A DNA stretch of 40,799 nt from a bacterium (GTDB lineage Bacteria > Fibrobacterota > Chitinivibrionia > Chitinivibrionales > Chitinivibrionaceae): contig JAIFMU010000082.1 in the NCBI GenBank assembly GCA_020048285.1, forward strand, positions 1 to 40,799, read 5' to 3'. The notes under the pieces are model-generated. The model was not told where the DNA came from. It ran no database searches and saw only the letters and a program-made list of their open reading frames with translations. Shown here in pieces: positions 1 to 40,799 of the stretch; the stretch's first letter is position 1, and the number at the start of each line of letters is the position of its first letter. Made by a program: the position numbers and the translations under genes.

Positions 1-80
1 ACGCATGCAGAACCCCGTGGCGGCAAACGGTCACGACACTCTACGCATGCAGAACCCCGTGGCGGCAAACGGTCACGACA
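1..80. repeat. 42-bp tandem repeat, two copies, cut by the window edge
   Basis: A 38-base block beginning ACGCATGCAGAACCCCGTGG occurs at 1-38 and again, identical, at 43-80. The period is 42 bases with CTCT between copies, and the array may continue to the left. Each copy can form a small hairpin (CGTGGC at 16-21 with GTCACG at 30-35, one G-T pair). The repeat reads open in one plus frame as a 14-residue peptide repeat (MQNPVAANGHDTLR) ending at TAA 90-92, so it could also be the tail of an upstream gene. I cannot decide between a coding and a non-coding repeat from this edge. Confidence 0.85.
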
Positions 81-188
81 TGATCCTGCGGTAAAATTCG
101 GTAATTCAAAAACTCTACGGAGCGTTCAGTATCATTTTGTGTCAGTTCGATATAAATTATTCCCATGAAAATACTCAGGAGGATTCCT

Positions 189-782
189 ATGGACTGCAAG
201 AAAATCGGTTCGCTTATCTATTCGCTTCGCAAAGAAAAAACGCTGACACAGAAACAGCTTGCCGATCTTGTTTTTGTCAGTGATAAAGCGGTATCAAAAT
301 GGGAACGGGGACTTGGCTGTCCCGATGTGACTCTTCTGCCAGCGCTTTCGGAAGTGCTGGGGACTGCAATAAAAGAACTTCTCGAAGGAGAACTTATGCC
401 AAACAAAAAAGATACCGGCGATCTGCGCAAGGTGATATTCTACGTCTGCCCACAGTGCGGAAATATTCTTACCAGCACCAGCGAAGCATCCATAAGTTGT
501 TGTGGAAGAATCTTGCCGTCACTTATTGCGAAACTTGCGGAAGATGATCATGCCCTTATAGATGAGGTGTTCGACTACTATCTGAACATTTCGGCGAATC
601 ACCCCATGACCAAAGAACATCACATTGCTTTTATGGCAATTGCCACAACTTCCACGGTGTGGGTTCACAAACTCTATCCAGAATCGGAAGCGGCGGTGGA
701 TTTCCCCGATGTTCATTCGAGAGCCACATTGTATGCGTACTGCACGGTTCACGGTCTTTGGTCGAAACCGTTGAGACGGTAG
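189..782 (+). CDS. HTH (XRE) regulator fused to a desulfoferrodoxin/superoxide-reductase-like domain
   Basis: The start at 189 is chosen because AGGAGG (177-182) sits 6 bases upstream; an ATG at 165 has no ribosome site. The product is 197 residues. Residues 1-60 are a Cro/C1-type helix-turn-helix (LTQKQLADLVFVSDKAVSKWERG). Residues 85-107 match the small iron-binding module of desulfoferrodoxin: C87-x2-C90-G and the C104-C105-G pair. The rest matches the superoxide reductase domain, with HPMTKEHHI (H138, H144/H145) and C185-x2-H188-GLW. These are the usual Fe(His)4Cys ligands, with H121 a plausible fourth histidine. Similar fusions occur in Firmicutes. The inference is a DNA-binding redox or superoxide sensor, though it might retain enzyme activity. 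It stands alone, upstream of the HUH transposase. Confidence 0.88.
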   Translation: MDCKKIGSLIYSLRKEKTLTQKQLADLVFVSDKAVSKWERGLGCPDVTLLPALSEVLGTAIKELLEGELMPNKKDTGDLRKVIFYVCPQCGNILTSTSEASISCCGRILPSLIAKLAEDDHALIDEVFDYYLNISANHPMTKEHHIAFMAIATTSTVWVHKLYPESEAAVDFPDVHSRATLYAYCTVHGLWSKPLRR

Positions 783-834
783 GATTTTACATCGTGTGCC
801 GACATGGGACGAAATCCTGTTTATTCGTTTTTCC

Positions 835-862
835 GTAGAGACGTTGCATGCAACGTCTCTAC
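835..862. repeat. 28-bp perfect palindrome, copy 1 (GTAG-headed)
   Basis: The arm GTAGAGACGTTGCA is followed directly by its reverse complement, with no mismatch and no loop. This copy lies just upstream of the transposase start at 904. Identical copies occur at 1225-1252 and 1540-1567. It begins with GTAG, the tetranucleotide that heads REP elements recognised by REP-associated HUH transposases. Confidence 0.95.
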
Positions 863-903
863 AATGGTACGATAATGATCAAATCTGTAAAAAGGACCAA
901 ATC

Positions 904-1467
904 ATGTTGTACTGTAACAAATATCGAATTGAATCGGCACGGCTGCCTCATTGGGATTATCGTTCAAACGGTGCTTATTTTATAACCATTTGCACTCATG
1001 ATCGTATCAATCGATTTGGTACAATTGAACAGGGGAATATGACATTATCGTCGCTCGGTGTCATTGCCGAAATATGCTGGCATGACATCCCAATCCATGA
1101 AGATGGAGTTACATTGGCTGACTATGTGGTCATGCCAAATCATATTCATGGAATTCTGATTGTGAATGATTCCGTACAAACACCGGCAATTGATAATGGG
1201 CCAACGAAAAGGATTTCACCCGTCGTAGAGACGTTGCATGCAACGTCTCTACCAACGGCGGCAACGTTTCTACCAATATCAATGCATGAAAAAATGTCGA
1301 TAATGTCTCCAAAACCAGATTCGATTTCAACGATAATTCGGTCATTCAAATCTGCGGTTTCAAAACATGCCCATCGATTAGGGTATAAATTTCAATGGCA
1401 AACGCGATTTCACGATCACATAATCCGTGATTCTGAAGAATATGATCGGATTTCCTATTACATCTAG
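904..1467 (+). CDS. REP-associated (Y1/HUH) transposase, ended early by an in-frame TAG
   Basis: This is a Y1_Tnp/RAYT-type single-strand transposase. Start 904 follows AAAGGA by 7 bases; the in-frame GTG at 796 would translate through a palindrome. The HUH motif is MPNHIHGIL (H80, H82). The WDYRSNGAYFITICTHDR block and the late WQTRFHDHIIRDSEEYDRISYYI block are typical. In the helix RSFKSAV (146-152) I see no clear catalytic tyrosine. After codon 187 (ISYYI) comes TAG at 1465-1467. The same frame then continues NNHRNWNEDCHF to TGA at 1522-1524, which is the expected conserved end (NNP-x2-W), so the stop is probably a nonsense mutation. A 28-bp palindrome is embedded in frame, encoding VETLHATSL around residue 109. 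Likely decayed or nearly so. Confidence 0.82.
   Translation: MLYCNKYRIESARLPHWDYRSNGAYFITICTHDRINRFGTIEQGNMTLSSLGVIAEICWHDIPIHEDGVTLADYVVMPNHIHGILIVNDSVQTPAIDNGPTKRISPVVETLHATSLPTAATFLPISMHEKMSIMSPKPDSISTIIRSFKSAVSKHAHRLGYKFQWQTRFHDHIIRDSEEYDRISYYI
1225..1252. repeat. 28-bp perfect palindrome, copy 2, inside the transposase gene
   Basis: Identical to copies at 835-862 and 1540-1567. It lies in the linker between the HUH motif and the C-terminal helix, and encodes in-frame residues VETLHATSL. The linker is longer than in most relatives I know, which suggests that an element inserted there and was tolerated. Confidence 0.95.
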
Positions 1468-1539
1468 AATAACCATCGAAATTGGAATGAGGATTGTCAT
1501 TTTGTGTCGGATTGTGATTGTTGATTTTGTGTAACGTTT

Positions 1540-1567
1540 GTAGAGACGTTGCATGCAACGTCTCTAC
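1540..1567. repeat. 28-bp perfect palindrome, copy 3 (GTAG-headed)
   Basis: Identical to the copies at 835-862 and 1225-1252. It lies just after the transposase reading frame and before the 3' end of pyrD. Copies 1 and 3 bracket the transposase, giving a 733-bp unit. Confidence 0.95.
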
Positions 1568-1606
1568 GGAATTCAATGGTTTTGGAAACAATAGGTAATC
1601 AAATAT

Positions 1607-2521
1607 CTACAACAGAACCGCGTTCATCTCGGCGATCGAATTGAATCCGTTCGCTTTCATGTACGATTCGAGATCTGCCGCCACCTTGCCGGCGATATCC
1701 GGTTCCACGAAATTCTGGGTTCCGATCTGGAACGCTTTCGCTCCAGCTAAGAGATACTGAACCGCATCATCGGCATTACAGATTCCACCGATCCCAATCA
1801 CCGGAATCGACACCGCACGACTCACTTTATAGCACGCCGCCACACCGACCGGACGAATCGCCGGACCGGAAAGTCCGCCGGTTTTGTTCGCTAGCACAAT
1901 GTTTTTCTTTTTCGTGTCGATTACCATCCCGATCAGCGTGTTGATACAACTAACCGCATCCGCTCCGCCCTGTTCCGCCGCTTTCGCAATTGCCGCAATG
2001 TCGGTAACGTTCGGAGACAGCTTGATAATCAGCGGTTTTTCCGTGAACTTCCGCATTTTCGATGTGATCGATTCCACCATGACCGGATCAGTTCCGAACG
2101 CCAGCGCACCGTGTTTCACGTTCGGGCATGAGAGATTGATTTCGTATCCCCAGATCGTGTCGATTCCTTCGAGCCGGCGGATCACTTCGCAGTAGTCCTC
2201 TTCGGTGGTTCCCGAAACGTTGGGTATGATTGCGGTATTTTTAGACGCGAGATCTTCGAGGTAGGGAAGTTTTTCTGTGATAAACCGATCGATTCCCACG
2301 TTTGCCAGACCAATTGCGTTGAGCATTCCCGATGGCGTTTCCACGATTCGCGGCGTTGGATTGCCCCGGCGCGGTTCAAGGGAAATTGCTTTTGTGTAGA
2401 TCGCACCGATCTGTTCGAGATCGCACAGTTCCGCGTACTCTTCGCCATAGCCGAATGTTCCCGAAGCAACGCCCACAGGATTTTTCAGCGTCCGTGATCC
2501 AATTTTCAGACTTAGTTCCAT
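1607..2521 (-). CDS. pyrD: Dihydroorotate dehydrogenase, class 1B catalytic subunit
   Basis: Oxidises dihydroorotate to orotate in pyrimidine synthesis, with FMN in a TIM barrel, in the cytoplasm. The 304 residues are the usual length for class 1. Family marks are NPVGVASGTFGYG near residue 14, the LSCPNVKHG active-site loop with catalytic C132, the FMN-phosphate region PVIGIGGI and the GAKAFQIGT segment. It overlaps the end of pyrK by 10 bases, so the two are co-translated. Class 1B needs PyrK to pass electrons to NAD+, which is common in anaerobes and Gram-positives. No other pyr genes are in the window. Confidence 0.97.
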   Translation of the reverse strand: MELSLKIGSRTLKNPVGVASGTFGYGEEYAELCDLEQIGAIYTKAISLEPRRGNPTPRIVETPSGMLNAIGLANVGIDRFITEKLPYLEDLASKNTAIIPNVSGTTEEDYCEVIRRLEGIDTIWGYEINLSCPNVKHGALAFGTDPVMVESITSKMRKFTEKPLIIKLSPNVTDIAAIAKAAEQGGADAVSCINTLIGMVIDTKKKNIVLANKTGGLSGPAIRPVGVAACYKVSRAVSIPVIGIGGICNADDAVQYLLAGAKAFQIGTQNFVEPDIAGKVAADLESYMKANGFNSIAEMNAVLL

Positions 2522-3285
2522 TTGATTACCTCACTCTTGAAAATTGGGCCTTCCTTACAAACGCGCGCCAAACCGGATTCGGTTTTTGTTTCGCAAACAC
2601 ATCCCATGCACGCGCCGATTCCGCACGCCATAAGCTCTTCCATGGAAACTTCGCAGTCGATACCGTTCTGTTCTGCAAAGAAATGACAGGCGCGAAGCAT
2701 TGGCGTTGGTCCGCAGGAAATAATCACGGACTCTTTGATCTGACTTTCCGGAAGCGTCGAAAGATACTGAACCACGTTCCCCGCAAATCCTTCAGAACCG
2801 TTGTCGGTACAGAGAACTGCGTCGAGATTCTCCCAGAGTGAACGATCAGGAACCAGTTCAGTTGATCTGAAACCGGTCACGAAGGTAACTTTCTTGCCAG
2901 CTTTTGAGGCTTCTTTTGCGGCGAACAGAATCGGCCCAAGACCGACGCCGCCGGCAACGGCGATAATTGGCGAATCGGTGTCGATGGTAAACCCATTGCC
3001 CAGTGGCGCGATGATTTTGATCGAGTCGCCCGCTTTTTTCTCCGTGAGAAGCTGGGTCGAAGTTCCGCGAACCTGATAGATCATTGATGCGGTCTGATTT
3101 AGTTCATCGAATGCAGAAAATGCAAACGGGCGGCGAAGCATCGGCGCGGTTAAATCATTGACTTTCAGTTCGAGGAAATTCCCCGGTACCGGAACTCCCC
3201 ACGCCGTTTCCCAGCTGAATGTCAGCTCAAAGAAATCGGGAGATATTTTCCGGTTTTCTACAACCTGAGTGGTTACCGTTTTCAT
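2512..3285 (-). CDS. pyrK: Dihydroorotate dehydrogenase electron-transfer subunit
   Basis: FAD and [2Fe-2S] partner of PyrD 1B; it moves electrons from FMN to NAD+. The 257 residues show an N-terminal FAD-binding barrel with RRPFAFS (51-57), an NAD-binding region with AGGVGLGPIL (111-120) and SCGPTPMLRA (190-199), and C-terminal cysteines C221, C226, C229 and C243 as cluster ligands. Start 3285 has AGGAG a few bases upstream. It is the first gene of the pair and is divergent from the bacteriohemerythrin gene. Its leader contains a 6-bp hairpin (3323-3343). Confidence 0.96.
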   Translation of the reverse strand: MKTVTTQVVENRKISPDFFELTFSWETAWGVPVPGNFLELKVNDLTAPMLRRPFAFSAFDELNQTASMIYQVRGTSTQLLTEKKAGDSIKIIAPLGNGFTIDTDSPIIAVAGGVGLGPILFAAKEASKAGKKVTFVTGFRSTELVPDRSLWENLDAVLCTDNGSEGFAGNVVQYLSTLPESQIKESVIISCGPTPMLRACHFFAEQNGIDCEVSMEELMACGIGACMGCVCETKTESGLARVCKEGPIFKSEVIKWN

Positions 3286-3322
3286 CTATTTCTCCTTTGT
3301 AAACATGGGGAGAAAATAGTTT

Positions 3323-3343
3323 CCGGCAAATCGCCCCTGCCGG
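3323..3343 (-). promoter_or_regulatory. Hairpin in the pyrK leader
   Basis: CCGGCA (3323-3328) and TGCCGG (3338-3343) form a perfect 6-bp stem with a 9-base loop, 38 bases upstream of pyrK. No U-run follows it. It could be an attenuation or binding element of the pyrimidine genes, but nothing proves it. Confidence 0.3.
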
Positions 3344-3353
3344 GACAAAGAGG

Positions 3354-3382
3354 TTGCGCGGAGAGAACATTTGTGTTATAAT
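3354..3382 (+). promoter_or_regulatory. Sigma-70-type promoter of the bacteriohemerythrin gene with overlapping inverted repeat
   Basis: A -35 box TTGCGC (3354-3359) is 17 bases from a perfect -10 box TATAAT (3377-3382), 27 bases before the start at 3410. The -10 box lies in the centre of the perfect inverted repeat TTTGTG-N7-CACAAA (3370-3388), a likely operator. It resembles CRP/FNR-type half sites, but the spacing is one base shorter than TGTGA-N6-TCACA. Confidence 0.65.
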
Positions 3383-3409
3383 CACAAACAGTAAACAATG
3401 GGGGGCATT

Positions 3410-3820
3410 ATGGCAGAAGAGTATCTCGGGTGGACAGAAGAGTTGCGTACCGGTCACACGGTAATTGACACACAGCATCGCTTGCTTTTTTCAATTTTTG
3501 AAACCATGGAAAAGCAGATTGAACCTGCGGAAGTCGGTGCTATTCTCAATGAATTAGTTCACTATGCGGAGACCCATTTTCGCGATGAAGAGTTGCTTAT
3601 GGCGCAGATTGGGTTTCCCGGCATGGGAGATCATCAACGGTTGCATCATAGAATGCTCAGTGAAGTTCGCACATTAGCAGAAGAGCATTCTCGGGGGAAA
3701 TTAAGTGATTGGGTGCGCACCAAACGGTATCTTCACGACTGGCTGCGCGACCATATTCTCAAGGAGGATCTTGCCTACATTAGATTTGAAATCGATCAGC
3801 GAAAATCAAAAGATTTGTGA
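3410..3820 (+). CDS. Bacteriohemerythrin
   Basis: Small cytoplasmic di-iron protein that binds O2, for oxygen sensing, storage or delivery. The start at 3410 has a G-run just upstream; an ATG at 3398 is also possible. The 136 residues carry every expected metal ligand: H23 (DTQH), H56 and E60 (HFRDE), H75 and H79 (DHQRLHH), H115 and D120 (HILKED). It is a single-domain protein with no attached signalling domain. It is transcribed alone from its own promoter and ends at a shared terminator. With the HTH-desulfoferrodoxin protein it suggests exposure to traces of oxygen. Confidence 0.95.
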   Translation: MAEEYLGWTEELRTGHTVIDTQHRLLFSIFETMEKQIEPAEVGAILNELVHYAETHFRDEELLMAQIGFPGMGDHQRLHHRMLSEVRTLAEEHSRGKLSDWVRTKRYLHDWLRDHILKEDLAYIRFEIDQRKSKDL

Positions 3821-3825
3821 AGATG

Positions 3826-3855
3826 AAGGCCGGTTCAATTGAATCGGCCTTTTTC
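3826..3855. terminator. Bidirectional terminator between bacteriohemerythrin and the channel gene
   Basis: AAGGCCG (3826-3832) pairs with CGGCCTT (3845-3851), with an inner TTCAATTGAA palindrome, followed by TTTTT on the plus strand and preceded by an A-run that serves the minus strand. It lies at the convergent ends of genes stopping at 3820 and 3854. Confidence 0.85.
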
Positions 3856-4651
3856 ATACCGGTTTGTCCTCCTGAAAAATTACTGCACCGCACTGCTTAC
3901 AGTGAGATGCGTCGTGGTCGTGATACGAGAGTCCACAGCTTTTGCAAGTCACATGATTTTTGCCGTATCCGCGCATCACGCGACTCGCTTGCCACGGGAT
4001 AATTATTATCCCCGCGATGATCATAAGCACCGTTGCAAATCGACCTTGCGGAGTAATTGGGGTGATATCGCCAAACCCCACAGTTGTCAGCGTTGATACG
4101 GCAAAGTAAAATGCATCGCCAAATGTATTCATTTTTGAATTAAACGGTGCTTCAATTGAAACCATAACTCCTGCGGATATAAAAAAGAGTATGCCGATTG
4201 TGGCGCTCATGCGAATTAAACGAAGTGCTCCTTCGGCGACGGTTCCAAAAAAGAGATCGGTCGACTCGAGAAAACGAAGAAAACGGATCACCCTAAAGAG
4301 TCGTAAAATTCTGATAGTCGTGAGAAACCCTAGGGAGGTGGCGGGGAAAAACCACTGCAAAACCGTGGGGAGAATTGAGAGGAAATCGATAATATTGTAG
4401 GGCGTTTTCAGGTGTTTAATTCTGTTGGGGGCACTGTAGATTCGAAGAATAAATTCGACAATCAGCAGTGACACGACCGCTGAATCAATAGTGAATAAGA
4501 GTTCCCGCTGATTGGGAAGATAACTTTCTAAGACAAAAAGCAGACACAAAACAAGTGTAAGGGAAAGCATGACGATTTCAATCAGCTTTCCCAAACGGCT
4601 CTTACGGTTTGTAAAATAGTAGTAGATCGTTTCGCGGGCCGTTCGTCTCAT
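3854..4651 (-). CDS. Voltage-gated-type potassium channel with a C-terminal zinc ribbon
   Basis: A 265-residue inner-membrane cation channel of the six-helix type. Hydrophobic S1-S3 segments lie in residues 23-105. S4 has arginines at every third position (R114, R117, R120, R123, R126), a classic voltage sensor. The pore loop has the K+ filter TTVGFGD (189-195), followed by S6 to about 220. The cytoplasmic tail ends in a four-cysteine ribbon: C236-x2-C239 and C251-x2-C254. The tail has no RCK or cyclic-nucleotide domain. It is the last gene of the lpt cluster, and its ATG overlaps the thiF stop by 4 bases. Its role in this cluster is unclear. Confidence 0.9.
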   Translation of the reverse strand: MRRTARETIYYYFTNRKSRLGKLIEIVMLSLTLVLCLLFVLESYLPNQRELLFTIDSAVVSLLIVEFILRIYSAPNRIKHLKTPYNIIDFLSILPTVLQWFFPATSLGFLTTIRILRLFRVIRFLRFLESTDLFFGTVAEGALRLIRMSATIGILFFISAGVMVSIEAPFNSKMNTFGDAFYFAVSTLTTVGFGDITPITPQGRFATVLMIIAGIIIIPWQASRVMRGYGKNHVTCKSCGLSYHDHDASHCKQCGAVIFQEDKPV

Positions 4652-5256
4652 CGGTCGAGAATCACCGAAAGTACGACATCCGCTTCTTTTGCTGCTGCAA
4701 TAAGAACCGATGGTGCCAAAGGAGGGTTTTTGTCGACACCGCTCTCGCCATCACCCACGATCCAGTTGTTTCCACGCAGTTCACGTGTGCGGATTCGATC
4801 GCTATTGTTGTAGCCGGCAATTCCGCTGACACAGACAAACGGCCGAGGATCGGCGAACATTTTTTGCGAAATCATCGCTTTTGCTTCCGGCGTATCAAAT
4901 GCTTCGACAACCACATCGGCATCGCCGAGAATTGCATTGATATTTTCCGGCGTAACCCGTTCGTTGAAAATGGTCAGTTCGAGATTGGGATTGATCGCAA
5001 GCAAATTATCCTTGAGCATTTCCACTTTTACTTTGCCGATTTGATCGGGGCGGTAGAACTGACGGTTCAGGTTCGACGCGGAGACTACATCAAAATCAAC
5101 AAGGCGGAATTTTACAAATCCCGCCCGAACTAAAATCATAGCACAGTTTGAACCGAGACCGCCGGCCCCGGTGATAGCCACCGTCGCCGCTTTGATCTTT
5201 GCGATCTGTTCGGGACGGTAGAATGTGTCATTTACGCTATTAAAATCAAAATTCAT
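4648..5256 (-). CDS. thiF: ThiF-family adenylyltransferase (ThiF family 2 type)
   Basis: E1-like enzyme that activates the C-terminus of a small sulfur carrier such as ThiS with ATP. The 202 residues resemble the short thiF_fam2 group. Seen: the nucleotide-binding loop ITGAGGLGSN (29-38), the VDFDVVSASNLNRQFY region with the conserved R and Q, and DVVVEAFDTPEAK. No thiS, thiG or thiH lies nearby, so the thiamine role comes from family knowledge only. It overlaps aroK by 4 bases upstream and the channel gene by 4 bases downstream, so translation is coupled. Confidence 0.85.
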   Translation of the reverse strand: MNFDFNSVNDTFYRPEQIAKIKAATVAITGAGGLGSNCAMILVRAGFVKFRLVDFDVVSASNLNRQFYRPDQIGKVKVEMLKDNLLAINPNLELTIFNERVTPENINAILGDADVVVEAFDTPEAKAMISQKMFADPRPFVCVSGIAGYNNSDRIRTRELRGNNWIVGDGESGVDKNPPLAPSVLIAAAKEADVVLSVILDR

Positions 5257-5798
5257 CGCAGTACCTTTCGTACGGAAAGTTCGACATCAAGTAGTTGTGC
5301 AACATCTTCAATGCTGAGGTCTTTGGTATCCATGGTCATGTGAGCGAGAGGTGAGATGGTTTCTACAACTTTTTCGACGCGGTCGAGAAAGGCGAGTCGT
5401 GGATTTGCTTCGCCTTCGAGGTATGAAGGAATTCCCTTGTGACTGGTGCGTTCCCACAGAATTTCTGGATCGTTTTTGAGTAGAACAATATATGAGTTAG
5501 GCATGAGGATTTCGCGAAGTGATTCTTGATTAAATGTTGTTCCGCCGGTGGAAAGGAGAATTCGTTCTTGAGCCGCTACGCGTTTCGCTGCTTCGAGCTC
5601 TAGTTCTCTGAACTTTTGTTCACCGTGACGACGATAGATCTCTCTAAAGGGAAGTCTGTTACCTTCGTGCTCTTCAGCGTAGACCTGTTCGAGAACTTCG
5701 TCGAGATCGAAAAAAGGGAGGTGGATAAGTTCTGCTAATCTCAATCCAATGTTGCTTTTTCCTGATGATTTTGGTCCCGTGAGTACTATTCGTTTCAT
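5253..5798 (-). CDS. aroK: Shikimate kinase
   Basis: Phosphorylates shikimate with ATP in the chorismate pathway; cytoplasmic. The 181 residues are normal for the family. The P-loop is GPKSSGKS (8-15), followed by FFDLDE with the conserved aspartates, then the FREIYRRHGEQKFRELE block and LSTGGTTF, where most members have GGG. The start at 5798 follows GGAAGG by 8 bases. It is separated from the VWA gene by only a few bases and overlaps thiF by 4. A divergent kinase of the same fold acting on another substrate is possible because of the GGT variant. Confidence 0.82.
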   Translation of the reverse strand: MKRIVLTGPKSSGKSNIGLRLAELIHLPFFDLDEVLEQVYAEEHEGNRLPFREIYRRHGEQKFRELELEAAKRVAAQERILLSTGGTTFNQESLREILMPNSYIVLLKNDPEILWERTSHKGIPSYLEGEANPRLAFLDRVEKVVETISPLAHMTMDTKDLSIEDVAQLLDVELSVRKVLR

Positions 5799-5803
5799 CG
5801 TGT

Positions 5804-7114
5804 TTACCTTCCGTGCAGTGTTTGGTGAAGATCAAATTGCACACTGCGGATTAAGTGTTCATTTCCATAGACACCATCGCGGATCTCTTCGAAAATTTTC
5901 TGCATAACTGCAACAGTTTTATCCATTTCTGGTGTTCCTATGGAACTTTTAATCGACTCGAGCCGATTCACAACCTGTTGCTGAAACGTAAAGGCGTAAT
6001 TTCGGCGAAACTCTTTTGCTTTTTGATCGCCTAGTTCTGCATCGAGACGGCGAAGCATGGTAATATCTTCGGCAAGATTATTGAGAATCGACGCACGAAT
6101 CAGCGTTCCCGCAAATTCAGGATTGTAGATCGGTTCTTTCAAGAGGGAAATTTTCAAGTTGTCTTTTAAGTTGATTCTCGTTTTTGTCGCCACGTCGTAG
6201 TAATCGAGATCAAAATCGATCATTGAACTGGTCTGGGTGGGTTTATTTTGGATCGTGAAGGGAATCCGCTCGGTCTTTCCACGGGAAATCTGTTTGATTT
6301 TAATCGGATTAGGAAGTGGTTCCGTGGTGCCAAATCGGCAGAGTTTCATTTCCGTTTCAGGAATTTCTACAAAGAGTTCCAGATCGCGGTAGAGAGGAGA
6401 ATAGATGGCTACACTAAGATCGCGGAAAATCGAAAGGAGAGAATCAGGGCGATCTTTGGGGGCAAAGTACGCTCGACCTTGACTCTGTTCAGCTGCATAG
6501 ATCGCATTTTGTTCATCAAAGGATTCACCGTAATTCACGGTGTGTGTGATACAGCCGATGCTGTCGGTTGATTCCGACAGTTTGAGTTCAGGAATGAGCC
6601 CTTTTTTCTTTTTGCCATCGGTGATTGACGCCAGTGATGTTATCACGAGATAGCGCCCATCTATTTTTTCTCCGGCACGAAGTTTAAACTCGGAAGCAAC
6701 TTTGTTCAAGGCTGAAGCGATATCGCGTCCCTCTTCGGTGGTGATTCGGTCAAGTTGATCAAAAGCTTCCTTGCGCGATTCTGCGGTGAGATTGGTCAAT
6801 GGCATAAGTGTGCGCGTAAATTTAGAATAGACCACAATCCCGAATCGATCGTTATCGCGAAGAGTATTGACCAGTTCTTTTCCGCCGTCGATAAGGCCTT
6901 GGCGAACAGTTCCCGCACATTCTCGTGAGACGTCAATCAGATAGATCACTTGAATCGGGTGGCGTTCAGTTGTGGCATCTGCGTCGGCTACTATTTCAAT
7001 TGCGCCGTTTAGGGTTGAATCTTTTTCTGGCCAACCGGTGTAGAGCAGACCTGTTTTAAGCTGAATCGCGGAAAGTGGTATCGTCAAGAGGAGGATCAGG
7101 TGAAGGATTTTCAT
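5804..7114 (-). CDS. Secreted von Willebrand factor A domain protein
   Basis: A 436-residue protein with a signal peptide (MKILHLILLLTIPLSA). A VWA domain starts near residue 52 (PIQVIYLIDVSREC). The metal site reads D-x-S-x-E (D61, S63, E65) rather than the canonical D-x-S-x-S, so metal binding is uncertain. Typical VWA strands follow (NDRFGIVVYSKFTRTLMPLT, then RDIASALNKV). The C-terminal part is beta-rich, then helical and charged, and I do not recognise it. It sits 2 bases after lptB and directly before aroK, so it is probably made with the LPS export proteins. A periplasmic scaffold or envelope role is a guess from location. Confidence 0.8.
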   Translation of the reverse strand: MKILHLILLLTIPLSAIQLKTGLLYTGWPEKDSTLNGAIEIVADADATTERHPIQVIYLIDVSRECAGTVRQGLIDGGKELVNTLRDNDRFGIVVYSKFTRTLMPLTNLTAESRKEAFDQLDRITTEEGRDIASALNKVASEFKLRAGEKIDGRYLVITSLASITDGKKKKGLIPELKLSESTDSIGCITHTVNYGESFDEQNAIYAAEQSQGRAYFAPKDRPDSLLSIFRDLSVAIYSPLYRDLELFVEIPETEMKLCRFGTTEPLPNPIKIKQISRGKTERIPFTIQNKPTQTSSMIDFDLDYYDVATKTRINLKDNLKISLLKEPIYNPEFAGTLIRASILNNLAEDITMLRRLDAELGDQKAKEFRRNYAFTFQQQVVNRLESIKSSIGTPEMDKTVAVMQKIFEEIRDGVYGNEHLIRSVQFDLHQTLHGR

Positions 7115-7116
7115 GA

Positions 7117-7863
7117 TTAGTCCAGTCTGAAATTGGTTCCTAAATAGATACGTCTCGCTTCTTCGTTGTTCGCCAGTTCATCGGCAGTTCCGTGAACGAG
7201 AATTTCTCCGTCCGCCATAATATAGGCGCGGTCAGTGATTCGCAGTGTTTCACGGACTGAGTGGTCGGTAATGAGAACGCCAAATCCCTTTTCTTTAAGT
7301 TCGTAGATAATCGATTGAATATCTTCGATAGCGATAGGGTCTACGCCGGCAAACGGTTCGTCAAGAAGGATGAAGTCAGGATTGATTGCCAAGGTGCGCG
7401 CTATTTCTACGCGTCGACGCTCTCCTCCTGAAAGTTGACTCCCTAAACTTTTCATGATATGAGTAACATGCAGTTCTTCGAGGAGTTGTTCCATTCGCTC
7501 TTTGCGTTTACGCGGAGGCATTCCCATCTGTTCAAGTATTGCTAGTACGTTGTCCTGAACAGAAAGTGAACGAAAAACAGACGCTTCTTGCGGAAGGTAC
7601 CCGATTCCGTGGCGCGCTCGTTTGTACATGGGCATGCGGGTGATTTTTTTGTCGTCGAGATAGATGTGACCGCTGTTTGGGCGAATCATTCCTACGATCA
7701 TGTAGAAAGTGGTCGTTTTCCCTGCTCCATTTGGCCCGAGAAGGCCTACTACTTCACCCTGAGAAACAGTAAGCGATGTGCGGTTAACCACGGTGCGTGA
7801 ACCATATATTTTTAGAAGCTCTTCGGTGCGTATCGTGCGCTTGCTATGACTTGATTTATCCAT
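7117..7863 (-). CDS. lptB: LPS export ABC transporter ATP-binding protein
   Basis: ATPase that powers extraction of lipopolysaccharide from the inner membrane with LptFG. The 248 residues are typical. Motifs: Walker [11 protein letters not shown] (39-48), Q-loop LPQEASVF, signature [15 protein letters not shown] and Walker [13 protein letters not shown], followed by the LptB-typical IEDIQSII. It lies downstream of lptC and lptA. The membrane partners LptF and LptG are not in the window. The ribosome site is purine-rich (GAAGAAGA) rather than a strong GGAGG. Confidence 0.95.
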
Positions 7864-7902
7864 AGATATCTTCTTCCCTGACCTGGCCGTCGAGCCATTT
7901 TT

Positions 7903-8967
7903 CTATTTGGGTAAAATAACTCCCTGCACTCCGCCTGTGAGCGTGATTTCCTGTGCTCCGTCGCGATCAAAGAAGATCATAAGATCATCGCCGGCAACCT
8001 CGTTGGTAGCATCTTTATCAGATCGATAGAGTGCGCGGACCTGCTTAAGTCCGTGAGCTGTGCCATCTCCATTTTTTTCGATTGTGGTGATAATCTGATT
8101 CCCCCAGACTATGTCGGCATTTCCTTCGTGGGTCGGTGCAAATCGTTCAAACTTAGCATTCTTCGTTGAGACAACCTGCTTGATTCGGTTCCCGTCTACG
8201 GTAAAATGGAGAGAATCACCGGTGAGTTTACTGACAGTTGTATCGCGACCACTGGTGTCGCGGGATGTCCCGGTGGGCGAGTCGGTGGTAACGGTAAAGG
8301 AGTCGACCGATTCTTCGGTTAGGTAGAGTTTTATCAATCCTCCGGAGACCGTAGATAAGCCATAGACCATATTGGCACGACCGTTTAGTTCGGCTGTTTT
8401 CGTTTCGCGAGAATACCACCCATTGTTCGCTTTGGCGCTGAGATCAGGCCCTTCGACCTGAATATTACGTCGCACGCGGGTGAGCCCAACTTTGCCTAAG
8501 TAGTGCATCGGTTCGCCGGTGACGACTACCGTGTCTTTAGTTTTCGAGTCCCAAAAAAACACTTTTGGTTTTTGGCGCAGTTCGAGTGAATCTTCGTTGA
8601 TAAAGTAGTCTGCTTCGCGCGATTTGAGTGTCACTTCGCGGGAACTGTCAACCATGGTCGTCCGTCCCCGAAGAATAAACTTTTTGATGTCACTGTAGAA
8701 AATAAGTGAGTCGCAAGTGATGAGTTGTCCGGGCTTTGCAATTCGAATGCGCCCGCCCATGCGCAGTACACCGGAACCGCGATACCAAATCGTACTGTCC
8801 GATTTGATATTGGTTCTGCCGTACTGAAACTGAACATTTCCGCGAAGTAGAGAGACAATCGATCCATCGATGAGGCGATTGCTGTTATAATCAGCGTGGA
8901 TTAGGTCGACCGATGATTGAGCAGCCAATGATCCGATAATCGCGAGCAAAAGGAGTAAGCTTCTCAC
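7903..8967 (-). CDS. lptA: LptA/OstA-like periplasmic LPS transport protein
   Basis: A 354-residue secreted protein with a signal peptide (MRSLLLLLAIIGSLAA) followed by repeated beta strands of the OstA/LptA jellyroll type. An example is SIVSLLRGNVQFQYGRTNI, with AKPGQLITCDSLIFYSD and ANMVYGLSTVSGGLIKLYL as later repeats. It is longer than enterobacterial LptA, as in Bacteroidota/Fibrobacterota OstA-like proteins. It probably forms the periplasmic bridge for LPS. The start is GTG at 8967, with AAGGGG five bases upstream, and overlaps the lptC stop (GTGA). The next gene is lptB, which supports the assignment. Confidence 0.85.
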   Translation of the reverse strand: MRSLLLLLAIIGSLAAQSSVDLIHADYNSNRLIDGSIVSLLRGNVQFQYGRTNIKSDSTIWYRGSGVLRMGGRIRIAKPGQLITCDSLIFYSDIKKFILRGRTTMVDSSREVTLKSREADYFINEDSLELRQKPKVFFWDSKTKDTVVVTGEPMHYLGKVGLTRVRRNIQVEGPDLSAKANNGWYSRETKTAELNGRANMVYGLSTVSGGLIKLYLTEESVDSFTVTTDSPTGTSRDTSGRDTTVSKLTGDSLHFTVDGNRIKQVVSTKNAKFERFAPTHEGNADIVWGNQIITTIEKNGDGTAHGLKQVRALYRSDKDATNEVAGDDLMIFFDRDGAQEITLTGGVQGVILPK

Positions 8968-9587
8968 TGTGACCCCTTGTCAAAGCCAATTTCACTTTCG
9001 AAATTGTTCAAACGACCGCTCACGTCCTGATGGAATTCCCACCAGGTAAGATCTTCTGCAGCATCAAACCCTTTTCCGCGAAGGACTTCGCCACTTGCGG
9101 TGGAGATTTCCACATAGTCTACAGAGTGAAGGCGACGACTTGGCTTATCCCAACTGAGAGATTTGCTTCGCAGTTTGTTCCCTTCAAAACTAGTGATCCG
9201 CACATGTCCCCAGATATAAAACTGTTCCATTTGATTGGTGGTGTTTCCTGAATCGGCCAATACCGTAACAGCCACTGTCCCTCGTTTGTGGAACATTTTC
9301 AAACGGACTGGGGAGACGTGGATTTTAGCTGCTTCAGCATCCTGAATCAGCTTGTCAGTGGTAAGTTCCCAAATTTTGATCGTGTCATCATAAGCCGACA
9401 TGGTCGCTCCCATGAGCGTTTGGCCGGTTCCCTGCATAACATTGTCTGCTCTGAGAAGATTTGACTCTTTTTTCGCTTGGCAACCGCGAAGGCGCACGAG
9501 ATATCCTACGGCAATGATAACCGTCAAAAGGAAGAGTCGGCGAAGATTGATTTGTAATCTATAGATCTGATATGGCGTCAGTTTCAT
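8964..9587 (-). CDS. lptC: LptC-like LPS export protein
   Basis: A 207-residue protein with one N-terminal membrane helix (LFLLTVIIAVGYLVRL, about 18-33) and a periplasmic beta domain. It has the YIWGHVRITSFEGNKLRSKSL and LSWDKPSRRL patterns typical of LptC (strand, then L-x-T-x-x-L-x-W). LptC passes LPS from LptFG to LptA. It is the first gene of the lptC-lptA-lptB run and overlaps lptA by 4 bases. Start 9587 follows GGGAG. Confidence 0.87.
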   Translation of the reverse strand: MKLTPYQIYRLQINLRRLFLLTVIIAVGYLVRLRGCQAKKESNLLRADNVMQGTGQTLMGATMSAYDDTIKIWELTTDKLIQDAEAAKIHVSPVRLKMFHKRGTVAVTVLADSGNTTNQMEQFYIWGHVRITSFEGNKLRSKSLSWDKPSRRLHSVDYVEISTASGEVLRGKGFDAAEDLTWWEFHQDVSGRLNNFESEIGFDKGSQ

Positions 9588-9626
9588 GAATCTCCCAACG
9601 GGATAGATTGTTGAACGCCAAATATA

Positions 9627-10061
9627 CTATCTGCTGTGGGGTTTTTGTACGCTACTGTGATGAGCCCGATTCTCTTCGATTTGGCGGCGTAGTTCATCAG
9701 GGTTGCCTTCGAGAAGTTTGTGGGTCACTTCGATTGCATGGTGAACGCGCTTCATTTTTGTTGAACCGAGAATAGCTTGGCTGATTAAAAATACCGGTAT
9801 TGCCACGAGAAGCAGTTTCCAATCCCCCAAGCGGAAAAGTCCCGAAGCGAATGGAATAAATCCGAGCATCCACGTTGGAGCGTAGAGAAATCGAGGTGGA
9901 TAACTGTTTTTTTCCAGAATCAGCGACAGGGGAATGATTGTAACTCCCATGATAAGATGCATGTGCGCCGAATCATAGCTATATCCATATTGATGGCAAA
10001 GAACCATTGATAAGGCCACAACGATGGTAACCACAAACGCGCTCCGATTGTACAGATCCAT
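9627..10061 (-). CDS. Small inner-membrane protein of unknown function
   Basis: 144 residues that I do not recognise. Three to four hydrophobic segments (about 7-22, 34-50, 62-78, 83-98) are followed by a charged helical tail (TKMKRVHHAIEVTHKLLEG to SVQKPHSR). Start 10061 has AGGGGG upstream, and an AGTATA at 10092-10097 reads TATACT as a minus-strand -10 box. It lies upstream of lptC on the same strand with 39 bases between, so it may be the first gene of the lpt transcript. Confidence 0.7.
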   Translation of the reverse strand: MDLYNRSAFVVTIVVALSMVLCHQYGYSYDSAHMHLIMGVTIIPLSLILEKNSYPPRFLYAPTWMLGFIPFASGLFRLGDWKLLLVAIPVFLISQAILGSTKMKRVHHAIEVTHKLLEGNPDELRRQIEENRAHHSSVQKPHSR

Positions 10062-10226
10062 AGTATCCCCCTAGAAGATCTCTTTTCGTTCAGTATAGCC
10101 GGTTTTTGTCGGAAAGGGAATGGAAAAAACAAAAAAGATTTCTGCGATCTTGCGAATGAACGTCATGATCCAAAATCGGGCTGAATCTATATTTCCCGCG
10201 ATAGAACAATTTTCCAGAGGAGCCTT

Positions 10227-11462
10227 ATGTCTTTCCGTTCACTCGGTCTCGAAGAGTACCTTCTTTCTGCTGTTGAAAAAGCGGGATATGAATCGCCTAC
10301 GCCGATCCAAGAGCAAGCAATACCATTGGTTATGGCGGGGTGTGATCTCATGGCTCAAGCGCAGACCGGAACGGGTAAAACCGCAGCATTCGCCTTGCCG
10401 GTGATTCAAAATTGTGTCGAGAACGATTCTGATTCGGGCGAAGTAGCTGTTTTGGTTCTGACACCGACTCGTGAATTGGCTCGCCAAGTGGCTGCATCAT
10501 TTCGCTCATACGGCTTGTTTACACCACGAAAACTGAAAGTGGTTGCCTTGATCGGCGGGGAAAGCATCAATGATCAGCTCGATCAGATTGATCGGGGAAC
10601 GGATATCGTTGTGGCAACGCCGGGGCGGTTGATCGATTTCATTGAACGGGGCGCGGTAAATCTACATGCCTGTTCGGTGCTGATTCTCGATGAAGCGGAC
10701 AAGTTGCTCGATGAAGGTTTTGCGGAAGAGTTAGACACCCTTCTCGAAGCACTTCCGGCGCAACGGCAGAATCTTCTCTTTTCGGCCACCTTCCCTGACA
10801 AGGTGGTGACACTTTCCAAGCGTCTTCTCTGCAGTCCACTGGAAATTTCCGTCGATGCGGAACCGACGGTGGAACTTATCGATCAGCGGGTTATCGAAGT
10901 GAATCGCGAAAATCGTGGCCAACTTCTCCGCCATTTGATCAAAACCGAATCGTGGGATCACACCATTGTCTTTACTGCCACCTGTCGCGGAGCTGCCAAT
11001 CTCACCAAGAAATTGCGCCTCGCCGGTGTCAATGCCGGCGCTCTTCACGGCGATCTGCCTCAAGCTGAACGCAATGACGTACTCGATCAATTCTGCCGAA
11101 GAAAAATTTCAGTTATGGTTGCCACCGATATTGCCTGTCGCGGTCTCGATGTTTCCCGTATTTCCCATGTGGTGAACTACGATTTGCCTCGTTCCCCGGA
11201 AGATTACATCCACCGCATCGGAAGAACTGCTCGTGCCGGAGAATCGGGGCAAGCGATCTCCTTTATTGGCCACGAAGATATGGCGCATTTCAAACTGATT
11301 GAAAAGCGGGCCGGGATCAATCTCGATCGCACGCAGATCGAATCGTTCGAACTAATCGGTGAACCCTCGGAGAATCAAAAGGGTGGCGCTCCGGTCAAAG
11401 GAAAGCGAAAAAGTAAAAAGGATAAGTTGCGCGAAGCCGCTGCGAAAGCTGAAAAACACTGA
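10227..11462 (+). CDS. rhlE: DEAD-box RNA helicase, RhlE type
   Basis: ATP-dependent RNA unwinding, probably in ribosome assembly or RNA turnover. The 411 residues begin MSFRSLGL, as RhlE proteins do. Motifs in order: Q-motif (TPIQEQAIP, 25-33), Walker A AQTGTGKT (45-52), PTRELARQ, TPGRLIDF, DEAD (155-158), SATFPDK, then the helicase C domain with HGDLPQAERN, ATDIACRGLD and YIHRIGRTARAG. A basic tail (KGKRKSKKDKLREAAAKAEKH) follows. GAGGAG precedes the ATG. It is a single gene ending at a strong terminator. Confidence 0.95.
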   Translation: MSFRSLGLEEYLLSAVEKAGYESPTPIQEQAIPLVMAGCDLMAQAQTGTGKTAAFALPVIQNCVENDSDSGEVAVLVLTPTRELARQVAASFRSYGLFTPRKLKVVALIGGESINDQLDQIDRGTDIVVATPGRLIDFIERGAVNLHACSVLILDEADKLLDEGFAEELDTLLEALPAQRQNLLFSATFPDKVVTLSKRLLCSPLEISVDAEPTVELIDQRVIEVNRENRGQLLRHLIKTESWDHTIVFTATCRGAANLTKKLRLAGVNAGALHGDLPQAERNDVLDQFCRRKISVMVATDIACRGLDVSRISHVVNYDLPRSPEDYIHRIGRTARAGESGQAISFIGHEDMAHFKLIEKRAGINLDRTQIESFELIGEPSENQKGGAPVKGKRKSKKDKLREAAAKAEKH

Positions 11463-11475
11463 TTTTACCACAAGT

Positions 11476-11514
11476 AAAAAGGCACTGATCAGTGTGATTG
11501 ATCAGTGCCTTTTT
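11476..11514. terminator. Bidirectional terminator, 16-bp perfect stem
   Basis: AAAAAGGCACTGATCA (11476-11491) pairs fully with 11499-11514 across a 7-base loop, with a T-run on each strand. It serves the convergent helicase gene and the minus-strand gene ending at 11538. Confidence 0.92.
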
Positions 11515-11537
11515 CTGTTTAATACGAGATTGAAAAG

Positions 11538-13322
11538 TTATTCCACCGCTGGACGGCGTGTTCCCCACAGTTCAATCGCCGAAACTGATTCTCCGTTGTA
11601 GCGATCTGATATGCGCACTTTCAACAGATAAACTCCGCCTCCCGTAATCCGACCAAAACTGTTTGTGCCGTTCCAGAAGAGACGGATCAGTTGACCATTT
11701 TCATGGAACCCGATATTGAGTGCGTCGCTGTTCCCCGAAGGGTAAGTTGCACTGGTAATTTTGTTCCCCACCACATCGAACAGATCTGCTTCAACTGAAA
11801 GATCTGCCGGATCAACAAAGCGGTTTAGGGCGAGATCGCAGATTGTTCCGAAGTTCATGTATGTAGCCGGTACAATCAATTCGGTCATTGAAGGAACGAT
11901 CGCACTGCTGTCGGGGATTACCCCGTTGAGCGGTGTGATCGACACAGCCAATGGCACTAACGTTGTTGGGCTAATTTTGACCGGGAACGTTCCGGTGGCG
12001 CTGTGACCTGCCGCATCGATAAATGTTACCGTAATCGAATCGGAAAACTGGCGACTTCCGTTGTGGCTGTAGAGAAATGTCCCGTCGGCTTCGACAGTGA
12101 TTGTTCCGCAACTAGTTGGCATTGCCAAGGGAATACACCGAATGGTGTCATCGGGGAAATCGTTGTCGGCGATGCGGCTGAGAATTGTTTTCCCGTCGGC
12201 GAAGGTTGTTGCTTTAGATCCCTGAACCACATAAATCGTGTCGAGAATTGCCACTGGTGTATGAGTATTTACAGAACGGACGCGCACGATTATGTCGGCG
12301 GTATCTTTGAACTGACCGTCAGAAAGTTCGTACTGAAAACGATCTTCACCGCGACCGGTGGCGGCGCTGTAGGAAAATGTTCCGTTTTCGGCGAGAGTTA
12401 GGGTGCCAAATGTACCTTTGGGCGAGCTGATCAGTTTTACTTTCAGCGTGTCGCGAATATCGACGATCCCGTCGCCATTGCGGTCGATATCATTGTCCAA
12501 ATCACTGTCGTTAGCAAGAATCGATGACACTGAATTAATTGTCACGGCGATTTCTGTGTTTTCCATGAGTTGAATGGTGTCAGGATTTGCAACAACCGGT
12601 TCATCATTGGTGTTGATCATGATAAACGAAACGGTGTATTCCGTGCGAAGTGTTGTTACATCGTAGGATGTACTATCTACGATTGAATAGGTTACATCGC
12701 CAATGAAAAAGGTATCACCGGGGAACTCGATCTTCTTAGCCGGAATTGTATAGGTGAAAATCCCTTTGGAAAAATCTGCCGAGTCGATTGTTCCGTAGAG
12801 TGAAGGCACCGTCAAGAGTTCAAAGCGCCGTTTGTTTTCTCTTTCGGGGAAATCGCCGTCTTTGACTAGCGACCCAAAATCGATTTTCTGCGGTGCTGAT
12901 TTGTTTTCAGGGATTCTTACGGTGAAATTTTTCCCCAAAGCCGCACAGTCATTTTTGGGTGTAACGCGAATTGAAAGATCGTTCAGTTGAATCGTTTCCT
13001 GATCTGTTTTGGCGGTGAGATTGATCAACAATAGCGTGTCACGAAGAGTATCCGAATCGAGTCGCCGCGAAGGAATCAACCAAAAACTACCTGTCGAATC
13101 TCGTTCCACGTGGATATCCGAAGAGTTGTCAATCGCCACTGAGGTTATGGGCATTTTGTCGGAAGTACCCAAACGTGCGAATCGTCCACCGCTGTAATCG
13201 GTGGTGTAGGTTTCATCTACGGTGAGAGTGGTGAGTAGATCGCCGGACTTGGAATAAAAAACGATTTCACTGCCGTTAAGCAGCGAAATCGTCATGATCA
13301 AAAAGAGAAATAGATTTTTCAC
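11538..13322 (-). CDS. Large secreted cadherin/VCBS-like beta-domain protein with FlgD-like C-terminus
   Basis: 594 residues with a signal peptide (MKNLFLFLIMTISLLNGS). The body has repeated Ig/cadherin-like modules of the tandem-95/VCBS kind: NDEPVVANPDTIQLMENT, ILANDSDLDNDIDRNGDG with Ca-binding-like acidic residues, GTLTLAENGTFSYSA and GTITVEADGTFLYSH. The final ~60 residues (NGQLIRLFWNGTNSFGRITGGGVYLLKVRI) match a FlgD-like Ig domain, which in this phylum often acts like an outer-membrane sorting tail. It is probably a cell-surface or exported protein. It follows the lipoprotein gene by 54 bases and is likely the third gene of that operon. Confidence 0.8.
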   Translation of the reverse strand: MKNLFLFLIMTISLLNGSEIVFYSKSGDLLTTLTVDETYTTDYSGGRFARLGTSDKMPITSVAIDNSSDIHVERDSTGSFWLIPSRRLDSDTLRDTLLLINLTAKTDQETIQLNDLSIRVTPKNDCAALGKNFTVRIPENKSAPQKIDFGSLVKDGDFPERENKRRFELLTVPSLYGTIDSADFSKGIFTYTIPAKKIEFPGDTFFIGDVTYSIVDSTSYDVTTLRTEYTVSFIMINTNDEPVVANPDTIQLMENTEIAVTINSVSSILANDSDLDNDIDRNGDGIVDIRDTLKVKLISSPKGTFGTLTLAENGTFSYSAATGRGEDRFQYELSDGQFKDTADIIVRVRSVNTHTPVAILDTIYVVQGSKATTFADGKTILSRIADNDFPDDTIRCIPLAMPTSCGTITVEADGTFLYSHNGSRQFSDSITVTFIDAAGHSATGTFPVKISPTTLVPLAVSITPLNGVIPDSSAIVPSMTELIVPATYMNFGTICDLALNRFVDPADLSVEADLFDVVGNKITSATYPSGNSDALNIGFHENGQLIRLFWNGTNSFGRITGGGVYLLKVRISDRYNGESVSAIELWGTRRPAVE

Positions 13323-13376
13323 ACAGCCTCGCAGAAATTTCGGGTTTTCGATCCAGATGTGTGAAATCTGAGTTTC

Positions 13377-14117
13377 CTAGAGCTTTTTCTTACTGGTTCC
13401 TTCGATGGTGAACTCCATTGTGAAATCATTCGGAACAGTAACAGTTCCATCGACGAATTTCATTTCAACCACAAACACAATGTCAGAAACCGTGAGGTCT
13501 TTCAGCTTTGATTCAAATGAAGGAAGTGAAGAGCTGTTTTTGACATATAGACCATTGTTTAGGGTTACTCCTTTTTGGATTTCTCCCAGTGTCAACTCTT
13601 TCCCCGCTTGATATGGCGAAGATATGGCCAATTCTGGACTTACTCCCGGAAGCATTGTCGAAACAGAAATTACTACTTTCTGCGAAGCGTTTGCTAGGGC
13701 AAACTCTGCAAATTCAGACGTGCCGTTGAGTTTCAATCCAGTCACGGCAAAAAGGGAAAGACTCATGTTCTCTTTGTCGATCTCTGCGCGAAGGTCGTTC
13801 GCGGCAATGGTGTCAAGACCGATAATCGAAGTAACTGGTTTTCCATCGGTGTCAAAGGTGATCTGTTCTGTTCGCTTGGAGGCAATAACGACACCGGTTT
13901 CGTTGCCCGATGTGTCAATTTTGATCACTGTTGTGTCCAGCGTGATTGTTGTGTCGAGATCGCCATCGCCATCGGTGTCCACAATATTCGTATCTGGTGT
14001 AACAACGATACTATCTTTTGTTCCGGTGTCGACTTTTGGTCCAACAACATCTTCTTTCATAGAACAGGCGGTAACTACTGCGGCGATAACAGCCGTTGCT
14101 ATAATCATACGTTTCAT
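13377..14117 (-). CDS. Lipoprotein with Asp/Thr-rich linker, unknown function
   Basis: Start 14117 is chosen because GGAGG lies 7 bases upstream; the ATG at 14123 would be only 1 base from it. The 246 residues have a lipobox-like VVTAC, so the mature protein begins at that cysteine. An Asp-rich stretch (PDTNIVDTDGDGDLDTTI) looks like a Ca-binding loop. It is followed by a beta domain that I do not recognise (NDLRAEIDKENMSLSLFAV and SQKVVISVSTMLPGVSPEL). It lies 2 bases after the outer-membrane protein gene, so the two are co-transcribed. Confidence 0.78.
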   Translation of the reverse strand: MKRMIIATAVIAAVVTACSMKEDVVGPKVDTGTKDSIVVTPDTNIVDTDGDGDLDTTITLDTTVIKIDTSGNETGVVIASKRTEQITFDTDGKPVTSIIGLDTIAANDLRAEIDKENMSLSLFAVTGLKLNGTSEFAEFALANASQKVVISVSTMLPGVSPELAISSPYQAGKELTLGEIQKGVTLNNGLYVKNSSSLPSFESKLKDLTVSDIVFVVEMKFVDGTVTVPNDFTMEFTIEGTSKKKL

Positions 14118-14119
14118 AC

Positions 14120-15307
14120 TCATTCCTCCGTAGGTTGAGTCTGTAGGTTGTTCTCTTCAATATGAACTGTAGAATCAGAATTTGCCGGAATAGATGTGTC
14201 CGCAGGAGCAGGTTCGGTTAACAATTGATTCTCTTGCAATGTTTGTACGCTTTTTGTCGGAGCTACATGGCTCGTCGACTCTTTTTGAACGGAATTGTTG
14301 GCTTTTTGCTTCGTTTCAGAATGATTGTTTGCACCGAATCGGAAAGCTACAATGTCTGTCATGAACGCTGCTTCGGAACCAACTGCCGCGCCGCCAGATA
14401 ATCTATACCTTTTCCCCGGAGTAAAGGCGACTACAACCCCCGCGCGAAGTTTATTGCGTCCGGTCAGGGTCATATTCGGAGTAATTGTATCATTATCAGC
14501 AAGAAGGATAAGTTTGCCCTCGGTTTGTAGAGTTGAGTGTTCCCATCCCGCTTCGAAAAGAACATCGAGGCGATTGTTCGCTAGGGATTTTCCTACTGTC
14601 AAGCCGGTAAACATATTAAAACCGCGCATTTCTAATGCTCCTTGGGAATCTTCAGGACGCCAATTCAGAATTGGACGGGAAAAATTGCCAAAGATGCTAA
14701 ACTTAACCGGAAGTTCAGGAAGAAGTGAATTAAGGTCATGTTGAATGCCAATTCCAGGGAAATGAACGCCCAATGATTTACCCGGCTTCCCTAGATAACG
14801 GAGTTTAATTGCCGTGTAGAGAGCAGAAAACTCCATTTGAAGTGCCGGAAGTGGCAGCCAGTTGAATGCGGCCACATCGTTGACGCCATCGCTGAAATAA
14901 ATAGGTGAAGTTCCCGCGGGATTGTTGTCGAGATCGAGGTTTGTAGCTTGAAGTGTTGGGGCCGGCGTATTGCCAAAAATAGTGGGCGTTGTGTACTCAA
15001 TGTACGCCTTTTTTTTCTCTTCGGCTGATGCATTTGATTTTATAAGGTTGGTGTCAACAAACACATCAGTATAAAAACGGTCCTTGTCGGAAATTACCGC
15101 AAAAGTTATGGGAAGAGAGATTACTCCTGAAAAGTCGCGGGGTATTGAAGATCGTTGGTTCCATCCGGTGCTGCCGAACGTACCAAGAATAGTCGCAATA
15201 GGAGCTACATAGCCCGGTGCAGTCTCAAATGACTTGATCGCGTCATCAAACTTGCCCGCAAAAAGCGAATGAACTAAAATGAGTATTGAGAGTAGTAGCT
15301 TTTTCAT
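14120..15307 (-). CDS. Predicted outer-membrane beta-barrel protein, unknown family
   Basis: 395 residues with a signal peptide (MKKLLLSILILVHSLFAG). The middle has alternating polar and hydrophobic strands with aromatic girdles typical of porin-like barrels: SLGVHFPGIGIQHDLNSLL, KFSIFGNFSRPILNW, RLDVLFEAGWEHS, RLSGGAAVGSEAAF. The last ~70 residues are polar and low-complexity (NNHSETKQKANNSVQKESTS onwards) and probably lie outside the barrel. It is the first gene of a likely three-gene operon with a lipoprotein and a large secreted protein. Start 15307 follows AGAGGA. Confidence 0.75.
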   Translation of the reverse strand: MKKLLLSILILVHSLFAGKFDDAIKSFETAPGYVAPIATILGTFGSTGWNQRSSIPRDFSGVISLPITFAVISDKDRFYTDVFVDTNLIKSNASAEEKKKAYIEYTTPTIFGNTPAPTLQATNLDLDNNPAGTSPIYFSDGVNDVAAFNWLPLPALQMEFSALYTAIKLRYLGKPGKSLGVHFPGIGIQHDLNSLLPELPVKFSIFGNFSRPILNWRPEDSQGALEMRGFNMFTGLTVGKSLANNRLDVLFEAGWEHSTLQTEGKLILLADNDTITPNMTLTGRNKLRAGVVVAFTPGKRYRLSGGAAVGSEAAFMTDIVAFRFGANNHSETKQKANNSVQKESTSHVAPTKSVQTLQENQLLTEPAPADTSIPANSDSTVHIEENNLQTQPTEE

Positions 15308-15441
15308 TATTCCTCTTTGTTTATACTGCGGAATATAGTGAAAAAGAGCTTTTGCCGCTTAAAATTGGTGATTTGTTAAAAAATACTGCGGACAATTTTT
15401 ATACAATCTGTCCACACTCATTTGGACATAGGTGAGTTCTG

Positions 15442-15927
15442 CTATTTCTGAGGAAGCAGTTCTTCTATAAAGGATGCAATCTGTTCTGGAGTTGTGGCCG
15501 GTGAAAATCTCCGCACCGGATGACCTTCTGCATCGACGAGGAATTTCGTAAAATTCCATTTCACCGCATTGGTAATCATTCCCGGAAGTTCTGTTTTCAG
15601 ATAGCGAAAGACCGGATGGGCATTTGAACCGTTTACATCGGACTTTTTAGCAAGAGGAAAAGTTACGCCATAGTTTATGCGACACGATTCGCCGATAGAT
15701 CCGTCTTTTAGTGGTTCTTGATTGCCAAACTGATTGCATGGAAAACCAAGAATCACTAAGCCGCGATCTTTATACTGTTCATAGAGTTTCTGAAGGCCAT
15801 CATACTGAGGTGTAAATCCGCATTTACTGGCTGTATTGACAATCAAGACCACTGATCCGCGCAACGAATCGAAGGAGATAGATTCTCCATTCGGTTTTTC
15901 TGCTGATAGTTGGTAGAATGGTTCCAT
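15442..15927 (-). CDS. Glutathione peroxidase-family thiol peroxidase
   Basis: Reduces peroxides, probably with thioredoxin rather than glutathione, in the cytoplasm. Start 15927 has GGGGG 8 bases upstream; a TTG at 15942 has no ribosome site. The 161 residues show NTASKCGFTPQY with peroxidatic C36 (cysteine, not selenocysteine), FPCNQFGNQEP with Q70, and W124-N125 of the catalytic tetrad. C82 matches the position of the resolving cysteine in yeast Gpx3. It is a single gene after a terminator. It adds to the oxygen-defence set with hemerythrin and the SOR-like protein. Confidence 0.94.
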   Translation of the reverse strand: MEPFYQLSAEKPNGESISFDSLRGSVVLIVNTASKCGFTPQYDGLQKLYEQYKDRGLVILGFPCNQFGNQEPLKDGSIGESCRINYGVTFPLAKKSDVNGSNAHPVFRYLKTELPGMITNAVKWNFTKFLVDAEGHPVRRFSPATTPEQIASFIEELLPQK

Positions 15928-16004
15928 ATCGGTAGCCCCCAAATCTAATGTAAAAGGTAAAATAGTATCACCTCCACATGGAATAGCATACTTTTTTTGT
16001 TAAG

Positions 16005-16037
16005 TATTAAAAAGGGAAGTGCAAAAGGCACTTCCCT
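16005..16037 (-). terminator. Terminator of the Na/Pi cotransporter gene
   Basis: AGGGAAGTGC (16013-16022) pairs with GCACTTCCCT (16028-16037) over a 5-base loop. On the minus strand the stem is followed by a T-run (TTTTAATACTT). It lies 25 bases after the stop at 16062. Confidence 0.85.
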
Positions 16038-16061
16038 GAGTAAACAAGTTGCCGTATGTTA

Positions 16062-18008
16062 TTACTTGGTAATTACATCGAACATATTCGTGAGGTGATC
16101 GCTGATCTTGCGATAGCTGGTGATCACATCCATATAGGCCACAGATATTTGCGGATCCACTGCTTTTTCGGCAAGGCGCGCGAGATGTGCTTTCCGTTTT
16201 TCTTTAAACGAAGCGCGTACCACGCCAGATTCAATTGCCGCTTTGCTGTTGCTGTCAAACTGACACAGATCAACCGCTTTAATAACCATAGCGAGGAACT
16301 GATCCATTTTTTCGTGAAGTTCTACGATATCCGCACGATCTTCGTCGCTGATCGCAATCTCTTCTTTGTGAAGTTTGCGTAGGCGTTTCATGATCGTTGT
16401 CATGTAGTCGGAAATGTTTTCGTATTCATGAGAGAAACGGTACATTCTCAGGGCAAACTCTGCATCTTCGTGAGAAAGATCAGAGGAAGCGATCAGATCG
16501 AGAATAAACTGAGACACTTCGGCTTGATAGTTGTCAAAACGCTCTTCCAGTTCGAATACCTCTTTGATTTCACTTTCCGCAAATTCATTTGTTTTAACAA
16601 TCCGTTTAAGGATTGTACTCATTTCGGTAAGGCGAACACCCATGCGATCAACGCGAAGTTTTGCTTCTTCGAGACCAAGCGCCGGTGATTCGAACATTTT
16701 GCGAGAATCGAGATTCTTGAGCTTGGTTTTCTCTTTTATCTTTTTGTCTGGGGCCATCCATGTCAGAAGTTTTGCAATTTTCGGAATGAATGGTACAAAG
16801 AGAATCGTATTGATCACATTAAATCCGGTGTGAACCATGGCAATTTTCACCGCAAGGCTGCTAGAATCGCCTTCGCTGCTGAACATGGTGGTCAGTGGGC
16901 CTTGGAAGGTTGTAAAGAGCCAGTTGATCAACATCATGTAGAAACCAAAGATCGTGGTAATCCACAGAACTCCAAGGACGTTGAACATGGTGTGTCCATA
17001 AGCAGCGCGTTTTGCATTGGTGTTTGCATTGAGCGATGCGAGAAGTGCAGTCATGGTTGTTCCGATGTTTTCACCGAGAACAAGAGCCGCCGCGGTTTCA
17101 AAATTGATCGCGCCGGTAATTGCAAGGGTTATGGTAATCCCGAGAGTCGCCGAGGATGACTGGACGATTGCGGTCACCATAGCTCCAATAAGCACACATT
17201 TCATAGCACTGAAATAGGTCGTGATATTCCAACCATTTTCAAGACTGAATACAAAAAGTGAGAAGAACTGTTCAAATGCGGGATCTTTCGCCACCGGTTT
17301 AAACCCGTATTTCATCATTTCAAGACCGAAGAATACAAGGCCGATCCCCATGATCGCCATGGCGGTGTATTTTACTTTGTCTTTGTTGCTGAAAAGGTAG
17401 AAAATGGCAGAGATCGCCATAATAGGAAGGCCATATTTACCAATGTTCAGAGCGATAACCCAACCGGTGATCGTAGTTCCAATATTGGCTCCGTAGATTA
17501 CTCCCAGCGCTTGAACCAGTGTCATAAGTCCTGAGTTTACAAATCCTACAACCATTACGGTGGTAACCGATGAAGACTGAATGATCGTGGTAACTCCCGT
17601 TCCCACTGCGGTAGCCATAAATCGATTGCTGGTAACAGCACCGATCAAAGAACGAAGTTTTGAACCGGCCACAGTCTGAAGACCGGTGGACATGTAGTTC
17701 ATACCGAGGAGGAAAACTGCGAGTCCACCAAAAATGATGAAGAGCATCGGGTTTTCAAATTTCGCTTCCGTGTGGGACATGGAGTTGACCAACGTTCCAA
17801 GAAGTGACAAAAACGTATGTCCTTCAGCAGAACTTGCCACGGCGGCAACGGTGTCGCTCACTGCTTTCACAATTGTGTCAGTAACTGCAGGTGTTGCAGA
17901 AATTGTTTCTGCCACTGCTTTCAGGGTGTCGGTTGTTGTCGAAGCTGATGAAGCTGCGGTGTCAATCACCTGTTTTGCCGTATCGATAACGGTTTTCAGT
18001 GAATCCAT
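16062..18008 (-). CDS. Na+/phosphate cotransporter with PhoU-like tail and a long N-terminal extension
   Basis: A 648-residue NptA/PNaS-family inner-membrane protein. Two inverted transport repeats carry the QSSS signatures (TTIIQSSSVTT and TAIVQSSSATLG). The C-terminal ~200 residues are helical and PhoU-like (from about 440). Unusual is an ~85-residue N-terminal segment before the first membrane helix, rich in Ala, Thr, Asp and Val with a repeating TDT/VADT pattern and no clear signal peptide. AAAGGA precedes the start. It is a single gene with its own terminator. It takes up phosphate, or balances it, judging from the family. Confidence 0.9.
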   Translation of the reverse strand: MDSLKTVIDTAKQVIDTAASSASTTTDTLKAVAETISATPAVTDTIVKAVSDTVAAVASSAEGHTFLSLLGTLVNSMSHTEAKFENPMLFIIFGGLAVFLLGMNYMSTGLQTVAGSKLRSLIGAVTSNRFMATAVGTGVTTIIQSSSVTTVMVVGFVNSGLMTLVQALGVIYGANIGTTITGWVIALNIGKYGLPIMAISAIFYLFSNKDKVKYTAMAIMGIGLVFFGLEMMKYGFKPVAKDPAFEQFFSLFVFSLENGWNITTYFSAMKCVLIGAMVTAIVQSSSATLGITITLAITGAINFETAAALVLGENIGTTMTALLASLNANTNAKRAAYGHTMFNVLGVLWITTIFGFYMMLINWLFTTFQGPLTTMFSSEGDSSSLAVKIAMVHTGFNVINTILFVPFIPKIAKLLTWMAPDKKIKEKTKLKNLDSRKMFESPALGLEEAKLRVDRMGVRLTEMSTILKRIVKTNEFAESEIKEVFELEERFDNYQAEVSQFILDLIASSDLSHEDAEFALRMYRFSHEYENISDYMTTIMKRLRKLHKEEIAISDEDRADIVELHEKMDQFLAMVIKAVDLCQFDSNSKAAIESGVVRASFKEKRKAHLARLAEKAVDPQISVAYMDVITSYRKISDHLTNMFDVITK

Positions 18009-18216
18009 CGTCAGGTTTTCCTTTGGCTAGGTTTTTGTTAGGTGCTTACACAAATAAGGCTCAAAAATAATAGAAAGCTAACAATTAAGATGTCCTAATA
18101 TTGCACTTACGCAATTCTAATAATTTGAAAGAGGCGGTAGCAGTGGTGATTTGAGGGTATTTTAGAGGTAAGTGAGAAAAAAAAGCATTGCAGCGGGAAA
18201 AGAAAAGGGGAATAAA

Positions 18217-18888
18217 ATGGTCAGCACTATTTCGTACAACGATGATAATTATGCCTATGCTATAACAAACTCGCGCGGTTCACTACTGTTCGATTGCGGC
18301 GACAGCGATGCTATTGTGGACGTTCTGCACGAAAAAAAAATCACTCCTGATGTACTCTATCTTTCTCACTTTCATCGCGATCACGCCGGGGGAGTTGAAA
18401 AGTTGCGCGAATGTTTCCCTGAAATAATCGTCATTTCGCCGAAATCGTCGATTCAGGAGATCGGCGCGGCGGAGGATCGATTTGGTGTCACCGTGATTGC
18501 AACGCCGGGACACACGGTGGATCACTGTTGTTTTTATATCCCCGAAGAGCGTGCGCTTATTTCGGGGGATACATTGTTCGCCGGAGGGTGTGGTCGCTGT
18601 TTTTCAGGAGAATTTTTACTTTTTGCAGATTCACTTAAACGACTGGCGCAATTGCCCGCGGAAACGAAAATCTATCCGGGCCATGAATATCTGGCTTCAA
18701 ACTATCGTTTTTTGAAAGCCATGAACGAACTGTCTCCGTTGTATGAACAGCGATTAGCGGACGAATTGCATCCGTCGGTGGGAATTGAGATCGGTGCAGA
18801 GTTACTTTTGAATCAACTCTTTAGGTCCGCCGCGCAGGGCGATTTTGACGAGTTTATTCGCCTGAGGAAAATGAAAGATCAGTTTTGA
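18217..18888 (+). CDS. Metallo-beta-lactamase-fold hydrolase, glyoxalase II-like
   Basis: A 223-residue cytoplasmic zinc hydrolase. Start 18217 follows AAGGGG by 6 bases; an upstream in-frame GTG at 18172 lacks a site. Metal ligands are all visible: SHFHRDHAGG (H51, H53, D55, H56), TPGHTVDH (H99), SGDTLFAGGCGR (D118) and YPGHEYL (H156). GDTLFAGGCGR is typical of hydroxyacylglutathione hydrolases (GloB). The C-terminal substrate-binding segment is short and divergent (HPSVGIEIGAEL), so the thiol carrier may not be glutathione. It converges on the CorA-like gene 30 bases away. Confidence 0.87.
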   Translation: MVSTISYNDDNYAYAITNSRGSLLFDCGDSDAIVDVLHEKKITPDVLYLSHFHRDHAGGVEKLRECFPEIIVISPKSSIQEIGAAEDRFGVTVIATPGHTVDHCCFYIPEERALISGDTLFAGGCGRCFSGEFLLFADSLKRLAQLPAETKIYPGHEYLASNYRFLKAMNELSPLYEQRLADELHPSVGIEIGAELLLNQLFRSAAQGDFDEFIRLRKMKDQF

Positions 18889-18918
18889 AAATGAGGCGAT
18901 TCTCGGCGTCTGGGCAAT

Positions 18919-19905
18919 TTACTTTTTGCGCCAGAACTTCCACCGTGGTTTCGATTTTTTAAGTACTGACGTGGTGGCGGAAAATCGGTTGTGAGAAATA
19001 TATTTCGCCATGGTAAATCCCAAGATCGTCAAACCAAGGCAGAACAGTGCATAGGAAATTTGCCAGGGGATTGCCTTTGTCATCATGGAAAACTCAGACA
19101 TTCCCCCGATACTCGCCAAGAGGTTCAGCGGGAGAAAAACGATGTTAATCGTTGTTAATCCTTTTATCGCCGAATTCATGTTATTGTTGATCAGCGATGC
19201 TTGCGCATCGATGAGTCCTGACAATATTTGCGAATAGGTTTCAGCTTGCTGATAACATTGTGAATTGTCGATCTGAATATCATCGAGAAATTCAATGACC
19301 ATATCTTCAGCGCCTGCGCGTTCTAACGCTCGTTTTAAACGCTGGACAACAACGGTATTTGCTTGTATCCCATTGAGATAGTATACGAGACTTTCCGACA
19401 GTGAAATCATTTGGATCAAGTGAGCGTTTCCCGTGTCTTCGGTGATTTTAATCTGTATTTCCCGATAGATCATCTTGATAACTTCAAGGTGTTTCATGTA
19501 GTGATGAATTGTGCCGTTCAGTATGTGCAACAGTCCGTCCAGCTCTCCGTGAATAATCATGCCGGTACGGTTTTCCATCAGAGGCCGTTGTCGAGAGCGA
19601 ACCACGACTAATTTTTGTTGGACTAAAAAAATTCCCATTGCTGATACGGCAAAGTTGAATCGACCATTTTCTGTAGTCACCGATTCGGGGTAGCGCCAAA
19701 TAAGATGAATATCAGACCCATCTTGTTCAAAACGAGAAATTTCGTCTTGATCAAGGGCTGAATCGACGGTGTGGGAATCAATGCCAAACTGATCTGTAAT
19801 CGCAGATCGCTCTGATGCGTCTGGTGCTGTAAACACAAAAACTGATGCTCTATCCGATTCTGCTGCAAGAAGTTTTCCCTCGAAGATTTGGTATGATTCA
19901 ATCAT
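18919..19905 (-). CDS. CorA-family divalent cation transporter with GMS in place of GMN
   Basis: 328 residues. Start 19905 has GGAGG 5 bases upstream; a TTG at 19920 would overlap that site. A long soluble alpha/beta and coiled helical part precedes two C-terminal membrane helices (about 251-267 and 283-301). The loop between them normally reads GMN; here it is GGMSEF (G268-M269-S270), so ion selectivity may differ from classic Mg2+/Co2+ CorA. The tail is basic (KKSKPRWKFWRKK). It is a single gene. Mg2+ transport is the best guess. Confidence 0.85.
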   Translation of the reverse strand: MIESYQIFEGKLLAAESDRASVFVFTAPDASERSAITDQFGIDSHTVDSALDQDEISRFEQDGSDIHLIWRYPESVTTENGRFNFAVSAMGIFLVQQKLVVVRSRQRPLMENRTGMIIHGELDGLLHILNGTIHHYMKHLEVIKMIYREIQIKITEDTGNAHLIQMISLSESLVYYLNGIQANTVVVQRLKRALERAGAEDMVIEFLDDIQIDNSQCYQQAETYSQILSGLIDAQASLINNNMNSAIKGLTTINIVFLPLNLLASIGGMSEFSMMTKAIPWQISYALFCLGLTILGFTMAKYISHNRFSATTSVLKKSKPRWKFWRKK

Positions 19906-19986
19906 GGTTTCCTCCAGCAAAAGGGGTTGTTAGCAACGTAGAGCAGGCTCAGTATACCACCAAGACAGGAATATGTCTGCGATCTT

Positions 19987-20355
19987 TCAGTGAGAAATTG
20001 ATGATGCCAAAACGATCGAAATTGCCACGCCGTTGGGATCAGTAATGCGCATCATCTGCACTCCCGAAGGAAGCGCGATTGGCGTCGGAGCCGGTTCGCC
20101 ATAGTGAATCAGTTTGTCTTGAACTGGCGCGAACGATTCCTCGATAAACGTGAGAGCGATGTTGGTTCCGGCTGTGAACTGTGGACCATTGGTGAGCGCC
20201 ACCAGTTCTACCGTCACCGACTGGTGCTGGAGAAACTGAAGTGTCACTCCTTCGAGGTCGAGGCGACTCTCTTTGCTGAATCCCAAAACGGTTGTGTAGA
20301 ACTGAATTGATTTTTCTAGATCCGTAGTCATAATTGAAATAATTGGTGAATTCAT
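19987..20355 (-). CDS. VOC-family (glyoxalase/bleomycin-resistance fold) protein
   Basis: 122 residues with the two beta-alpha-beta-beta-beta halves of the vicinal-oxygen-chelate fold. It starts PIISIMTTDLEKSIQFYTTVLGF, the standard N-terminal pattern, and ends MMRITDPNGVAISIV. Possible metal ligands are few, so the substrate cannot be named. Start 20355 follows AAGGA. It lies downstream of the glutaminyl cyclase gene on the same strand. Confidence 0.85.
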   Translation of the reverse strand: MNSPIISIMTTDLEKSIQFYTTVLGFSKESRLDLEGVTLQFLQHQSVTVELVALTNGPQFTAGTNIALTFIEESFAPVQDKLIHYGEPAPTPIALPSGVQMMRITDPNGVAISIVLASSISH

Positions 20356-20392
20356 AAGTACATCCTTTTTGTTTTTTGCTATTTCGTTTTTG

Positions 20393-21145
20393 TTATTTCT
20401 GTGTAAGTTCGATCAAATAGATTTTTGACCAAAATTTTCCTGTCACCCAAAGGCGGTTTTTTCCCGCAGAAGCGATCCCGTTTACAACTTGCTCATCCCC
20501 CAGAGCACCAGCTTTTTTTCGCAGTGAACTCAGGTTTATCACCGCTGTCACTTTTCCGCTGGTGGGATCAATTTTAACTATCGAATCAGAGTACCACACG
20601 TTGGCAAAAAGTGCATTGCTATGCCACTCCAGTTCGTTTAGTTTTTTGAGCGGTTTGCCATCAAGTCTTACGGGAATCCTCTTGAGAACCGAAAAGCGAC
20701 AACAGTCGCGAATGGTCAGTGTGTCCGACCCATTGCTCATCCAAAATTGATTTTTCGGATCGATAGCCAGCCCCCACCCTTCGCCGGAATAGGGAATCGT
20801 GGTCACCGGCGCAATCGAAGGATAACGGTAGAGATAGACTTTCTGATTCTGCCACGAAAGCTGAAAAAGTGATAGCCCATCGCTGGCGAGCCCTTCGCCG
20901 AAATAGCTATCGTTGCGCTTGGACGATTTGATCACGCGACCATCGGCGGGGTCGATCTGGCGAATTCTCGTGCCACCTCCGGGTGAACCGGTACTTTCCC
21001 AGATCATACCGTCCTGAACGATCAACCCCTGTGTGAACGCATCGCGGTCGTGAGGAATTTCTCGGATAATCTTGAACTGAATCATCGGCGCAGCCACAAG
21101 GTGAACCGCACAGAATAGAATCGCCAAACCTGCTTTTACTCTCAT
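20393..21145 (-). CDS. Secreted glutaminyl-peptide cyclotransferase (plant/bacterial type)
   Basis: A 250-residue protein with a signal peptide (MRVKAGLAILFCAVHLVAAP). It belongs to the beta-propeller glutaminyl cyclase family, which turns N-terminal Gln into pyroglutamate. Family marks: DAFTQGLIVQDGMIWESTGS (36-55), SYFGEGLA, YSGEGWGLA, KLNELEW and ALFANVWYSDSIVKIDP. It begins 2 bases after the permease gene and is co-transcribed with it. It may protect exported proteins with an N-terminal Gln. Confidence 0.92.
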   Translation of the reverse strand: MRVKAGLAILFCAVHLVAAPMIQFKIIREIPHDRDAFTQGLIVQDGMIWESTGSPGGGTRIRQIDPADGRVIKSSKRNDSYFGEGLASDGLSLFQLSWQNQKVYLYRYPSIAPVTTIPYSGEGWGLAIDPKNQFWMSNGSDTLTIRDCCRFSVLKRIPVRLDGKPLKKLNELEWHSNALFANVWYSDSIVKIDPTSGKVTAVINLSSLRKKAGALGDEQVVNGIASAGKNRLWVTGKFWSKIYLIELTQK

Positions 21146-21147
21146 CG

Positions 21148-22119
21148 TTACCCCAACTTTATCCGCGGATCTGACGCGGCGAGAAGAGTGTCGGCGATCA
21201 TGTTACCGATCACGAGCATCACCCCGGCGATCATCATGTTTCCCATGACAAGGAAAATGTCCTGCGAACGCACCGCATCGAGCATAATTGTGCCTAGCCC
21301 TGGCCAAGAGGTGATAATTTCGATCAGGGCTGCGCCGGAAAGAAGTGCGGAAAATTCATAGCCGAAAATCGTGATCAGAGGATTAATTGCATTGCGAAGT
21401 GCGTGTTTATAGACGACGCGGTGTTCTGGAAGTCCTTTGGCTCTCGCAGTGACAACGTATTTCTGACGCAACTCTTCGAGCATATTTCCGCGCATGATTC
21501 GCTGAAGGCTTGCAATCGCTGAAATCCCGAGAACAGTTCCCGGGATGATCAGGTGCTTCCCCACGTCGAGAATTTTCCCGACCGTGGAAAGAGAATCGTA
21601 ATCCATTGATTTCATGCCGCCTATGGGGATGATTCCAGGGAAGAGCGCATCGCTAACATAGAGAAGAAGAAGGGCGAGGAAAAAGTTCGGAAACGAAATA
21701 CCGATGTAGGCAATAAACGAGAAAAATCGATCGAGAAACTTATATTGATGAACTGCGGCGTAAATTCCCAAAGGTATTGCCACTGTCCAAGTGATAAAAA
21801 TTGAAAAGAGAGAAAGTATCAGGGTATTGACGAGTCTGCCGGAAATCACCGTCCGCACTTGTTCTTTCATGGTGAACGAGTAGCCCATGTCCCCGCGAAC
21901 GAGATTTCCTACCCAGTAGCCATATTGAACAATTGCCGGTTTGTCGAAATGGAATTTCTCTTCCATCTCCTTGATCGTCTGTTCGCTGATCTGTGGATTT
22001 GCGCGGTACTTAGCGAGAACATCTCCCGGCGCGAGTTGCATCAACATAAATGTGAAAAACGACATGGCGATCAAGAGCGGGATCGTGACTAAAATTCGTC
22101 GAACTATAAAGGTGAACAC
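21148..22119 (-). CDS. ABC transporter permease, DppB/OppB type
   Basis: Start GTG 22119 is chosen because GGGGAG lies 5 bases upstream and the first membrane helix then begins at residue 1-10 (VFTFIVRRILVTIPLLIAM); an ATG at 22191 has no site. The 323 residues have six membrane helices. The cytoplasmic ATPase-coupling loop reads RAKGLPEHRVVYKHALRNAINP. The fold is that of dipeptide/oligopeptide/nickel importers. The second permease, ATPases and binding protein are absent on both sides, so it is an orphan here. It shares an operon with the glutaminyl cyclase. Confidence 0.92.
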   Translation of the reverse strand: MFTFIVRRILVTIPLLIAMSFFTFMLMQLAPGDVLAKYRANPQISEQTIKEMEEKFHFDKPAIVQYGYWVGNLVRGDMGYSFTMKEQVRTVISGRLVNTLILSLFSIFITWTVAIPLGIYAAVHQYKFLDRFFSFIAYIGISFPNFFLALLLLYVSDALFPGIIPIGGMKSMDYDSLSTVGKILDVGKHLIIPGTVLGISAIASLQRIMRGNMLEELRQKYVVTARAKGLPEHRVVYKHALRNAINPLITIFGYEFSALLSGAALIEIITSWPGLGTIMLDAVRSQDIFLVMGNMMIAGVMLVIGNMIADTLLAASDPRIKLG

Positions 22120-22200
22120 AGAATCTCCCCAAGTTATGGTTTCAGCGGGAATAATATAGTTGCCGCTAGAGCTATTCCGAAGAGAGCGCACGAAAATCGT

Positions 22201-23115
22201 TTATGGTAGTTCTGTCGGTTCTGCCGTCACCTCTTTGATACATTCTAGAAGGCGGAGGGCTATTTCCTGAATTGCCTTCGCCATTTCGTCAGCACTCATT
22301 TTCCCTGAAAAGGGTAGACGAAAGTGTCGTTCCGTTTTGCTTTTACTATCAAAAAAGGAAACTTGAAGGTGATTATTTTGCTCATTGGGCATTTTGCGAG
22401 GAATTGCCCCGTCAATGATTATGTAGTGAAGCGATTGGTTCGATGTGTATTCCCAGTGTTGGCGGTAGTTAATTTCGCTGACCGCCGTAATTTGAGCTGT
22501 TGGTTCGCGTCTGATTAGCTCTGCTTGGATCAGTCCAGGAAGTTGTTCGAATTGAGTGGACTCTTCGGCAATTGGGTGAATTATCACCACCACTTTGGTC
22601 AGAAGTGTATCATCCGTAGCTATGGTTATATTTTCAGTGGTGTCGATAAGTGCGGGACAGCCAAAGGCAACGGTTCCCGGAAAGGTGTCGCAGAACTGTT
22701 GTTGAAAATCTTCGAGAATGAGTCGCCGCGAATCGTGTAATCCGGTTCGATAGAGTCGTCGTTCGAACCCTTGTGGCAGAATTTCTCCGGGAAAACCTCC
22801 CGTTTCGACAATTTCTAAGAATCCACTTATGGTGCGAAGGCGTGTGCCGACAGAATCCGTTTCTATAAAGGCAATTCCCGCCACTGTTGCGATCCCTTCG
22901 TTGAACAAAACCTGAACAGAGTGATTCGTGGCGGTTATCCATAGTTTTCCTGATTCAAAGAGGATCGCCGCGCCGGAGTCGTTGATTGTCAGATCTGCTT
23001 TTCCGGTATCCAGAAGTACCGTTCCGAATGAGTTCAGGTTCGCCAATGTTTTTGGCTTGATTGGTGAACAGATTGCGGTAAAAATCATCAAAAAGATCAG
23101 GATCAATTGTTTCAT
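22201..23115 (-). CDS. Secreted protein with FecR-like and TolB/CsgG-N-like segments
   Basis: 304 residues with a signal peptide (MKQLILIFLMIFTAICS); the cysteine has no clean lipobox. Residues 45-105 resemble a FecR beta region (GKLWITATNHSVQVLFNEGI, then RLRTISGFLEIVE). Residues 175-215 (VVVIIHPIAEESTQFEQLPG, then LIRREP) resemble the start of periplasmic TolB/CsgG-type domains. Both matches are weak and come from pattern only. It is followed by the permease gene 9 bases after its stop and is probably first in that operon. Confidence 0.7.
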   Translation of the reverse strand: MKQLILIFLMIFTAICSPIKPKTLANLNSFGTVLLDTGKADLTINDSGAAILFESGKLWITATNHSVQVLFNEGIATVAGIAFIETDSVGTRLRTISGFLEIVETGGFPGEILPQGFERRLYRTGLHDSRRLILEDFQQQFCDTFPGTVAFGCPALIDTTENITIATDDTLLTKVVVIIHPIAEESTQFEQLPGLIQAELIRREPTAQITAVSEINYRQHWEYTSNQSLHYIIIDGAIPRKMPNEQNNHLQVSFFDSKSKTERHFRLPFSGKMSADEMAKAIQEIALRLLECIKEVTAEPTELP

Positions 23116-23145
23116 GGGAAGCCTCGTTGGTTTTTAACTGAGCTA

Positions 23146-23174
23146 AGTATACGATCTATGTTCGTTCCCGTGAA
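23146..23174 (-). promoter_or_regulatory. Possible promoter for the 23115 gene
   Basis: On the minus strand TTCACG (23169-23174) is 17 bases from TATACT (23146-23151), 30 bases before the ATG. The -10 box matches well and the -35 box moderately. Confidence 0.4.
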
Positions 23175-23247
23175 GAGAGAATCTCTTATCAATTGAATCG
23201 GAACATATTTTCCCGCGGTATACAATGATCAATTTCCGGAGGAACGG

Positions 23248-24453
23248 ATGTCAGAAGAGAAAAAACTTTCACCGCGCAGTGAAAAAGACGGAATTCTCAA
23301 CTTTGGTAAAGAGATGGGTTCCGCTCTTGCAACAGCATTAGTTTTCATAATTTATATCATACAAGCCTTTGTTATTCCGACCGGATCCATGGAAAAAAGT
23401 CTCCTCGTCGGCGATTTCCTTCTGGGGCTGAAATTTATGTACGGCGCTCCCGTTGTTCCGGGGATCCCTAAAATTGTTGACACCTACTGGAAATTTCCCG
23501 CAGTTACCGATCCAAAACGGGGCGATGTGGTGATTTTCAAATATCCGGGAAAAGGTGGTCAGAACTATATCAAACGCTGTATTGCCGTTGCGGGTGACAC
23601 GGTTCAAGTTGTGGGGAAACTGCTTGTTGTCAATGGGGTTGAACAGATCCCACCGCCAAATGCACAGTGGATTCGCGGCGGAGAGCTCGCTCCGGGGATT
23701 ACCAACTTTGCCCCCATTTATGTGCCGAAAAAAGGAGATACGCTGAACATCGCTTCGGCAGATCTTCGCGGATTTATTTTTTATAAACACTTGATTCATC
23801 AAGAAAACCCATACAAGACAATGACCGAAACATTTGGCCTGACGATCAATGGTGTCGATTATACCGATTCTACCCTCGTTTTGACGGGCATTGATCCGGA
23901 AAACAAGTTGGTTCAATATCTTGGACTTGCGAATGGCGCGCCGATCAAGTTCCGCGAACTCGCTCCACAGTTCAAACAGTTGAGCGATATGGGTGATTGG
24001 TCGCAGTACGCATTCTATCTCGATCTCTGGAGCAAAGTGTTCACTCACATTACCGGTTCAGAAAAGATCGCGTTCCCAACAAAGTTGTTCATGGATGGCA
24101 AAGAGGTCACTACTTACATTACGAAATGGGAAAGCTATTTCATGATGGGCGACAACCGAGACAACTCTGCCGATTCCCGTTATTGGGGATTTGTGAACCG
24201 CAATTTTGTTAAAGCAAAAGCGGCGATTATCTACTTTTCGCTCGATAAAGAAGTGCCATTCTATATGCTTCCTGCAAAAATCCGCTGGAACCGTTTGGGT
24301 AAACTCATCCGCAATTGGGATGGTATGACCAACGGTAAAAAATATGTGCCATCGCCGATAGTTGATTCGACGGTCACCGTTTCCCAGGTGGTTGATAGTA
24401 CTTCGAGTGCTGTTATAGATACTACTGCAACTGTTGATTCGATTCAGAAATGA
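23248..24453 (+). CDS. lepB: Signal peptidase I
   Basis: Removes signal peptides at the outer face of the inner membrane by a Ser/Lys dyad. The 401 residues are long for the family. One membrane helix (about 25-42) precedes the serine motif PTGSMEKSLLVGD with S47. The lysine motif is GQNYIKRCIAVAGDTV with K109. The late box is MMGDNRDNSADSRYWGFV. An ~150-residue insertion lies between the lysine and late boxes, as in many Bacteroidota/Fibrobacterota enzymes. The C-terminus is a Ser/Thr/Val/Asp-rich tail (VDSTVTVSQVVDSTSSAVID). GGAGG precedes the ATG, and the stop overlaps hemW by 4 bases. Confidence 0.96.
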   Translation: MSEEKKLSPRSEKDGILNFGKEMGSALATALVFIIYIIQAFVIPTGSMEKSLLVGDFLLGLKFMYGAPVVPGIPKIVDTYWKFPAVTDPKRGDVVIFKYPGKGGQNYIKRCIAVAGDTVQVVGKLLVVNGVEQIPPPNAQWIRGGELAPGITNFAPIYVPKKGDTLNIASADLRGFIFYKHLIHQENPYKTMTETFGLTINGVDYTDSTLVLTGIDPENKLVQYLGLANGAPIKFRELAPQFKQLSDMGDWSQYAFYLDLWSKVFTHITGSEKIAFPTKLFMDGKEVTTYITKWESYFMMGDNRDNSADSRYWGFVNRNFVKAKAAIIYFSLDKEVPFYMLPAKIRWNRLGKLIRNWDGMTNGKKYVPSPIVDSTVTVSQVVDSTSSAVIDTTATVDSIQK

Positions 24454-25637
24454 ACCGTGAACTCATCGAGGCGGCTTCGCGGTCGCCTCTCTTTTCTTCG
24501 TGCGACACCTTTTCACTCTATCTACATGTGCCATTCTGTGCTCACAAATGTGGCTACTGCGATTTCTACTCCAAGGCCAGTCGTTCTGGCATAGATCAAT
24601 TTCTTGACAGTTTTCAAAAAGAGATCGATCTCTATCTTCGCATTCACCCCGAATTAAAATCAAAAAAAGTAACAACCATTTTTGTCGGAGGCGGAACACC
24701 TTCGATTCTCACTGAACCTGAGTGGGTTGCGTTTGCCACCAAGGTAACTGATTCTTTTCTGCTTACCGATGATTGTGAGTGGACGATTGAATTCAATCCT
24801 GAGTCGTTCTCCGATGCAAAAGCGCGAGCGTGGAAAGGGACCGGTGTGAATCGTCTTTCCATTGGCGTGCAATCGCTCAACGACTCTGTGCTCAAGCAGG
24901 CAGAACGAATTCACTCTGCTCAGCGCGTGATTGAACTGCTGAGCAATCCGATTCTCGCTGAGTTTGACCGGATCAGTTGTGATACGATTTATGGACTTCC
25001 CGGTCAGACCGTGGCAGACGTTACAGAAACGTTGTCGCAGTTGATCGCTTTTCCCGTGGTCAGCCATATTTCCGCATATGAACTTACCATCGCTGAAGAT
25101 ACCCCCTTTGCCACGCTGGAACAGTCGCTCTTTCCTGACGATGAGGGGCTTGCCGATTACGAATCGGCAGTGCTGGAGTCGCTAATCGCGGCGGGATTTG
25201 AACGCTACGAAGTATCAAATTATGCAAAACCGGGTAAGCAGTGTCGTCACAACCAAAATTACTGGACTATGAAACCGTATCTCGGGCTGGGCCCATCGGC
25301 TCACTCATTTGATGGAGCGAAACGTTTCGGCGATGTTGGTTCCTTACACGACTATTGCCAACTGATCGATGCGGGCTTAATTCCGTGGGGATTTTTCGAA
25401 CAGGTCACACCGGAAATGCTCCAAACGGAGTTTCTCTTTTTGTCACTGCGCACCGCCGACGGAATCAATCTGAAACGCTACAAAGAGCTTTTTGGCGAGC
25501 CACTTCTGAGCGGGCCGCGAAAAGCAACTATCGATGAGTTGTGTCGCCAAAACCTCGCCGAACTAGATGATCACCAATTCTGGCTGACTCCTCAGGGACT
25601 CAATCTTGCCGATGGTGTTGCAAACCGCCTTATCTAA
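24450..25637 (+). CDS. hemW: HemW-like radical SAM protein
   Basis: 395 residues, cytoplasmic. The radical-SAM cluster motif is C30-x3-C34-x2-C37 (YLHVPFCAHKCGYCDFYS), followed by GGGTPS and GVQSLND, as in HemW and HemN relatives. Proteins of this type are heme chaperones rather than coproporphyrinogen dehydrogenases. The first cluster motif is followed by F, as is usual in HemW. The HemW C-terminal region (GPSAHSFDG, then FLFLSLRTADGI) is present. The ATG overlaps the lepB stop (ATGA), so translation is coupled. Confidence 0.92.
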   Translation: MNRELIEAASRSPLFSSCDTFSLYLHVPFCAHKCGYCDFYSKASRSGIDQFLDSFQKEIDLYLRIHPELKSKKVTTIFVGGGTPSILTEPEWVAFATKVTDSFLLTDDCEWTIEFNPESFSDAKARAWKGTGVNRLSIGVQSLNDSVLKQAERIHSAQRVIELLSNPILAEFDRISCDTIYGLPGQTVADVTETLSQLIAFPVVSHISAYELTIAEDTPFATLEQSLFPDDEGLADYESAVLESLIAAGFERYEVSNYAKPGKQCRHNQNYWTMKPYLGLGPSAHSFDGAKRFGDVGSLHDYCQLIDAGLIPWGFFEQVTPEMLQTEFLFLSLRTADGINLKRYKELFGEPLLSGPRKATIDELCRQNLAELDDHQFWLTPQGLNLADGVANRLI

Positions 25638-25663
25638 TTCGAAAACTCACCAAAAATTGCTTG

Positions 25664-25669
25664 TATAAT
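25664..25669 (+). promoter_or_regulatory. Likely -10 box of the binding-protein/kinase operon
   Basis: A perfect TATAAT lies 50 bases before the chosen start at 25719. No good -35 box is seen at 16-18 bases, so it is a partial promoter call. Confidence 0.35.
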
Positions 25670-25718
25670 GATCAAATTCACCGTACAATCTTCAGTAAAT
25701 CTCATTTTGGGAGGTACT

Positions 25719-26831
25719 ATGCGTATTGCACTACTCTTTCTACTGCTCTTACTTTTCTCATGTTCCAAACCGAAACCGATTAAAATTGGTTTTTTGGCGA
25801 CCCTTTCCGGCAAAAATTCAGAGCTTGGCATCGGTGCACGAACCGGAGTCCGCATAGCCGTCGAAGATATCAATGCGAACGGAGGCATCAATGGTCGCCC
25901 GCTCGAGCTGGTTGTGATCGATGACGAAAGTTCACCGGAAGTTGGCATTCGAAAACTTGATAGCTTTGCCGTTGAAGGCGTTTCTATTGTTGTCGGGCCT
26001 TTTACGAGCAATATGAAATCAGTAGTTGATGCTGGAATGAAAAAGAATATCCTTTTTGTGAGCCCCACCATGTCAAGTTCTGAACTATCCGTGGCGAATG
26101 ACCTCTTTGTGCGAGTTATTCCTACCTGCGTCGATCAATCACAACTCTTGGTTAAAGATTTAACAGCGCGAAATTTCAAAAATATTTTGGTCCTTATCGA
26201 TGAAACAAATCACGCATTTTCTTTTGATGTGTGGCGTTGGATGGAAACTTTTGCCTCAAAAAATGGCACGAGAGAACGATATCAGATGGATACACTTTTC
26301 CTTCGCCAAGCCGGTCGTCCTGAACAGTTAGCGCGCCTTGTCGATTCGTTGAAATACGATGCTGTTGTGGTTATTTCAAATGGCATTGATTATGGAATCG
26401 CCGCTCAACACATCAAGAAAAATGTTTCCCCTGTCGCGCTCTATGGGGCGCGTTGGTCGGCAACTCCAGACCTCTTAATCAACGGCGGAAAAGCTGTGGA
26501 AGGTGCTCGTTTTACCGCAAATATCATTTACGGAAAGCGAAGTGAAAAAGAGTCACGGTTCTTTGAAAGATTCACGCGTTTACAAGGAAGTTCTCCTTCG
26601 TTTATATCCTTGTTCAGTTATGATGCAGTAACCCTTCTCGCGACTGCGCTCCGTACTAGCAAAACGGCTTCTGAACCGGCCCGTGTGCGCGATGCGTTGA
26701 TCAATGGGAAAACGTTTGAAGCGTTACAGGGAACCGTTACTCTTGACTCTGCTGGTGATGCCTACCGTGAAAAAATTGAACTTCTCACGGTGAAAAATGG
26801 AGAAATCGTTCGATGCGAACTCGAAAACTAA
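25719..26831 (+). CDS. Periplasmic substrate-binding lipoprotein (branched-chain amino acid type)
   Basis: Start 25719 follows GGGAGG; the ATG at 25668 overlaps a TATAAT. The 370 residues start with a lipoprotein signal (LLLLLFSC, C15). They continue as a type I binding-protein fold of the Peripla_BP_6 class: IKIGFLATLSGKNSELGIGA, AVEDINANGGINGRPLELVV, and FVSPTMSSSELS in the ligand region. No ABC permease or ATPase is near. The gene overlaps the next one, a hybrid histidine kinase, by 19 bases. The inference is a ligand receptor for the kinase rather than a transporter part. Confidence 0.9.
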   Translation: MRIALLFLLLLLFSCSKPKPIKIGFLATLSGKNSELGIGARTGVRIAVEDINANGGINGRPLELVVIDDESSPEVGIRKLDSFAVEGVSIVVGPFTSNMKSVVDAGMKKNILFVSPTMSSSELSVANDLFVRVIPTCVDQSQLLVKDLTARNFKNILVLIDETNHAFSFDVWRWMETFASKNGTRERYQMDTLFLRQAGRPEQLARLVDSLKYDAVVVISNGIDYGIAAQHIKKNVSPVALYGARWSATPDLLINGGKAVEGARFTANIIYGKRSEKESRFFERFTRLQGSSPSFISLFSYDAVTLLATALRTSKTASEPARVRDALINGKTFEALQGTVTLDSAGDAYREKIELLTVKNGEIVRCELEN

Positions 26832-28975
26832 AGAGTCTTCGCCAAGAACTTCTACGCCAAGGGGTGTTCGCGGTTTCTCTCCCGTTTATACTGCTCGGGA
26901 TTATCTCAATTACTATTTCAGGAATGATGCTTTACAAACACATCTCCGAGCGCAATGAAGCGATTGTTGAACAGGGTGCATTGCAGGTTGAACATCAGAT
27001 TCGCGAATTGGAAAGTGATGTGCGAACTTTGGCGGGGAACATCACCGGCCATTCCACTCCGAAAGTGTATCTACAAAATTTTCTCGTGACACATCCTCAT
27101 TATAGCTCAATTTGGCTAACAGACTCTTCTGGTAAAGTCATTGCTGCGGAGCCGTCGTCATATCAGCTTAAAGGCATGGATCGTAGCGGAAGTGAAGCGT
27201 TTCGTTTTTCGCAATCAGGTGTTGATGAAAGCCATTTTAGTAATACATTTATTTCATACGAGTTGCAAGAACCTGTTGTGACCATTTCATACCCTTTAAA
27301 CGGGGGCGTTATCGCCATTGAGTACCGTGTGAGTGACTTAAACCGATATATTGGGCAGGTCGATAAAGGTCGCAGTTTTTCCATGGTTCTCACTGATAAT
27401 ACGGGCACGTGGTTGACGCATCCAGATAGTGACAAATTGCAACAGCGTGAAATAGACCCCAACAGTTCCTATTTTCGCTCGATTGAATCCGGAGGAAAAC
27501 GAGATTCGCAATTTGTCCGCTTTGCGGGGAAATTATCGACATTTTTTGTCCGAAAAAACAGCCGTTCAGGATGGTATGTAACCATTTATCAGCCTGTAAC
27601 AGCTGTGGTAGATCCACTGTTGTTACAGGGCGGAATTCTCTTGCTTTTTGGACTGTTTCTCATAGGATTTTCGTTGTATCGAAATCGAGCGATGATCAAC
27701 AATACGATTGCTCCGATTGAACACTTTATCGGTGTTGCGGACTCTGTCAGTAAAGGTGAATATTCTCGACTGCTGCCACCGCTCAATTTTGAAGAGTTTC
27801 ACACTTTGGCGAAAGCCTTTGATGCGATGATTCAGGGGATTCAAACGCGAGAAAAAGAGCAAAACTCGTTGTGGAAACAGCTTATTCAATCACAAAAAAT
27901 GGAAGTTATGGGGTCGCTGGCTGGTGGAATAGCTCACGATTTTAATAACATTCTTACCGCAATCGGTGGATTTGCTGAACTCTTGACTGAAGAACAATTT
28001 GACGAATCACTGAGAATTGAGTACGCGACGGAGATTCTGAATACTACGGGGCGCGCCGCTGCGTTAACTCGACAACTTTTAACCTTTTCTCGCAAGGAGG
28101 ATATCAAGATTGATACGGTTGAAGTTGTGGGGTGTATTACCTCGCTTATTTCGATGCTTCGCCGGATTGTTGGTGAAGATGTTGAACTCGTGTGCGTATC
28201 TAAAATTAAAGCGGGCTACATTCTCGTGGATAAGCATCATTTAGAACAGGTTGTACTTAATTTTACGGTAAATGCCGCCGATGCATTGCGAGAAAACCTG
28301 ACGAAACAGCCGAAAATAGAAATTCTCCTTGAAAAAGAGGATAAAACAATTGTACTATCCGTTATCGACAATGGCCCAGGAATCCCTAAAGAGGTGTTGT
28401 CTCATATCTTTGAACCATTTTTTACCACTAAACCAGTGGGAAAAGGTACAGGGATGGGACTGGCAACAGTACGGGGAATTATCGAAAAACATGGCGCAGA
28501 ACTCTGCGTTGATACCGATGAAAATGGAACCGCGTTTATTACGCGTTGGAAAGAGTCTTCGGTGAGTAATATTGACAGCGTTGAGTCACTAAAACAGGAC
28601 AATATAATGAAGTATCGCATTCTTCTTGCCGACGACGAACCGCTCCTGCGCAAAGTGGGAACTGCAATGCTCAGACAGCTTGGCCACGAAATTGTCGAAG
28701 CGAAAGATGGTCTCGAAGCATTGGAGATTTTAGAGGGCGATAGCACATTTGATCTGCTCATGACCGATATGATCATGCCCGGTGGAATCAGCGGTGAACA
28801 GTTGATCAAACAAGCTCATGAATTATATCCTGACCTAAAAGTGATCGTCCTCTCGGGATATACCGACAATCAATTGGCGGAGTTTACGCCCGATGACGAC
28901 GTTGTGTTTCTCGCTAAGCCATTTAAATTAGACCAATTGCGCGATATTCTTGCCGAGCGATTTCCCACCGCCTAA
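26813..28975 (+). CDS. Hybrid histidine kinase with Cache-type sensor and receiver domain
   Basis: A 720-residue inner-membrane sensor. A membrane helix at about 17-40 is followed by a periplasmic dCache-like domain (41-260, with IWLTDSSGKVIAAEP and SFSMVLTDNTGTWLTHPD). A second helix lies at about 266-289 and a HAMP-like linker at 290-345. HisKA carries phosphorylated H375 (GGIAHDFNNIL), HATPase_c follows (NFTVNAADAL, DNGPGIP, GTGMGLATV), and a receiver domain from about 598 has phospho-acceptor D652 (LLMTDMIMPGG). The start lies inside the end of the binding-protein gene, so the two are coupled. No separate response regulator with a DNA-binding domain is seen nearby. Confidence 0.93.
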   Translation: MRTRKLKSLRQELLRQGVFAVSLPFILLGIISITISGMMLYKHISERNEAIVEQGALQVEHQIRELESDVRTLAGNITGHSTPKVYLQNFLVTHPHYSSIWLTDSSGKVIAAEPSSYQLKGMDRSGSEAFRFSQSGVDESHFSNTFISYELQEPVVTISYPLNGGVIAIEYRVSDLNRYIGQVDKGRSFSMVLTDNTGTWLTHPDSDKLQQREIDPNSSYFRSIESGGKRDSQFVRFAGKLSTFFVRKNSRSGWYVTIYQPVTAVVDPLLLQGGILLLFGLFLIGFSLYRNRAMINNTIAPIEHFIGVADSVSKGEYSRLLPPLNFEEFHTLAKAFDAMIQGIQTREKEQNSLWKQLIQSQKMEVMGSLAGGIAHDFNNILTAIGGFAELLTEEQFDESLRIEYATEILNTTGRAAALTRQLLTFSRKEDIKIDTVEVVGCITSLISMLRRIVGEDVELVCVSKIKAGYILVDKHHLEQVVLNFTVNAADALRENLTKQPKIEILLEKEDKTIVLSVIDNGPGIPKEVLSHIFEPFFTTKPVGKGTGMGLATVRGIIEKHGAELCVDTDENGTAFITRWKESSVSNIDSVESLKQDNIMKYRILLADDEPLLRKVGTAMLRQLGHEIVEAKDGLEALEILEGDSTFDLLMTDMIMPGGISGEQLIKQAHELYPDLKVIVLSGYTDNQLAEFTPDDDVVFLAKPFKLDQLRDILAERFPTA

Positions 28976-29082
28976 ACTCGTCGCGTTGAACCTCTTCCTT
29001 GTACCACAAAATTCCCTCCTCCCACGGATACTACCGGCTCCTGCATCAACTATTTTCTGATGAACTTTTCAGACGGTGGTCT

Positions 29083-31530
29083 ATGTATTTCCGAAAATCA
29101 GAAAAATCATTTCTTGTAAAATTGCTCACGCCGGTTGTAGCCACTTCGCGATTCTTTATGGCTAAGGATAAGCCTATTCCTGTTAAGTTGTTGCGATGGG
29201 TGTTGCTGATTCCGGTTCTGATTATAGCACTGCTCGTTGCGGTTGATCTCAACATATTCTGGTTGTTTGGCAAAAGTCCTCGCATGGGGCTTATGATGAA
29301 TCCGAAAGTTAACGAAGCAAGCGAAGTATATTCGTCGGAAGGTGCACTGCTTGGAAAGTTTTTTTATGAAAATCGCGTGGCTGTCACGTTTGATGAACTT
29401 CCTCCTGAACTAACAAAAACGTTAATCGCCACCGAAGATGAGCGGTTTTATACTCACCATGGTGTTGATATTCAAGGTCTCGCAGGCGTTCTGTTCGATG
29501 CAGCCAAGGGGGATGCGCGCGGAGGATCGACCATTACTCAGCAGCTCGTAAAAAATATGTACAACACTCGCAAAAAGGGTGGACAGGGTCTTGTTGGAAA
29601 ACTTCCCGGGATGCGTATGATTGTAATCAAACTGCGCGAATGGACCACGGCGATCAAGTTAGAAGTACGGTATTCGAAAAAAGACATTTTGGCTATGTAT
29701 TTGAATACCGTCGATTTCGGTAGTACTGCGTTCGGGATTTACACCGCATCAAAAACATATTTCGGGATTGAACCGAAAGATCTCACATGGGAACAGTCGG
29801 CTCTACTTGTGGGAATGTTAAAAGCCACAACCACCTACTCCCCGATTAAAAATCCTGATAAGTCAGTTAAGCGCCGCAACGTGGTTCTCAAGCAACTGGC
29901 CGTTAAAGGAATACTGACACAGGATCAGGTCGACTCTTTAACACAAATTCCTCTTGAACTTGACTACTCTGTTGAAAGTCCTTATAGTGGCTCTGCCAAA
30001 TATTTTCGACTGGCCATGCTTGAAAGTCTCAAGCCGTGGTTCAAGGAGAATAAACTCGATCCGTATGCCGATGGCTTGAAAATTTACACAACCCTCGATA
30101 CGGGGATGCAGCGCTATGCAGAAGAGTCTGTGCGCCAGAACATGAAAAATCTCCAACGAGTTTTTGATGAGCATTGGCGCGGCGAAAATCCGTGGGTTGA
30201 TGAAAATGAGAAAGAAATACCCGGTTTCCTCGAAATGACGATTAGCACCACCGGTTTTTATAAAGATCTTCTGAAAAAACATAAGGGTGATTCGTCTAAA
30301 GCGTGGATCGAAGCCAAAGATCCACGTCCTACAACGCTTTTTTCGTGGGCTGATACGGCCGCAATTGATACCATCATGAGTTTTTACGATGAACAGGCAT
30401 ACTACAAACGGTTCCTTCACACGGGAATGGTTTCGCTGGATCCACAGGATGGAGCGATTCGTTCCTATGTGGGTGATATCAACTTCGACTTTTTTAAGTA
30501 CGATAACGTCAGTCAATCACAACGTCAGCCCGGTTCGACATTTAAACCATTCCTCTACCTTGCTGCCATGGAAAATGGGTGGCGTCCGTGTGATTCTGTG
30601 GTGAACCAACCGGTGACCATTCGGTATCGCGAAAAAGGTGAAGAGAAAACCTGGTCGCCCCACAATGCCGACTGGAATACTTCGGGGACCAAGCATACAT
30701 TGAAAAATGCGATGGCTCTTTCGCTCAATACAATTACGGTGCAAGTTGCGCAGAAAATTGGATTCCGCAAGGTCAATGAATACGCGGAAAAGATGGGAAT
30801 CACGTCACCACTTGATACATTCCCTTCACTCTGTCTCGGTTCGAGCGATGTCTCTCTTTTGGAGCTAGTCGGGTCGTACTGTCCGTTTGTCAACGGCGGA
30901 TATCGCGTAGAACCTCACTATGTCACGAAAATAACTGACTCGAAAGGGAAGGTGCTGTTCGAGGCGAAACCGAAAAGACAGAAAATACTCACCGATAAAG
31001 GTGTGTTCTACATGCTCCACATGTTCCGCGGTACGCTCACCGAACCGTACGGAACGACGCAGGCGCTTTTCTCTTATGACATTTTCAAAAAAGATATTGA
31101 ATTCGGCGGAAAAACAGGAACCTCGTCGAATCATTCAGACGGTTGGTTTATCGGATTATCTCCAAAAATGATCGCCGGTTCCTGGGTGGGTGGATCTGAA
31201 CGAGCTGTTCGATTCCGGTCGAGTTCTCTCGGCGAAGGGTGTAAAACTGCCTTGCCAAATGTGGGACTTTTCTTTGAAAAAGTGGTGAACGATTCCCGCT
31301 ATAAGAAGGTTCACGCAAAATTTACTCTTCCCGATGTGACAGATGCGGAATGCTATATGTGCCATACCAAGTACATTACTCGCCCTGATTCGATGTTGCT
31401 TGATTCAACCTTGGGATTGGTCGATTCGGTTGATGAGTTTGGCAATATCGTTACGCGTGCCGCGGCTCCTGCGGAAGAATCTGTAGAGGAAGAGACCACG
31501 GCAACGGAGTTAATTGAAGAACTATTTTAG
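29083..31530 (+). CDS. Class A penicillin-binding protein (PBP1A-like)
   Basis: Bifunctional peptidoglycan glycosyltransferase and transpeptidase. Start 29083 gives 815 residues; upstream TTG 28999 and downstream ATG 29158 are alternatives, and none has a strong ribosome site. One membrane helix (about 37-58). GT51: IATEDERFYTHHG with catalytic E118, then GGSTITQQLVKNMY. Transpeptidase: S485-T-F-K488 (GSTFKPF), SLNT and K677-TGT. Near the C-terminus is CYMCH (757-761), a CxxCH pattern. It ends with an acidic tail (EESVEEETTATELIEELF). It is a single gene, followed by a possible terminator. Confidence 0.93.
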   Translation: MYFRKSEKSFLVKLLTPVVATSRFFMAKDKPIPVKLLRWVLLIPVLIIALLVAVDLNIFWLFGKSPRMGLMMNPKVNEASEVYSSEGALLGKFFYENRVAVTFDELPPELTKTLIATEDERFYTHHGVDIQGLAGVLFDAAKGDARGGSTITQQLVKNMYNTRKKGGQGLVGKLPGMRMIVIKLREWTTAIKLEVRYSKKDILAMYLNTVDFGSTAFGIYTASKTYFGIEPKDLTWEQSALLVGMLKATTTYSPIKNPDKSVKRRNVVLKQLAVKGILTQDQVDSLTQIPLELDYSVESPYSGSAKYFRLAMLESLKPWFKENKLDPYADGLKIYTTLDTGMQRYAEESVRQNMKNLQRVFDEHWRGENPWVDENEKEIPGFLEMTISTTGFYKDLLKKHKGDSSKAWIEAKDPRPTTLFSWADTAAIDTIMSFYDEQAYYKRFLHTGMVSLDPQDGAIRSYVGDINFDFFKYDNVSQSQRQPGSTFKPFLYLAAMENGWRPCDSVVNQPVTIRYREKGEEKTWSPHNADWNTSGTKHTLKNAMALSLNTITVQVAQKIGFRKVNEYAEKMGITSPLDTFPSLCLGSSDVSLLELVGSYCPFVNGGYRVEPHYVTKITDSKGKVLFEAKPKRQKILTDKGVFYMLHMFRGTLTEPYGTTQALFSYDIFKKDIEFGGKTGTSSNHSDGWFIGLSPKMIAGSWVGGSERAVRFRSSSLGEGCKTALPNVGLFFEKVVNDSRYKKVHAKFTLPDVTDAECYMCHTKYITRPDSMLLDSTLGLVDSVDEFGNIVTRAAAPAEESVEEETTATELIEELF

Positions 31531-31555
31531 CGACATCTGTTGCTCATTTTCGATT

Positions 31556-31590
31556 CGGGTTGGATGTGTAACGCATTCGGCCCGTTTTTT
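31556..31590 (+). terminator. Possible terminator after the PBP gene
   Basis: CGGG (31556-31559) can pair with CCCG (31581-31584), with an inner ATGTG/CGCAT helix, followed directly by TTTTTT. The stem has an internal bulge, so strength is moderate. Confidence 0.5.
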
Positions 31591-31722
31591 ATTGATTTTT
31601 CTCCATAAAAATTGTTCTCACGCAAATGCACAATACATAATCAAAATGTGTACTATATTCTAATAAACAATGGAGTGTTTGCGCTGTCGCAGTTCTCATT
31701 GTTTGTGATCAAAGGAGTTCTC

Positions 31723-33984
31723 ATGAAAAGCTGTCTTAGAATCATTTTTGCCGTGTTGATTTTAGCAGGCTCCGTCTCGGCGGAGTTGACGTCGCAATTT
31801 CGTACGCAAAGCGGGATAAGTTGGCGCGGTTTGGCCCAGATTACTCGCGAGAGTCGCAAGGTAACAGTTCATGAATATTATCTCGAAATCGAAGAAGAGG
31901 TTGAACTGGGTGCCTATGCGGGATCATACGGTTCGCCCACAGAGTCACAACAAAGCGGGATAGAACTTTCAGGAACCTTTACTCTTCCAAAGGGGTCTGT
32001 TCTCAGCGGGGCAGTTCTGTGGGATGGCGGGAACATTCTCAAGGCAAAACTGAAAACGAAATCTGCCACAGAGAATGAGTACGCCGATTCCGCCGAGAGT
32101 GGGTCTGATTGGAAACCGAGCGCCGGTGATCCACTGATGATCGCTTTGAAATCGCGTGACACCGTGGATACGTACGCGTTTAATCTTTTTGCAATTAAGT
32201 GGGGCGAACAGCGACGTTTGCGCATTCGCTATCTTCAGCCGGTGGTATATGGAATCGGCGAAAACGGAACCTATATTGACCTTCACGCTGCCTTTGGCTC
32301 TTCAGTGGCGTCGCGACCCGCGGAGTTTTCTCTCGAATTGCGCGGAACGAAAACCGTGACCTCAATCAAAGTTCAGAATGGTGCATCGACCATGAGTTAT
32401 CCCCTTTCTGAAACAGCTTTGGCGGTGATTGTTCCCTATCGCAACGACGTGCGTATACTTCGCCCTGAACTGAATAGCGGTGCGAAAATGTACTCCACGC
32501 GAATCGACACAGGAAAATTAGCCGGTGAGTACCTTCACTACTTTTCGTCGGTCCCGGAAGAGCTTCTCAAAAATGCGGGGCTCAAGCGCGAAGTGGTTTT
32601 CTTGTGGCGATGGGAAAATGAAAATTCGCTGGTCGAATGGACAAATCAGAACAAGTATTTCACGCAATACGGCTGGAAAGCACTCGATCAGGCGCATCAG
32701 ATCACCTCGGTTGTATCGCGACTGCTCGATGCTCAGGCGGGGGTTGCACTCTATCACGACCGCACAGAAGGAAGTCGTGACACAGTCTTTTCACTCTGTA
32801 CCAAAGGATCTGATGACGCGCAATCGCTGGTTAGCTATCTCTCCTATTTGACTCAAAACGATGGTGAAAATATTCTCAGCGATGTGAGTGGTTACGAAGT
32901 GCGCAACGAATCCGAAGGCGATTCTCTTTCGGCAGCTCAACTCGATTCTATCTGTCAAGCGGGCTTCAACGATTTCGAAATTGCTGTAACCGCGATTAAA
33001 ACCATGTTTTCTACAGAGAGCAAAATCGTAAAGCACATTGTTCTGCTCACGGCGGGGAAACGAAAAACCGACAGCAATATCTCCTTTGCCAAGGCGATAA
33101 GTGATCTCGATGGCGTTACCATGAGCGGTTATGGGATCGATAGCAAATATCCCGACGGCTACTGGCCCGGAGTGGATATGAAATCGGTGTTGAGCACGCG
33201 CAAACTCACTGACGGGGGAGAGATTATTTCCAGCATACGAGTTCCCCGCGGACGTTCGGCAAACTTTTCACTCTACTTGAAATCGACGAAACAGAGCAAA
33301 GCCTTTACTGTCGATGGTGTAACAGCCAATGGATATACCAATTACAACACGATTGCCTTTACGGGGCACGCTGATCAGATGTGGAATGACACGGTGGTAT
33401 GGAAAGCGCAGGATCTTCAGGGAACAGAGATTGGTTCATTCATCCAGGTTCCATTGAGACAGAAAAGTGTGAACGACACGGATCAGATTATGCTGTGGGG
33501 TGGATCGGCTTCAAATCCCTATTCGGAACGGATCAAGTCCGGTTCGGTGGGGTACCTCGTGGGATTCGTCGATGAAAGCTATTCACTACTAGCCATGCCC
33601 TACGATTCGGTGTCAAAAGAGATTCAGAAACAGATCGAAGCGGGTGGGGACATTGCAAACCTCAGTCGCGACGAAATATTTGGGCCGATAACGTCGCTGG
33701 TAGCCAAGAGTATCAAAAAAGGTCCCGGCATTCACGGAATCACGTGTATTTCCGGTGCGGTTCGTTTTGCACTTTCCACGGGTTCAGCCGCGTCGGCGGA
33801 ACTGCAGATCTACGATCTCAAGGGGCGCATGGTGATGCGGTTTTCTGGGGATCAACTGATCGGCAGAAGTGAACTGCTCTGGGATGGCACCGGATTTGGC
33901 GGAGTGCAAATAGGTAAAGGAGTCTATGTCGCTCGGTTCGCGCTGAACGGAACGGTTCAGGCATCGATGAAATTCACGTTGTAA
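31723..33984 (+). CDS. Secreted VIT-like protein with C-terminal FlgD/type-IX-like domain
   Basis: Start 31723 follows AAAGGAG by 5 bases; the upstream ATG at 31612 has no site. The 753 residues have a signal peptide (IIFAVLILAGSVSA). An N-terminal VIT-like domain (SGTFTLPKGSVLSGAVLWDG, with KTKSATENEY) normally precedes a VWA domain in inter-alpha-trypsin-like proteins. The middle (from about 270) is alpha/beta and may be a degenerate VWA: the metal-site D-x-S-x-S is not evident. The last ~80 residues (AELQIYDLKGRMVMRFSG, then KGVYVARFALNG) look like a type-IX sorting or FlgD-like tail. It is a single gene. Confidence 0.75.
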   Translation: MKSCLRIIFAVLILAGSVSAELTSQFRTQSGISWRGLAQITRESRKVTVHEYYLEIEEEVELGAYAGSYGSPTESQQSGIELSGTFTLPKGSVLSGAVLWDGGNILKAKLKTKSATENEYADSAESGSDWKPSAGDPLMIALKSRDTVDTYAFNLFAIKWGEQRRLRIRYLQPVVYGIGENGTYIDLHAAFGSSVASRPAEFSLELRGTKTVTSIKVQNGASTMSYPLSETALAVIVPYRNDVRILRPELNSGAKMYSTRIDTGKLAGEYLHYFSSVPEELLKNAGLKREVVFLWRWENENSLVEWTNQNKYFTQYGWKALDQAHQITSVVSRLLDAQAGVALYHDRTEGSRDTVFSLCTKGSDDAQSLVSYLSYLTQNDGENILSDVSGYEVRNESEGDSLSAAQLDSICQAGFNDFEIAVTAIKTMFSTESKIVKHIVLLTAGKRKTDSNISFAKAISDLDGVTMSGYGIDSKYPDGYWPGVDMKSVLSTRKLTDGGEIISSIRVPRGRSANFSLYLKSTKQSKAFTVDGVTANGYTNYNTIAFTGHADQMWNDTVVWKAQDLQGTEIGSFIQVPLRQKSVNDTDQIMLWGGSASNPYSERIKSGSVGYLVGFVDESYSLLAMPYDSVSKEIQKQIEAGGDIANLSRDEIFGPITSLVAKSIKKGPGIHGITCISGAVRFALSTGSAASAELQIYDLKGRMVMRFSGDQLIGRSELLWDGTGFGGVQIGKGVYVARFALNGTVQASMKFTL

Positions 33985-34040
33985 GTACGCGAATCACGCA
34001 CGTATCTCACACTGACTACTGGCAAAATAATGGGGGAACC

Positions 34041-34913
34041 ATGGAACGACCGGATATTTTTGACTATTCTGACTTTCGGCTCTATCTGAATGACCTTTTT
34101 AATTTTCGTTACAGTGAAGATAAAAAGTTCAATAAAGCCTACGTATGCAAGATGCTGGGGCTCGAAAATAGTCGCAGTTATTTTCAGGATATTATCAACG
34201 GGAAATATCTTTCGCCGATCAAGGTTCCGCTCATGACCGAAGTGTTTGAACTCAACAAGGGTGAAACCAAGTATTTCCGCATTCTTGTCAACTACAATCA
34301 GGCCTTTGATGAACCGGATGAGCGGGAACTCTATTTCGAACAACTCTTGTCGTTGAAACGCGCCAGTGGGCGAGAAGTGGATACATCCCAGTACGAATAC
34401 TATACGCGATGGTATCACTCGGTGATTCGCGCCACACTGGATATTATTGATGCCACAGAATCTGATATTGCCCTGATCCGCAAACAGTTGATTCCGGAGA
34501 TCTCTTCGAAACAGGTGGAAGAGTCGCTGGCACTGCTGGCGAAACTGGATCTCATTTTTGTGGACGAACGAGGATTTCTCAAGCCGTCGGATACGATTAT
34601 TCGCACGCCTCAGTATTGCCGCGATGAAGCGGTGATTCGCTATCAGATGCAGATTCTCGAACAGGCACAGCACGTCTATCCCGCAAAAAGCAAGTCCGGT
34701 ATGAACAAGCGGACTATCACGAAAATTCTCACCTTTTCCGCCGAGGGCAACAAGCGGGTCGAATCGGCGATCGATCGGTTCAGCAATGAAATTAATACCA
34801 TCGTTTCCGAGGATGAGGATGAACCGGATCGCATCTATCAGATGTTGATCACCCTTTTCCCCTATACCAAATCGACGGGGAAATTGAGCCCGGCAAAAGG
34901 AGCACAGAGATGA
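34041..34913 (+). CDS. TIGR02147-family protein
   Basis: 290 residues, cytoplasmic, mostly helical. The N-terminus DIFDYSDFRLYLNDLFNFR followed by KAYVCKMLGLENSRSYFQDIINGK is characteristic of TIGR02147, a large paralogous family of Fibrobacter and some Bdellovibrio-like bacteria. The SRSYFQDII part looks like a helix-turn-helix, and a regulator role is often proposed but not proven. Its last 4 bases overlap the start of a lipoprotein gene (ATGA). This pairing suggests that it controls, or acts with, that lipoprotein. Confidence 0.88.
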   Translation: MERPDIFDYSDFRLYLNDLFNFRYSEDKKFNKAYVCKMLGLENSRSYFQDIINGKYLSPIKVPLMTEVFELNKGETKYFRILVNYNQAFDEPDERELYFEQLLSLKRASGREVDTSQYEYYTRWYHSVIRATLDIIDATESDIALIRKQLIPEISSKQVEESLALLAKLDLIFVDERGFLKPSDTIIRTPQYCRDEAVIRYQMQILEQAQHVYPAKSKSGMNKRTITKILTFSAEGNKRVESAIDRFSNEINTIVSEDEDEPDRIYQMLITLFPYTKSTGKLSPAKGAQR

Positions 34914-36961
34914 AAAAAGTAGTAGAAATGATGCTTCTGGCGTTCGTGATTGTGATGATAGGGTGCAATGCGCCTTCGGTGGCGGGAAAAGTGGATGAAA
35001 CAGATACGCAACTTCCAGGATTGATCTCGCCTGCGGGAATGCCCGTAGCCGGTGCGAAAGTAAAGCTGTTCAAGAGTCAGGACACCACCGGCACCGTGGT
35101 GGATTCTATGGTGACCGATGCCAATGGGAAATACTCTCTTGAAAAAATCCCCGATGGGGTCTACGCGATCTGGGCGGAAACGGACAGCCTCGTCTTTTTC
35201 AAAGATGAAATCGTGCTCACCGATTCGACCACCTACCGATCCACGGATACGCTGGAACAGCCGCGAACAATTCTCGTACCGGTCACGGTGGAACCGCAAC
35301 ACTCGCCGCAGATCATTATGGCGCAGATTCTCGGTACCAACGAATATCCGCTAGTGCAACCATCCTCGACGAATCGCTCCTATCTCGTGCTCGATCGCGT
35401 GCCCAACGGATCGTTTACGGTGCGACTTGCACCGGCAAATCCGAACAAGCACGAGTACACTCCGCGCAGTTGGCCCATTGCGATCAGCGACAATTCGCCT
35501 GACACGGTGGCAGAAGTGTGGCACATGGAGTACACCGGCATTCCTGTGGTGAAAGGTGTCGCCGCTCAGTTCGATACGCTCACCGGCATAGCCTCGGTTT
35601 CGTGGGAACCAACGCCCTTTTCGCTCTTTTCTCGCTATGAAATCTATCGCGACCTGATCAGTGCGCCATCGCTTTCGACTCAACCGATCGCTTCTACAAG
35701 CGAACCGCTCTACAACGATTCTCTGGTGGCAAACGGAGTTGTGCCGGGAACCTACATCTACCGAATAAAAATTCGCAACAGTGCCGGTGAAGTGGGTGTT
35801 CACCACTACGTCGATACGATTACCTATGTCGATCCCGCGGAAGAGTTGAACATTTTAAAATCTACGGCAGTAGGGGTGAACTTTCGCGAACGGGTGAAGA
35901 TTCCTCTCAACGTGAGCAGTTGGTTTGGGGAAACGCCGCAAGGAACAATTGCGATCAATGGCGGTGCGGCACAACCGTTGAGCTCCTTTGACACAGTGGC
36001 CATCTCTATAGATTCTCTTATTGGCGAATCAATTCCCGTGGTGGTAGCAATCAGTGGGGACAATCGCACGGTGGTTGATACCATTTTGCTCAATGTAACA
36101 CTGGCGTGGAACAAAATAGGAACAGTTCCCACCGCCGGAACCGCTCTTCAGCCACTGCGCGTAGGAGAGTCAATCTACCTTCCCGTGATTGCCGGAAATC
36201 GCTACTATCTCTACCGCAGTGATGATTCGTGTCGCCAGTGGAACCTCCTGTCCGACTCGGCGGTGGCAACGAGCCCGCTCTCTGCCGCTTCCAATCCTGT
36301 AGCGCAGGATGGGTGGCTCTGGATTGTCGATGGAGTGGGAAATCTCTGCAGTTCTCTCGATGGAACACTCTGGACGGTGAACAGTTCTGCCCCGGTGGAC
36401 CCGTTCTGGGAGGGGCTTACGGAAACGAAAATCCTTGCGTCGGTGAACGGAACTCTGGAACTGGCAATCGACAATAGCCATGACCGCACGTCCGGTGGAA
36501 CAGAACTGACCTTTTGGCGATACAATCGCACTGCCGGTGTGTTTGATTCTACGGGGAAACTGCGCGAGTATCTCAATCACTATTGGATCGAATCGGATGA
36601 AACGGGAGTATCCCTCTATACCTTTGATGAAAAAAGCTCCCGCCGGGCCATTGATCGCTACACTGTTTCCAACGGCGTAGTTCAGACTGGCACATTGAAT
36701 CAAAATAGTGAAGATCTCTCTTTTCGTTCGACCTCGTACCGCCACCTTTCTATGACCCGATTCTGTGGCAAACAGCTCTTTGTTGATGGGCGAGGTGCAA
36801 ACCAGTTCCTCGCCGTGAATATCGGACAACAGTGGAACCCTAATCTTATCGCCAAGGCCCATGCAGTGGGAACTGTTCCCACAACGCTCCCCGTTCAGTT
36901 GATCACCATGGGAAATACGCTCTGGATGGTCAATGCGGAAGGGGTATTTGCGGGGCAATGA
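34910..36961 (+). CDS. Lipoprotein with carboxypeptidase-regulatory-like and FN3-like domains
   Basis: 683 residues starting with a lipoprotein signal (FVIVMIGC, C19). Residues 35-110 are a carboxypeptidase-regulatory-like beta sandwich (AGMPVAGAKVKLFKSQ, then TDANGKYSLEKIPDGVYAIWA). Residues 220-300 are FN3-like (TGIASVSWEPTPFSLFSRYE, then PGTYIYRIKIRNSAGE). The C-terminal ~280 residues have strands with W and YLYRSDD/WNLLSDS patterns like propeller repeats. It is surface or periplasmic. It is translationally coupled to the TIGR02147 gene. Confidence 0.82.
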   Translation: MKKVVEMMLLAFVIVMIGCNAPSVAGKVDETDTQLPGLISPAGMPVAGAKVKLFKSQDTTGTVVDSMVTDANGKYSLEKIPDGVYAIWAETDSLVFFKDEIVLTDSTTYRSTDTLEQPRTILVPVTVEPQHSPQIIMAQILGTNEYPLVQPSSTNRSYLVLDRVPNGSFTVRLAPANPNKHEYTPRSWPIAISDNSPDTVAEVWHMEYTGIPVVKGVAAQFDTLTGIASVSWEPTPFSLFSRYEIYRDLISAPSLSTQPIASTSEPLYNDSLVANGVVPGTYIYRIKIRNSAGEVGVHHYVDTITYVDPAEELNILKSTAVGVNFRERVKIPLNVSSWFGETPQGTIAINGGAAQPLSSFDTVAISIDSLIGESIPVVVAISGDNRTVVDTILLNVTLAWNKIGTVPTAGTALQPLRVGESIYLPVIAGNRYYLYRSDDSCRQWNLLSDSAVATSPLSAASNPVAQDGWLWIVDGVGNLCSSLDGTLWTVNSSAPVDPFWEGLTETKILASVNGTLELAIDNSHDRTSGGTELTFWRYNRTAGVFDSTGKLREYLNHYWIESDETGVSLYTFDEKSSRRAIDRYTVSNGVVQTGTLNQNSEDLSFRSTSYRHLSMTRFCGKQLFVDGRGANQFLAVNIGQQWNPNLIAKAHAVGTVPTTLPVQLITMGNTLWMVNAEGVFAGQ

Positions 36962-37111
36962 ATGAGTCGGTTGCTTGGTGGGCTGGTTTTACAGAATTAC
37001 ATACCGCTGTGTCGCGGTAAGCTCCTTGTAGCAGTTGTGAACAGATAGAAGAGTGCGAAAAGAGTATGCAGGTATGACACAACAACGATTGCTCATAGGG
37101 GGCGGATAAAC
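36962..37111. other. Gene-free stretch with one hairpin
   Basis: Part of a 455-bp gap between the lipoprotein and DUF6261-like genes. I see no gene here. TACCGC (37002-37007) pairs perfectly with GCGGTA (37014-37019) over a 6-base loop containing CTGTGT if the last stem C is counted. This loop sequence also occurs in the REP-like hairpins downstream. Confidence 0.6.
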
Positions 37112-37150
37112 GAGACTGTGCAAGTATTTGCAATAAAACACAAAAATCGT

Positions 37151-37174
37151 AGATTCGGCCCTATGTGGCCGACT
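37151..37174 (+). repeat. REP-like unit A (GTAG head plus hairpin)
   Basis: GTAGAT is followed by stem TCGGCC, loop CTATGT and stem GGCCGA, 24 bases in all. The partner unit B is on the other strand at 37212-37235. This is the layout of REP elements: a GTAG tetranucleotide 5' of a hairpin. Confidence 0.75.
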
Positions 37175-37177
37175 GAA

Positions 37178-37200
37178 ATCAATGTAATCGGTTGATTTAA
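37178..37200. repeat. Hairpin between the REP-like units
   Basis: AAATCAA (37178-37184) pairs with TTGATTT (37194-37200) over a 9-base loop. With the outer CGTAGAT/ATCTACG pairing (37150-37156 with 37230-37236) the whole segment can fold as a three-armed cloverleaf. Confidence 0.6.
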
Positions 37201-37211
37201 TCTTTGAAAAG

Positions 37212-37235
37212 ATGCCCACACAGGGGCATATCTAC
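37212..37235 (-). repeat. REP-like unit B (inverted, GTAG head plus hairpin)
   Basis: Read on the minus strand: GTAGAT, stem ATGCCC, loop CTGTGT, stem GGGCAT. Same length, head and loop pattern as unit A, but the stem differs at several positions on both arms in a compensating way. Inverted pairs of this kind are called BIMEs in enterobacteria. Confidence 0.75.
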
Positions 37236-37309
37236 GGAAAATTTGAATTCTTGCACAGTCTCCCTGCCCCCCTCCGGCGTTACCGCCAAATGAGCGTTTA
37301 TCTCTGATC

Positions 37310-37333
37310 GTGGTAGACACATTGGTCTACCAC
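37310..37333. repeat. 9-bp perfect hairpin with 6-base loop
   Basis: GTGGTAGAC (37310-37318) pairs with GTCTACCAC (37325-37333). The loop reads CAATGT on the minus strand, close to the CTRTGT loops of the REP-like units. No T-run follows on either strand, so it is not a clear terminator. The rest of 37334-37416 shows nothing I can name. Confidence 0.75.
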
Positions 37334-37416
37334 TATATCGCATTTTTCATTCTTTTACAATCCGATCAGCCTCCGTCTATAGTGTTTTTACAACCATAAC
37401 CGCAAGCGATACAGGA

Positions 37417-38151
37417 TCAACTAGCCATCTCTTCGAGGTTGTTATCTTTACGCGTCTGATCAGCCTTTGCGCGTGATACTATCTCATCTATAACTCCGTC
37501 AAGAACAGGGATCAGTGGTGCATATTTTGTATTGTCATCAAGGGCAGTATTATTGATATGAGAAAAAATGGCAGTGATGCGTTTTACAATATCTTCGCGA
37601 ATTGAACTGATGTCGCGATATACCTCTTCATTGGCGAGATTGTATTGTTTCTGCATAAGCAATGTGTCAAATTGGGTCTGCATTTTAGTAATATCTACAA
37701 TATGCACCCCTGCTTTCGCCTCTTCGATCACCCCGGACATATTTGCCAACGCAGCGAGAGTGTCTTTAATAGCAGAACTTAAGTTCAGCTGGCCCATTTG
37801 CTGATATTGTTGACACGAGGCATTGATTACTGATAGTAACTGCTCGGCAGCATCGGCGGCATCTCCGTTGTACATTCTATTGTCCAAAAGTCCTTTTAGG
37901 TAGCTGATCAGTGCTTTGAGATAGGCTTTGCGCGATTGGTGTATTGACTCTTTAGCTTTTGTCATGGATGATTTTCGCGTTCTCGAATTGACGATGTGCA
38001 TCTCCTGTGAAAGTGACAAAAGGGTATCAAAGTGAGGTTTAAGACCTGCTTCAGACCTAAATGTCCCGGCACTTTTAGCCATAAGTTCTCCCATTTCAGG
38101 AAGTAGTACGGTAGGTATTTTTGTGTGGTGAAACGTTTTCAAAACGCTCAT
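37417..38151 (-). CDS. Helical cytoplasmic protein, DUF6261-like
   Basis: Start 38151 is chosen because GAGGAG lies 5 bases upstream. The 244 residues are almost wholly helical, with no signal peptide or membrane helix. The layout resembles DUF6261 proteins of Bacteroidota: an N-terminal LPEMGELMAKSAGTF, a helix bundle with regularly spaced leucines, a FDTLLMQKQYNLANEEVYRD segment and a closing VLDGVIDEIVSRAK. The match is by pattern only and the function is unknown. It has its own near-consensus promoter and lies between the REP-like pair and the 42-bp repeat array. Confidence 0.75.
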   Translation of the reverse strand: MSVLKTFHHTKIPTVLLPEMGELMAKSAGTFRSEAGLKPHFDTLLSLSQEMHIVNSRTRKSSMTKAKESIHQSRKAYLKALISYLKGLLDNRMYNGDAADAAEQLLSVINASCQQYQQMGQLNLSSAIKDTLAALANMSGVIEEAKAGVHIVDITKMQTQFDTLLMQKQYNLANEEVYRDISSIREDIVKRITAIFSHINNTALDDNTKYAPLIPVLDGVIDEIVSRAKADQTRKDNNLEEMAS

Positions 38152-38227
38152 GGTAACTCCTCTCATGCGAAAGCTATACTGTTCGCAAATATGTTTCTTT
38201 AAATGAGTATATTTTACTCGTATAAAT

Positions 38228-38256
38228 ATAGTACCGTACTGTTTTTTGCCTGTCAA
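38228..38256 (-). promoter_or_regulatory. Sigma-70-type promoter of the DUF6261-like gene
   Basis: On the minus strand a perfect TTGACA (38251-38256) is 17 bases from TACTAT (38228-38233). An inverted repeat AGTAC-C-GTACT (38230-38240) overlaps the -10 box and may be an operator. The leader to the ATG at 38151 is about 70 bases. Confidence 0.65.
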
Positions 38257-38482
38257 TACCCAGAAATGAAAAAAGATAGAGTCGCTTTGTTAAAAAAGAG
38301 TGTGTTGCTGTTCTGCTTGTAACTCATCTGATCGCTAGCAGTTATTTCTGTTTCTCCTGCATTGTTGTCCTCGCAACTCAAGAGATATACTGGTAGTAAC
38401 TGCACAAGATGATATTCTGTGTTGTACGTGAACTGTTTCAGTAATGTGGTACTGTTTAAGATTTGGTTGAATTGTGCGACTG
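38257..38482. other. Gene-free stretch before the repeat array
   Basis: No gene is seen. A weak hairpin CAGTA (38439-38443) with TACTG (38450-38454) lies just before the array, and 38463-38482 looks like a degraded repeat unit. Confidence 0.5.
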
Positions 38483-38876
38483 TTCATTTTTGTGTTTCAC
38501 GGTTGTGCTATATCAAAACGAGCATTCGTTTTTGTATCTCACGGTTGTAATATGCCCAAACGAGTGTTCATTTTTGTATCTCACTGTTGTAATATGCCAA
38601 GACGAGCGCTCATTTTTGTATCTCACGGTTGTACTATGCCAAAATGAATGTTCATTTTTGTGTCTCACTGTTGTACTATGCCATAATGAGTGTTCATTTT
38701 TGTATCTCACAGTTGTACTATGCCCAAATGAGCGTTCATTTTTGTATCTCACTGTTGTACTATGCCATAATGAGTGTTCATTTTTGTATTCCATGGTTGT
38801 GGTACGTCAAAACGAACGTTCGTTTTTGTATCTCACTGTTGTAATGTGTTTAAACGTGCATTCATTCAAACATTTC
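38483..38876. repeat. 42-bp tandem array, nine full units plus a partial one
   Basis: Units start at 38483, 38525, 38567, 38609, 38651, 38693, 38735, 38777 and 38819, with a partial unit at 38861. Each is near TTCATTTTTGTATCTCACKG followed by TTGTACTATGCC and a variable AAAATGAGTG end. The junction between units is palindromic, for example AAAACGA-GCAT-TCGTTTT at 38517 and AAAATGA-ATGT-TCATTTT near 38642. Changes on one arm are matched on the other in several junctions. There are no unique spacers, so it is not CRISPR. Both strands read open as 14-residue repeats, but substitutions fall at all codon positions and there is no ribosome site, so I treat it as non-coding. Confidence 0.9.
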
Positions 38877-38916
38877 ATGAAATTATTATGATTGTGGTAT
38901 GTTATAGATGCGGTGT

Positions 38917-38987
38917 GAATCAGATGCACACATTTGATTCCTGAGCTTGTCGAAGGATCCGTGGATATCGTCGGTTTGACAAGCTCA
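38917..38987. repeat. Inverted-repeat cluster after the array
   Basis: GAATCA (38917-38922) pairs with TGATTC (38935-38940). Directly next, TGAGCTTGTC (38942-38951) has a perfect inverted copy GACAAGCTCA at 38978-38987. The segment CCTGAGCTTGTCGAAGG resembles a short dispersed repeat that I have seen in other environmental genomes (memory, unverified). Confidence 0.65.
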
Positions 38988-39047
38988 CTGACCATATTAC
39001 AAGAGGCATTTGTTTTACACCGGAGCAATAATGTAGTTATTTCATGG

Positions 39048-39090
39048 TGAGCCGGAGACTCATGGGTGGACATGCCGAGCCGGAGACTCG
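39048..39090. repeat. Two copies of a small hairpin repeat with compensating stem change
   Basis: TGAG-CCGGAGA-CTCA (39048-39062) and CGAG-CCGGAGA-CTCG (39076-39090) have the same loop. The outer pair changes from T-A to C-G. The spacing is 28 bases. The rest of 38988-39182 holds no gene. Confidence 0.75.
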
Positions 39091-39112
39091 TCAAGAGAAT
39101 AAGAGAATATAG

Positions 39113-39141
39113 TTGACATTCTTCGTCATACATAGTAATCT
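39113..39141 (+). promoter_or_regulatory. Possible promoter of the FG-GAP protein gene
   Basis: A perfect TTGACA (39113-39118) lies 65 bases before the start at 39183. The -10 region is weak: TAATCT at 17 bases, or AGTAAT at 15. The call rests on the -35 box. Confidence 0.35.
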
Positions 39142-39182
39142 ACCCGCTCAATTAATGAATAACTCATATAGGTTGAGTACAA

Positions 39183-40745
39183 ATGCATCCAATGAAAAAG
39201 GCCCTCACAGCGGCACTACTCGCCGCGGCAACACTGTCGGCAGATCAACTGACCATAGGAACATCAAGTAATCAGCTCAATCTGACCCTAAGCGGGGCAG
39301 AATCAAAAGTGGGGGTAAAACTCTATGACCTCATGGGAAGAGAACTCTTTAACCAACAGGAGATGACACTTAGTAGTGGTATGCAATCAGTCCCGCTGAA
39401 CAGTTCACTGGCCCGCGGTATGTATATCATGCAGGTTTCAGTTGATGGAAAGCAATTCAGCAAGAAAATGATTGCTGGAAGTTCGGCGACATTTGAAGTC
39501 TCATCAAATTCTCTTGCTCCAAATATTATTCATTCAAGAGCAATAGCTTCAGGTAATAATATTATTGGATATTCTATGGTTGATATAACAGGAGGTTATA
39601 GTAATCTCTCTGGGCTTGGAAGATCTATCTCGATAGGAGATCTCAATGGTGATGGCAACGAAGATCTATTTGCCATAAATTTTGGGATTTTGAAAATGGG
39701 TTCTTCCGGATCTGTCATTTCTGATTCCACAATGCCGTTTGGTGCAGCATATAATACTGGTTTTGCTGATTACTACAATTCACTTAATTATTCCGATTAT
39801 GAAAAAAGCTACGCATATAGTGGAAAAATTGTAGATGCCGCTTATCTTGGTAAACATATTGCTGGAGGGGTAACAAGCGATGTAGTTGTCATTGCTGTCG
39901 AAAAAACAAGAAAGCCTATATCGGGTGGTGGATTAACGTCCGTGACAACAAATGATCTTATCATTTTGAAGCTATCTAAAAACGGTGTAATTAATGAATA
40001 CAACTATCTCTATACTGGTAATTATAGTAATAGAAATGTAGGAAATAATAAGATTACTATGTTAAGTGCGTTGGGTGATCTTGATAAAAATGGATATATA
40101 GATTTCGCGGCAGTTGATAATAGTGATTTGCGTACAATATATCCTACTGGCACATCCTATCCACCTATTGATTTTGCAGCATACGGTAGAGTTACATTGT
40201 ACTTTATGGAATCTGCGAGTGTAGTACATAAAACCGTTGAATTGACCGCAGAATCCAAGAACATCAGTTCTGTAAAAGGTTATGGTAACACCAGTCCACT
40301 TTATTTGAATCGTCGTTGTACCAATGTAAATGATCTTAATGGAGATAACATTGCAGATCTCATGATTGGACAGGTCGTTTTCTATGGTGACAAGGTTGGT
40401 GCATACACTGGCGGGTATAAAGACATGAGTGCACCACTTGCAAATATTTTCCAAAGAGAATTAACAGCCAAATCATCATTTGCGACTAACCTGAGTGAAC
40501 GTGTTGATGTAAATGGAGATGGTTACATTGAATTTGTAGGGGACACTGTCGGAAGAAGCCCTGGTACAGCATTTAGACAAAAGGTGTATACACTTATTCC
40601 TGGAAAAAGGGCAGGCGGGATTATTGAACCGATCTTATTTCCTATGCCTGATTTTTCATCTGCGAATAAAACCTATCCCGATGTAGTTTTTTCTTATCCA
40701 ATCAATAGTGTTATTAAGCAGACTGCCAAATATGGGTCTGCATGA
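39183..40745 (+). CDS. Secreted FG-GAP/integrin-alpha-like protein with an N-terminal type-IX-like domain
   Basis: 520 residues with a signal peptide (KKALTAALLAAATLSA). Residues 20-95 look like the beta domain usually found at the C-terminus of type IX secreted proteins (VGVKLYDLMGRELFNQ, then ARGMYIMQVSVDGK, then KKMI), but here it comes right after the signal. Four FG-GAP-like calcium loops follow: GDLNGDGNEDLFAI, GDLDKNGYIDFAAV, NDLNGDNIADLMIG and VDVNGDGYIEFVG, a seven-bladed propeller pattern. It is probably a surface protein. The start at 39183 is backed by GGTTGAG; ATG 39192 is possible. It follows the repeat-rich region. Confidence 0.82.
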   Translation: MHPMKKALTAALLAAATLSADQLTIGTSSNQLNLTLSGAESKVGVKLYDLMGRELFNQQEMTLSSGMQSVPLNSSLARGMYIMQVSVDGKQFSKKMIAGSSATFEVSSNSLAPNIIHSRAIASGNNIIGYSMVDITGGYSNLSGLGRSISIGDLNGDGNEDLFAINFGILKMGSSGSVISDSTMPFGAAYNTGFADYYNSLNYSDYEKSYAYSGKIVDAAYLGKHIAGGVTSDVVVIAVEKTRKPISGGGLTSVTTNDLIILKLSKNGVINEYNYLYTGNYSNRNVGNNKITMLSALGDLDKNGYIDFAAVDNSDLRTIYPTGTSYPPIDFAAYGRVTLYFMESASVVHKTVELTAESKNISSVKGYGNTSPLYLNRRCTNVNDLNGDNIADLMIGQVVFYGDKVGAYTGGYKDMSAPLANIFQRELTAKSSFATNLSERVDVNGDGYIEFVGDTVGRSPGTAFRQKVYTLIPGKRAGGIIEPILFPMPDFSSANKTYPDVVFSYPINSVIKQTAKYGSA

Positions 40746-40799
40746 TGTATTTTAAAGCATGAAAAAAACAATGCTAAAATCGGTTTCGTCAGATATTCG

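Follow-up and report, generated by a model that had tools for sequence, protein, structure and literature searches.

A GTAG REP hairpin pair within a MITE-like terminal inverted repeat unit in a genus of Fibrobacterota

How REP pairs spread is unsettled, because their RAYT-driven movement in cells is mostly inferred. The window analysed here, a stretch of 40,799 nucleotides from a bacterium of the Fibrobacterota, raises this question at a site between two convergent open reading frames (3' ends at 36961 and 37417), where two GTAG-headed hairpins face each other. Unit A (37149-37172, plus strand) consists of the head GTAGAT, the stem arms TCGGCC and GGCCGA and the loop CTATGT; unit B (37212-37235, minus strand) consists of GTAGAT, the arms ATGCCC and GGGCAT and the loop CTGTGT, and a central spacer (37173-37211) separates the two. 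Both match model R1 (see below), and both exist in the exact letters in which an earlier note on this DNA wrote them, each folding as drawn there; only the start given in that note, 37151, is two bases late, the true start being 37149. The DNA minimum free energies are -6.1 kcal/mol for unit A and -5.0 kcal/mol for unit B, and shuffled sequences folded equally well in 0 of 200 and 1 of 200 cases, respectively. The GTAG tetranucleotide lies immediately 5' of the hairpin in both units, and the units are inverted with GTAG outside, so placed that one long hairpin can form. The pair is thus an inverted head-head heterodimer of GTAG REPs, that is, a REPIN. Its stems are perfect helices of 6-7 bp, with no conserved mismatch bulge of the E. 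coli (group 2) REP/BIME type, and in this they are like the stem form of group 3 REPs (PMC8266576).

The hairpins are genuine members of a GTAG REP class, more than would be expected by chance. From an ungapped alignment (A1) of hairpins of the window loop class we built the covariance model R1, carrying out the genome search that the earlier note had proposed, and it matched 25 places in the window's own genome (G000) and 8 in the congener (G001) among 61 genomes; in the 59 other genomes of the phylum, two gave a marginal single match each. G000 comprises 3.4 Mb in 272 contigs and is about 70% complete, and its genome-wide counts come from contig searches and the stretches that were read. A small family, separate from the phylum's large and well-sampled one, contains the genus of G000 and G001. 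Over the 25 distinct sequences, 94.0% of the stem cells were paired, compared with 68.6% in shuffles, stem cells changed on both sides numbered 39 against 12.8 in shuffles, and the covariation score was 0.629, against 0.134 for shuffled and at most 0.083 for slid controls. Three of the six stem pairs hold nearly all of the variation, whereas the loop (C N R T G T), the C-G pairs next to it and the GTAG are almost invariant across the class. This pattern fits the known needs of group 3 RAYTs, which depend on the GTAG motif, on a stem without irregularities and on certain bases in the loop (PMC8266576).

The earlier note took the joint change of both stem arms as selection for structure. This is borne out between REP subfamilies, as the paired exchanges distinguish unit A of subtype 1a, unit B of subtype 1a and the units of subtype 1b, but it does not extend to the copies within a subfamily, in which most changes have no compensating partner (GGACAT and GGGAAT are examples). 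Selection for structure therefore belongs more to the history of the class than to the present copies, and in the copies borne by the larger unit described below the structure is probably not under strong selection at present. In addition, a strict REP pattern was found in nine stretches of named genomes, of which two were congener contigs and two belonged to other metagenome-assembled genomes, with one match in each of five Pseudoalteromonas genomes; searches of a plasmid collection and of Rfam gave no match.

Which RAYT do these REPs belong to? RAYT-like genes (NF047646) occur in 44 of the 61 genomes. The earlier note had made its GTAG REP reading depend on the presence of other GTAG hairpins with this loop and on their following RAYT genes; such hairpins do exist, but RAYTs are spread far more widely than the REP class, which is found in one genus. 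That note also linked the pair to the HUH transposase (RAYT) gene of the window, a link that has to be given up. The window RAYT (904-1464) is associated with another REP, the fully self-complementary GTAGAGACGTTGCATGCAACGTCTCTAC, copies of which lie at 835, 1225 and 1540, and a TAG ends the gene early, close to the C-terminus; as its REP differs from GTAGAT...CTRTGT... and the gene is truncated, it drops out as the partner. The GTAGAGACGTTGCATGCAACGTCTCTAC copy at 1225 lies inside the gene, in frame, and encodes VETLHATSL. The orthologue in G001 (on C183) reads through where the window has TAG; in both species the RAYT adjoins a dihydroorotate dehydrogenase gene in the same place and holds the in-frame GTAGAGACGTTGCATGCAACGTCTCTAC.

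A better candidate lies on contig C244 of G000, where a RAYT gene of 171 amino acids has head-head REP pairs of the window loop class on both sides (GTAGACCAGACCCAATGTGGTCTGG or GTAGATTAGACCCGATGTGGTCTGG with GTAGGTCGGCCCCGATGTGGGCYGA), 54 and 74 bp from the gene. Its product carries an HUH-like PDHIH motif and a C-terminal YI-NNP motif and scores 50.5 of 80 bits, under the NCBI cut-off; a PDB sequence search gave no match, and a single-sequence AlphaFold model, with a mean pLDDT of 37, was set aside. The flanking pairs form a sister subtype (1b) and are not identical to the window subtype (1a). The C244 RAYT is the best candidate partner of the loop class, and it presumably acts on subtype 1a as well. 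Multiple copies, covarying stems with a kept GTAG and loop, and a RAYT with pairs of the loop class on either side together uphold the GTAG REP reading of the earlier note. Two further RAYT genes were noted in the congener. One (G001:C263, 1198-1854) scores above the NCBI cut-off, is flanked by non-GTAG hairpins (CTCGTGACCAGTCTCCGGCTGGTCACG) and is possibly TIR-associated; the other lies at a contig end (G001:C422:1-500) with three type-5-like REPs (GTAGGGGCACGGCGTGCCGTGCCC) upstream, and is the likely partner of the type-5 REPs, which also occur inside TIR units.

The pair does not stand alone in the window. It is framed by an inverted repeat at 37112-37128 and 37246-37262, perfect over 13 bp and near-perfect over 17 bp, which the earlier note overlooked. 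The left terminal inverted repeat (TIR) is GAGACTGTGCAAGTATT (37112-37128, plus strand), a motif that occurs without mismatch 15 times in the congener and 6 times in the window's own genome; the right one, recognized by the TIR search and in the loci read, is GAGACTGTGCAAGAATT (37246-37262, minus strand). Between TIR and REP lie the spacers TGCAATAAAACACAAAAATC (37129-37148, plus strand) on the left and CAAATTTTCC, read on the minus strand (37236-37245), on the right. The whole forms a complete, REP-carrying, MITE-like unit of 151 bp (37112-37262, plus strand), across which the longest stop-to-stop frame is 77 codons. Outside the unit, GGGGGCGG (37098-37105, plus strand) and CTGCCCCC (37264-37271, plus strand) are the arms of a flanking palindrome with one G-T pair, a putative target-site palindrome that holds the unit; the joined flanks fold at -16.4 kcal/mol (RNA parameters).

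By nucleotide search, full or nearly full copies of the unit were found on five other contigs of G000 (C264, C41, C78, C220 and C125) and halves of it on two (C97 and C134). The one congener searched holds full copies at 86% and 79% identity, and elsewhere another genus of the order gave one 33-base match to a TIR end, and the rest of the phylum three weak matches. When at most one mismatch is allowed, the TIR 17-mer GAGRYTGTGCAAGWATT was counted 7 times in G000 and 29 in G001, compared with 1 and 0 for a control reading; elsewhere in the order there are only scattered singles, at a rate similar to that of the control. Among 168 genomes of the phylum, an exact match is present only in G000 and G001, and the 166 others have none. 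The two halves each are interrupted by a palindromic element containing GAGCTTGTCGAAG...TTCGACAAGCTC; they lie near contig ends, with mirrored outer flanks.

The same TIR encloses different cores. In addition to the window pair (type 1), it holds GTAGCGGCAAATAATATTTGCC / GTAGGGGCGAATAACATTCGCCC (type 2), GTAGGGATGCCCCTTGTGGGTATCC / GTAGGGGCAGCCCTTGTGGCTGCCC (type 3), GTAGGGTGCGGACCAACGTGTCCGCCC / GTAGGGGTAGACCAACGTGTCTACCC (type 4) and GTAGGGACACGGCGTGCCGTGTCC / GTAGGGGCACGGTGAGCCGTGC (type 5), so that at least five GTAG pair types and one non-GTAG cargo share one TIR in two species of a single Fibrobacterota genus. That cargo is a 254-bp core without GTAG hairpins (G001:C316, C675 and C111), rich in CCCGAAGGG / CCCTTCGGG repeats. 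At 26 of 40 TIR ends a GTAG hairpin begins 27-46 nt from the outer end, whereas a random 75-nt stretch of the window would give about 2.7%. Within a type the TIR-GTAG spacers are conserved; between types, 7 of 40 comparisons reached p < 0.01 where 0.4 were expected; the left spacer of the window unit, for example, resembles the matching spacer of type-3 units (1A versus 3B, p 0.001). As the spacers are kept within and partly across types, several types probably have related frames around different hairpins. Counted from the outer end of the TIR, GTAG starts at 27-28, 36-40 or 46 nt, in steps of about one helical turn, which may be a spacing rule or merely shared descent.

Evidence that the frame itself has moved comes from its edges. 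Just outside the TIRs, 7 of 14 complete units show exact direct repeats of 3-4 bp (AAA, TCT, TCC, TCCG, CAA, TGGA and AGAA); when the right flanks were shuffled, a mean of 0.78 units had such a repeat, and 7 was reached in 0 of 20,000 shuffles. Target-site duplication is therefore a feature of the family, although none is visible at the window copy. The complementarity of the joined flanks was 75, compared with 52.8 +/- 5.2 when shuffled, and several joined flanks form perfect palindromes centred on the duplicated bases, such as ATTACAGGTT-TGGA-AACCTGTAAC and TGTGACGAG-TTTCTAG-CTCGTCACA. Two type-4 units of G001 start inside the loop of a type-3-like REP body (CCCACAA^), and one of these lies within another TIR unit. 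No empty target palindrome matched the exact pattern CTCGTTCCAAG..CTTGGAACGAG, which is too strict. Taken together, duplications at the TIR edges and insertion at palindrome axes argue for movement of the whole TIR-bounded unit through a short-stagger cut. The mover is most likely a DDE transposase acting in trans.

We therefore consider it probable that the window pair is a GTAG REPIN carried as the core of a non-autonomous MITE of 150-165 bp that is moved TIR to TIR in trans, while the REP class is maintained by a RAYT. In this scheme the mobile unit would extend from one GAGRYTGTGCAAGWATT end to the other; a putative transposase supplied in trans would read the ends and insert the unit, duplicating 3-4 bp of the target and often using the axis of another palindrome, and one TIR frame would in this way have carried several REP pairs in the genus. 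We infer both the enzyme that reads the TIRs and this order of events. The class itself would be maintained by a RAYT, with the C244 gene and its two flanking pairs of the same loop class as the best candidate. If such a RAYT demands GTAG, an unvarying loop and a stem that pairs whatever its sequence, this would explain why the stem arms change together while head and loop are kept. It was probably the TIR unit that multiplied this REP subtype. Several observations count against this explanation. Chief among them, a search for DDE_Tnp_1 and DDE_Tnp_1_6 genes in the two assemblies, both fragmented, found no autonomous element with these TIRs: the DDE_Tnp_1 genes are without them and DDE_Tnp_1_6 is absent. 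The window copy and six other complete units are without an exact target duplication, the duplication length varies from 3 to 4 bp, at least one subtype-1a pair (C68) has no TIR, and the pairs next to the C244 RAYT belong to the sister subtype 1b.

A more far-reaching possibility is a dual mobility, in which the TIR frame, read by one transposase, would be a lasting carrier that repeatedly swaps its REP pair for those of other REP families, served by several RAYTs, with RAYT-type and TIR-type transposition cooperating and each inserting into the other's palindromes; we hold this to be possible but rather doubtful. Also unlikely, in our view, is a plain RAYT-moved REPIN, in which the REP pair alone is mobile and the outer GAGACTGTGCAAG palindrome merely offers a hairpin into which RAYTs preferentially insert different pairs. 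The several kinds of GTAG pair within the same palindrome would fit such a target, and REP dimers inside longer palindromes are known from Anabaena variabilis (GTAG-15) and Halothiobacillus neapolitanus (CGTC-1) (PMC3733652). A shorter subtype-1a pair without TIRs on C68 of G000 likewise speaks for it, and indicates that these REPs can also exist alone. However, the duplications lie at the outer TIR edge, which argues that the TIR-bounded unit inserts whole, the spacers next to the TIRs stay with the REP pair within types and partly across them, and no core-less TIR palindrome was present among the TIR ends read.

It is very improbable that the outer repeats are the ends of a RAYT-like 'TIRtron', with one HUH transposase moving the whole unit via single-stranded DNA, as HUH single-strand transposition of the IS200/IS605 kind makes no target duplication and GAGACTGTGCAAG flanks none of the RAYT genes read (GAGACTGTGCAAGWATT being the TIR end sequence). 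TIR-flanked RAYT genes are nonetheless known (PMC3733652), and the non-GTAG hairpins flanking the congener RAYT on C263 would suit this idea. Least credible of all is the view that the unit is a fixed regulatory element or terminator, retained because of the structure it forms as RNA or DNA, since the position between convergent genes and the strong fold of the 159-nt stretch round the pair (-32.5 kcal/mol versus -13.7 in shuffles, z -6.5) are outweighed by many dispersed copies in unrelated surroundings, target duplications, mostly uncompensated substitutions within subtypes and the lack of a terminator-like T run or an Rfam match.

With the MITE-borne REPIN as the preferred reading, the unit can be set beside known systems. 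GTAG REP head-head dimers and REPINs (Di Nocera et al. 2013, PMC3733652; Bertels and Rainey 2011, PMC3116915) likewise have GTAG 5' of the hairpin, inverted units with GTAG outside and different stems, are intergenic, and occur in genomes with a RAYT and its flanking pairs; in contrast to them, the window pair sits inside a TIR unit of a family with target duplications, one frame serves different pairs, and the class has a low copy number (25 hairpins). The A. variabilis and H. neapolitanus dimers also lie, as a rule, inside a longer palindrome whose sequence is fixed; however, one REP family per palindrome was described there (PMC3733652), whereas in the window genus five GTAG types and a non-GTAG cargo share the TIR, with target duplications outside it. 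ISPsy8, an insertion sequence that targets REPs and inserts at the palindrome axis with a 3-bp duplication, and IS1397 and other REP-inserting elements (PMC1525189) share insertion at the palindrome axis and, for ISPsy8, 3-bp direct repeats; unlike ISPsy8 and IS1397, the window unit has no transposase gene, its ends look unrelated and it itself carries REP pairs. With bacterial MITEs (RUP, NEMIS, Nezha and ERIC) it has in common a size of 70-300 bp, TIRs, target duplications and no coding capacity; it differs in that its core consists of RAYT-type REP hairpins and that no parent IS has yet been found. In the limited literature searched, there was no match for a TIR frame common to five REP pair types with target duplications, and such nesting of two kinds of mobile DNA, a REP pair in a MITE-like unit, is uncommon and little described.

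REP pairs riding in a conventional TIR unit would have a second route of dissemination, and the number of copies that a REP subtype reaches near RAYT genes is then not necessarily a measure of what the RAYT does. The genus offers a natural comparison within one loop class, between subtype 1a inside the TIR and subtype 1b outside it, beside a RAYT. Finally, a further hairpin, GTGGTAGACACATTGGTCTACCAC, lies in the window at 37310-37333, 48 bp to the right of the 151-bp unit, and resembles the type-4 REP body GTAGACCAACGTGTCTAC.
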